DNA from: Dioscorea cayenensis subsp. rotundata
Lineage: Eukaryota > Streptophyta > Magnoliopsida > Dioscoreales > Dioscoreaceae
DNA length: 64,000 bases
Reading direction: 5' to 3'
Assembly: GCF_009730915.1 (NCBI RefSeq)
Contig: NC_052475.1
Span: forward strand, 21,138,285-21,202,284
Shown here: one piece after another, positions 1 to 64,000 of the stretch
How the letters are laid out: each line of letters starts with the position of its first letter
Numbering within the stretch: position 1 is the stretch's first letter
Position numbers and translations under genes: made by a program
The notes under the pieces: generated by a model
What the model saw: the letters and a program-made list of their open reading frames with translations, nothing else
The model's database searches: none
Told to the model about the DNA's origin: nothing

Positions 1-1700
1 CATTCCAAAATTGGAAATTTTGGGCTTGCATTATCACCAAACTAAAAAACTGTTCTTAGATATACTTCGAGCTTTCGAATAAGAGCCTGATGATCTAGGA
101 CTCTTCCTCGATCCTTTCTAAATTTTTGTTACCACTAGTGAATTTCGAGGAAGAGGGATGGAGGTAGTGGAGGCTTCGTTTCTTCATCTTGAGTAGAAGT
201 TAAAGCAAGTGCCTCACATAAACTCATTACACAAACTTCTAATTCTACGAACTATTAATATTGTATCAATATCTTCGGCATTAAACCCTAACAAATCAAA
301 ATAATAAATGTTCAACATCTTTATTAAACTTTCAAATTTACATTCGGGATAAAATATCATAATAGTAAGATAAATATTGAGAATAGTTTTATAATAACTC
401 AACTATTTTTCTCTCATGCCAGAAATTGCATCATAAATAGAAGGATGTTTGAGTCCCTCCATTAAAGCACCACTAATATTTATAGCTTCAATTAAAAATT
501 GATGAGAAGTTGGTATGTATATACTACTAAATGTGAGTAGCATCATTAAAAACACGAAAAATATCTAAAATAGTAGAACATATTTCTCATTGGGTTGGAA
601 AAAGAGTATGTTGTTTAATATAAGTAGATGCAAAAGAACACAATAAATTTCTTTACTCATAAGATTGATCAAGTAATTTAAATGTTGAATTCCAACGAGT
701 AAAATCATTTTTTGAAGACATTTGGTTTCATTCTATTTTGTTTACAAAACTTTCCTTATTCTTTCAAAACTTGTGGATGCACCTAAATATGTGAAATTAC
801 TTTTCTTATTGGAGATATATGTTGATTGAGTTCATTAGTCAAAGCATATTGTACGCATAAATTTAAAATATAGCATGTGCAACGTATGTGAAAAAAATTT
901 CCACCAAAAGTCAGTTGACAAGTTCTTTTTAAATCAAAAATGAAAACAGTATTAGCTGATGTATTATCAAAAGAAATTGAAAAAACTCTATTAATCAATC
1001 TATATTCTTGCAAAATATCTAAAATCATTTTACATATATTTTTGGTGGTATGCCTATCATCAAAACATCTATATGCAAGTAATTGTTTCTGTAAACCATT
1101 ATTTTCATCAACCCAATGACAAGTTAAACCTATATAAGAATGTTCACACTAGTGATCACTCTAAATACCACTATAAAGAGAAACATGAAAATTGTTGTTT
1201 CGAAAATATTGCATTAATTCACTTTTATGTTGTTTATATAATTTCAAAAGATATTGCTCAATCCAATCTTTAGTGGATGCTTTGCTTGCAAATGTTTGGT
1301 AAAAGTCCCATAACCACCTCCTTTTGAATATTTGTAAACTTTATTTTTTTCAATAATTACAACAAACATCGAAACTTGCCATCTCCTTTTTGGCATCTTT
1401 TTTGAAATGAATTTTGAAGATGTCTGAGTTTCAATCTCTCCCACTTGCTTTCCCTTGCGGTTGTGATGACAGTGATGGATTGCTTATATACATGGCTTTT
1501 TTCCATTGGGTTTTTTTAAATTATTTTGGAATTTTATAACTTGGACCGAACCTTATATAAAGGTTAAGGTTTTGATTTCAGGACGGTTACGATTTTGTCA
1601 GTGCCGGGCCAGTTTTGTCATTTCCAGTTCCACAATTTCGGTTCAAAATGGCCACGTCTTTCACTTCCAAAATTTTTTTTTATTAATTGTCCCATGAACT
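1..1700 (-). mobile_element. Decayed hAT-superfamily transposon (Ac / RICESLEEPER-like)
   Basis: Read on the minus strand, this stretch shows pieces of a hAT transposase in the expected order. At 1244-1444 is a BED-type zinc-finger remnant ending in a Phe-Thr-Lys-His...Lys-His-Pro motif. At 783-1028 is the core segment with an Asp-Asn-x-Ser-Ala-Asn motif followed by His-Ile-Arg-Cys-x-Cys-(Tyr)-Ile-Leu-Asn-Leu. At 1-45 is a remnant of the C-terminal dimerisation motif (Trp-Trp ... Lys-Ile-Ser-Asn-Phe-Gly-Met). Stops and frame changes separate the pieces, so no transposase can be made. The 1560-1680 stretch has GGTT/CGG-rich subterminal sequence like that of plant hAT elements, so I place the 5' end near 1700. 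The other end lies outside the window. The family call comes from motif order; exact boundaries are uncertain. Confidence 0.7.
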
Positions 1701-2636
1701 TTTTAAAAAATCAAGTGTTTAACCAATTGTATTTGAAACTTAGTTCTTAAGCATAAAAATGATGGTTTCGATAAAATTGAAATATTTAAATATTTAATTT
1801 AGCTTTTTTTTTTGGCAAAGGCAATAAGTGCATCCTCACAAGGGGTGTCAAGGGACTTGTAGGTACAGTGGTGCACCAGTTACAGTGGTCTAATGACTCT
1901 TGGAGATTTATTAATTCGGTTAGATGTCACATGGGCAAATTAGAGTTCTACCATATACACGCAAAAAGATATTTCAGGAACCAAACCAAGTTAATAAATA
2001 TCCTATTACCATGCAATCCTGGAGGAGAGGGAAATGACATCCTCCCACAGGAGACCCATGCAAACAATACTGTCTTGGGTCTGCCCATTCATCATTCTCA
2101 TAACATTCCGCTACACGAAGTAGTGGTTGTTTTTAACAAATATTAATTAAGGGTTGTTTGTTTTTTTTAAATGAAAGTAAAATATGCATAAATTGGACTT
2201 TGTTTAGTTTTTACTAAAAAAAAACTATTATAGGCAATAAAGGCAAAGCCTATTCATGACAAGTCAACAAAAGCGCCACATGGATGAATCATCATCGAAA
2301 GAAGAGCATCAATTAAGCTTAGCAAAGAGCAAGGCTCTAAATGTTGGACTCATGGATGAATCAGCATCTCAAGTGGGACGTGAAACAAATCACATGATGG
2401 CAAGCAAGAGAAGACATGTGAACAATAGGAGAAGAAGAGAGAATCACCCGTAGGACGAGTTTGTTATGACTTGAAGAAAGGCATATAGAAGAGGAGGAGG
2501 GGGAAACGTTGGGATATGGAGACCTAACTGTGAAGCTAGGAGGTGAATGGAGCTATGGATACCTTCCTTAAGGAGAATTTTCATGTCAGTTCAAGCATTT
2601 TCTTTTTTACTATCATTGATGTTTGGCTAAACACTT
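1701..2636. other. Intergenic, no supported gene
   Basis: AT-rich sequence with short open frames at 1868-2146 and 2256-2453. Neither shows a known domain, a plausible exon structure or a signal peptide. The second is Lys/Arg/Ser-rich and could be a chance frame. Confidence 0.5.
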
Positions 2637-2637
2637 G

Positions 2638-3587
2638 GGGTCCGTTTGGATCAAGGAATGGTAATGGTAATTGTAATGGTAATGGTAATGGGAATGGAAA
2701 TAAGAATGGGAATGGGAAAAGTAATGGTAATGATTGGAAAGAATAAATATTGGGAATGGGAAAAGTGTGATAGAGATTATATGCAAATTACTTTAATGCC
2801 CCTAATATATAAAATAATTACATATAAATAAATATCTAGTCTCGGTAATTATTATAATTAAATTCTTTTATTAATTATTTTATTTAGTTAAATCTAAAAG
2901 GGCAAAAATGTCATTTTAATTTAATTATTATAATATAATAATTTTTTTTGTTAATTATTATTTTTAATTATTATAATATTTAAATGACACATTTTATGTT
3001 AAATATAATTTACTTTAATTATTATAATTAGTTATTTAAATTAATGATTATTATTTAATTAAATCTCAACTATGAGTAAAATTGTCATTTCCCAGTAATT
3101 TATTTAATTAAATATATACTGTGTAAAAGTGTCATTTCACTTTAATTACCATAATGAAATACTTTTATTGACTATTTTATTTAATTAAATCTTTATAAAG
3201 GCAAAAATGTCATTTCAATTTAATTATTATAATGTAATATGTATATTAAATAATTATTGTTAATTATTATTTATTTTAATTATTATAGTAATTAAATTAC
3301 ATTAATTATAATTTATTTTAATTATTATAATTAGTTATATAAATTAATTATTATTATTTAACTAAATCTTATCTAGGGGCAAAAGTGTCAATTCACATTC
3401 AATAGTATTTATTCCCCTCCATTACCCCCATTTTTGGAGGTAATGAAAAACCTTTACTATATAGAATGATATTACCTATAGTACTCATTACCAAGTTAAT
3501 AGTAATATATCCAAACATGGTTATAAATCACTATTTATAATCATTCACATTCTAATAGTTTTCTAACCCCTAATCCAAACGCCTCCT
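2638..3587. mobile_element. MITE-like non-autonomous DNA element
   Basis: The left end carries CCGTTTGGATCAAGG and the right end, reverse-complemented, GGCGTTTGGATTAGG. These are imperfect inverted termini of the kind seen in Tourist/Harbinger-like and related MITEs. TTGG occurs immediately outside both ends and could be a short target duplication. Inside is a (GGTAAT)n-like tract at 2660-2740 and a very AT-rich body with no coding content. The body contains two diverged copies of a unit of about 300 bp (from about 2864 and about 3163), each with a GGCAAAAATGTCATTT motif. Superfamily is unsettled. Confidence 0.5.
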
Positions 3588-3879
3588 TGGTGCACATATT
3601 CATGTTTTATTGGATGAATGAACTCATATGTCATTGGTGAATGATCCCATATTTTCTTTAATTGGATTTGTGATTACACTATCATTACTTGGAATTTAAA
3701 GTAGAGAATTAGATTTATTACAAACTCCATATATATATATATATATATATATTGCTTACTTTATTTAAACTATATTTCAACTAATCTCCAAATTATGTGT
3801 AATAATTCAATTTTGTGGGCTAGTATAATACATATATTTTTTAGAGCAATGTTAACATTTGTATCAGAACAAAGGCCAT

Positions 3880-5897
3880 CAATGAGCGTTCCTTCTGAGC
3901 GTTATGGGCCAGCATCACACGGTCAAATTCCCGGCAAGATAATGAAACCCCTTTGATCTAGGGTGAGGTGTTGAAGAAATTGAAGAACTCTGTGCATGAT
4001 TTTATCTAATTTGATGTTGAACTCCACACAAGAGCTAATTACTATTTTCAAAATGTTCTTTATGGGAAGTTCTTGGGAAAAGCTCCCCTGGAAGAAGTTA
4101 GAACTATATTAATGGAAATATAGCAAGCGTGGGGCACTTGTCATATAGTGGATATGCTAAATGGAAATTTCCTCATACACTGTGATTTTATGGAAATGAT
4201 GAGGGCGGTGGTCTTTAAGGGACTGTGGATGGTTCATGGAATGGTTCTTCAACTCTCACACTAGCAAGGGCATTTTCAGCCTGTATTTATCCACCTAACC
4301 AATGTTGTCGTGTGGGTACAACTTCATCACCTCCCAAATGAATATTGGGAGGATAAAAACCTTGAGACCATCATGAAGCATGTCGGCCACTTGCTAAAGA
4401 TTGATGAAAACACGTTGTCACTTAACATGCCTAAGTATGCTTGGGTTTGCCTTGAAATCAATCTCTCCCAGTCTCTAAAGCGAGGCTTCTTGGTGGATGA
4501 AGAATACCAATGAATTTTTATTGTCATCCTTTATAAGTGATTTCCAACCTTTTGTTATGCCTGCGGAATGATTGGGTATGCTCTCGAGTTATGCTATCAC
4601 TAGGTTAGTGCTTATCATAACTCTGTCTCAAGTATAGGGCATGATGCGATAGATCACCCACTGTCCATCCAGCCTAATCGCACTATCAGATCCTGTAAAG
4701 ATGTGGTGAATGATTTGGTGAAATCCAACGGTCTACCTCTTGAAGTGAGGAACAACCCTCTAATCTCAATGTTCGATCTGAAGTGGCTAATGCCATGGAT
4801 AGATAAGAGAGAAAAAGTGTGTTGAGTAAGGAAAAATGGGTCTTGATTAAGCCTATGGGGGTTTCTAAGGAGTGGTCTTCTCTTCTTTTGACTTCTTTGT
4901 CTTTAATTACCACTAGGATCCTCCCCAAAGGAGAGTATGAGGGGCATGCCATGATAGTGGACTAAATCTCTATAGCTTTGTTAAACTATTTGGCTGACCG
5001 AAGGTGGGTAATCTTACCATGAGAGATTTGTCTGATGATGATGAATATTTGGAGGATGGGGAGGACCTAAACAATGACATGACATTAGTCAAATATCAGA
5101 AGGAAGTGAAAAAGGAAGCTTTAGTCAGCCGAAACTTGAATTAAGGGGGATTGCACCACAAGAAAGGAAAAATGGAGTCATCTTCCTCTAGGAATTAATT
5201 GTTTTGTATTTCATGTTATTTTAATCTTTTCTCGTGTTTTTCTTAGTCTTGCTTACCTTTTATTTTAGGGAAAAGTACAAAAAAACCCTTATTTGTTTTT
5301 CCGAGTTTATATAATGAATGGAATCGATTATATAAAGTGTGTGTGTGTGTGTGTGTGTGGGGGATGGGGATGGGGCATTAAAATCCTTAGGTTGGCTAGG
5401 TATGCTTTGATGTCTACAAAATGTTTTAAAATTTTTTTTTTTAAGCTCTAAGGATGTGGTTTGGGTGGAACTCTTAAAGTTGAAATATACCCTTGGTGTT
5501 CCAAAATTCCTTTGGCCATCAAACCTACGTATATTATTATGGATCTTGATCTTGATGATTGTCAGATTCTAGATTTGTAGTTAATAATAGGTGGGATTTT
5601 CATGGCTTAAGTTTTGCTTTTGCGTCATTGTTTTAATTCTCCTATTATGAAATGGGGTTCCATTGATCCAAATTTGGAGAACAATTTGGGTATGGCTTCA
5701 TATATCAAGCAACAACAAAATTTTTGCTGCAATTTATAGGTTTCTAAACCACATAAACATAAAGACTATCTCATGGGAAGGTTGACATAAAATCTGGAAA
5801 CTCAAGATAGCTCCAAGAATTAAATTCTTCATTTGGTTGCTTTGTCATAACAGGATTGCACCATATGCTTATCAACATTCCGCTAATATGGTCTCTC
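3880..5897 (+). mobile_element. LINE (L1-type) remnant, 5' part
   Basis: Plus-strand relic of a plant L1-type non-LTR retrotransposon. At about 4040-4620 it encodes a broken ORF1 with the DUF4283 domain (Trp-Val-Gln-Leu-His-His-Leu-Pro at 4312), followed by a partial zinc knuckle (Cys-Tyr-Ala-Cys-Gly-Met-Ile-Gly). This matches, region by region, ORF1 of the younger LINE at 37489-43677. Endonuclease and reverse transcriptase are missing, so the copy has a large internal deletion. At 5786-5897 it resumes with the RT-associated zinc-binding domain (Ile-Trp-Lys-Leu-Lys-Ile-Ala-Pro-Arg-Ile-Lys). The solo LTR that follows interrupts it; the remainder is at 7972-8770. Many stops make it non-functional. 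Confidence 0.75.
5337..5358. repeat. (GT)n microsatellite
   Basis: About eleven GT units followed by a short GGGGAT-rich tract, lying inside the LINE remnant. Confidence 0.9.
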
Positions 5898-6574
5898 TGT
5901 AATATCTTCATCCTTTGACCATTGACTGAAGAAGAATCCTGGTTATTGAAGAAGTTGAGCCCACCATTCTTGTCATTTCACCCATAAATATTGGATCCAG
6001 TCAGAGCCTTATTGAGCTTCAATAATTGAGGTTTAGTGATTTGCTTATAGGAGGATTTGTGTGAAGGCCAACTACCATCCTCAAGCATCTTTCTTCTTGG
6101 AGACTTCGGTGGTGGAAGACGCATCTATACCGGTTGTTCTTTGTCAATTTAGAGGTAGGTAGCTTGTTCTTGTATTAAAGATTTGGATCTTGTAATGCTT
6201 AATGCTTTGATCTGGGATTGCTTGTTCCTTCTCCTTGGTTTGAGAATTTTGATCTTTATGTGTTGCAACATGCTGCCTTTTCTCATGCTTTGATGATGAT
6301 CTAAAACTTATGCTTTGATGATATATTTTGTATGCAATTTAGGTGTATGCTTACCAACTTGCTTATATGTTTAAGTGTATGTATTTGTGCTTGTAAGTTA
6401 TTGTGTTCTTTAAATCTAGAACTAGGAATTCTCATCTTGTTCCATAACCAACTAATTAAAGTTAATCCTTGTTTAATCTTGCTTAGTGTAACTAAACCCA
6501 TGTTGAAATCTTTTAAACATGAGGCTTTTGTGGAATTTTTATAATTCTAAGTGGTGTGAAATTCGTGTATTTTT

Positions 6575-6645
<71 letters not shown>

Positions 6646-7971
6646 TCTACTTTGTTTCCTCTTTTGGTTAGTGGGTTATATCACTAAGCTTCATGAATAC
6701 ATTTGTATTTGTATTTAGTTGAGTGGCATTATCTTCATGTTTATCTTTTGTAAATTTTATATATGTATGCAAAAGTACATTTATTTTATATGCAACCCAT
6801 ACTGATTTAATTTATATTATATTTTGTTATACTATACTTAATGTTTGGGTGTACTTATAAATATGGTTTACTTAAAATTGTGTTCTAGGATTTGGCTGTT
6901 GTTTGAGCTACCCTGATCCTCAAGCTTTGAGTTGCGCTTAGTTAGGGTTTAGTCTTTGGCTTAAGAATTAATTTTTTATTCTTGCTATAGGATCTTTTCA
7001 TCCGAGTGATCCTAGCTTCAGACCTTGAATTTTTTTAGTTGAGGGTTAGATTCGGAAGTATCTCAAGAACCCAACCTTGTAGTCCGAAGCCAGGTAGGCT
7101 ATCACACCTGTTTAATTCTGCATTTTATTGGTGTGTGGTTAATTATTGAATTATTATGTAAATTTATTTATTTATTTATTTACTTACTTGTTTATTTATT
7201 TATTTATTTTGTTTTTTGCATTATTTATTTGATATTTTCTCTGTATTTCTGTGGGTTTTAGTACATCTCCATTCCTGGCTCGCCCAGCTAGGAGAAGTCC
7301 TAGCCATGTGCACATGTTTTCTGTAGTAGCGCTACCCTCCGATTGGGGTCAAAAATCCAGCTTCGGCTATTGATATTTTGTTCTGTTCTGTTCCGACTTC
7401 ACAGTCGAAGATCCAGTTTCGTGTTGTTAATTTTTGTTATTAGTCAGGAAGATGTACACGTCTGTTTTCTCGTATTTTTTGTGCTTCTGATTATTTCTGT
7501 ACTCTAAGCATTTTTTACATTTCTATCTGCTTTAATTATTCTGCAATATCTGTATTATATGTTATCTCTACGATCCTACTGGGCCCTTGTGGCTCATGCA
7601 CTCTGTGATTTTCTCTTTCGAATGAGAAGATTAAGCCTAGGATCGGGGGGTTTATCTTGGAGTCATTTTCCTGTCTTGGGTTGTTTATCTTATAGAGAAC
7701 TTTCCTATGTGAGTAAGACTTATATCATGTCTGTATTTTTGGTTTGTAGACTATATGTGTGGTACTAATTTGTGTAGGGCTGGTAAAGCTTATATTTGTA
7801 TCAACTTTGTCACTGTTGTTCTATTTGTAGTATTGTATTACTATTTCATATTCTGCTTGTTAGTGTTGACTCTGACCAGGTCAAATATGAGGCCTTGCAC
7901 CCAGTGGGGCCCAGTCCAGTTAGATGCGGCCGATCTGTCAGCGGACCCGACTGTGAGGCTGGGGCATGACA
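5898..7971. mobile_element. Solo LTR of an LTR retrotransposon
   Basis: Begins TGTAATATC and ends GGGGCATGACA, giving the canonical TGT...ACA ends. It is flanked by a perfect 5-bp direct repeat, CTCTC, at 5893-5897 and 7972-7976, which is the target duplication expected of LTR-element integrase. No gag-pol sequence lies between the ends, and at 2074 bp it fits a solo LTR left by unequal recombination. Excising it with one CTCTC copy lets the zinc-binding domain of the host LINE read on in one frame (Met-Val-Ser-Arg-Thr-Leu-Cys), which independently confirms the boundaries. Length and ends suggest a Ty3/gypsy-type element, but the superfamily is inferred. It holds an (ATT)n microsatellite. Confidence 0.85.
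6576..6646. repeat. (ATT)n microsatellite
   Basis: About 23 uninterrupted ATT units, inside the solo LTR. Likely length-polymorphic. Confidence 0.95.
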
Positions 7972-8770
7972 CTCTCGTACTCTTTGTGAAAATGTGGACT
8001 TTCTATTCACTAACTACCCCAAAGTTAATGTTGTGTGGAGTCAAATTGGCGCTTACTTGCATTCCAATATTCATTTCCATGGAAATGCCATAAGTGTGCT
8101 CAGTTAGAGGTTGGTGAATGCACGGTATCTAATTTGGTTCCATCTACCATAAGTTCATAACCACTGTTTTTGTAGTTACTTTGGAAGGCCATATGTGGTA
8201 TTGTTTGTAGGAGTACATAGTGTGAGGATTGACTTACAATGGATAGCTCATCATGCTATAGATTAGACCAAAGAATATGTAGTGGAGTGCTTTTCAAAAT
8301 GGGAAAGTTCCTCTTAAACTATAGTTTCCATTACTAAGATAATATGTTATTTTTCCCTGATGCTTCCTGGGTGAATGATTACACAACATGGGTTATGGGT
8401 TTCATTATAATTACAACAAACATGAGATTTATTTCTATAGGGTGTCAACAAGTATGAAAGCAGTCAAGTCTGGAGCTAGAAGTAGCTGTGGTAAACTGGG
8501 GAATCAAGCGAGCTATGCAATTAGGATTAGAGTTAAGTAACCTTTTCACATATTGTGTTAAAGTGATTCAGCCGATAGAAAAATAGAACCGATGCGGCCA
8601 AATGGAGAATTGCTAATGAAGCTAAAGACATTCGTCAATATTTCAAAGTTGATGGTTTGCCTAAGTTGGAGTTGATCCCTAGATATTAAAACACTGCAAC
8701 TGATAGGCTAGCTGGTCATAGTAGACGGTCTCTTGAGTTGTCTCTGTTTTATTAAGGAGGGGGTTGAATT
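7972..8770 (+). mobile_element. LINE remnant, 3' part (continues the element at 3880-5897)
   Basis: Continues the RT-associated zinc-binding domain directly after the solo LTR (Leu-Cys-Glu-Asn-Val-Asp ... Val-Trp-Ser-Gln-Ile-Gly at 7979-8052). It then gives a weak RNase H domain at about 8380-8740, ending in a Thr-Ala-Asp-Arg-Leu-Ala-Gly-His motif typical of the C-terminal end of plant LINE ORF2. Several stops are present. The 3' end is placed near 8770 because coding similarity ends there and T- and A-rich sequence follows. Confidence 0.7.
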
Positions 8771-10407
8771 TGCACCAACTTTGGTTTAAAGTTTTTTTTC
8801 TTTTTGGTTGTGCTCAGCTTAGAAAAAATAAACAATCTTCAAATTGATTATGAGCTGAATTATAATAGAAGTCAATATGGATGGATACTCCTTTCATTTA
8901 AAAATTTCCTTCAATTAAACCAATTTATCAAATTAATGTTATTTATAAAAATTAATTATTTAAATGTATTTTAAATATGTTAAATTAATAATTACTAATA
9001 TATAAAAATTTTCCTCCAATCTAATATTTTTTAAAAAATATTTTTTTTTAATTTCTTTTATAATTAGCTTACGCTCAAAGTCTCTCATATTGACAGTCAC
9101 GCACGACACTCAAAGTAAAGTTATTTATCCATTTGGCACGAATGCAAAATAATAATAAGACAAATATGATGATAGTATAGAGGCAATTAATTATAGTATA
9201 TGTAGGGTTATATGTGTGATTATTATCATTTACAATATATATGCATAATGGATATATAGAATGAAATTAATCAATAATACGACTATGATTAAATCACAAT
9301 ATGATTATTGGAAAAGAAAAGCAAGTATGAGATGAGATCATCATTCACTAAAATAAAATTGAACTTGTTAAAAAAATCAAATCAAAGAAAAAATTCCTAA
9401 GAAATATGTTAGATGTTCATCAATCCTTAGAAGATACTGAGTTATTTATTTAAAGGACAAACTTAAGTAGTCATTTAGGCACATCAAGTGATTACAGTAA
9501 ATATTCAAATGAAATATGCATAGATTTTTTCATGCACAATGACTTTAATGCATCAACTTTGCTAGTTTAGTGCTTCATCAAAAACTAATAATTATAAATA
9601 ATTATAAATAATCAATCACTAAACGTTCCAAAAACGGGTACTATCAAGTCAGTTGAATTAGAGAATAAACAAACAAACATTTGTTGGCATACCAAATGTG
9701 AATTTTTACAGGTTGGGTAAGAGTAGCAATTAATAAATTCTGTCAAAACCTTGAGTCAATGATAAGTGCCCTCCCATGCATCTCTAGTACTCTTGTCTTG
9801 TATAATGGTTTCTCTTCTATTTTTTAAATTTATATAATGTCTTTGTTTATCATTGATATTGATTTTACTGTTTACTTATAATATATAGTTTGTTTTAACA
9901 ATTATAATATGAGTTTTTTAGAATACATAATGAAAAAGTTTCCTATATAACATTAGTAAACTGCATAATACTTACGAGATAATCATCGAATTTTAAACAA
10001 ATTAATAAATGAAAATATTCTTGCTCAACACTCCTTATTCTACCATATATATATATATTTAAATATAGTAGCCACTGATTTATTAATAGAGAATAGAAAT
10101 GGTATAACAAATAGAGACAGCTAGTAGCGAAGATAAACAATCACAGACTGGAATACAGAAATCTCACCAATGAGGGAAACATATATATTTTAATTTGATC
10201 TATACATTTTTACCATACTGTTTATTATATATATAAACGTACATACTTAAAAGGCTAGAACAATTCATTACTATCTTTCCTTAAATTCTATCTATATATC
10301 TACCCATTAATTGACAAGCTCCAACACAAAATCAAGTAATAAAAGAAGTTTCCATTCCTTCATTTCTTTCCTTGATAATTATAATCAACGTCTCATGCTA
10401 GCTATAG
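8771..10407. other. AT-rich intergenic region
   Basis: No coding or structural RNA signal seen. Contains scattered TA-rich tracts, for example near 10040. The last few hundred bases are downstream (3' flank) of the minus-strand MYB gene. Confidence 0.5.
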
Positions 10408-10908
10408 TCATATATATAACTCATTAGTAGCACTACTTTGTGGCATGGTCTCAGAAAAAGACCACAAACTACCAATGCTTGCCATGCTTGAATCACCACC
10501 AATATGATCTCCAATCTCTTGCATGGAAGTATCACTAGAACTTGCAAACCCCAACTCCCACAACAATGTATTCATCTCTCCATTTTTCATATGCAAACCA
10601 GTCAGGAATGTTAATGTTGCTACTCTCTTGGCCAGGAGAGGATTTAGAGGAGACTTCATTGAGATCATTGAGGAGTTCTGAGATAAAGGTCTTGGATTGA
10701 TCAATACTATGATCAATGGCTGGAGTTGGAGTTTGAGAGGCTTCTGTATCTTCTGCAATTGTTGTCACCTTCTTCTTTAGTTTTGTGTTCCAGTAGTTCT
10801 TTACATCATTGTCTGTTCTTCCTGGAAGATGAGAAGCAATGATAGACCACCTATGATACATATATGTAAACAAAAACTTGATTTAGAGATTGAGGAATTA
10901 ATTATATG

Positions 10909-10940
<32 letters not shown>

Positions 10941-11872
10941 AGAGTGAAAAACATGTATGTAGATGTATTACTTGCTTCCAATGGTCTTGTAGAGATGGAA
11001 ATGATGTAGCCTTCCTCTTCAGTGTAACCTCCGTGCTTGATGTCAGGTCTGAGGTAGTTCATCCACCGTAATCGACAGCTCTTGCCACATCGTCGAAAGC
11101 CCTGAATAAGCAAGATATATTTGTCAAGATGTTAGAATTATAGCATACAATGCTTTCAAGAAAGGAAAGAAATTAAGAAGAAGGTGTTATTCATAAGCAA
11201 AATAACTAGAGATAAGGCCACTAATGGAGCATGATATCATAAAGAAGTTGAAGTTTTTTGATACTGAAGAACTTAGGGCATATATCCAATCCATGTGAGA
11301 ATTGCCTTGTTTCTATTGCTTGCTAGTTTAGATTCCTCATCATGAAGAAGATCAGAAGAAAAAGAAGAAGATTTAAGAAGAAGAAGAAGTTCATAAACAA
11401 AATTAAAGCATGATATGGGAATGGAACAAGATATATACCATCATGGAAAAATAAAGTTTTGATACTGAAGAACTTAGACATTCAATCTATATATGTGCAA
11501 AGTTGCTTTTGTTTTACCTTGTAATTTCTTTCTAGATTTATATCATGAAATTAATGCTTAAAAGAAGTAGAACAAAAAGCAAGGCATACACAAACAAAAT
11601 GAAACACACTAAAAATGAGAAAAATGAATCAATATATATATATATATATATCGAAATTAAACCATTCTTCTGAACAATGGCCACAGGGTAAACAAGTTCT
11701 AAACTAAGAAAAACAAAAGAAAAAGCAAACACACCTGCTTTCTGTGGCAAAGTCATCCAATTACCACCAGTGCCATGCTTCTGAGCAAAGTTTATAAGAA
11801 GTATGTCTTCCTCTGGAGACCAAGGCCCTCTCCTAACTTTTTGTTTTTATCACAGCATGGAGCTTTCCCCAT
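10408..11872 (-). CDS. R2R3-MYB transcription factor, frame-disrupted
   Basis: Three exons in the classic R2R3-MYB layout: 11735-11872, 10972-11101 (130 bp, the usual exon-2 length) and 10408-10850, with GT-AG introns of 633 and 121 bp. The start is ATG at 11872, opening Met-Gly-Lys-Ala-Pro-Cys-Cys-Asp-Lys. R2 shows [12 protein letters not shown] and [10 protein letters not shown]. R3 shows [14 protein letters not shown] and [13 protein letters not shown]. The sequence resembles subgroup 14 (RAX/MYB36-like) proteins, nuclear regulators of meristem or root-barrier genes; the subgroup is inferred. Four small indels break the frame: two extra A in exon 1, one extra T at the start of exon 2, one missing base in R3, one extra A in exon 3. 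Without them the product would be about 235 aa. It is either a recent pseudogene or an indel-affected assembly. Confidence 0.8.
11170..11555. repeat. Tandem duplication (about 205 bp) in MYB intron 1
   Basis: Two diverged direct copies. Both contain TTTTGATACTGAAGAACTTAG, at about 11257 and 11458, preceded by an AAGAAGAAG tract and an AGCATGATAT motif and followed by a TTTCTA(T/G)-rich stretch. Together they occupy over half of intron 1. Confidence 0.6.
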
Positions 11873-12027
11873 CCTTCACAAGTGCACAAAAAGAACTAGA
11901 GAACTAGGCATATATATAGATTATGCAATATATATATATATAGAAAAGCATACAGGGAAGGTACTGTCAAGGAGCTTTCCGGTGTTTGATACTTAATTAG
12001 AAAGAGGACATGAAGAAGATGGCTAGA

Positions 12028-12037
12028 GTTTATAAAA
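12028..12037 (-). promoter_or_regulatory. Possible TATA box of the MYB gene
   Basis: On the minus strand reads TTTTATAAAC, about 155 bases upstream of the MYB ATG. That would leave a 5' leader of roughly 125 bases. It is the best TATA-like site in the immediate upstream region, but the area is AT-rich, so support is weak. Confidence 0.25.
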
Positions 12038-12559
12038 GCCATGAAAGTGAAGCCAAGAGATAGTTTTTTCATTCCTTTGAATCCTTTCTTTCTATTTGCC
12101 TCTTTTCCCCACCATCTTTGTATACCTATCTCTTTCGCATAACCAAAATAATATATGGAAAAAAGAAATGGTCTTGGCTTCATGGATGCCTTATAGTTGT
12201 CTTCAATTTCCACAGTTTGATGACTTGGTCTCTCATTGCCTTGAAGACAAATTTGGTTAATGGCTAGCTTTGTACAATTTACCAGTCAAAGAGTTACATA
12301 ATTGACAAGCTGTTCTCCATTTGTATTAGTTGTATTCATTGGAATGTTTTTAATGGAAGCGTCTATTTTTGGGGAAGACATTTAGTAGATTTAATTCCTT
12401 TAACTTTCTCTTGCCGACAAAGAATGAAGATAACTTCTTGTGTGCCTCTAATGAAGTAATCAGTTTGCACTTCACATCAATATATATTCAATTTATAGTG
12501 TTTATAATTAATTGTTTTCATATCTCAGTGTAGTACTAGACATACAAGAATTGAATTTA

Positions 12560-14081
12560 AAAACACGTTAATTGAGGCGAACTATCGTTCTCATCCCCAA
12601 AAAAGTGGGGCTGCTGAGAATCGGGGACTTTTTGCACTATCAGATCAATGTCGTCCCCCACGAAAATCATTAGTGAGATTACAGCTCTCGCATGCTAAAG
12701 TGCAGTGATCAACTCTTTGGTCGACAACGTCCAGATCCAGCTTTCATTAAAGGTCATAGTATTGCATATAACATTGTCACGACGGAAGAGTTGATCTTCA
12801 GCATCCAAAAGGGAAAATTGAATGGCCATATCCTTAAGGTAGATTTTTCGAAAACTTTTGACATGGTGGACTGGGGTTTTTTCTTTAATATTCTCGTCGC
12901 GAGACGTTTTCAGTTCAAATGGATTTCCTTGATCCATTAATCTATTGCGAAACTTCAAGGCTAACTTCCTCATCAATGGTTTGCCATCTAGTTACATCCG
13001 ATATGTGGATTCAGGCAAAGGCGACCCACTCTCTCCCTTTTACTCTTTTTATCCTAGTCGCCAATGCTCTTAGCGTATGTGCTTTCACACCTTTGTCCTT
13101 TGGTGTGCTTGTGAGGGGTCCCACTTGGCATGCACGACCATATGTGCCACTCTCTCCCTTACTCTTTTGCTACTCATGATTGGGGGATCCCGAAGATCTT
13201 AGAATCTTCAAATTAATCCTTCTTGAGAGGATTTTGGGGTTGGCGGTCAACTTCCCAGGAAAAACCTGCTTATACTCGACTAACCTCGGTATGTTCCCTC
13301 CAGGAGTGATGCTCTTACCTTTGAACTATTCCATGAATCGGCTCCCCGTCACCTATCCTGGGTATCCCATTAATCTACGGGAAAGCGACCACGCAAGCAA
13401 GATTGACATAAGTTTACTATCTCTATTGCTAATCGCCTTGAGGCTTGGAAAAAATCATTATCTCTCACACAGGGGCCGTATCATTTTTGATCAACATTGT
13501 GCTTTACAGCTTTGCCTACGGATGTCGGGATTTGAGTTACTTTTTCTAGGTGCAGTCGGAACATAGATAGGGTCTAGCGTGACTTCCTCTAGAGTGATGC
13601 GGATCTTTCAAAACCCAAATGCCGATTAGTGGCGTGGGCACAAGAGTGCAAGTTTAAGGATCAAGGTGACCTCTTCTTATCAAGGCCACTTTGTTAGGCT
13701 ATTTAGGTTGAACACAATAATCGCATTTTTATTTCTGTAGCTATAGATGTGTATGCCATTATCTGTAAGATTGATCTTTTTCTCATTGCTTGGATCAATG
13801 CAGTCCTAAACTCGGCCAGACCTCATTTTGAGGAGTCGATCCTTTGATCAAGCAGCCAAATGTATTCCTTCTATTGGTGCCTCCGTAGTTATATAATCCT
13901 TGACTTTATTTTTCGGGGTTGTTGGTGATCTCCTTACGCTTTTCCACTATTTTGTTTTTGGTTGTTATCTTTTTCGTGCTCATCTCGGTGATTGGTTTCA
14001 TGTTGTCCTTTTGTGTTTTTAATGTACTTTATTTTCCTCCGTTTTGCAATGAATTAGTGGTTTATCTATTTTTAAAAAAAA
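12560..14081 (+). mobile_element. 5'-truncated LINE (reverse transcriptase portion)
   Basis: Begins within ORF2 at the RT motif Ile-Val-Leu-Ile-Pro-Lys-Lys. It continues through the conserved block Ala-Phe-Ile-Lys-Gly-His-Ser-Ile-Ala (12735) and Leu-Lys-Val-Asp-Phe-Ser-Lys-Thr-Phe-Asp (12832), where the catalytic Asp is retained. It then changes frame at about 12920 and again before 13180. The 13180-13566 portion corresponds to the post-RT region. It ends with a plausible 3' UTR and an oligo-A tract at 14070-14081. No target duplication was found. The internal frame breaks mean it is dead. Its RT is of a different lineage from the LINE at 37489-43677, judging by the sequence around the active site. 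Confidence 0.75.
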
Positions 14082-15471
14082 ATAGACTCATGATTTGAAA
14101 AAAGTAAAAGTAAAGAGGTTTTCCAAGAGCAAAGAAACAAAGAAAAATTATTTAAAGAGAGAAATTTTGAATTAAAACATCCATGAAAATGTGTACTGAA
14201 CCTTTATTTAATGTGAAAAGGTTGGACTTGAAATACATTCTGACAACAAGGTATATATTTAGAGGATGTTTTGGAAAAAAAAAAAATTAAAATAGCAAGT
14301 ATATTCTATGATTAGTTTTTGTCTCCATAAAATCTTTAATTTTAGGTATATATTTACAAATAAGATAATAATTTTATTCATTACCAATCATATACTTCAA
14401 CTTTCATTTAAACCCAAATAATTTTTTGATTTACTTGCACTAGGTTTAGTATAAGTTTGAACCTCAGTTCAGATAGGAAGATGTCACAAGTATGTTAAAA
14501 GATAGTAACTCTACGTTGATTTTACTTTTGTACTAGGTTGCACTATGCATGTCACTTGACATGGCTTGTTCATATTCATATACAAAAATATAAAAATACT
14601 TTCTATCTAGTGCATATATTAAATAAAAATAAATACTTAATTTAAAAACTTGCATAAGTTTTAGACTTATAAGCCCATTTGGTACTTTTGCAGGAAACGC
14701 TTTGTAAAGTATTTCCTTGCAAAATTTTTCCCTGCATTTACTTTCCCTGTAAAGTAACATTATAGTGTTTGGCATGCATTGAAATATTGTAATTGGAAAT
14801 ATATGCAAATGAATTCATTTTGTATGGTATGGAATAAGTTTTTCATGCACAAGTTATGATTATTCTCAATTTTACCGCTTTAATAATAATAAAATAAAAT
14901 AAAACCATACTCTAAATACATGTTTAATTTTCACATTAATCAATGGTTTATATATAAATAAATGAAGGTTGCTTATATACTGGGGTAAAAATAGGTATTT
15001 AACTTATACTATTCTATTATGAGAAAATTTTATTACGGAACTTGATAATTCACTATAAAGCTTCCCATATATGATTTCATATACAAAAATTATGGACTTT
15101 AACGATAGGATCTTGTCTAGGGGTTTTGAAAAATGAGACGTGGCAGAGGTTCTCACTATAGCTAGGGGTTCTTAAAAGAAGACATCATGGAAGAATTTTT
15201 ATTTTATAAGGGGTAACATTGGAATTTTATGTCTCATAATTTGCCAGGATAATCAGTTTCACACCACGTAACTTTTCCTCGTCAAAGGAAAGTAATTCTG
15301 AGGATTGACTTTCGTACAGTCAACCAGCAGTCGCTTTACCCTTATCTGGGAGAAAGTTATTCTCTCTGTGCCAAAGCACTTAGATGCACATGAAAAATTT
15401 TAAAAATCATAATTAATGAATAGCTAATATTAAAGAGGTGTGTTATTTCTCTTTTAGAAGGTATTATTTGT
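14082..15471. other. AT-rich intergenic region
   Basis: No gene supported. The 14670-14760 stretch (TTTGGTAC, TTTGGCATGC) resembles MITE termini but no partner end was found. The rest is simple AT-rich sequence. Confidence 0.4.
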
Positions 15472-15934
15472 GAGTAATGCTATATAAAGCGAAGAAACCA
15501 CCCGAACAGCCACACAACTGATGTGGTGGTGGAAACTATTTAATTAATATAAAAGTAAAACATTGATCGTCTCTCTTATGTGCGCTCTCTCTCTTGTCTT
15601 CTCTTCCCCACTTACCGCCCTCAGTCACATTTTGCCTTCCGGCGCTCCGTGCCCCGCCTCTACACTACCAGTCTAGGTGCCCTGGCGTGCACCACCCGTC
15701 CGACTACTCTTCTGTCCACTCTCCCGAGCCTGTGCCCTAGTTTCTCTTTAAAGCCAAACGAGAGAGGCAGTGATCGCGGGAGGGGCAGTGGCCTAGAGAG
15801 AGAGAGCACAAACTAAAGGGCCGGGCCACTGTGCCCTAGATTTTACTTTATCAATATTAATTATCCACGTCACCGTACCACATTAATATATGCGGTGGTT
15901 CTGTGGATTTACTTCTTTCCATATAACATTACTC
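15472..15934. mobile_element. MITE with long imperfect terminal inverted repeats
   Basis: The left end reads GAGTAATGCTATATAAAGCG. The right end reverse-complements to GAGTAATGTTATATGGAAAG. The inverted similarity continues inward for about 75 bases, including GAAGAAACCAC versus GAAGTAAATCCAC and a TGTGGTRSGGTG motif on each side. The interior, about 300 bp, is unusually GC-rich and CT/GA-rich and contains an open frame with no recognisable domain, which I do not call a gene. Long diverged inverted ends suggest a Mutator-like or hAT-like MITE. A target duplication was not identified. Confidence 0.55.
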
Positions 15935-16549
15935 TACTATCCATGTGGAAGGGTATTTTAAAGACTAAAATGATCAAGAAATAAAACAGCCCATAAAATA
16001 AAACAATTTCTCATTATTTTTATTTAGCTTTATATTTATTATACATAATTTCTTTATATATATAATTAAGATGTTAATGGATGCGCAAGTGGTGCCCTCG
16101 TCTCATATTATAAAATAATTATGATACTTATATAAAAATCTTATTTTCTTTTGATAAACATAGAGTGATAAACGCTAAAATTATCAGGACATACCTGCTA
16201 CTAAAATCCCTATGTTTTCTATAATTTATCAATGTACTTTCAGACAATATACTGAGACATGTGTCTGCCTTGATTTTTACATAGCAACAGTTGCGAAAGG
16301 GTTAAAATAATAGAAAATACATACCTGCAAACCACCATAATAAATAAATAAATCAATCAATCAATAAATAAAATTCTATTTTCTACACTAATTTCACCAC
16401 TTTTAAATTATTAGATAAAATTCTCAATTATGAAATAAATAAATAAATAACTCTTCTTTTTCTTTCTCTCTTTGCGGATACTTCGCTAACAGGGAAGCGG
16501 GCGAGAGAGAGCGAGAAGAAGAAGCAAGAAGAAGAAGAGGAATCGAAAG
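15935..16549. other. Upstream region of the SYP71-like pseudogene
   Basis: AT-rich up to about 16440, with AAATAAAT repeats. It then shifts abruptly to GA-rich, GC-richer sequence that looks like a former 5' leader and promoter-proximal region of the pseudogene that follows. No firm promoter element identified. Confidence 0.35.
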
Positions 16550-19500
16550 ATGAGTGTGATGGATATTCCAGCGTTGACGCGATCTGCAAAATACGACAAG
16601 TCACGACGTCGATAAGCAAACGCGGGATGCTGCCACGTCGCCGGCGACGATGCTTTTGCCGGCTATATTCCCTCCGTCGAGGCTGACATCGAAGGCCGCC
16701 CTCGAGGTATTACTGTGAATGTTCACTGGATCTCTTGATTATGTGGCGAATTGGTTTTGATTTGGGGATTTTGGTGCAGAAATCGGAGAGGCGAAGCTGG
16801 AAGAATCAGGGCGGCGGCGGTGGTTCGATGAATGCGGAGATCCGGCGTACTAGGCTGGGTTGATGGAGAGTGCCCAAATTTTGCAGATTGGCTGTAAAAG
16901 GTTCGATTTGTCTTCTCTCTCGATCAAGTTTTGAACTTTGTGAATCTTGCGAGGAGTTGGATTTCAATGTTAAGAGTGGCTATTGAGAGATCTAAGTGTT
17001 TCTCTGGATGATTTTTAAGAAATTAGATTCAGATAATGTGAGCATTATGATTTGGGTTTATAATTATTTGAGAAATATCCCTGCTGATTCCTCTGCTTTT
17101 ATTGTGAATTTTTGGAATTTTTCTGTGTCAATAGGTTTATGTGCAGAATGTTCTTGTTAATTCAGCCCAGTGCTCTAAGTTTTCTGGATGAAGTGTTTGA
17201 ACTTTGATGCAAAATAAATTGGATTGCAGGTTTTCTTTTGTAAAATTTGATTGTGGAATACGAAAAATCAGCCAGACTTCCCATATGCCGTGCTTTGTTA
17301 CTTGCCATTTTATTGGATGCAATTGACCCAGGTCTGCTTTTCTCGTATTTTACACAGATGACACCCTCAAGGAATGACAAATTTCCAGCATGTATGCTCG
17401 GAGAAAGAGTGTATGCGACTGAAAATTGCTTCAGTTTTTGGTCACATTGTTTCTAGAAAATTTGCTAGATTAGTTAAAAATACTTCATCTATAGTTCATA
17501 TAGTGAGGTTAGTTTGACTAAGTTTTGCTTGACTTCAACGACTTGAAGCTACACTATGTGCAATCACATCTCTTTTGGATGTGGTTTTTGGAGCAACTCG
17601 TCGAAGGGAAATGATGGCATTCATCTTGTGCTTTTTCATTTGTTCTCATGTTAGTATGATAGTTGAGCAAATTGTTTGCAGGTCAAAGGACTTTCTGAGG
17701 GAAGAACTTTGGAGCTCGTAATGACTGAGTTTCTTGCCGCAGGTGCAAATTCAGTCTATTCCTGATGGGAGTGCTACTGGAGCTTGACAGGCAGGAGGTT
17801 GGGACAGCTTCAGCATCTACGCCTGGAGATTCAGATTTGATTCTACTTCAGGTGGTGACCTCTAACTTGGTTTTGCTCCATTTTTGCAATCTGGTTGATA
17901 GTTTTCTACATCAGCTGTACCTATGCTAAAACTAGATTTTATCTCATTTACTAGCGCCAGCTTATTTGCTCGTCTCATCTGAAAGAACTTCTATAACTCA
18001 TTTACTGAGCTTCTATCCAGTCCTCTACACATGTGGATAATGTGTTCTTCACATCTCTTCACCTTTAGCTGGATGATAATCAGCTCGATAATTCAGTCAG
18101 CTCTGTAGTTGAGTCTCTCCAAATTTGTAATGCCCTCTTCTTTCCTAAATCCTTGATAATTTCAATCATCTGGGAATTTACTTTCTCCAAATTTATAATG
18201 TCCTAAATCAAGTGAAGAAGGAGGCGCACTACATAGCTCGGATTTCTTTTGGAATTATTGACCAGGTACTACATGAATAATGCTCTTCACTTGTTTAAAT
18301 TTGTAGTTTAGGGACAAATAGTTACTGAGGGATTCCATGTAGACATCTTGTAAAATAGTGGAGAGTTCAAGTCATTCTATAAACTTAGAAACGAGTTCAA
18401 ATTTCAGAGAATTCCCTGTTTGGACCTGACTCCAGTTCTATAAATGGCAGCCCATAAAGGTGAGATTTTTATCTCTATCTGCAGATTTAATACTTACTAG
18501 GTTGTGGGACTTTTGCTTTTTGGCTCTGATGTTATTTTGCTACTAAGACAGTTTCTTACATTTCTTACGTACCCACTCCTCTTGTGTCATCGACTTTGTT
18601 TCGACTGAGCATTAGCTTCAGACTTGTATATGTAATATGCCTGGGTATGTTAGCTTTTCTTCCTTCTAACAGGTACCCGGATGGGTACATTTTGAGAGTG
18701 AATGCTTTCATCACACTGAAGAATCCAGTCAATTTGGGCGTGAGAATATGAGATGAGGAGATTGAAACAGGCAGAGTTCTGACACCTGGCCTGCGGTATT
18801 TGTTGTGTGGTGTGAAACGAGCTTGTATGCTTTGTTTCAATTAAATATCTCATCATCTTGAAGTTTGCGCTTTGTAAAGATAAATTTTAGCACGCATATT
18901 AATAAAGCCTGCAAGATTCTGATTAGCAACAATTAACTATGACAGATTGCTACTAGTACCCACTATATCATTGAAATATAACGTTCATTAAAATTAATCA
19001 CAAATATTTAACTCAATTGGCTTTTGACTATATGGAATTTCGTAATCGCCAGCCTTCAACAGGAAATCTTTCTAGCTTAGTTGGAGTTTCCCAGTGATAA
19101 GTGCATATGAGCATAACTATATGGTACACATGTCAAACTTTTGAACTGTATTTTTTGTGTGAACAGTCAGATATTCTAGTGACAAATCAAATGTTACAGT
19201 ATTAATTCGCTTTTTTTTATAATTTCTTATTAAAAATATAAAAAGTCTATTGTCTCTTCACTTAAGTGCGTGGTGGATTTGCAGGATCGGAAGTTTTAAC
19301 AATCATTGTTACTGAGGACTGGATATTGTGAAGAACATAACTCTGTAACATGGGTTAGTTATTTCGCACCGCTTCTTTAAGATTTTGAGAGAACACCTTC
19401 ACCTATACTTGCAGGAGTTGGACAGGCAAGTCCTTTGATGGATGAAATTGACACCAATTGAGTCTACCTCTTTCTTAGAATCTTGCGTATGAAAAGAAAC

Positions 19501-19592
19501 TAGGTCATGTAATGTTGTTTTTAATTGCGGGTTGCTCGGGCCACATGTCGGATCTGAAGAATACTAATGTGAGGCTCGGAAACTGTCGTCAG
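16550..19592 (+). pseudogene. Unprocessed SYP71-family (Qc-SNARE) pseudogene
   Basis: Pieces of a SYP71-type plant syntaxin occur in the correct order and at exon-like spacing. Exon 1, 16550-16706, has Met-Ser-Val-Met-Asp-Ile, then Lys-Tyr-Asp-Lys and Gly-Asp-Asp-Ala-Phe-Ala. Exon 2, 16780-16900, has Met-Asn-Ala-Glu-Ile-Arg-Arg-Thr and Leu-Ala-Val-Lys in a shifted frame. Exon 3, 17682-17851, has Val-Lys-Gly-Leu-Ser and, shifted, Ile-Pro-Asp-Gly-Ser-Ala-Thr-Gly-Ala. Exon 4, about 18670-18770, has Thr-Glu-Glu-Ser-Ser-Gln-Phe. A weak exon 5 lies near 19290. Exon 6, about 19415-19470, has Glu-Leu-Asp-Arg-Gln-Val-Pro-Leu-Met-Asp-Glu-Ile-Asp. Exon 7, about 19538-19592, has Ser-Asp-Leu-Lys-Asn-Thr-Asn-Val-Arg-Leu. 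Splice-like GT/AG borders remain, so it arose by DNA duplication and not retrotransposition. Stops and indels occur in nearly every exon, and the C-terminal membrane anchor was not found with confidence. Functional SYP7 proteins act in ER/plasma-membrane fusion. Confidence 0.8.
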
Positions 19593-22500
19593 GTGCGATT
19601 TGTATTTTCTTTTAATTTAATGAATCAAACTGACCATGCATAAGCCATCCTTGCAACCATGTTTAGTGCTTCAAGTGCTGCTTCTTATTTTCACATTTGG
19701 TGCGGATCAGTAGAACTTCTGTATTGATATTATCTTGCTATGCGTGACTACCAGAATTCGCTTATCTGTATAAGTTCTTACCTTAAGATTTTCTTATATT
19801 TCTTTAATCTTAATGTGTTGAGCCGTACAAATTTTTTTCTTTGTTCGTAATGAATGATGGATGTCTAATTTGCTTCTTCTCCTCAAGCCTTTTTCTTGCA
19901 CGCTTTCCATCCTGTAACCCTTATGTATTCTGTCTGATGATACCTAAACTGTAATCTGCAACCTTTTTATACAGTCCTAATGCTGATGGCACTTATGATT
20001 GAATTTGCAGCACTGCCATCAAATTTTATTTTCTTGACCAGTTTTAAATATAATTGGTTTATTTTACATCTGGATTATTCTGAATTCTTTCCCAGACAGT
20101 GTATTATGAAGAAGTAAAAAGCAACGAGTTTTGCTCATTTGTGTGAACTTTGCATCTGGATACTTTGTTCTGCCTCCTTATTACATCAACACTCGACATT
20201 CCTGTTACCATATAGTTTGATTGATAACTCATTTTCCTTTAAACCGATATTGCCAATTTACTTTGCTAAGATCTTAGAAATATATTTTGAAATTCATGTT
20301 TGCTGCTTCATTGACTTTTTATATTTACCAATTGTGATCCTGGACTGCTTGCTATTTGTATTGATGATATGGTATTTACATTCTGGATGATGGTTAGGTT
20401 AAGGTTCAAAATAAACCATACTGCACAAATGAAAGGAAGGATGGAAGTAATGTTATGATTCTTATGAATACTGCCACAAAATTATCTTAGATAAGGCTGA
20501 TTTTAATTAAATGTGAAATTAATTAAAAAAATGGCTTAGCTTCATGGTGTGGAATGAAAAGGTCAATTACGTTTGAGGCAAGAAACATGTGTGATACGGG
20601 ATGGTTGATAAGGATGAATGGTGAAGTGTATGGAGAAAGATAGTGAACCTGGTGATATACTGGAGAGGCATGATAAGATAAAATATAAACGACGACGAAT
20701 TATTGGTGGTCGTAAATGAGCACTCTGGTGGTGGGTCTCAGGCAGCATTCTGGGAATAGTGGTTGTGTGGTGGTTGGTCTTGCACACACAAGCCGGCCCC
20801 GATGCGAGAACATGCACGTCTACAGGTCTCAATTAACCCCGGCGCTCTTCTTTCAAAAAAAGGAAATATAGACTTTAATAATAAGTTGAAAGTTAGGATG
20901 GCAAGATGTAGGAACAGTATGTAAATTGCAGTAAAATTTACACACAAAGAGGAGATTGTAAAATACTAGATACCGTTATAAGATCCATTTTCTTACAGGT
21001 GAAATGATTTATATCAGAATACTATTTCATTGGTGAATCAGGTTTCCCGGCATTCTACACCCAAAACATGAATTTGATTCCCTGCAAATGCTAAATGATT
21101 CTTTGCTAGGAATACTGCATGAAGCAGTTTATTAGGTGTACCAAAGACTATTGAAGTATTACAACAATTTGACTAAACAATGGTCTGTCTTCTATTCTTC
21201 TGTAACATTAACATTGCTAACGTCATTATTTCCAGATATATTAGTGTCCTTTGTATTCCAAGAGACTCTTGTTAAATCATATATATATGCTGAAACATTG
21301 GGTGAGAGAGATGAATGATAGATATGGACGACAGTAAACGATGTTGTTGCCGCTAATCAAAGATACCCACATTTTCATTTCATATTATAGTGATATCAAC
21401 CTTATCTTGTTGTATCATTTGGTTGAAATCTGAAGAGCTATTGTGAATTACGCAAGACAGTGCTACTAACTTCTATATGTAGTATATAGAATAGATATGC
21501 ATATATAGCTGCTGATTTTCTTTCTGAGAATCAGGTATTCTTGTCAGTCTTTGCCTTTTTTACTTTTATAAGTACTAGCAACTTGTTGGGTGGAACTAGT
21601 GATGCAAGCTTAAAACAAGCTGTGATGTTGCACGAAATCCTTGCTTTTGGTTTATCTATCAAGTGGAAGAGGACAACTATGTTGTGACATTTGTTGATTC
21701 TTTATTTGGTACCCTAACTTGTGACATACTTGTTTTGAAGTTTTATCTTTCTTTATGATTCTCTTATGAGCTTGAACTGGTCCCTTAATGCTCAGAATCT
21801 GGATGATTTTTATCAAGGGGAATACCAGAATAGCTAGGTTTTACATCAGTCTCTTTGTTTGTGTGGTGTGGACTAATAGCTGTGGTTGTGATTAAATTTG
21901 GGTGCTAAGATTGAGACATTCAACATAGCTTGTTTTTTTAGATTTTTTTTTTTTTTTTATTATTATTAATTCTGTTTTAGTTTATTGCTATTTATTAGAT
22001 TAATAACATATCTAGAAGTAACATACTAATGTGTTTTGTTTTGTTTTAATATGAAATATGGGCCAGTCATAGTTTTCAACCCTTAATCTTTGTTCAGGTC
22101 GACTTTTCTATTGCATTTGTTTTTTATATTTTATCATATTGTTTGTTGTATTCATGCTTTATATATATATACAACAGCGAACTATTTGTGCCAAGGAGGA
22201 GTAACATGTTCCCCCTTTATTTGTTCTTCATATTTATTTGTGTGTTTTTTTTATAAAAAAAAAATCCCTTTTGTTGTGCTTATGAGCACTTGTCTATATA
22301 CAGTGTTGACAACTTATTATTATTTTATTTATTTTTGAAAATGACCTTACAAAATAATATTATCCCCAGGCTCTAAACCTGATAAAAGTAATTTGGCATT
22401 CATAACCTATAAAACCTTGACAAATTAGTGTAATTTAAATTCCAACTGTATATATATATATATATATATATATGTAATATTAATTAAAAGTAAGAGATAA

Positions 22501-22670
22501 TTAGTGGTTGTTGGAAGAAGCATAAAATACTTTCTTCTTTTCTTTTTTAAAAAAGCCTAAGAATCCATATTGGGATTATTATATTATAAATTTACTACTT
22601 TGAAGATGATGGGCGGGTAGTGATGAGTGGTGATGTTATTGGTGTTGATATATAATGAAAAATAAAAACC
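19593..22670. other. Intergenic, no supported gene
   Basis: Mixed AT-rich sequence. A faint match to the SYP7 membrane-anchor exon near 20150 (Cys-Ile-x-Ile-Leu-Cys) is too short to rely on. No domain, RNA gene or element boundary recognised. TA dinucleotide tracts occur at 22160 and 22450. Confidence 0.4.
22450..22473. repeat. (TA)n microsatellite
   Basis: About twelve TA units. Confidence 0.9.
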
Positions 22671-22809
22671 CTAACAATGTATATAAATGTCACTCTCCTG
22701 ACTTTCGAGGAGACACCAATGAGCAATATCTTGTCCCAATTTAATCCTCTCACTAAAGGTCAATTGGCCTGTACTCTTGTAATTGTCGTAAAGTGTAATA
22801 CGTAACTTC
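22671..22809 (-). other. Partial open frame running into the assembly gap
   Basis: On the minus strand an open frame comes out of the N gap and ends at a stop at 22671, giving about 46 residues that include Phe-Ser-Glu-Arg-Ile-Lys-Leu-Gly-Gln-Asp-Ile-Ala-His-Trp-Cys. I do not recognise the family. It could be the last part of a gene whose body is in the gap, or chance. Confidence 0.3.
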
Positions 22810-23809
22810 NNNNNNNNNNNNNNNNNNNNNNNNNNNNNNNNNNNNNNNNNNNNNNNNNNNNNNNNNNNNNNNNNNNNNNNNNNNNNNNNNNNNNNNNNNN
22901 NNNNNNNNNNNNNNNNNNNNNNNNNNNNNNNNNNNNNNNNNNNNNNNNNNNNNNNNNNNNNNNNNNNNNNNNNNNNNNNNNNNNNNNNNNNNNNNNNNNN
23001 NNNNNNNNNNNNNNNNNNNNNNNNNNNNNNNNNNNNNNNNNNNNNNNNNNNNNNNNNNNNNNNNNNNNNNNNNNNNNNNNNNNNNNNNNNNNNNNNNNNN
23101 NNNNNNNNNNNNNNNNNNNNNNNNNNNNNNNNNNNNNNNNNNNNNNNNNNNNNNNNNNNNNNNNNNNNNNNNNNNNNNNNNNNNNNNNNNNNNNNNNNNN
23201 NNNNNNNNNNNNNNNNNNNNNNNNNNNNNNNNNNNNNNNNNNNNNNNNNNNNNNNNNNNNNNNNNNNNNNNNNNNNNNNNNNNNNNNNNNNNNNNNNNNN
23301 NNNNNNNNNNNNNNNNNNNNNNNNNNNNNNNNNNNNNNNNNNNNNNNNNNNNNNNNNNNNNNNNNNNNNNNNNNNNNNNNNNNNNNNNNNNNNNNNNNNN
23401 NNNNNNNNNNNNNNNNNNNNNNNNNNNNNNNNNNNNNNNNNNNNNNNNNNNNNNNNNNNNNNNNNNNNNNNNNNNNNNNNNNNNNNNNNNNNNNNNNNNN
23501 NNNNNNNNNNNNNNNNNNNNNNNNNNNNNNNNNNNNNNNNNNNNNNNNNNNNNNNNNNNNNNNNNNNNNNNNNNNNNNNNNNNNNNNNNNNNNNNNNNNN
23601 NNNNNNNNNNNNNNNNNNNNNNNNNNNNNNNNNNNNNNNNNNNNNNNNNNNNNNNNNNNNNNNNNNNNNNNNNNNNNNNNNNNNNNNNNNNNNNNNNNNN
23701 NNNNNNNNNNNNNNNNNNNNNNNNNNNNNNNNNNNNNNNNNNNNNNNNNNNNNNNNNNNNNNNNNNNNNNNNNNNNNNNNNNNNNNNNNNNNNNNNNNNN
23801 NNNNNNNNN
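22810..23809. other. Assembly gap (1000 N)
   Basis: Exactly 1000 N, the usual fixed-size scaffold join, so the real distance between the flanks is unknown. Any open frame drawn through it is meaningless. Confidence 1.
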
Positions 23810-23956
23810 CAACACAAGCATTATTATTTAGGATAATATTAATATTTAAAAATAAAAATAAAAATTCAATAAACAAACAAACAAAAGCGAGATAAAAATG
23901 GAGCCTTTTTCATGGAGACGGAGTCATGGAGGTGGTGATGATGATGCTCTCAATCC

Positions 23957-26900
23957 TCAAGGGCAGTACATGTTGCGCCCAGGGCCGCCAAAGTAGAATA
24001 AGGGCTCGGTGAAGAGCTTTCTGGCGTAGTTCTCGCCGCTGTAGCAGTTTATTGCCGGTGTGTACGCGCCGTATGGTTGCGGATACTTGTATGTTGAGGA
24101 ATAGTCCATGATTCTTGGCTTTTGGATGAAGCTGGAGTACCCCCAGTGCTCATTGGCGAAGGCTCCGCTGCCCATGGCAGTGGCTGTGTGTGGCCCTCCT
24201 GATCTTAGCCTCGGCGTGTATACGTCGCCACCCCACTCCACCAGCGTTGCGATCCTGCTCATGCCTCTGAATATCTCCGCTGGCCAGTAACCTACGGTGA
24301 TGTTGTATGCGTATATGAACCACCAGGCTTCGTTTTTGTTGTCCTGAGAATGGTTTTGTCAGGTATGTTTAAAGATGCATGTTAGGTGTTTGTTGAATTG
24401 CCTTGTGGTTTTCTTGAACTTTTTGGGATTAATTTAAAAGTTGTCTTTTTGGAGGGTGATGGGGTGTAGAGTATTGTTTCCAGGAAAGGTTAGACTTTGA
24501 AATTTCTTTGGGTTTCATTCTATTTCCTTATTTATTTATTTTGGCAAAGATATGAGAACTTGTGTTTCTTTAAAGCTAGGCTTTTCTCTTTGAAAATATG
24601 AAGATTTCTTTATTTACTGATTTATATTTGCTGAATTACCTGAAGGTGTCTTTGGTGAAAGAACTACTAATTATATTATTATTTTTCTCTTTGAAAATAT
24701 GGCTGATTTTTTTATTTAATGATGTATTTGTGTTGAATTATCTGAGGTTTTGGTGAAAAGATATCTTCTTGGATGATTTTGAGAACTTGTGCTTCTTAGA
24801 AAGCTAAATCTTTGGAACTGTATGTTTTCTTTTGGTAATATATCTATGTTGGAGTGCCTGAAGATTGGTAAAAGATGTCATCTTGGGTTTACGAGAACTT
24901 ATATGGCTTGAAATGCTAAAACCTTGGAACTATTTATGTTATCTTTGAACAAATGAATATACTTTTAATGATGAAAATTACCTTGATGACTTCGACCGGT
25001 ATCTGGTATTGTGGTCCCATGCTTGTAGAGACAGGCTCGATGGGTGCACCAAGAGTTATCTCATTGCTCAACTGAACGAACCCGGGGCAGAGGAGATCAA
25101 AGCAGCCAAGTGTCTTCCCAGAGTCAACCTAATTCATCAAACAACAATTTGAAAGGTATTACGTAAACATGTCTCTTACTTGTAAATCTATGAACTAGAA
25201 GAGAAGCTCACAGTCCAGTATGTGAATAATCTGGTTCTTCGATCACCATAAACAGAAGGATTCACCTGCAGAAAGAGGTAGTGGCAGTCATGCTTCTTCC
25301 ACATCATGCAATGCGTTAGAACATTAGAATTGACAGAGTACTACAGATGCTGACCATCCATCCTAGCTCAATGCTGTCTGAGTTATTGTAAGGGCCATTT
25401 CTCAGCCACATCTGACCTGTTGTGTATTCATCGTCAGCTTCAACTCGTGGATTCCATACGTTGATGTTTGCTTTTGCTCCAATATAGCTGTAACCTGAGG
25501 TGATCAGTGCCACTGACTGAAATTGAACAATCACAGCAGCCATGTTTGTGTAAGTGCCACTTTTTTAAAATTTCCTGATTCAAAATAAATATTATATATA
25601 CTTACTGAATGGTAATTCTCAACTCCCTTTTGCAAATGTATGCCCATTTAGATTGATTTCCTGTTTTGTGATCTCATGGTAGTTTTTCATCCCATATCTT
25701 TCAATAGATGGTGCATTTAGCAAGTGATGCTTCTGTACTCTGCGAATGGGAACAGTTCCCTCAGGGCAGCTGTCCCTTCCTATGCCACAATTGATATATC
25801 ACTGACGATGAATTTCTATCTAGTTTAGTTGCCGAAGATGGTTTGGTTCTTCTGCGTAATAGATCAATGTTTGGTGTCTGGAAGAATAACAAAATGATTT
25901 GTGAAATGCACATTCGTATAACTAAGCATAGAAATTGTCAGAATTCACATGCTATTTCAAGTCATAGACATTGATTCTGCTTTGAAGTTGGTTGGAACTT
26001 TGACTATATATTTTTGGCCATCTTTTGATTATTTTCTTGTGATTATTTTTAGCTACTGAAATGATGTTTAAGGCTTCATAGTTTGAACATTTGTCATGAG
26101 CATCAAGATTGGAAAAACAAAGTGCTAGAGCTAAATTTGGTTTGGTGCTGTCAAAATAAGTTCATGGGTCTGTTCAGGTCAGGTCAAGCTAAGCCCGACC
26201 AACTTGTTATACTCAACCGAACTCAATCTGTTTATTTAACATTTTAGGAACCCAAACCTGAATCTACCCGAGCCGACATGCCAAACTGTTTGAAGCTACA
26301 ACCCATGTAACTCATGTATAATAAACATAGAGACACTAAAGAAACTTGTAAATAAATTATGTCTGCATAAAGTTTTCTTCATTCACATTTATTTGCCTTA
26401 ATAAAATTAAGATCCTTACATATATGTATGTATACATTAATTTTATTTATAATTATAAAAATTAATGTATTTACATTATTACATTTTGGTTTTTAACTAT
26501 TGATAAAATAAATTTATATTTTTCAAAATGTATTTATCTAAATAATTATTATACTAATACATGATACTAAAAAAAAACAAGATATTTAAGCGTGGGGGGA
26601 AGGGTAACTGTCATAAGAGCATGCATATATAAGAATCTGACTTATTATCAATGATGAATAAAAATATTTAATTTAATATAGTTATAAATCTTATAAGGCT
26701 TTATACATGTCATTAGGCGGGTTTGTTAGTGTCCACAATTGGGCTCATTGCTTGACACCCTTAAATTCAAAGAAAGCAAAAGGTAAAACTTAATATTTCT
26801 ATGACACAAAATATGAGAAAATTTTGACTCTTTTCATTCTACACACATGAAAATTGAATTCATACATAAGACGAGTGCATGGATAGTTGTAGATCTTAAT

Positions 26901-27272
26901 AAACAATAAAGTCGAACCTTGATTTTATGATTTTTCAACAAAGGATGATCAAAAGCAGGTTGTTTGTAAATGTTGACGCAATCTATGATATCACCGTCTT
27001 CACTCTGCACAACCAGTAGCAATAATTTCATTTCATATATGATCACTAGAAAAAAAGGAAAGCACATCTAGATTCTCATGTTGAACATTAATTCAATTGA
27101 AAAATCTAAAGAACACAACCTTTATGCTTTTTACTGCAGGCTTGTTTAGGATCTTAAGTTTCTGTTCAACTAACTCCTCGGTTTCCTTCAATGAAAAAAT
27201 GTTTCTCTTTCCATTCACTTCTCCTGCACTCACAACAATAAGAAGCATTGCCAAGAGCACAATTCCCTTCAT
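23957..27272 (-). CDS. Neprosin-domain (DUF239/DUF4409) secreted protein, exon 3 frame-disrupted
   Basis: Seven exons on the minus strand: 27120-27272, 26918-27004, 25606-25877, 25355-25516, 25212-25265, 24982-25128, 23957-24343. All introns are GT-AG. Every exon except exon 3 is open and phase-0, giving about 419 aa, normal for the family. Residues 1 to about 20 form a signal peptide. The neprosin activation peptide (DUF4409) follows with [13 protein letters not shown]. The C-terminal neprosin domain has [20 protein letters not shown] and [12 protein letters not shown]. Neprosin, the founding member, is a prolyl-cleaving glutamic peptidase; most plant paralogues are uncharacterised. The usual Trp-Gly-Gly-Glu motif here is Trp-Gly-Gly-Asp. 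Exon 3 is 272 nt (270 expected), with one extra base near 25770 and one near 25630, so as written the frame is lost there. Confidence 0.85.
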
Positions 27273-27325
27273 TCTTCTTCACTTTGATGTTTGACAATAT
27301 CTTCTTAAATCTGTCTCTCTTTGCT

Positions 27326-27335
27326 GTTATATATG
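27326..27335 (-). promoter_or_regulatory. Likely TATA box of the neprosin-like gene
   Basis: Minus-strand CATATATAAC lies 54 bases upstream of the ATG. Transcription about 30 bases downstream would give a short 5' leader of about 25 bases. Position and sequence fit a plant TATA box; not tested. Confidence 0.45.
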
Positions 27336-27360
27336 GTGTGAATAATTAACTTAAATGAGT

Positions 27361-27533
27361 AAATTCTGCTCACTGTATGATGTAATAAGATTTCAACTTG
27401 GTTTCTTGTTGTGCAGGATTATATTTATTTCTGAATATTATATAATTAAATCCTGTTCATTGTATGATTTGGTAAGATTTCAAATTGGTTTCTTGTTGTG
27501 AAGGATCATATTTATTTCTGTATATTCCGATCA
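27361..27533. repeat. 87-bp tandem duplication upstream of the neprosin-like gene
   Basis: Two copies start at 27361 and 27448. Both contain TTTCAA(C/A)TTGGTTTCTTG followed by a TATTTATTTCTG motif. They lie 90-260 bases upstream of the ATG, in what should be the proximal promoter. Confidence 0.8.
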
Positions 27534-29846
27534 GATTGAATGAATTCAATTGGTAACTATTAATTGAAACATATCTGTTATTTCTGCATGGCAATCTGAC
27601 TATTATGGAAACAATTAATGCTGCCCTTTTTTATTTTGATGGAATTTATTGTATTTGTATTTAAGAATTAAGGTTGCTTGATTTGGATATGAATTGAATT
27701 GGTTGCTGTACTGGGAGAATATTATCAGAGTTTGCAGTTCTGAGAAAATTATCTGCAAGTTATCTTCTATTTCTGATCATTCAATGAATAAGGTTTCATG
27801 TTTTTGGACATTTAATTTATTCCAGAATTTAATATGATCTAATTTTTGGGCATTAAATTGTGAAAATATGTGATGTTGCAATTAAAATATTCAGTTTGAG
27901 ATTCATTGTTTCATTTGTCTGTCAAGTACATGAACATCATAAAGAGTCCATGAAGTTCTCCAGTTTAGGCTTTTTGGGGGGGTTGGGGAATTTTTTAAAT
28001 TAAGAAAACTTAAAATTTAAATAGCTAAATATGTCATGATTTTATTATGTAAAGTGATTATGTTATGTAATGTTCTGGTTTTACTTAAAAAGTTATTAAA
28101 AAAAATAAAGAATAAAAAATCTCAACTTTATATGTCAAGTAGAGATAAAATCACAATATATATTTTTGTTGGAAAATTTAAATTTTAATGAATAAAATTT
28201 AATTTTAACTTCTAATTGCTTGATAAATTAACATAATTCTGAATTTCTTTCACTTGATTGATGTGGTATTTAGCAATTTTCCTTTTTTTTTAAAAAATTT
28301 TTAACAGAAACTATACTTCTATATGACTAAAAATTTTTTGCAGAAATGAAGAATATTTCTGAAATGCCCTTTTTAGGGGTAAAATTGAATGTTCACAAAC
28401 ATAGGTAAAAGACCCCTCCATATATATATATATTTTTTTTCACAAACATAGGAAAGAGAATATTTTTTCACACAAACATAGGAGATCCTTTCATATATAT
28501 ATATATACTTAAATATTTGAACTAGTTCAAAAAGACTCAATCAAGCAAAAAATATCCAACTTATCTTATAGTCTAAATTGAAAGCCTAAAACCATAAAGA
28601 CAAACTACCAAAACATTCACTTAACTGGAACTTCGAAAATAAACAATTCTAATTTTTTTTTCTTGGGCTACTACTACTCATAGGGGGCACTATGCCAAAC
28701 ACTTTATTGGCATCAAACAAACACCTAAATTAACATACTACACATGTATAAACTACTAATCTGGACAACATATATAATACCAAACCCAACCCTTATAAGC
28801 TACTAAACATCAAATGAATTTACAACAACAAATACATGTACTTTTAACTTTCCAGCCCACATTTAAATTCAAGCACACCTCATATATACATTACATACCC
28901 AAGTAATGATATATATATATATATAGGCTAAAGAAGAAGAATAGGGGTAAGCACCCCTATCCCTTTTACTTCTCTCTCATTTTCTCAAATTAATAAAAAT
29001 AATAATATTTTGAAAAAAAATATTAACAAAAATTTTATTATTTGACCCATTGATATATTTCAAAATAGTCTATGTATTAAAAAATATTTTTTTTTTTCTT
29101 TCAAAAATATACAATTTAGCACCTTTGTTTTTTACAAATTAGTTTACATAGTATAAAAATTATATTTTTACAAATTTTTTTGTTAAAATTTATTATTTTA
29201 TCTCCTAAAAAAATATTTTTTTTAAAATATTGTTTACTTCTTTGACGTTTTACTTGATAGCTCCTAAAAAAATTATAACTGTGTTTTTATAGCCGTCATT
29301 ATTATTTTTATTTAATTAGATGGATCAAATGGTAAGAACATGTCATTCGACCAATATATATATATATATACATATATATTTGTAGAGAGAATTTTCAAAA
29401 TATGTTTTTAGTTTTTTTAGTCAAGCACCCCCTTTATTTTCCTCCTAGTTCCGCCACTGTACCCACGTATATATACATACACCCTGTTTCAGGGCTCATT
29501 CCTTCCCTTAACCCCCCAATAACATCTTTTAAGATATTGCCATTAATGTCATGTCCTTAATTCTCATTAATACCAATGTTTACTTCTACAAGACACAAAC
29601 TTAATATATTCTTCTAAATATCCAAAAATTACACTATAAACTTTGAATTAAAATATTTTAACCCATCAATTCCCATATAAATGAATATGGCAACATAAAC
29701 TGTGGTGTAGAAATAGTTTGTACCTGTATATATATATATATACATCAAGAAACTATGGAAACATAAACTTCCGATTCAATTACCACATGCTAGCCCAATA
29801 ATAAGATTTCACCTCCACTTGAAAAGTAAGCTGCTAAATTTGGTGT
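27534..29846. other. AT-rich intergenic region
   Basis: No gene recognised. Near 28395, 28441 and 28471 the motif CACAAACATAGG occurs three times between TA tracts. Long TA runs occur at 28910, 29360 and 29730. A stretch at 28940-29410 has similar CACCCC-containing ends and may be a MITE, but I could not fix its borders. Confidence 0.4.
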
Positions 29847-29861
29847 TATAGTAACAACATT

Positions 29862-30395
29862 TTTTTTTTAAACAACGAGCTAAGAGCTAAAGAAAGGAAA
29901 AAAAACAAAACAAGGATTAAAACAAAAGTTTTTTCTAGCGCAGAAGTCCTCCAACTAGGTAGGGCGGTCAAGGCCTTGAAAGAACAGAGTGAGCTGTGGG
30001 TTATGCCTTCCAAAGGATGCGAAAGCATCAACAATCACATTGTCTTCACGAGCGATGGTCTCTAAACTGGTATTAGGAAAGTCAGAAAGATATTGCTTCA
30101 TCCTGTGATATTCATCTTTGACGTGCCAAGCAACACATGCATTAAAATTTTTGAGCAGATGGATGACATCGGGACAATCATAGTAAAGGCGAGCCGGGAT
30201 CCCAACGATTTTCGGTGCAGAATTGAAAGACAAGATTGACAGCAGCGATTTCCGCCTCAAAGAGTGACCGAGCAGTGTCTCCCTTGGCACCAGCAAGTAA
30301 GATGCACTTCATATTAACAATGATGATGAATCTTACACCAGCAAGAACAGAATTTGAATCCCAAAAGGCATCAGTGTAAATTGTAATGAAATTGC
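29862..30395 (-). mobile_element. 5'-truncated LINE with 15-bp target duplication
   Basis: A 534-bp minus-strand LINE 3' end. It encodes an RNase H domain: Tyr-Thr-Asp-Ala-Phe-Trp-Asp near 30380, Ser-Leu-Phe-Glu-Ala-Glu near 30255, and the C-terminal Arg-Glu-Asp-Asn-Val-Ile-Val-Asp-Ala near 30035. It ends in Gly-Leu-Asp-Arg-Pro-Thr and stop at 29955 after one frame shift, followed by a short 3' UTR and a poly-A tail (the T run at 29861-29869 on the plus strand). It is bracketed by the perfect direct repeat TATAGTAACAACATT at 29847-29861 and 30396-30410. 5' truncation and a long target duplication are hallmarks of target-primed reverse transcription. Its tail Leu-Thr-Leu-Phe-Phe-Gln-Gly resembles that of the LINE at 37489-43677, so the two are probably related. 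Confidence 0.88.
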
Positions 30396-30410
30396 TATAG
30401 TAACAACATT

Positions 30411-30989
30411 GAGATATAGAATTTCCAAACCATCAAAGGTATGGAAATTAAGCTAAAATTTACATCAAATTTCAAGGAACAACACTGGGCTTCTAGTTTG
30501 GCATGTACACATTAAAATTTGTGATGCCCAAGAGCAATACACCAAGTTCTACAAGCTCTCTAAAATACATTCCAAACATCTATATTAAAACCAATTCACC
30601 AACCACACACCAAGCTTGAATAAACCATTTGAAGCATCCAAAACTACCAAGCTATAGATCATTAGATTTAAACAACTAGAATAAAATATAGAGATGAAAT
30701 GAAAGGAATTTGAGAGCTATATAAAACTCAACAATCAAGGAAAATGGAGGCATGAAGAACTCAAATAAATTTATAGGAATTTAAAGCAAAAAAAAAGTAC
30801 TGAAGATTCACATACCTAAGCTTGGATGTAGAAGGGGAAAGAAGGATGAAGTGCTCATAGATCACACTCTTGGATGGGGGTGAAGAAAAGAGAAAAGAAA
30901 ACAAATCAATAAATCAACAATAATCTCTATAGTAACCATGGGTGGCAATTATTCTTCAATAAAAGATAGGCTAAATTATGTCTATAGTA
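30411..30989. other. Intergenic, no supported gene
   Basis: AT-rich sequence with no recognisable coding or repeat structure. Confidence 0.4.
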
Positions 30990-31253
30990 ATTAGAGGTTT
31001 AAAAGGAATAGAAATACTAGGTATTACATTAGAAGACTCAATTCAACTTCCTTGCTTTCGATATCAAATTAGGGATCGCTTGCTCCATAATTTATATAGA
31101 AATGGAATTGTGATGCTTGGATCTTGGATAGAAACAAGTGATATTTTAGTAGGTAAATTAATGCCTCAAATAGCAACCTAAACATCGTATGCTCCAGATG
31201 ATAGATTATCATTACAAGTCATACTCAGTATTTGGGTATCCACTGCAAAAGAT
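30990..31253 (+). pseudogene. rpoB: Nuclear fragment of plastid rpoB (NUPT)
   Basis: The plus strand encodes a stretch matching the plastid RNA polymerase beta subunit: [28 protein letters not shown] and then, after a stop, Ser-Tyr-Ala-Pro-Asp-Asp-Arg-Leu. About 85 codons of the gene's central part are covered. There is no upstream or downstream plastid gene, and there are many substitutions plus the stop at 31180. It is therefore an old plastid-to-nucleus transfer, not contamination from a plastid contig. Neighbours are nuclear transposons. The gene symbol names the origin; the fragment has no function. Confidence 0.82.
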
Positions 31254-31341
31254 GGAATTTACGAGCATTATGCAAAAGAGAAGGTACTTTTATAACAAAA
31301 TCAAAAGGTGGGCTCATGTACATTTTTATGACAACATAGAG

Positions 31342-32149
31342 TAGAGATGGCAAATATTCCCAAACTTGACCTAACACGGTTCGCCTTGACTTGAATTTGA
31401 CGAGGAAAGCCAACTTTGACTGGGAATCGAGTCAGGTTGAAGTAAAACTTGACTACTACAAAGTGGGGGTAAGGTGGGTATGGGGATCTTGATACCTAAC
31501 TCCAACCCTACTCAAAAATGAAATTACAAACATGCCCTTATATATATATATACCCCATATAAATACCCATCATTTGAATTTTCTTTTAGTAGATTTGACA
31601 TAGTTAACTTCATTTATGTACTTTTATAATAATGTTGTTTGTTAGGGTTGTAATTTTACAATGTTGTTATTTTGCTTTATTGGGAAAATATTATGTACTT
31701 GCTTTAAGTTATTTTTTTATAATAAATTATATTTTATATTTTTATTTGGGAGGCGGGTGCGGATCCCCATGGGTATCTGACTCTCTATGGTATAATACCC
31801 GAATTAGTCCCTCTACTTTTGAAAATGAGCCCACTTAGTCCCTCTACTCTTAGTCTCTTACCAACTAGCTCCTCTACTATTGAAAATACAAGGATTAGTT
31901 GGATCATTTTCAAGCGTAGAAGGACTAAGTGGGTCAATTTTCAAGCATAGAGGGACTAGTTTTCTGAGTAGAAGGACCAAAAGGGAAGAAAAGAGAAAAA
32001 TAGATGGATCAATTCGGGTATTATACCGACTCCTTATTGGTTGGGTTCGGGTATGGGGTGGGAATTTTGAATACGTGGCAAGTATCAAGAGAAAGGGCGG
32101 GTGCAAGGTAGACAAAACCCACCCATGACTTGACCCAATGCCATCCCTA
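31342..32149. mobile_element. Non-autonomous hAT element with 8-bp target duplication
   Basis: The left end is TAGAGATGGCAAATATT. The right end reverse-complements to TAGGGATGGCATTGGGTC, the terminal type common in plant hAT MITEs. The perfect 8-bp direct repeat ACATAGAG flanks it at 31334-31341 and 32150-32157, exactly the hAT target size. No transposase is encoded. Subterminal sequence has the usual GGGT-rich motifs. The element is itself interrupted by the palindromic MITE at 31789-32027; without it the hAT would be about 560 bp. Confidence 0.88.
31789..32027. mobile_element. Palindromic MITE nested in the hAT element
   Basis: Perfect 17-bp terminal inverted repeat GGTATAATACCCGAATT (31789-31805 and 32011-32027). 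Inside are repeated TTAGTCCCTCTAC motifs in direct and inverted orientation, so the whole can fold back. A 10-bp near-duplicate flanks it (GACTCTCTAT at 31779-31788 and GACTCCTTAT at 32028-32037, 8 of 10 identical). That is the size seen with Mutator-type elements; superfamily assignment is tentative. Confidence 0.8.
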
Positions 32150-32389
32150 ACATAGAGACACATAAGATACTTGAAAGCATCTTGTAACAAAGTAATGGTA
32201 ATATAAGTTATCAAGTTTTTATAGAATTTTCAGCCCTATGTCTCATTATATAAAAATTTATAATACAATACCAATAATCTCTATACAAGGAAGTTACAGA
32301 AAAAAAAAACTTATGTTCCTCCATCTTCTACTCATAAACTTTTTTTTTTAATGTTGTAAAATTTAATTTAACAAATTTACTATAATTTA

Positions 32390-35300
32390 ACAACTCCAAT
32401 CCGAGGCCGGATTCATCATCTCCTAACACTACCCTCTCTTGTCATGGTCTCATTGACAAGTATCAAGGTGGTCTAGAGGCTTATTTGCTAGGGTTATGAT
32501 TTCTAATTTCTATTTGGTCATTGATTTAGAGTTTGCTTATATATCATATAAATTGGTGGATCTGGTGACAATGCTATGAAAGTTGAGCTTGAAACAGGAA
32601 TTGAGGAAAAGATTGAAGGATTGGTCCTTGAGGATGAAGGGCGTTGAAGAGAATAAAGATGAGTTACGTTGGTGCTTGGTGGTTAGATTGCTTATAGAGA
32701 AAATCATCAACTTTAATGCCATGCATAATACTCTTGCTGCATTATGGAGGCCATTGAATATGGTAAGTATCAAAGAGATTATTTCTCTATCCGGATCAAA
32801 TATGCAATGCTATTTGCTCCAATTTTATCATGAAGTCAGCGTTCAAAGGATGCTTTATGGTGATCCTTGGATATTTGATAACAATCATCTTGTTCTAAAG
32901 AGGCTCCATGAGGAGGAATAACCTATTGAAGTTGACCTTAATACTAAATACTTTTGGTTACAAGTTTATAATTTCCTATGGGATATATGTTAGAAAATAT
33001 TGCAAGGAAGATAGGGGGGTATGTGGGAGTGTTACAAGAAGCAAATACTAAGAACTTTAATGGTGAATGGTGAAAGTATATGAGAATTAAGGTGGGTATA
33101 GATATTAGGTTGCCTCTACAAAGCACCATGAAGATTAAAAACAAAGTTAGAGCCCGGTGGATGTGGAATTCAAGTATGAACGGGTGGGGAGTTTATGTTT
33201 CATTTGCGGTTTATTAGGCCATTCCGAATGGCCTTGTAATCAGCTCTTGCAACAATCTCCTTAAACCATAATTCGAAAGTATAATCATGAATTAAGAGCT
33301 CCAAACTGTAATTCACAACTTCCAATAGGAGAAAGATGGCTAGCTAAGAGATAACAAGAATGCGTCACTAGATGTGGAACATGGATGGCAAAGATCCAAT
33401 TTTGATGATGTAGTGGGGACATGTAGAGCAAGTAACCTAAAGGCACATGAGTTAAAAGCCTTAAAAGGTAAATATGTGTCGGTGGAAGGCCAATAGATGG
33501 AAAATTTCACTTTGATTTTGAAGAATGATGTGGTACAAAGAGAAGGTATTGTTATTATATATCTTAAGTGAAGAAGAGTTGGGCTTGATGAGGAAGGACT
33601 TGGCTAATTCTGTGAAGAGAGGATCTTTGATGATATGGTTCAAGCTAAAAAATAGTTCAATGATGGGCTCTGGCTTCCAAGCATGTTGAGAATTATGAGT
33701 CTCTTATGTTGGAACTATTGCAAGCTTGGCAACCCACGCATTATATTGTTCAAGCCTTACAAGGGAATTGGTTAGATAAAATAGCCCAAATATGGTGATT
33801 CTTATTGAGACTTTGCCATGTAGGTCTCCACTAGAGTATGTAAAAAGACTACTGGGCTTTGACTATTGTTTGTTGTAGATTATAGGGGGCATAATGGGGG
33901 TCTCGCTTTTATGTGGCAAAAGAAAATGCAAAGGTAAACTTGTTGAGATATTCCTCTTATTTCATTGATGTTAGGATGAGCTCAAAGTGGAAGACTAATG
34001 ATGGTTCACTAGCTACTATAGTAACTTAGACAAACACAGGGAATCTTGGGAGTGGATAAAGTATCTCTCTATAATATTGTCCTTGTTGTGGGTGTGCCGT
34101 GTGCATATATGGGGGCTTTAATGACATTTTGAATCACTGTAAGAAAATTGGTGGGGCAGTTTGGTTGAATTGGATGATCTGTGGTTTTAGGAAAAATTTT
34201 AAAGATGTGGGGTTGCTAGATTTTGGTTTTCTAGGGTATCAGTTTATATCGAAATGATGTAGAGACACCTCAGGTTGGATCCAATAAAATCTTGTTAGAT
34301 CTTTTGTTTCACAGGAAGGCTACTAAAATACAGTCTTGCTACAACATGTAATGTTAAATGTTCTTACTCTGATTATATGCCATTATTGGTGGATGTGTAC
34401 GACACTAGGATATGCGGGGGGAAAAAATCCCATTTAAAATTTGAAAAACTTATAAATTAGAGAAGCTGTAGTTGCTTCAAGTTGGAATAGGACTTATGTG
34501 AGAACTATTGGGGGCATAATCAAAAGTTGCAACAATATTTTGGCTGAGTGGGGAAAGTCGATCTAAAGCTTCAAATTTCCAACTCAAAATTCATGACAGT
34601 AAGAAGTTTATTGCCAAAATGAGAGCCATAAGGGATGCCATTGGTGTGTAAGAGTTTAAAGAAACAAAAATGAGTTGAATTTTGTGCTAGATCAACAAAG
34701 ATGTTATTTCTAGCAAAAGGCAACACAATTCTGTTATAAAAAAGGGAATACTAATTCTTGTTTCTTCCATAAAGCAACTACTGTTAGGAAAAGGAAAAAT
34801 GCCATTCAGAAGTTGAAGACAGAAAATGGTTCGTGGGTTAATTGGGAAAATAACATTATTGATCACATGCAAGAATATTTTTAGAACCTATTTACATCTT
34901 CAATGGTAGATGGTTCTCCTATTTACCACTTGGTTAAAAAAAAAGTTTCAGCTACTCAAAATAATTGCCTCATAGGGCTCCAAATTCTATAGATGAGGTT
35001 AAGGAAGTTGTTCTCAACATATATCTGGACAAAGCACCTGGTTTAGATAGTATGAGCCCTGCCTTTTAATCAATAATTCTGGACTATTGTTAAGAATGAT
35101 GATGTTGTTGTTGCTTGTTCCCTATGCTTTGAAACATGTTCTTTCCTGGATTTTTATAAATGATACTACCATCACTCCTACTCCTAAAATTTAGGGCTCC
35201 CAGTTGATGTCAAACATGAGACCTATATCTTTTTGTAATGTTTTTTTTAACAAAATAGTTTCAAAATGCCTAGCTAATAGATTGAAGAGATTACTTCCCG

Positions 35301-37488
35301 ATTTTCTAAGCATCAAAGTGCTTTTGTGCCCCATTGTTTCATCACTGACAACATCATGATTGCACTTGAATCCATACACTATCTGAAGAAAAAGAGTCAA
35401 GGTAAAGAGGGTTTTGCTGCTCTTAAGATTGACATGAGCAAAGCTTATGATTGTATTGTGTGAGATTTCTTAAAAAACATGTTGTTGGTTATGGGATTTT
35501 GTTCTAAATGGGTGGATCTAATTATGCTATGTGTGACAATGGTTCGTTATTTTATGCTTCATGACTCTAATGAGATTGGAACTATCAAGGGTTGAGACAA
35601 TAAGACCCTTTGTCACCTTATTTGTTTATCATTTACGCTGAGGGATTAAGTTTGTTGCTCCAAGAAAAAGAAAAGACGGAATTGATTCATGGGTGTAGAG
35701 TGTGTCCTAGAGCACCCCAGTTTCACATTTATATTTTGTGGATGATTGTCTTATCTTTTTCAAGGTTTTGTTCATTGAAATCACTCATATTAAGGAGGCC
35801 TTGCATATCTATAAAAGAGCCTTGAGTAAGAGTATGAATTTCTTGAAATCGTCCATCTTTTTCAACCCTAATGTGCATCATGGTTGTCTAGAGTTGATCA
35901 AGCAGAATTTGGGTGTAGGAGATATGGATTGCAATAGGAAGTACTTGAGATTACCTTTCATAATAGGGAGAAACAAGAAGGATATTTTCTCTTCCATAAA
36001 GAATAAATTTGGAAGAGGATTTATGGGTGGAAGGGGCAAGATACATGCTCTTGATAGCGGGGCTAGAGGAAATGATTAAGACGGTCCTTCAAGCCTTACC
36101 AAATTACACTATGAATATTTTTCATATTCCTATCTCCTTGTGTAAAGAAATTGAAAATATGTTAAACGCATTTCGGTGGGGAAGTTGGGGAAGGAATGGA
36201 TCTAGAGGAATTAACTGGAGGAGTTGGGATTATCTTTGTCTGCCTTTGTGGCATGGGGTTTAAAAGATTCATGACTTGAACTTAACCATGCTTAGTTGGC
36301 AAGGATGGAATATTTTGGAGAGACCAAATGCACTTGTCACTAGAGTTTTCAAGTCAGAATACTTTCCCAATTCAAGCTTTCTACAAACACATAGGAACAA
36401 CTCGAGCTTTGTTTGAAGTTTTGAAGTAGTATCATGGCTGCCTAAGATATTATCCATTGTAGAACTCATTGGAGAATTGAAAAATGTGATAAGGTTCGGG
36501 TTTCAGAAGATCCTTGGTTGTTTTACAGTCTATATGGTAGAATCGAGACTACTCTCCCTGCCCACTTGCGAGATATTATGGTAGACTTCTAAATGAATAT
36601 TGATGATCATGGCTGGGATGTGGATGTAATTGCTTATTTGTTCAACTTAGGACATCAGCAACTTATTCTAAGCATTCCAGCTTCTAATAAGGAGAGAGAT
36701 GATGCATTAATATGGTAGCCATATTTTAAAGGTGTTTTCTCAATTAAAGTTGTTGTAGAAGTATGCAAACAGATCTTGAGTTGCAGAACATCTACTCTGA
36801 ATTCCCTTGGAACTGAATCTGGAAGCTGAAAATTCCATGTAAATGTAAGGTGTTCCTTTGGAGGGCCTTTCAAATTCTTTTGCCCATTGTTGATAATCTC
36901 TGCATAAAAGGTGTTAAGGTTAGTGCTGTATGCTCGGTGTGTGGCAATGGTATAGAGTTTGTGTGGCACTTTTTAATATAGGTCAACTCTTAATACATAT
37001 GGTTCTTTAATCATACATCTTACATTTATCTTATTCATCCGATGCTGAATAGAGTTGATATTTCCTTGTATGAGCTTTTTATAATGACATGTTGGAGCCT
37101 TTAGTGAACAAGAAATGTAGTGGTATGACATTCCAAAATTTTCAAATTCAAATAAGTGTTAAATAAAGTCAGTGGGATCTTATATCAATGGTAGAGGGTT
37201 CAACAGTGTTTGAACTTGAATGTGAGGGCTAAAGTGGTAGGAGTAGTTGCTACGTGGAATTATCCAAATACAGGCATTCTGAAGATTAATGTGGATGCAA
37301 CACTATTTAATGACAAACAATGCACATGCATAGACTATAGTTGTTGTGATAAGAAATTCGAAAGGTAGATGTGTTGGTAAGGTGCCTACTCTTTTTCATT
37401 GTTTGATACAAGTGTGAGATGCTGAGCATTGAGTATTAAAGAGGCTTTATTGTGGCTAAAATCCAAAGGATGGCAAAAAGCAATTGTT
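32390..37488 (+). mobile_element. Old LINE (L1-type), 5' and main part
   Basis: Decayed plus-strand L1-type LINE, distinct from its neighbour. ORF1 (about 32400-33280) has a DUF4283 domain (Tyr-Gly-Asp-Pro-Trp-Ile-Phe-Asp-Asn near 32865) and a CCHC zinc knuckle, Cys-Phe-Ile-Cys-Gly-Leu-Leu-Gly-His-Ser-Glu-Trp-Pro-Cys, near 33200. ORF2 has poorly preserved endonuclease traces (33700-34400). Its RT keeps Leu-Lys-Ile-Asp-Met-Ser-Lys-Ala-Tyr-Asp near 35425, Ser-Pro-Tyr-Leu-Phe-Ile at 35611, and the Phe-Val-Asp-Asp active site near 35732 in a shifted frame. The zinc-binding domain is at about 36700-36990, and the RNase H start is after 37260. Numerous stops make it dead. The first TSD copy of the inserted LINE, AAAAAGCAATTGTT, is at 37475-37488. 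The missing RNase H end is at 43692-43915. Confidence 0.82.
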
Positions 37489-37658
37489 TTTTAAAAAAGG
37501 AGCTCAAGAGCTATTTTATTAAAAATAAAGGAAAGAGTACAGACTCAAAAAACAACAAACTTACATCCAAAACACAAGAAAACAAAAGCAACAACAACTA
37601 GACAAAAGACCATCTTCACCAAACAAATCCAGAGAGGATAAATTCTTTCATGATCCAT

Positions 37659-40600
37659 TTAGGAAGCTCGAAAACCTTGAAAGAATAGAGTGAGGAGATG
37701 GAGGTTGACAGCATGAAAGGTAAGCTTGAAGGCAGGAGATGCCCAGGTCTTTGGAATAACATGCATGCTAGGATGACCCAAACTGAAAATCAATTGAGAA
37801 ATGCAAGTGTTCCAAGTATTCAAACGATTGCGACCAGCAGAATGCCCCAACATAATGAGTCTATATGATGCTGAATTATTGATGAAGATATGCTGAATCA
37901 TAATCCCAACATCAAAAGCCTCTTAAAGAGCAATGTTGATAGCCATGAGTTCATATTTAGTCTCGCTATCAGCTTGAATTGGACAAGAATATGCCAATAA
38001 AAGCTTGTAATTAGAAGTAGCACAATAGAAACCAGCACCACCTACCTACGTAGCAGCATTCCAGAAACTGGAAACAAACAGGTAAGGGCCATCTGCAGAA
38101 GAAAAGTTGTTAAGAAGTAATCTTTTGCCAAACAGGTCTACATTAGCACAAGAGAAATCAAAAACATGAACATAGGCTCGACTGGCAATAACCTGGCAAG
38201 AAACAGCTAAATCTCGGAAAATTTTATCACACCTATTCTTCCAAATAAACCACGCATTGGCAGCAATAACATATTTACAATGAGAAGATAGAGCAGCATT
38301 AACAATCCAATCCCCATTACAAAAGCCATTAAGAGAAGACAAATCGAAACCCGTCTTTAATCTAATTTGATTCCAAATTGCATGAGCTTTACAACATGAA
38401 TATAAAAGATGTTCAATAGTTTCCACTTCAAGATTACACATTGGACATAAAGAACGAGGATCCAAATCAATAGAGTAAAGGTAGTCAATAGTACTAATTC
38501 TCCCTTTGAAAGTAAGCCAAAATAAATACATGACTTTGGGGCAACTTTATGATCCCAAATTTTATTCCAACCAATCCAATTATCATTCCAGCAAGGGTGT
38601 TGATTTAGATGCTGATAAACCTTAGCAGAAAAGCTACAATTAAGAGACATGGAGGACCAGATCCAATGATTAACCTCTGACGTATCAATAACCCCCAACT
38701 TGGGAGTGAAGTGGTCCACATAATCTCCAAACAACATGCCCAATTTATGAAAGTCCCCAATTGCAATTGTTAATGAAATATGTAATGTTGATCCTATCCA
38801 GATCCATGTTAATATTAATGAAAGTAGGCTTGTGAGATAAAGGAATTTCAGAGCACCATGGATGAAATAAGAAGGAAGTTTGGTTCGGGGTTTAAAACAT
38901 TAAGTCTCAAATTTGGGATTAAGTTTAGAAGCAGTGTAGCAAAGACCCCTGAAAAACCAGGAGCATCCAGCTGGAATAAAATCCCTCCACATGTTAATCA
39001 GACCATATTTGCTATGAAGAATATCAACCCAAAGGAAGTCCTCATTGTTAATATATTTGAAAATGTTCTTGCCCATAAGAGAATGCTTAGCAAGAAGGAT
39101 GTTTCTGATAGCAAGACCCCCCTTAGATTTTTGGAATAGTAAGATCATTCTAGGAAACAACGTCGATGCCCTTTCCATTGCCACTTTTACTCCAAAAGAA
39201 CCTCCTAACAATTCTATTGATTTCCTGGAGGACAGAATCATAAACAGGATAAACAGACAGATAATAAGTAGGGATAGACAACAACAAAAGAAGAATCAAT
39301 GAGAACGAGCTTTCGCAGCAGGAGATAGCTTAGAGTGCACCCATCTGGAGCATCGAAATCTAATATTATCAATGATGGGATTGAAGGCAACTTTGGCTAA
39401 TCTTTTAGGACAAATAAAAACTCCAAGATATTTAATGGGAAAGGAGGCAACTGACGGTATTAAGAATGGAACAGATGCTCTTAGCAATTCTCTTGTTAAT
39501 CCAAGTAGGAAAATAAGTAGCAGATTTAGAAACATTAGGAATTTGCCCAGAAATTTTACCATATAAATCAAGGCAAAGACTAATGAATCTAGCAGCTTTC
39601 TTAGAGGCATGAGAAATGAGCACTAGATCATCAACAAACATGAAATGATTAAAATTATGTCTGAGCTGAGGATTAAATCCAGGGATCATGTTGTGTCTAA
39701 GAGCAAAAATTAAACATGGAAGTTAAATTTTGAGAAACCAGAATAAAGAGATAAGAGGAAATAGGATCGTCTTGATGAACTCCTCTAGCAGGTTTGATCC
39801 AGGAAGTGGGACGTCCATTGATAAAAAAAGAAAAAAAGGTAGAACAAAGACACGTCCTAATCCAAGAAATCCAAATAGAATGGAAATTCATTTTGGTGAG
39901 AGTGGCAAAAATTGCATTCCAGCTTATAGTGTCATACACTTTCTCGATATCGATCTTAATAAGCATCCTAGGGGGGTCTTTGCTATCATTTTCTAAAGAG
40001 TGGATAACCTCTTGAAGAGCAATAATATTATCGAACAGACAACGACCAGGAACAAAACCAACCTGTTCCCTCCCAATGAGTTTAGGAAAAACAATTTTAA
40101 GTCTATTAGCTAGAATTTTAGATATGATTTTAAAGCACACGTTACATAAAGAAATAGGCCTAAAATCAAAAATAAGTCTAGGATTATCTTTCTTAGGGAT
40201 GAGGGTAATAAAAGTTTTGCCCCAGGATTCAGGAATAACAGAGTTAACAAAGAAATGGTTGATAGCTTCATAAAGACGATCACCAATATCATTCCAAAAA
40301 AACCTATAGAACTCAGTGTTAAAACCATCAGGACCAGGACTTTTACCCAAAGGGAGTTCAAAACAGAAAGCAGAACTTCCTCACGAGTAATGTTTCTGAC
40401 CAGAAAATCACAATCAACAGAAGAGAGTTGAGGAAGATCATTAGGAAGAGTGTTTAAAAGATCAGCAAAAGACTCATCAGACGGGTTAGACCAAAGTTGA
40501 GAGTAAAAATTTAAAAAAGCATTCTTTATACCATCACGATCAGAAAATGAATTATTGTTTAAATCGCTGACCTAAGAGATGGAATTAAAATGCCTACGAA

Positions 40601-41726
40601 TCCGGGTGATGTTGTGAAAGAGCTTGGAATTTCTGTCACCATCGTAGACCCATTGTATATGTGCACGATGAGCCCACTTGCTAGAATTTTGCCTATGAAG
40701 AGCAGCAAATTTAGCATACAATTCCTCTAGACGAGGCTGGGTATCTGCATCAAAGGTGTCAAAAATTTCCAAGGAAGCAATATTCTTTTTAGTATTAATA
40801 ATGTCCAAATCAAGAGGGTTAAGACCATATCTACACCAGTTCCTAATACTATTACGAGTTTTAGAAATGAGATGAGTAAAAGCATGTATAGGATTACCAT
40901 TAGGAGAGCTATCAAAGATTTTACGAACAACATTATGACATACAATATAGTCTAACAAAAAATTATTAAAATGAAAAAGATTGACTCTACGATTATAATT
41001 AAAAGAAATAACAAGATGAAGAGGCGCATGATTAGAAAAGATTCTGGATAAATGCTTAAGAGTATAGGAAGTACACTTAGAAGACCAATCCAAATTCACT
41101 AAGCACCTATCAAGTCGGGCCCATCGTCTAGCCGTGCCCACTTGATTGTTGCACCAAGTGAACCTAGGTCCAGAGAAATGCAAATCAAGAAGATTATTGT
41201 CTTCAATGAAACGTAAAAAATGATGAGCCTTACGAGCGTGATAAGAGAAAGAACCACCTTTATGTTCATCACGCGTAATGATAGAGTTAAAATCACCAAT
41301 AATAAGCCAAGGAATATTAAAAGAAGAGATTCTAGAGAGCTCATGCCACAAAGAACATTGAGAATAAAAACGAGTAGAGTTATAAATAACACAAACAACC
41401 CAATTAATGTTAGAACCTGTAGAAACGACCATATGGAGAGCACGCCGAGAAATAGCTAAAGGAGAAACATGACCAATAGATTTTTGCCATGCGACCAATA
41501 TCCCTCCCGAAAAACCATATGCAAGAATCACAGCCAAGCTCCAAGAGGTTGGTAGCCTGTTACAAAATCTATTGACATGGTCTTCATTAGCTCTAGTCTC
41601 AGTAAGATAAATCATTGTTAGATTATATTTACGAATAAATCTAAGAGCCTGAGAAGAGGTATCCCTCGCAGAGATGCCCCTACAATTCCAGCAAACAATG
41701 TTAAGACCAGTCATGAAGGCATTCAT
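37659..41726 (-). pseudogene. LINE ORF2 (endonuclease / reverse transcriptase / RNase H), broken
   Basis: The likely start is the Met at 41726, just before Leu-Asn-Ile-Val-Cys-Trp-Asn-Cys-Arg-Gly, the usual ORF2 opening. The apurinic-type endonuclease (41720-41000) keeps Leu-Thr-Glu-Thr-Arg, Ile-Gly-Asp-Phe-Asn-Ser and Ser-Asn-His-Ala-Pro-Leu. The frame stops at 40572. The RT resumes at about 40361 with Ser-Pro-Gly-Pro-Asp-Gly-Phe, Thr-Leu-Ile-Pro-Lys-Lys, Leu-Ile-Lys-Ile-Asp-Ile-Glu-Lys-Val-Tyr-Asp and, after a stop at 39697, the Phe-Val-Asp-Asp site near 39640. The zinc-binding domain (38046-38531) has Cys-Pro-Met-Cys and His-Leu-Leu-Tyr-Ser-Cys. RNase H (37659-38040) is weak. At least four stops or frame shifts are visible. 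The enzyme once nicked target DNA and reverse-transcribed the element's RNA in the nucleus. Confidence 0.85.
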
Positions 41727-42350
41727 AAATGGAAATGAAAAATAAAAACACACAAGAGATAGAAGACAAAAGGCGAGAGCCAAGGAGAACCAAGCCTCAG
41801 AATTCCTTATCTCCATTATCAACTCTGCCCTTCTTGAGCGAAGCCAGAACATCGTGTGCTCATTTTCGAGTCAGAGTTTCTTACGAACTTCCGATTGAAA
41901 CTGCACTAAAGTCATCACATCATCTGGTTCATCATCTTCATACATCTCTTCTTCATTGCCTTCAGGGGACACCTCGTCATCATCCAGAGTATAGTCAAGA
42001 GGGTCCCCATGTAAGGGCCTTGCCAATGCCATCGACGAGCATCAAGTGAGAGGAGTTTGGAATAACAGTCTCCTGGCTAGATTTCAAAGACAAGGAGGTA
42101 TGGATAATGAGGAGGCGAAGAAGAACGGGTGAGATTGACCTGGTTGCCTCGAGAAGCCTAAAAAATTGTCAAATTAGTGTGGGGGAATAGTAACGGGCTG
42201 CTAATCAGAGCGTCTGTCAGAAGACAAATCTCGAGAAGCAGCAGAGATGGAGTCTAGAGAAATCTCTGGCAGGCAACTTTCAGCTAAAGTATTATCTTGC
42301 AGTGGAATGTCAGTAGGTGAAGTCAAATCAACTTTAATATTTTCTGAGCG

Positions 42351-43486
42351 TTAGGCAGGATGAGCGAGGAAGCCACCACGACCTCTCACTCGATACCCTC
42401 CACGTGTACCTTTACCAACAGTGTCATGGGGAGGTGGAACGTTGGGATTCCCATTGACTGCCTCATCCGAAGTCACGTGATTAGTACGAGCATAGCCACC
42501 TCGACCACGGGCTCGACTACGCCGGTGGGCAACCAACATCCATGGCCCGAAATCCAACTCCGATGAGGAATCTGAAGGCTCCATCGAGATATCAATATTA
42601 GAAGAATTAGGGCTAAGAATTGACCAATTCCGATGTCCGAGCAGCAGTAGCTGTACTAGAATCGGGTCCTACCGCCGGCCTCCGATGGGCTCAGAAGGGT
42701 GGCTGAACCCCATTGTTTCTAGTTTCCGCCACTCGAGGACACGAGTTTGTACCATGCCCGACCATTCCGCATGAATAGCAAAACGTAGGAAGCCTTTCAT
42801 ATAAAACTCGAACAAAGATACGATGCAAAGCATCTCCAATCCAGAAGCCATGACATAAAGGTTTAGATAAATCAACCTCTAAACAAACTCTTGCAAACTT
42901 AGAACGAGTCAAAGAAATAGTAAGATCATCCACTTTGAGCAAAGGACCAAGATGGGAGGTAATCGATTCAAGGGAATCACCATCCCAGAAATCCACCGGT
43001 AGATTGTGTAGCTGCACCCAAATGGCAGCTGTATTAAATTTGGCGAACGTTGGCTCGAAGAACGGCTTCCATGGGGATAATTGAAGAATAATTCCGTTGA
43101 TGGACCACGACCCATCCTGAAGAAGTTTCTGCATAATCTCCTGAGATCCACATTGAATCAAAAGCAAACCATTAGGTAGATCGGAAATTAGAATCTCACC
43201 GAAGTTGGCCCATTTAAACAAAAGGAATTGCTTCACTTGCTCAAAAGACGGAGGTTTCCGAAAAAAATTTGCCATAAAGAGAGTGTTGGAACTTCATACG
43301 AGCTCTAGAAAGGGCTTCATCGTTAATCTTGATAAACTCCGATGAAAACTCCTTAATTTTGTGCAAGAGTTCAGGGTTGTGGAGAGGAGAGCTAGCAATG
43401 GTTCGGGTGGCCTGAGAAGCGTCTTGAGCCCGAGACTTGGGAGGAGGTTGCTGCAAAGAAGGGTTTTTTTGTCCCCCGCGTGCCAT
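42351..43486 (-). pseudogene. LINE ORF1 (DUF4283 RNA-binding protein with zinc knuckle), frameshifted
   Basis: Starts at a Met near 43486 (Met-Ala-Arg-Gly-Gly-Gln-Lys). A frame shift occurs in an A7 run at about 43260, where the reading frame moves and continues with Gly/Asn-Phe-Phe-Arg-Lys-Pro-Pro. The DUF4283 domain spans about 43240-42780 (Trp-Val-Gln-Leu-His-Asn-Leu-Pro-Val-Asp-Phe-Trp). The CCHC knuckle Cys-Tyr-Ser-Cys-Gly-Met-Val-Gly-His-Gly-Thr-Asn-Ser-Cys is near 42750. After a stop at 42691, the Arg/Gly-rich tail (Arg-Ala-Arg-Gly-Arg-Gly-Gly) resumes at 42584-42351. The product would be the nucleic-acid-binding partner of ORF2. Confidence 0.85.
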
Positions 43487-43691
43487 GGCAAGAGGGGGAA
43501 GATGGGAGAAAAATGGAGAAGAAAGTGAACAGTATAGAGTTTGGGGGATTGAAGGGTCTTCCTCCATCAGTGTTGAACAATAATGTTTGGTTTGTCACTT
43601 TCCCTTCATTTGATAATATGATTGTTGGATCTGCTCGATGTGTTTCTAGTTTATAATGTAGTAATATTGTTGTTGGTAAAAAGCAATTGTT

Positions 43692-43915
43692 GAATCTAAT
43701 TGTACCTAGGTTGTTGAAGCCTTTAAAGGAAAACCATCCTGCAACCTCTTGTTTCCTTTGTTTAGTTGATGATTGTAATAAGATTTCTCAAGATCTAAAA
43801 AAATGTTTATATTTTCTTTGTTTATCGGTCCGTAAATAAGGTTGCACGTAGCCATGCTAGAACAACTTATTTTATGTTAGGTTGATAGGAATGGGATTCT
43901 GTTATAAAATGTAGG
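43692..43915 (+). mobile_element. Old LINE, 3' end (continues 32390-37488)
   Basis: After the second target-duplication copy, the interrupted RNase H domain resumes: Glu-Ser-Asn-Cys-Thr, then Val-Val-Glu-Ala-Phe-Lys-Gly-Lys. It closes with a shifted Asn-Lys-Val-Ala-Arg-Ser-His-Ala-Arg motif, the C-terminal RNase H signature. This is the exact continuation of the sequence ending at 37488. Confidence 0.8.
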
Positions 43916-44450
43916 ACCGAATATAGCATTACTGCAGCAAAATAAATGAAAAGAAATGCTGAAAAATAAAGAACACAAAGATGTTACGTGGAAAACCCCT
44001 AAATAATTAGGGGTAAAAACCACGAGCGAGGATAGAAGAATTTACTAAGTAGAAAAAAATTCAGGGAGTTACAAACTCTTACTAATAACGAGGAGAAAAA
44101 GCAGATTTCTCTCTCTTATACTAAGAGATTGGACTAACTCTCAAAATATTTTTTTTTCCACACTTTCCTTTTCTCTCTAATTTCCTCTCACTCTCACTTG
44201 TTGGTTGTGTGTAAGAATGAGAATAAGCTCACATATATATAGGCCAACTAAAACCACCATTTTCCTTAAACACATGGGTACTAATCCATGGATTAAGTTC
44301 ATGGTTTAGGTTAATGGTTTAAGCCAGCCATTGTTTGGGTGATCCATGGATTAAGAGGAGTTGGATTTGGGCTAATGGATTATAATCCATTGGTTTGTTC
44401 CATTGGTTTTGGGCCAATGGGTTTATGCCAATAGATTCTACTCTTCAATT
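43916..44450. mobile_element. Possible LTR-like sequence
   Basis: Begins TGTAGGACCG and contains TTACGTGGAAAACCCC...GGGGTAAAAACCACG, a hairpin-like block seen in the LTRs or leaders of several plant retroelements. The 44270-44430 part repeats short CCATGG/CCATTGG motifs. No partner LTR or target duplication was found, so this is a weak call. Confidence 0.3.
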
Positions 44451-45370
44451 CCTTATTGATGAATTCTCATTAGACTCAAAGTTAATATCACTCTAGTTTT
44501 ACAAAAAAAAAAAAAAACATAAATTATCCCATATAATACTCTGTTGAAGTTCAATGTTGAATCATTACTTTTGAGTGGATAACTTAAAAAAAATAAAATA
44601 ATTGTCTTAGTTGTGTTGATCTCTTTGTATTCCATTAGTAAAGAATGGTTTTGGAGCTGAATAATAAATTAGATCTATCAAATGTGTATTTTTCTTTTGA
44701 AGAAGTGTTGTATTACATGGAAGAATAAAAAAGTTCCAAGATAAGCTGTTTTTGGGATAAAATTAATATTCAAGGTTTTACAAATTACAATTGTTCATAA
44801 TGCAATATAAAAACAATTGATGACATCACAGATAAATGAAAACATCTTTATATACAAAGCAAAACCATCTACACAAAACATATGCAAAGTCCACCACATT
44901 AAAAAATTTATTTTTTTTTTAGCCAAAAAAAAAATACTATGCTCCAAGCCAAGAATTCCAATAATTGAATTATATTTAGATTAATATCACCTAAAATTAC
45001 AAGAATATACTGATAAAATCCATCATTTTAACATGATGCTGGAGGGTACTTTCGTCTTTTCATAACAACATCCCTCCACAGTTTACTGTCGTTAAATATA
45101 CACCCAAAAAAGTAACCCGGAATGAAGACACAGAGACATCCCTCCCCTTCGCTCGCTCTCGCTCGCTAGGGCGGTGGCTGAGATCGAAAAAGGCAGCATT
45201 TTTTCCTCGATTTCTCCGATCGATTGCCACCAAACCCTAGTTCTCTGATGCCTCAATCCATGGCAGACGGGCTTTGAATCATTCTGATTATGCTCGCTGT
45301 TAATCTCGCTGAGATCGAGGTACGGAATCGTTGATGCAGAGTTAGATTGGCGGCGATCCATAGCTGGAGG
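44451..45370 (+). other. Intergenic and presumed promoter / 5' leader of the PP2A gene
   Basis: AT-rich to about 45060. Then a GC-richer stretch with TCGCTCGCTCTCGCTCGCTA-like CT/CG repeats at 45150-45170 and an unspliced-looking leader up to the ATG. No confident TATA box. The CT-rich block fits a housekeeping-type plant promoter (inference). Confidence 0.45.
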
Positions 45371-48300
45371 ATGAACGGGAAGGAAGCGGAGGATGCCATG
45401 TCGTCGACGGCTCTATCCCCGCCGCCGCCACCGCTTGAGTGGAAGTTTTCTCAAGTGTTCGGCGAGCGGACGGCCGGAGAGGAAGTGCAAGAAGGTATGG
45501 ATTCTTAAACTCATCGAGATCCCAGAGATTTAGCTCTTTTATACTTGGTTTTATACTTAGATCGTGCGTTATGAACGTTTGGTTTCTGATTGTGTGGTGG
45601 ATTTCGTTGTTATAGTTGGGATTGTTGCATTGTTCTTCTGTTTGGTGGATTTCTGTAAAAATTTACTACTTTCTTAGATTCATCATGTTTAAGCTTGTTT
45701 TTCATCTCAAGAAAAGAACGGAACTTGGTTGGAGTTGGAGTGTGGCAGGATTCCTTAAAGAAGAAAGCGTGATTAATGCATAATCTATTTACATATAGGG
45801 AAGTTTAGAGGTTTATTCCAAATATTGTCGACTTTTAACTACATTTCTGGTTAACTTGTTTGTTGCATAGTTTCACCAATAAGTCCTATAGCTTGAGCAG
45901 AGTGGGCCTCGGATACTGATTTGAGAGCAAATTCTGGAGAGTTGGATGTGGTTGACAACTAATACCACTTGACTGTCAGTGAACTTCTTGCTGTCCATTT
46001 AGATCTCTTGCTGGCATGACATGCACCATATGCCCTGATTTTCAAAATAGTGACACATTCCTACCTTGAAAGGAGAATAGCTTTTGTCAAAGTCTGAAAA
46101 TAAGGAGCAGCTTACTTGTTATTGGGATGACCTGTTCAATAATCCTCAATACATCTGGCTAGATAATGTAGACTCAAGAAAATTAGCACAATGGGACTTC
46201 CATTATTAAGTTCATGATTTGCATTTTCCTTTTGCTTGCTATTACAAAGGCTTTTTGGGATTGGCAACATTTGGTATTTATAGGGTTCTGCATAGTGATC
46301 CCAAGGGTTTGCAATTCAAATATAAGAATAGAAAGTGCCATTGAGGGCTTTCTAAGTATTCAATTGTCTCATGGATTGCCAAATTCACCATTTGGTTATG
46401 GCGTGCTCCACAGGCTTTCAAGATTAATTAGAATGGATGGATTACCTTTTTTGGGTTTTCACAAACTATTGCATTTTGTCTGGCAATTTTAAGGTTTTTC
46501 TTTATCTCTCTTGCTAGTCGACAAAGTGCTTAAAGCTGGAATATGAATATCTTCTATTTCAGTTCATGTTGAGTTGGTTTGTAGCACTTGTTTCTGTTCA
46601 TTATTTTAGCACTTTCTTATGACCTTGTGATGTTTTATTTGTCGTAGTTGACATTATCTCAGCAATAGAGTTTGATAGTGGTCGACAAAGTGCTTAAAGC
46701 TGGAAGATATATCTTCTATTTCAGTTTATGCTGAGTTGGTTGGTGGCACTTGTTTCTATTCATTATTTTAGCACGACCTTGTGACATTTTATTTGTCGTA
46801 GTTGACATTATCTCAGCAACAGAGTATGATAGTGGTCGACAAAGTGCTTAAAATTGGAATATGAATATCTTCTATTTCGAGTTCATGCTTTGAGTTGGTT
46901 GGTGGCACTTGTTTTACGTTCATTATTTCAAAGACTTTCTAACGACCTTGTGATGTTTTTATTTGTCGTAGTTGACATTATCTCGAGCAATAGAGTTTGA
47001 TAGTGGTCGACAAAGTGCTTAAAGCTGGAATATGAATATCTTCTATTTCAATTCATGTTGAGTTGGTTTGTGGGACTTGTTTCTGTTTATTATTTCAACA
47101 CTTTCTGATGACCTTGTGATGTTTTATTTGTCGTAGTTGACATTATCTCAACAATAGAGTTTGATAGTGGTCGACAAAGTGCTTAAAGCTGGAAGATATA
47201 TCTTCTATTTCAGTTTATGCTGAGTTGGTTGGTGGCACTTGTTTCTGTTCATTATTTTAGCACTTTTTGACGACCTTGTGACGTTTTATTTGTCGTAGTT
47301 GACATTATCTCAGCAACAGAGTATGATAGTGGTCGACAAAGTGCTTAAAATTGGAATATGAATATCTTCTATTTCAGTTCATGCTGAGTTGGTTGGTGGC
47401 ACTTGTTTCTGTTCATTATTTCAGCACTTTCTAACGACCTTGTGATGTTTTATTTGTTGTAGTTGACATTATCTCAGCAATAGAGTTTGATAGTGGTCGA
47501 CAAAGTGCTTAAAGCTGGAATATGAATATCTTCTATTTCAATTCATGTTGAGTTGGTTTGTGGGACTTGTTTCTGTTAATTATTTCAGCACTTTCTGATG
47601 ACCTTGTGATGTTTCATTTGTCGTAGTTGACATTATCTCAGCAATAGAGTTTGATAGTTGTTGACAAAGTGCTTAAAGATGGAATATGAATATCTTCTAT
47701 TTCAGTTCATGTTGAGTTGGTTTGTGGCACTTGTTTCTGTTCATTATTTTAGCACTTTTTGACGACCTTGTGACGTTTTATTTGTCGTAGTTGACATTAT
47801 CTCAGCAAGCAGAGTATGATAGTGGTCGACAAAGTGCTTAAAATTGGAATATGAATATCTTCTATTTCAGTTCATGCTGAGTTGGTTGGTGGCACTTGTT
47901 TCTGTTCATTATTTCAGCACTTTCTAACGACCTTGTGATGTTTTATTTGTCGTAGTTGACATTATCTCAGCAATAGAGTTTGATAGTTGTCGACAAAGTG
48001 CTTAAAGCTGGAATATGAATATTTTCTATTTCAGTTCATGTTGAGTTGGTTTGTGGCACTTGTTTCTGTTCATTATTTCAGCACTTTCTGATAATCTTGT
48101 GACGTTTTATTTGTCGTAGTTGACATTATCTCAGCAATAGAGTATGATAGTTGTCGACAAAATGCTTAAAGCTGGAATATGAATATCTTCTATTTCAGTT
48201 CATGTTGAGTTGGTTTGTGGCACTTGTTTCTGTTCATTATTTCATCACTTTCTGATGACCTTGTGACGTTTTATTTGTCGTAGTTGACATTATCTCAGCA

Positions 48301-51300
48301 ATAGAGTTTGATAGTAGTCGACAAAGTGCTTAAAGCTAGAATATGAATGTCTTCTATTTCAGTTCATGCTGAGTTAGTTTGTGGCACTTGTTTCTGTTTA
48401 TTATTTCAGTACTTTCTGATGACCTTGTGACGTTTTATTTGTCGTAGTTGACATTATCTCAGCAATAGAGTTTGATAGTGGTCGACAAAGTGCTTAAAGC
48501 GTTAATATGAATATCTTCTATTTCAGTTCATGTTGAGTTGGTTGGTGGCACTTGTTTCTGTTCATTATTTCAGCATTTTCTGACGACCTTGTGATGTTTT
48601 ATTTGTCGTAGTTGACATTATCTCAGCAATAGAGTTTGATAAATCTGGGGACCATCTGGCCACTGGTGATAGAGGAGGGCGTGTTGTTTTGTTCGAAAGG
48701 ACAGACGTGAGAGATGTATGTGTTTTCCATAGTTTGCCATGACCATGTTTGTTCCGTTTCTGTAGTTGTCAGCATTTTTTTTTTTTTTGATGAGTAGCAT
48801 GCACGACGAAGAGAGTTGGAGATGTTAGATAATCCAATCAGCAGGCATCCTGAGTTCCGTTACAAAACAGAATTTCAAAGCCATGAACCAGAGGTGATTT
48901 TGGAAAACTATTACATTTGATTGGTAAATTGGCATCTGCTTGTTCTGTCATATACATTACCAGCTTTGCCGTTTTCTTTTCAGTTTGACTATCTGAAAAG
49001 TTTGGAGATAGAGGAGAAGATTAACAAGATCCGTTGGTGCCAAACCACAAATGGTGGCCTTTTTCTCCTTTCTACTAATGATAAAACAATCAAATATTGG
49101 AGGGTAAGCCCATTTACTATCAAATTTCTTAAGTTCTACTATAGTTGTTGTTTGACTTCAGGATGATGCGGTTTGGATTTCATAAACCATTTTATGTTTC
49201 GGCTTGAACCATATAATAAAATGTGCTATTGAAGGTGTATCTCCACTTCAAAGATGAATCATTTACAATTTTTTTTTCACTTGCTTCTTTTGCAATTTTT
49301 TTGGCTTCAATTTATGCATCATTTACCTCTGTTTTTCTTTCACAAGCATTGCATAAGAGTTTATTTATTTTTGAAATTTTTATTTTGTAGTTATTGTGGA
49401 TAATTGTCTATGATAAAATATATTGGATAAGTTCTTGTGGTTGTCTTACTTTATGATTGTTCTTTACAGATTTTATTTCATATCTTATATTACTTATAAC
49501 TACATTCGTCACATGACTTGGAATGCTTATATGATAAAGCATAGAATTTGTGTTCTTGTTGACTCTCTGTCATGCCTCCATTTGTAGCTGCAATATTTTG
49601 TGATGTTGGATCTCAAGAGTTCTCTAGTGCTTGTCACAATTTATAATTGTACAGGTACAAGAAAAGAAGGTGAAAAGAATTTCTGAAATGAATTTGAGTT
49701 CCGCACAAGACGCAGGTGATGGTAGCTTTGCTAGCTCAAGTGCATCAAATCCAGCGGCTTATCTTCCAAATGGTGGATGCTCAGGAGGGGCTTATTCTTC
49801 TTTTAGCAATGATTTCACATTTCCTCCTGGAGGGTTCCCATCGCTGCGATTGCCCAAGGTAGTTGTACTCAAACTAGAACCTACTCCCTTTGTTTTGAAT
49901 TAGGTGCCATTTAAAGGAAATTCCAAAATAGTTGTTGCTTTAGAGTTCCAAGATAAAGATTTATTTATTTTTTCCAACTTTACCCTTATTCAATTTAATA
50001 AGTTATATATATGAAGAAAGTAATAGTTATAGTCCCAAGAAAAAGATATGGTTCCAAGAGAGGAATAGTTTAGTAATTTGGTTGATTTTTATGTTAAATT
50101 TTAGAAAGTTTAATGCTATTTTTAATTCTTGTGCAACATCCATAAATGACATGTATTTTGGAATGGAGGGAGTAAATATTGAGTATTACTGTTCAAGCAA
50201 CAATCATTACTTCCAATCAATATTTGAATAGAATATACTGTATACTGACATTCTACTCAGGAACCCACTGCAATGTATAGAGTAAGGATTGTTTTCTTTT
50301 TGATTGTCTTGTAACATCCTCTATGCAATTCCTTTATCCAAATCAGTTCAATGTGCTTATTAAGATTATTGTTAAATGCCCTAATAGTTTTTCCTTGTGT
50401 CTATGAAAATGTATAGGTTACAAGCCAGGAGACTAGCATTGTTGCAAGATGTCGGAGGATATTTGCTCATGCTCATGATTATCACATCAATTCTATTTCA
50501 ACTAACAGGTTTATGTCTTCACCTCTACTTTTATCTAGTAATGCAATTCTTCACTTTTGATGTAGCAAAATAAGATAATTCAATCAGTAAAGTAAAATGA
50601 CAGGTAAAAACATATTACTCTTAAGGACAGTATAAAAAAATTAAAAAAATAAAATAAAATAAAAGTGAGAAAAGAAGCCCTTAAGATGTCTTTTATCAGT
50701 AACCAATGGAGAATCATAATCTTGGGCAAGGTAATGAAAATCTGCTAAATGATAAGAAGGAATAGAAAAGAGGTTATTTGTAAAGAAGGAAGATTAAAAA
50801 ATATTTTCAGGTGATAGATTTAAGCAAAAATAAGGAGAAAGAGTGGAGAGGTATTGAGAGTATTAAAACATGAATTCTACATGAAAATTTGCATGTCAAG
50901 TTTTGGGATATTGACATAGGCCAATCTATAGGCATTTGACATTGAATTTCTTGCATTGATAAATCTGTTTCGTCTAGGAAGAGATGTGGACTGTTGGATG
51001 GATAAACTCTCTTGAAATGAAAAAAAAACAACAGACCTGACAGTCGCTGGCCTCCCTAGTTAACCTTATTAGCTAACTTAAATACCTTCTCTTTCTAAGG
51101 CTTTGAAAATATATGACGTTTGCTTCTGGTTCCACTTATATTAACTTAGTTAACAACTTGCGTTTATTAATGTGCTAAACAGGCTTTTATGCGGATGGCA
51201 TATTGTGTGTGTGGTTGTTTTCCCTTGAGTCAAGTGACTTACACAGGAATGTGGCAGTTCATTTGGCAAGTGGTGTAAAAATCTAGAAATTTCTTCTGAT

Positions 51301-54300
51301 TGTATGTGACCAATTCTGCTCCATGTTTGACCTGATTTTACATGGAAAAGGTTTAGGGTGACTTGCATCAACCTGTTATTGATATGGATCTGTTAAGTCA
51401 TCATTTGGTGTGATTCCTCAACAGATGAAACATTATCTCCAACCAAACTTTCGAATTTCTTTCCTGTTCCACAAGTGTTCTTTCTGGAGAAGTGCTTGTT
51501 TAATACTTTTGTAGGATGCAAGTTGTCATGCTTTTGTTTATATGGTACATGATAATTTATTTTCTATTCTTCCAATTATCCTGCAATTTAGTTGATTGTT
51601 TCTATTATGCTCTATGTTGAATTAGGGACTTATATACATATTTGATGGCTATATTAAACTACTATATTTATTTGAGGGACTCTTGGGAGCTTTTATTTAG
51701 GTGCCTTTATTGTGTTGATGTTTTGGGCAGGTTGACCTTTGCTAATTTCTCTTTCCGATCATGATTTGCAAATAACATTTCGGCATTTCCATTGCAGTGA
51801 TGGTGAGACTTTCATCTCAGCTGATGATTTACGTATAAATCTTTGGAATTTGGATATTAGCAACCAAAGTTTTAACATTGTTGATGTCAAGCCTGCAAAT
51901 ATGGAGGATCTAACTGGTAAATAATCTCTCTGATGAACCTGAAGGTTGAAAGTTAAATTCAAGGTTCTATGTCCTTATCTTTATACCAGTCAAACTTCCT
52001 AATGCCCAAATATTTCTATGAGTGCTTATCTTTTTGTTGCTAGTCATAATAGAATTTTGTTGCTAAATAATAGAATTGAAGGTTGAAAGTTAAATTCAAG
52101 GTTCTATGTCCTTATCTTTTTACTATGAGTGCTTGATTAATTTTGGTGCATCATAAAATAAAGACATTTTGTTATTTGTTGTGGTTTTGCTATTTCTCTG
52201 AGAGTTGGTTGGGAAACTTGAGATTTAGTTCATAGCTTATAGTTGATACTTGATACTTGATACTTGATACTTGATGAAGTCTTTCATTGCAAGCAGGAAA
52301 GTTTTGTTGATTTATCTTTTCTGTTTCCTTGCACGCCATAATTAAAATAATTTAAATAAAACCATTCAGCAAAGGCTGTAACCTGTAAGCCCAGGGGGCC
52401 TATGCGTGATTTGACTAGTTTCTTTACTCGAACTAAGCTCCTCTATTTTATCTCTGAGATGAAAGTGAATTGAAATAGTTAGAAAATGAACTGGGATTTA
52501 AAAGAAAACAGGTTTAAATATATTTCTTTTTTCATTTCATTATGGTTTATTAGAAATTGTGGGGGCCATATGCATGATACTGAAATGTGGGAGTGGAATT
52601 TCAATTAAGCATTAGTCTAAATTTGTTCAATTAGAAATTAATGTAGAACGGTTAAAGTGAAGTAGCAATCTGAAAATGAGATGACTTTATTTGAACTTAA
52701 TATATACCTTGGCATTTGGTGATGGTTCCAGGCTTTCAGTATAGTGAGTTTATCTAACTTAGTTGTTGCTTTGTTTTTAAATTTTAAATTCAATCCATGC
52801 CGTACATATTGTTTGGTTTGAAATATTCAAACAAGTTGAATTAACAATGTAGAATCTGATTCATTTTTTTTTTCAGGCTTAATATAATTTCGCATCGGTA
52901 GATAGAGATAGTGTGATTGGAATAATTTTGCAATAGTTCTATACCTGTGAAACAATGATTTGTTTGTTGATTGCCTGTGGTTTTATCACAAGGTTTTGTG
53001 TGGATACTCTTGTAATGACCAATGTGCTATGTCATTAAAGAAGAAAGTCAAACAGAAACAAATCTCTAGTTCAAGAAAAAGGCCCAAATTTACGTTCGTG
53101 TGGGTTTACGTGCAAGTGTGGTGCATATGCAACTACTCGCCGTTGAAGGAACACAATTATGTCTTGTGTAAATATGTATGAAGTATGCAGTTTGCATGAG
53201 TCTAGTGTAGTGGATGACAATCAACATGAGCTGGTAAACTGTGGACCTTCTTGTCTTTGAAAATATAATAAATGCATAATCTTTTGTTGGAAAGGACAAC
53301 TTTCTAGCAATTCTTTAGGGGAACCTAGCGTGGCATATTTCTTGTTTGATTGTTTCCCTTAAGAAAAGTTATTAGAAGTTGCAAATCCTGAATATGGGCT
53401 GCTGGAAAGTACCTGTATTTCACACTGTTGGATCATTACCTTTGGAGCCATTCTTTATTCTTGTTAATGGCTTTTTTCTTCTTAGTATGGACATCTGGTA
53501 TATAATCCTTTTATATGCTATCAGATCGAGTAAAATCAGGGCTTCTAAAATGGAACTTGTCTGTTAGGATAGCCTTAAACCTTTTCATGATGGACAGCAA
53601 TTTGTGAGATAAATTTTGGCTTGTACATTAGGTTCTTGTTGTCATTTTGCCTTATCTTTGTAGGCAATTAATGTTTTTGAAGATTGCTTTTTGTCTCATT
53701 TAAGTTTCTTTAAATAAAAATGGTGGTTTACCAAATATTACTTACAGGATTTATTTAGCGTGTTTTTATCTGCTGTTTTCCATCTAGGTTCTAGTATTTT
53801 CTATTTTGTTGAGATGCATAGTGTCATCACATCTTGTACACAAGACATATGTTTTTTTATACAGGGGCACTTCGTTAGAGGGACAGTTGGTGAACTGTTC
53901 TGAGTACTTTGTAATTGGGATCCATTTTTTTTAAATACTTTCATTGTTTATGCTCATGTAAGCTTCCCTTCTGATATTTGCTTGGAGTTGAGCTGTCTGT
54001 TGGACTTCAGCTGGAAATTTTACAGTCAACTCTATGAATTATGTTTTCTGATTCATACGTACATTTGTGATTTTGTGCCTGCAGAGGTCATAACATCTGC
54101 TGAGTTCCACCCTGTGCATTGCAACACATTAGCATATAGTAGCTCAAGGGGATCCATTCGACTTATTGATCTGCGTCAGTCAGCTCTATGTGACAACCAT
54201 TCACAATTGTGCGTTATTTTTCTAAATCTTATGGAATTTTATTTTCCTAGGCTCAAGCAGGATACCAAATAGGAAAATCTTGATGATGGAAATGCTCATA

Positions 54301-57300
54301 ACTGACACATCTCCGCTTACAGGTTTCATGAACCTGAAACACCTGGCTCAAAATCCTTCTTCACAGAGATTATAGCCTCAATTTCTGATATCAAGTTTGC
54401 GAAGGATGGCAGGCACATCCTCAGCCGTGATTACATGACTCTTAAGGTTACATTATTTTTATCTTGATCTTTTAGCTTTTATTTATTTTGGTTAGTGACA
54501 AAGAGATATTTTTTGCATGACTCATATTGTGAGAAATTAATTGAATCTTTAATGGAATATCCGAATATCACTATAATATTGTTTGAGAAATTTGATTTCT
54601 GAACTACTTCAAAATATCGCTGCTTGCTAGATTAGAAAAATACATTCTTTTAAGGGCTTTGCTCTCTTTTTAATGTGTACATCTTTTTGTTGCCCCAAGT
54701 GGTACTGGTTTCTGTGTAACTTGAAATGTGAAGATGATGGTCTCATGAGTTTAGACTTCAGACGATACCAGTGGTGAGAATGTGACATTATGAATAAAAT
54801 ACATCTCTTATTTTTTCTTTTTCATAACTTGCATGATCGAGTACATAGAATTAGTTGGAGTGGATGGACAGGATCAGAAATAGTCAAAGAGAACTGAAGG
54901 CAGTATCCTAGTGGGAGTTGACAACAATAGTAGTTGCACATCTTCTTTTAGGCTATGTTTTACATCATTGATGTCAGACAACATATATGTAGATGGTGGG
55001 TGACTAGGAAAGTGGCATGTGAAAAACTATGCGCTCAAAAGTTTGAAAACTTAAGGATTTTAGTAGAACAATCTGATCATTAGTCCACTAAAAGACAGGG
55101 TTATTCGCTCGCTTAAGTGCCCAATCGGGGTGAGACGAGGCGCCATCAAAGAAGAGCTACCTAAGCGAGTGCTTCAGCTCAGGCGCAAGGCAAAAAAGCA
55201 AGAAAAGCATTGCCTTTGTTAGTTTCTAGTTTTTTACATTTTTAAAATGCTTTTTAGGGAACTATAATAAGTGCTTTTTAGGAAATATAAACAATATACC
55301 TGGAAAGTGTAACAATTAAGAAGATTGGTTTTTTATTTTTTCAAAACAAATTAATACAACTTTTGGGAATATGGAGACTTTTTAGGAGAGAATAAAACAA
55401 AGAAAGAAATAAAAAAAAAAGAGATGAAAAATACAAGAAACTTCATAAGAAAGCTAAAGGAAAAATTGAGATATTTTATGTGAAAGATAAGGAATTTTAG
55501 TTGGGAAGGAGTTTTAGAAGAATATTGAAGCAACATATTATGTTTATGTTTTTATTTTGGATCTTCAAATATTTTTAATTGATGATTATTATATTAATTT
55601 AAGTTCAATCTTATGCTTTCATTGTTGTTGTTGTTGTTGTTTTTTTTTCCTTTTAAATAGCGGTTCATGTCACTCAGGCGAGTGCCTAGGGTGGTGTTTA
55701 GCGCATCAGGCGATTTACATTCTCATCGCCTCAAGGGCGTCTAGCGCTTCTAATTACATTGCTAAAAAGTTTGATGATTATTACATAATTTGCCAACAAG
55801 ATCTATTCAACCCATTATTATGGCCAAGCATTATATAATCAGATGGGTATAAATGAAAATTCTGAAATTCAGATGGTTGAGGTTCATTTATTCTTAATTA
55901 TTATTTTTTATAATCAAATAAGAGTAAAGCATTGCCTTGTGTTGTTTCAGTTTGTACACCGCCTATTTTTTGTATGTATTAGTATAAAAAAGAAATGCAA
56001 GTTTATTGTACGGTCGAACCTGATAAATTTTTAGTCTAATCCAATCACCAAATGTCAGGGTCTCATTGCACAATTTGGCCAATTTTCATAATTAAAAAAC
56101 AGTTTTGGTTGACTGGGCACTTTGGGCCTATTTAAAGTAAAGCTGTACCTAACCCACCATTGTGACCATTTGAGATTAAAACATGAACAGATTGAGTCAG
56201 GCAATGCCAAATAAGGGCCTAGTTGGGTACCTCCCCAAACTTCAGAAAAATATTTCCTCCAGGTATCTACCATGATAGTTCATGCCATAGGATGGCATGT
56301 TCTTATTGTTCCTGTTATCCTTGCTTGGTAGTCTTTATTTCTAGCTCAGCAATGTAATGTATAATTGGCAATAGTGAAACTTGTATACTCTTGCGACATG
56401 TAGGATGTCGTACTTGTCTTGTATTTGAGCTTAGAAGTTCAACTTGTTTTTGTGAAGAAAAATTTTATATCTTTTGAGCTGTATGCCATGTTTTACTTGC
56501 TCTTTAAAGCTTGCTTGTTCTATCCTCCGTGTATCAGTTATGGGATGTAAGCATGAACTCTGGTCCAGTTGCGACGTTTCAAGTCCATGAATATCTAAGG
56601 CCTAAGGTAAGTTCATCTTTGCTTTACAATAATTCATTCAAAATTAGCTTGGTACACTTTGTTTTGTCAGGGCTAGAATTTGTTTATGTCAGTTTCTTCT
56701 TTGCAGCTGTGTGATTTATACGAAAATGATTCAATCTTTGATAAATTTGAATGTTGTTTGAGTGGGGATGGATCCCGGGTAGCAACTGGTTCTTACAGGT
56801 ATAACTTTTGGCATAGCCAATTATGTCTTACGAACTTGTTCAATCCTGAATTTACTTTTACACAAAGTTTATCTTATTAATTTTATGTTTGGTTGTGCAA
56901 TTGCAGCAATCTTTTTCGTGTATTTGGCTGTGTTCCTGGAATCACTGAGGCAACAACTTTAGAGGCTAGTAAAAATCCAACGAGGTATGTCTATAGCAGT
57001 GACCATAATTTATTCACACCCTTTGTTCCAGTAAATGTAGAACATTACCTGATTATGAACTTTTATTCATGAAAATTACTATCCTCGGTTCATTGTTCTA
57101 GTGCATTTGACATTGTTGTGAGCCATTGGTCAGTTACGGAAAGTAAAAAGTTGGGTGACTTGTTAATACGAATGCTAAGCTTAACACCATTGGGAAATTA
57201 TTGAAAATTGCTTTGTGTCATTGTGTAGGAGGCAAGTACAAAACCCAGCAAGGCCGGCAAGATCTTTGGGTGGTTTAACCCGTGTTGTGAGAAGAGGTAT

Positions 57301-57504
57301 GTGGTTAGTTTTTCGGACTGTTCATTCTTATGGCTTGCATCTCACACCCTTGTGTGTGTGTCTCTCTCAGGAGCTGAAAATGCAGGCCTTGATGCTGCGA
57401 ACAACTTCGATTTCACAACAAAGTTGCTACATTTGGCATGGCATCCTACTGAGAACTCAATCGCCTGTGCTGCTGCAAACAGCTTGTATATGTACTATGC
57501 TTAA
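45371..57504 (+). CDS. PP2A regulatory subunit B (B55 type), WD40 protein, complete
   Basis: Fourteen exons: 45371-45494, 48612-48715, 48798-48893, 48984-49103, 49655-49858, 50417-50508, 51798-51916, 54085-54208, 54323-54446, 56538-56606, 56707-56798, 56907-56984, 57229-57296, 57371-57504. All introns are GT-AG, all phases agree, and the 1548 coding nt give 515 aa, the normal plant B55 length. B55 is the targeting subunit of trimeric protein phosphatase 2A; a seven-bladed WD40 propeller selects substrates. Visible signatures: a Pro-rich N-terminus then [60 protein letters not shown]. The plant-specific insert rich in Ser/Gly is exon 5. Intron 1 (3117 bp) is mostly a tandem array that repeats the exon-2 acceptor. 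Confidence 0.96.
46517..48641 (+). repeat. Tandem array of intron-1 tail plus exon-2 start, about 13 units of 164 bp
   Basis: About 13 head-to-tail units. Each starts GTCGACAAAGTGCTTAAAG, runs through a CACTTGTTTCTGTTCATTAT block and TTTTATTTGTCGTAG, and ends with exon-2 sequence TTGACATTATCTCAGCAATA plus GAGTTTGATA. The acceptor-proximal junction first falls at 46647/46648 and last at 48611/48612, where the real exon 2 continues. Twelve intervals cover 1964 bp, mean 163.7. Decoy units leave exon 2 after codon Asp and reach an in-frame TAA within about 20 bases. The array appears to have arisen by tandem duplication with one breakpoint inside exon 2. Confidence 0.95.
51941..52121. repeat. Duplicated 42-bp segment in intron 7 of the PP2A gene
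   Basis: A perfect direct repeat starting GAAGGTTGAAAGTTAAATTC occurs at 51941-51982 and about 52080-52121. This suggests a local duplication of about 138 bp, just after exon 7. Confidence 0.8.
52242..52276. repeat. Short tandem repeat (TTGATAC)n
   Basis: Five head-to-tail copies of the 7-mer TTGATAC, the last degenerate, in intron 7 of the PP2A gene. Confidence 0.85.
55095..55755. mobile_element. GGCG-rich non-autonomous element in PP2A intron 9
   Basis: Both ends are rich in AGGCG/CGCCT motifs, such as GAGGCGCC at 55138 and CGCCTCAAGGGCGTCTAGCG at about 55727. Reverse-complementing the right end gives a partial match to the left end, so the two form imperfect inverted termini around an AT-rich core with a (TTG)n run at 55624. 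This type of sequence recurs in plant genomes as MITE-like repeats. Boundaries and superfamily are uncertain. Confidence 0.4.
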
Positions 57505-58268
57505 GGAACAACCAGGAAGGCAAAAATTTCATGCTTTGAAAACCCACGTCATGGTTGTTCTTGCCCGTGCTGCTCTGCTGCTCTGAGTACCTGGCAGAAT
57601 TCAGTGCAGTGGAGTCACTTTTGATCATCACAAAGAACCAGATTAAGCTGTCAAAATCCATGAGGAAGTTCTAAATGTCTTTAGTTCCCGGGTTTGGCAG
57701 CTCAATTTTGGTTTGATTACAAGAAGTTCGGCAGCTTTCTTGCAATGTTTCTCTTGTTTCGGTCCCGAAATGTGATTGATTGTTAACATTCATACAACAA
57801 GATCAGAAGATTGCTTGAAGGGTTTGTTGTCTGAGATAACAAAAATGGGATGATGTGCTGTATCTTCAACTTCAGGTGTCATCAGGGTTTCTTGTATCAT
57901 CTGACTTGTAGAGTTTGTGTTGATGTTATTGCTATTGTTTTTATTATTTTTCTTCTTCAACCCCTTAATTCTCTATTATGTTGGTTGATTCCCTTTTTAA
58001 TTATTTTAGTGTTTGAAAAATAGAACGAATTAGTGTTTGGCAAACATATTATACATTATTTAGGGTTGTGATTGTAGATTGAGGTCAATGGGGGAAAATA
58101 AAATAAAAGAAGATGAAAACTTGCTCTGCTATGTTACAGTAAAGTGTTTAGGTTTTCATATGTATGTCTCGCTTAGCTGTAATGCTATTTCTTTGATTTG
58201 GTGATTGCCCATGCTCATTAATATAATTCTGGGGGTGTTTTAGACCTTTTGGTTATCCCATCAATTTT
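57505..58268 (+). other. 3' UTR of the PP2A gene and downstream flank
   Basis: Directly follows the stop codon. T-rich stretches at 57925-57960 and AAAATAAAATAAAAG at 58097 are candidate polyadenylation regions; no single signal can be chosen. Confidence 0.4.
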
Positions 58269-58281
58269 TTTTGCACAAGAT

Positions 58282-58504
58282 GCCAACGACCTTCGGGTCT
58301 ATTGGTACACGGGTTACCGATAGAGCTCTCATTGAGTGGTGAAAGTTCGATTCTTGACTGAAGGCATATTTCTGGGAGTTATGAATAGTAGTTGTGTACG
58401 GGTGGTTTCTGCGCCCACGTGAGAGTGGTCCCATCCCCACTTGTTCCACCGAGGTTTATGTACGTCTCTTGGATCTCTAATGGGTTCGCCCCGCTCCTCT
58501 TACC
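58282..58504 (+). mobile_element. tRNA-derived SINE with target duplication
   Basis: A body of about 223 bp starting GCCAACGACCTTCGGGTC. It has an A-box-like GTCTATTGG at about 58298 and a B box AGTTCGATTCT at 58344-58354, spaced like a pol III internal promoter. The near-perfect repeat CAATTYTTTTGCACAAGAT lies at each end (left copy ends 58281, right copy ends 58523; core TTTTGCACAAGAT identical). No poly-A; the 3' end abuts the T-containing duplication, as in Au-like plant SINEs. It is too long and too weakly tRNA-like to be a tRNA gene. Confidence 0.75.
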
Positions 58505-58549
58505 CAATTCTTTTGCACAAGATTTAATTATTTAAATGAATATATATAT

Positions 58550-59815
58550 ACTATATATTAATTTTATCCCCTTAAAATCTTCCCATCCAAATTTTTCTTT
58601 AAGGACCATTTGCTCATTTCCGGTTGGTTGAGTAATTTTTCCCCTAATTTTTTTACATATATACCCTAAGCAAATGTTATTATTTGCATAAATGCTATCA
58701 AACTTTTTAAAATTGATTTATAGTAATTAATAGTCATTATTTTTGAAGTTAGTACTATATAATATTAATAATAAATATTAAGATTGTATAAATAAGTAAT
58801 TATTCTATAATTTTTGTTAATATATCATATTAGGATAAATATAGGGTTACAATTGTTGAATCTGCTTAAATCACCTCTCATGTATATAATTTATTGCAAA
58901 GATTTGATGTGATCCTGCGAGTACACATCATGTGAATTTGCTTACATCTTGCATTTAGTGATTTTTTTTTGACTTTTTATGTACTTATATATGAAACAAA
59001 ATAAAAAATTATTAATCTTATCCCCTAAAAAATTTTCCATGCAAGCTTTTCTTTAGAGGAACATTTGCCCATTTCCTATTGGTTGGGTAGCTTTTTTTCC
59101 TAATTTTTTTTACATATATACCCCAAGCATATCTTATTATTTGCATACATGCCATCAACCTTTTTAAAATTGGTTTATAGTAATTAATAGTCATTATTTT
59201 TTGAAGTTAGTACTATATAATATTAATAATAAATATTAAGATTGTATAAATAAGTAATTATTCTATAATTTTTGTTAATATATCATATTGGGATAAATAT
59301 GGGCCACAATTGTTGAATTTATTGAAATCGCCACAATTATTGACTCTGTTGATTTGCTGACATCTTGACATTAAGTGATTTTTTTTTACTTTTTTATGTA
59401 CTTATATAGGAAAAAAAATAAAATAAAAATAAAATAAAATAAAAAATTATTAATCTTATCCCCTAAAAAAAATCTTCCCATCCAAGCTTCTCTTTAGAGG
59501 AACATTTGGCCATTGCCTAATGGTTGGGTAATTTTTTCCCCAATTTTTTTACATATATACCCCAAGCATATCTTATTATTTGCATACATGCCATCAAACT
59601 TTTTAAAATTGGTTTATAATCATTAATAGTCATTATTTTTTTGAACTTAGCACTATATAATATTAATAATAAATATTAAGATTGTATAAATAAGTAATTA
59701 TTCTATAATTTTTTGTTAATATGTCATATTGTGATAAATATGTGCTACAATTGTTGAATCTTTGTTGTATATAATTTGTTGCAAAGATTTGATGTGATCC
59801 TGCGAATCTGCACCT
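58550..59815. repeat. Three tandem AT-rich units of about 440 bp
   Basis: Copies begin near 58558, 59012 and 59448 with TTATCCCCTWAAAA(A)...CCATSCAA. Each contains ACATATATACCC, a TAATTAATAGTCATTATTTT block and TAATAATAAATATTAAGATT. The first and third share the tail TTGCAAAGATTTGATGTGAT. No coding content. A non-coding satellite-like or element-derived array. Confidence 0.85.
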
Positions 59816-60344
59816 AGATCTGGGGATACCTTTCAACTTACTTAGGGTTCTTTTGGGATGAGGGATGGAAGCTTTAAGGCCCTATGTGAAGTAAAGGTTA
59901 TGAGGTCGGAAGCTTAGGTTGAAGAGAGAGTAGAGAGAGATTTATGTGTAAGAACAAGGGAGAGAGCTTTTAGACTAAAAAGGACTTCTTTATTTCATGT
60001 GATGGGGAGTGGGGGTGTGTGTCGTGCCTCCATCTTACAAACCAAGGGGCCTTATGTAGGCTCCAAAGACTCTAAGTAACTTAACCTATGGTTAAGTAAC
60101 TTGACCCATGGTCTACCATGGTTAAACACTATTTACAACAGTGACTTGACAAACCACTAACAAAACCATGAGCAAGCCCAATGTTTTACAATAGTAAAAG
60201 TACTGTCCACAGTACTGCTATAGTCACAAACCTATTTTACACACTAAAAAAAAAACTTCGACTCCTTTACATACTAAAAAAAACAAATACTGCTTCAGTC
60301 CTCCAAAGTAAATGTTGAAATTTGTGACAGTTAGGATCTTCTTA
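59816..60344 (-). other. Leader- or LTR-like sequence downstream of an unknown coding relic
   Basis: Read on the minus strand it has GCCTACATAAGGCCCC, then CATGAAATAAAGAAG, then a CT-rich stretch. This could be a TATA-like site followed by a polyadenylation signal, as found in LTRs. Near 60075-60130 are repeated TAACTTAACC/TAACTTGACC-like motifs (plus strand). No partner copy was seen on the other side of the relic. Confidence 0.3.
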
Positions 60345-61617
60345 GCCTTCCATCATATTGGCTAGATTTTGTTCGGTAATTTCATCTAAGCCTTCTGAAG
60401 ATCCTTCTATACTTGGTAGCATTAAGATATTAACAGGAATGCTTAACCTGGAATAATCTCCAAACGATATCCTCTTGTCCATGCATAGATCTTCTTCATG
60501 TGGAGTTCGGTAGCTGGCATTTGTGAAATTAGATTTGGGAATGAGCAGTATATGGGGAACATGTATTGGTCAACATATACCTTTAGGACTTTTGTTTCCA
60601 GCACCATTTGGCATCTCTGGTTATCAGTAATGGCGGGGCAAGTTCTTTTCCAATCAGTGGAGATTGCACATGCTCACCATAACTTCATTTGTCTTTTGAT
60701 ATCTCATGGAATGATCATGTCTTCTAGTCTGATAGGATTTATCCTTTCTTGTTTAGGCTTATGATGGCGTAGAAGAGTTATCTTGATATGATACCTTGCT
60801 TCATCAGGATAGCCTTCATCATAACAAGGAGGGATATCATTTAATTCTAAATTCACGTACCCATCTATATGAGGTCCAAGAGCTTTGAAGAATTTGTGGA
60901 GTAGATGAATCAGCTGCCAATAATCGTTCAAGAAATTTGCCTTCTCCGGACTTGCTAGCATAATTCGGGATAGGTATCCATATTTGAAAAGATTAATGGC
61001 TTTCATCTGGATGCCGTTAATTTCTTAATCTCTCCATTGGGACATGTCTAGTGAACATTTTAAGACATTGAATCCTTCTCCTGCATCTTTGTATGCTAAC
61101 TCTCTGAACATATTTCTTGCTATTGCAAATCCTGCAGAAAAGATTTCTTCCTTTGCTAGTTGTCTTAACACTTCTTGCTCAGAGATGAATTGATCATATT
61201 GTGTTGCCATCACTTTCTTGAATATAATCTGTTTTACTTCTTCAATTGGTTCATGAAATAGTTCAAATTTCTCCATTCTTTGCTTTCTTTCTTGTATCAT
61301 AATTTGCTTCATGTCTTCTGCTTATTTTGTAATTTCTTGGAGTTGATCTTGAATCTGGGTTTTTCTGATAATGGTAAATGTTGTGGATTTTGGGCTTTTT
61401 CATTTGTTTGGTGGAAGAATTTGGCTAGGGAATGAAATAGTGGGATGAGATTTTTTGGGTCATGTCTGTTGGCCCAAAGATTATCAATAATGACATGTTG
61501 TGAAAGGTTTAGATTTGCTTGGGTTCTGAATCTTAAAGTTGCGGTTAGAGGAAATATCGGAAGATTTAGTTGGGGTTCAAGAGAAGATTGTTGGTTATAG
61601 AAACTTTTACCTGTCAT
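60345..61617 (-). pseudogene. Unrecognised decayed protein-coding region
   Basis: About 420 codons on the minus strand in at least three blocks. Block 1, 61309-61617, has Pro-Leu-Thr-Ala-Thr-Leu-Arg-Phe-Arg-Thr and Ile-Ile-Asp-Asn-Leu-Trp-Ala-Asn. Block 2, 60704-61312, opens Met-Lys-Gln-Ile-Met-Ile-Gln-Glu-Arg-Lys, has a helical charged segment, a single in-frame stop at 61025, then Asn-Asp-Tyr-Trp-Gln-Leu-Ile-His-Leu-Leu-His-Lys-Phe-Phe. Block 3, about 60345-60700, is frame-shifted and has Tyr-Val-Asp-Gln-Tyr-Met-Phe-Pro-Ile and Met-Lys-Lys-Ile-Tyr-Ala-Trp-Thr-Arg-Gly. Blocks 1 and 2 overlap by ATGA. I see no zinc knuckle, protease or RT motif. It may come from a retroelement, a virus-derived insertion or a lost host gene; I cannot choose. 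Confidence 0.45.
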
Positions 61618-61730
61618 TTTTGCAAAAATAAACTTGTTAGTTTTTAATAAATATACTTACCTTTCATATATTGGGGTTTTTTTTGAAGATAGGCAGGTTT
61701 TCATCATAACAAGAGACACGTATGGACTTA

Positions 61731-61969
61731 CTGGTTTTTGTAGCCACAACTCTTATTATTCAGATGAACAAACCTTTGTTTACTATTATACTACAAGGGA
61801 CTTGGTTATATAGTTCCCACAATTAAAGAAAACGCGAATGAACCTGTTGGCTTTGTAGTCACAGTTTTCTCTAATGCGAATGGATGAACTATGGGGTAAG
61901 GCTCAAATTACATGTTTCCCAAAGAGATAAGAACACTGGGGATTCTGTTGGTTGTGAAGTTACAATTCC
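61731..61969. repeat. Three diverged direct repeats upstream of the unknown relic
   Basis: CTGGTTTTTGTAGCCACAAC (61731), CTGTTGGCTTTGTAGTCACA (61844) and CTGTTGGTTGTGAAGTTACA (61945) recur at 113- and 101-base spacing, each followed by an A-rich, GATGAA-containing stretch. They sit just 5' of the minus-strand relic. Confidence 0.6.
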
Positions 61970-61994
61970 TAGATTTAAAGAAGGAGATGAATAA

Positions 61995-64000
61995 ACCGGG
62001 TTAATTTTTTAGTTAGTCACCCAACTATGACTAATTATCACTTCGGTCACCCAACTTCAAAACGTATCAAAGTGGTCACCCAGCTAATAATGCCTTTCAC
62101 TGGTCAGTCACCAGAGGAATTCCAGCAAATAAAATCATGCATGGCAGCTGGAATAGCTGAGTCATCAGCATTTAACCATGTCAGCAGCCTAACTTGGCTT
62201 GTCCACGTCAGAGAAGCATGCTGACTCGGCTTAAGACCCTTCACATCATCATCTTTCTTCTTCGTCTTCTTCCTCAATTCAGAAGGAGCAAGGTGACGAT
62301 GTCTTGTGCGGATAGGGTAATAGGCCCTAAATAAACCTAATGTTGCCGATATTTAAGAAACATAAGGCGTAATTTCAGTTGCCCTAATCTTGTTGAAGCT
62401 TTAACAACCAACGCAAGAGATCTGCCCCAATTGAACAACCAAATCTTTTTCATTTTTTTTCCAACTTCGATTGTTAGTTGTTTGTAATATTTAAACCTTT
62501 TAAATGTTGAGTGAATGTTGAGTGTTGAATATTTGTTAGCGTTGCAGATCATCAAGCCAATTTTAGGTTGTTGATAATTGAAATAGTTTATCTCACTAAT
62601 TTGATTAGGATTGTGTAAACATTATCTGCAAGAAAATGGCTTGTATTGATCATGGTTAATTGGAGATAGCTAGGAAAAAAAAACTTACACATATCGAATC
62701 TGCAAAAAAATGGCTGCTATTTTGATCAGTCACATAGATATCACAGAACAATTGACATTGATATAAAACAAAACTGTACTTATTGTATTTGGGTTGTAAC
62801 ATCATACAAAATAACTGGAAATAATATTGAGATCAACCATACCTAAAGAACTGCACTTTATTTACCCATATAATTGTAAATGTTTAAATCTTTGGATTTG
62901 TAAGATGTATGATGACTGTATTTACAATAAAGCATACACAAAATATTTCTGCAAATTGTTTCCAAAATAGCAGAATAAACCACAAAACAATTTCTCCAAA
63001 ACTCATTCCAAAACAGCAGAACTACAGCAGAATGAACTACAAAGTATTGCATGACTATAATTCTAATCCATCAGAAACTTTTCAGATCCTTACTCTACTT
63101 GAAGTCCCTGGGGGAATCCAATTCTTTCTCCTTTCCCGAGCATCTGATTATTTAATTTTTTCCTCAATCTCCTTATGTCTTTTGGCAGTAACTAGAGCAG
63201 AATGTTTGCTTGATGCCTCCTTTGCAGGTTGGTCTATTGAAGGTTGCTTCAGCTGAGTAGCAGACTGGGTAGGTTTAGATGAGTAGCAGACCTGAGCAGG
63301 TTTTGTAGATTGTGCAACATTGCATTTGCCTCCTCTTATGTTCAATTTTCTTTTCACTGGCCCATCATTTAGTACAACCTATGATAAAATAAGTAAACAA
63401 CCATTTAAAATACTACTAAAAAAAAACCTGGTTTGCCATTTAAAACTAACATGTGATAGTGGTTCCCCAGCATTCTGTGCTTGTAATATATTCCTTTCTT
63501 GTTGAATGCCTCCAGTTAAAGTGTCAACCTATTGTGCCACATAACACAAAAAAAATAAATATAAGTGTGACAGAATCCCTTTATATGTTAATATAATTGA
63601 AACTCACTAACCATTTCAAAGTGTTCCTGAAAAACATGGGGAGTCAATTGCATCCATTGGATCACATTCTGTTGCTTCATCTTGTACCTGATGTTGTTAC
63701 TCAGTTGTATTTCCATCATTAACCTAGGAAGCATAGGTGGCATTTAATTGCAAGCACAACCAAATCAAGAACATGAGTTACAAATATATAAATGAGATTT
63801 ATCTGGTTGCTTTTATGAAATCTTTTGTTGTGTCCTTTAGCACCACACACACTGCACTTCATTGACACTCCTTTCTTGGTCACCCTTCCATTTGTGAACC
63901 CCCTGATCTCCTCACCTACTTCCCTCCTTCTGAGTAAAGTTTTCCTTCCTCTCTTCTTATTCACTGGTTCAGGAGGTATCATTGGACCTTGGTCACTCTT
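61995..64000 (-). mobile_element. Mutator-like element (MULE), 3' part
   Basis: At 63719-63982 the minus strand encodes the C-terminal end of a MULE transposase: a basic Lys-Lys-Arg-Gly-Arg-Lys segment, then a zinc knuckle Cys-Ser-Val-Cys-Gly-Ala-Lys-Gly-His-Asn-Lys-Arg, whose last ligand appears as His instead of Cys. Further exon-like pieces follow at about 63601-63715 and 63148-63357 (Lys-Arg-Lys-Leu-Asn-Ile-Arg-Gly-Gly). The terminus is placed near 61995, where GGGTTAATTTTTTAGTTAGT leads into three GTCACCCARCT motifs at 62013, 62047 and 62073, as in the ends of plant MULEs. The catalytic part of the transposase lies beyond the window. Confidence 0.7.

Follow-up and report, generated by a model that had tools for sequence, protein, structure and literature searches.

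The window, by which we mean the whole 64,000-nt stretch of DNA analysed (C5:21138285-21202284), carries on its forward strand a complete gene for a PP2A B55 regulatory subunit, modelled with 14 coding exons from position 45371 to 57504. These exons join into a single open frame for a full-length B55 protein of 515 amino acids, in keeping with the original prediction that the gene is otherwise intact. A protein search gave 4598 hits among 8000 scored candidates, and the best 120, which were listed, share 80–91% identity with the B55 protein. The closest relative among the matches listed comes from Dioscorea zingiberensis (91% identity, full length), and three further Dioscorea rows in the same list have identities of 81–85%. 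The plant is most probably a yam. The first intron contains a tandem array built from copies of its own 3' boundary. The features of this part of the gene are the following:

45371..45494, + strand: coding part of exon 1 of the PP2A B55 gene (gene model), donor AAG/GTATGG
45495..48611, + strand: intron 1, 3117 nt, which contains the array (gene model)
46517..48480, + strand: the twelve decoy units that are additional to the true boundary, all carrying intron tail, AG and the first 30 nt of exon 2 (TRF, unit alignment and acceptor scan)
46647..48496, + strand: stretch with twelve possible junction hairpins (folding), in which GTTGACATTATC, counted from the G of the decoy AG, would pair with GATAGT, a bulged base and GTCGAC of the next unit
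48481..48641, + strand: unit 13, the authentic boundary (unit alignment and gene model)
48612..48715, + strand: exon 2, 104 nt (gene model), donor GAT/GTATGT
48716..57504, + strand: introns 2–13 and exons 3–14 of the B55 gene, with the stop codon at 57502–57504 (gene model)

Tandem Repeats Finder (TRF) places the array at 46517–48641, with a period of 164, 13.0 copies and 90% matches, in agreement with the predicted tandem array of some 13 units, each about 164 bp long; a second row for the same array has a period of 493 (three units), 4.3 copies and 94% matches. Units start at 46517, 46681, 46835, 47006, 47170, 47332, 47496, 47660, 47825, 47989, 48153, 48317 and 48481, the first being preceded by ...CTTGCTA at the left edge. 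Eight of the twelve decoy units are 164 nt long, the remaining four measuring 154, 171, 162 and 165 nt. In a typical unit, a 131-nt intron tail that closes with AG is followed by the opening 30 nt of exon 2 and by three bases at the junction, G-T-(G, T or A). All 13 units possess the tail, the AG and the exon-2 start, and unit 13 alone extends into the whole of exon 2; the original prediction had described both the composition of the unit and the special position of the last copy in these terms. The first exon base lies at 46648, 46802, 46972, 47137, 47299, 47463, 47627, 47791, 47956, 48120, 48284 and 48448 in the decoys and at 48612 in the true copy, so that the acceptor scan recovers the positions from 46648 to 48612 given earlier. 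Together, the twelve extra copies account for 1964 nt of intron 1 (the distance from 46648 to 48612), and the intron minus these units measures 1153 nt.

Pairwise identities between units range from 81 to 99%, with 98.8% for units 6 and 9 and 97.0% for units 4 and 7. The mean identity is 0.944 at lag 3 (n = 10), compared with 0.908, 0.910, 0.914 and 0.909 at lags 1, 2, 4 and 5. Units three apart are most alike, and part of the array therefore expanded in blocks of three. The longest terminal branches belong to unit 13 (the longest) and unit 12, not to unit 1, and the lowest identity to the remaining units is found for the inner units 2 and 3, not for unit 13. The latter differs from the decoy consensus in nine alignment columns, three of them at the junction. 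An assembly artefact or a wrong copy number would be consistent with the unusual extra bases of unit 3, and an excerpt of PMC3087553 describes a lancelet array of related type that was aberrantly assembled in a draft; against this, the units can be told apart at 81–99% identity, their order shows the block structure, no N occurs among bases 46401–48800, and the array is embedded in a complete gene within contig C5. We regard an artefact of this kind as very improbable.

Judged by its sequence, the array originates from the intron-exon boundary of the B55 gene itself. The genome also contains two B55 paralogues, on C17 and C20, which have their first intron at the same position and one exon-2 start, and TRF detected no array at either of these two boundaries. 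Because both paralogues have a single-copy boundary, the array is the derived state. In blastn alignments, the units match the C17 boundary over the exon start and 14 nt of intron tail, and unit 1 matches the C20 boundary over the exon start and about 51 nt of intron tail; the blastn coordinates put the two first introns at about 0.83 and 0.96 kb. A search of the genome (584,211,761 bases in 2249 contigs, match counts being lower bounds), with the last unit and exon 2 as query, gave at least 15 matches, namely the 13 units and exon 2 of the two paralogues. The array was not found at other loci in this one search with its lower-bound counts, nor was a second allele seen in this one assembly with the same search. 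Elsewhere in the window, a single weak 20-nt match to the array is present. Dispersed satellite DNA was rejected on these two observations, the counts of copies at other loci again being lower bounds. A protein-coding repeat was rejected too: among the listed open reading frames of at least 40 amino acids, none of 50 or more is confined to the array, whichever the strand, and the unit length of 164 is not divisible by three. Tandem exon duplication was likewise discarded, the units carrying no more than 30 nt of exon 2, which has 104, and no good donor.

Minisatellites that span an intron-exon boundary have been described in lancelets under the name of mirages, in the globin genes BflGb6 and BflGb9 and in Adh3 (excerpt of PMC3087553), and further in Adh, TnC and PGBD5 (excerpt of PMC3902484). 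The BflGb6 mirage comprises the 3' end of the intron and the 5' part of exon 2 in units of 150–160 bp with 81–100% identity, and has six and three units in two haplotypes (PMC3087553, in part). Like these, according to the same excerpts (PMC3087553, PMC3902484), the B55 array is a tandem duplication across an intron-exon boundary; its units are of minisatellite size, each contains the boundary of the host gene, and they derive from and adjoin the authentic boundary. Homogenisation with exclusion of the edge units, another mirage feature, is only partly seen. The B55 array differs in kingdom and gene, in its 13 units and in its blocks of three. Splicing and length polymorphism have been observed for the lancelet mirages, whereas the B55 array is known from the sequence of one assembly. 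A possible hairpin at the unit junction, described below, is a feature of the B55 array that the excerpts on lancelet mirages (PMC3087553, PMC3902484) do not mention. A further likeness is to intron gain through tandemly duplicated proto-splice sites, as surveyed in Drosophila (PMC2891723, in part), where a splice-signal stretch is also duplicated within a gene; there, however, the duplicate becomes a new intron, while the B55 array lies inside one intron, the position of which is the same in both paralogues. The minisatellite of PMC3039753, as far as its excerpt goes, is a promoter repeat and not of the boundary-spanning kind. The array is thus a plant member of the lancelet-type boundary minisatellites. 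The original prediction knew of no described B55 case; no plant or B55 case was found in searches of an open-licence library, which is not proof of absence, but the type of repeat had already been described in the lancelet mirages (excerpts of PMC3087553 and PMC3902484), and the novelty is less than claimed. As far as the literature search reaches, boundary minisatellites are extended from lancelets to plants.

The splice signals of the decoys are close to those of the true site. Eight of the twelve decoys reproduce the stretch from -16 to +2 of the true acceptor exactly, and units 2, 3, 6 and 7 deviate from it in a single letter, as the near-identity predicted for the decoys would have it; the AG is retained in all twelve. 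With an acceptor matrix made from the other 12 introns of the B55 gene, the true site scores 4.8 and the decoys 3.5–6.4 (the matrices rest on 12–13 sites of one gene); a second acceptor-like site, CTATTTCAG, present in 10 of the 13 units, scores 7.5–8.8, above the exon-edge site. The acceptors had also been called equivalent, which in that form finds no support: the copies differ in a motif that we take to be a candidate branch-point motif, and in predicted structure, namely the hairpin with the next unit. When exon 1 is joined to any of the twelve decoys, a stop codon is encountered no more than 17 codons past the junction. An in-frame TAA had been expected in each case; the stop is indeed there in all twelve, as TAA in nine and as TGA in three (units 3, 7 and 8). 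Skipping of exon 2 shifts the frame and leads to an early stop.

Downstream of the acceptors the copies differ, as anticipated in the original prediction, which singled out the context of the last copy. The full exon follows only there, the GC content of the 104 nt past the acceptor is 0.45 in the true copy and 0.34–0.38 in all twelve decoys, and the donor of exon 2 scores 8.2 (7.0 leave-one-out), against 3.9 for the best of 198 GT dinucleotides in the array. By the same matrix, two of the 13 real donors of the B55 gene fall below 3.9, and 93 of the 198 array GT attain at least the score of the weakest real donor, so weak array donors and cryptic decoy exons may occur. Since a whole exon and a good donor follow no other acceptor, 48612 alone would be definable as an exon. 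From the intact frame, and from that only, we infer that splicing is correct.

We think it probable that the array is an intron-exon-boundary minisatellite of the mirage type in intron 1 of the B55 gene, across which exon 1 is spliced to 48612 chiefly through exon definition, perhaps with help from the hairpin. The transcript would still be spliced from exon 1 to 48612, where alone a whole, GC-richer exon follows, with a good 5' splice site at its end 104 nt further on; use of a decoy would introduce a premature stop codon and probably send the transcript into nonsense-mediated decay, and the pairing between a decoy and the unit that follows may contribute to its masking. Exon definition, which the original prediction also proposed, is the likeliest reason why the gene still works. 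Acceptors that are transcribed earlier should hold a kinetic advantage, and this counts against splicing of exon 1 to 48612. Reed and Maniatis 1986 reportedly used cis-competition minigenes with duplicated splice sites, in which acceptor copies compete for one donor and exon sequence and distance decide; the B55 array likewise sets acceptor copies against one donor, in a natural case with 13 copies in a plant. A 13-fold acceptor competition, of a kind usually built as a minigene, thus lies inside an apparently intact plant PP2A regulatory-subunit gene. It offers a concrete test of why the spliceosome passes near-identical acceptors, be it through exon definition, downstream base composition or folding across the unit junction. 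In lancelets, the authors report regular splicing despite boundary repeats, for the globin genes and Adh3 (PMC3087553, in part) and for Adh, TnC and PGBD5 (PMC3902484, in part).

Decoy use might instead be a minor pathway yielding early-stop transcripts, with the copy number tuning the yield of B55 mRNA. All twelve decoy acceptors are intact and each gives a stop, and splicing coupled to nonsense-mediated decay is, as general knowledge has it, widespread in plants. Conservation within the unit was examined in five windows with three row sets, 15 window tests in all. Apart from the stem discussed below, the acceptor core is not significantly conserved in the decoys (four acceptor windows, permutation p 0.02–0.18, circular p 0.09–0.16), and the lancelet authors, in the excerpt of PMC3902484, see no aberrant mRNAs from such repeats. 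Both points weigh against a regulatory array, which we hold to be quite unlikely.

Folding predictions indicate that a hairpin can form across the unit junction, which would be a new, testable feature of a boundary minisatellite. The predicted stem joins GUUGACAUUAUC, which starts at the G of the acceptor AG, to GAUAGU, a bulged base and GUCGAC through 12 standard pairs, which all twelve decoys can form. GAUAGU is formed by the end of the exon fragment and the junction and GUCGAC by the start of the next unit; as the true copy has no unit after it to supply this second strand, the stem is possible in the decoys and not there. In the 51-nt element from -3 to +48, it is the minimum-energy fold of all twelve decoys, at -10.3 to -13.3 kcal/mol; the sequence of the true copy runs on with GATAAATCTGGGG instead, and the predicted fold there lacks the stem and reaches -5.0 kcal/mol. 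Relative to 500 shuffles, four decoys have z of -2.4 to -2.6 and the true copy +1.4. Owing to the 12-pair stem, the accessibility of the AG predicted by local folding is lower in the decoys (0.04–0.26) than in the true copy (0.66). The true AG ranks first among the 13 in accessibility in 15 of 15 temperature and window settings; in the widest and the narrowest windows its lead is slight. For comparison, 1040 random boundary duplications were simulated, 200 for intron 1 and 60 for every one of 14 further boundaries. The energy gap was -8 or more in about 0.5% of these, and a decoy at or below 0.26 together with a true site at or above 0.5 occurred in 1.7% overall and 7% for intron 1 alone.

When the twelve decoys are aligned across the junction, parsimony assigns one change to the 24 stem sites, four to the bulged base, three to the 15 loop sites and 48 to the other 124 sites. 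The sole stem change turns G-C into G-U and preserves the pair. Conservation as strong as this is matched by random draws of 24 sites with p = 0.006 and by none of the alternative rotations that keep the geometry. The test was repeated 24 times, with four offsets, with units 3 and 2 either retained or left out, and on trees that did or did not use the hairpin columns; this gave permutation p values of 0.006–0.020 and, for variable sites, Fisher p values of 0.017–0.050. The test is post hoc, after the 15 window tests, and all stems go back to one junction.

These results bear on the possibility that the array masks itself: the unit junction would complete a hairpin over the decoy acceptors, the true one would stay open because no further unit follows, the stem would be kept by selection, and masking would add to exon definition. 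The twelve pairs in every decoy, the local energies, the rank of the true AG, the conservation of the stem and the rarity of such an energy gap in simulated duplications are all in its favour. In wider contexts (48 to 300 nt per side), however, the lower helix is part of the minimum-energy fold in 9–11 of the 12 decoys, 1–3 losing the stem; low pair probabilities for this helix are found in units 5, 6, 8 or 10, varying with the context. The next-unit strand of the stem, taken alone, is not significantly conserved (p 0.12–0.21), and no two-sided compensatory change occurs in the stem of the twelve decoys, which share a single ancestral junction, and the conservation test was made post hoc. Furthermore, 13 of 14 other real acceptors (12 introns of the gene and two of the paralogues) are also predicted to be paired, with a mean AG accessibility of at most 0.33. 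Liu et al. 1995 is said, by its title, to weigh against masking as well. The excerpts on splice-site structure, that of PMC7784297 among them, mention no occluded acceptor that competes with an open one. Self-masking by a selected stem is, from these models, rather unlikely, and masking would be a helper at most. Equally, a boundary minisatellite that brings its own silencer, with the junction hairpin over the decoys, the last copy open and the stem kept during expansion of the array, appears unlikely; if true, it could be a general rule on which boundary duplications are tolerable in an essential gene.

In nuclear SHAPE data from Arabidopsis (PMC7784297, in part), spliced and unspliced events do not differ at their 3' splice sites, a further point against masking; the effect seen there is one of open branch sites. 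Predicted accessibility of the branch region is 0.66 in the true copy and 0.27–0.68 in the decoys, a weak discriminator, as the true copy is no better than units 10 and 11 (0.68 each). The branch region, the fifth of the windows used in the conservation tests, is more variable than the rest of the unit.

Within the tandem array that repeats the end of intron 1 and the start of exon 2 of the PP2A B55 gene, the third unit (46835–47005) contains several extra bases that are absent from the other units, for example where CAG has become CGAG and CTCAGC has become CTCGAGC. These insertions are either a local change or a sequencing error.

Upstream of the gene, fragments resembling a LINE retrotransposon are located on the reverse strand; an endonuclease in this stretch is matched weakly, with a score under the curated cut-off. 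Domains detected there and elsewhere in the window include the following:

38046–43293, reverse strand, LINE-like pieces (DUF4283 and zinc knuckle, reverse transcriptase, zf-RVT)
23957–24358, reverse strand, Neprosin domain
10535–10882, reverse strand, MYB DNA-binding domain

About 1 kb past the B55 stop codon, an AT-rich tandem repeat begins (58556–59761), with a period of 457 bp and 2.7 copies. A shorter repeat of 87 bp is present at 27360–27526 (1.9 copies, 87% matches), and residues 22810–23809 are a run of exactly 1000 consecutive N, which is either a gap or sequence that was withheld.
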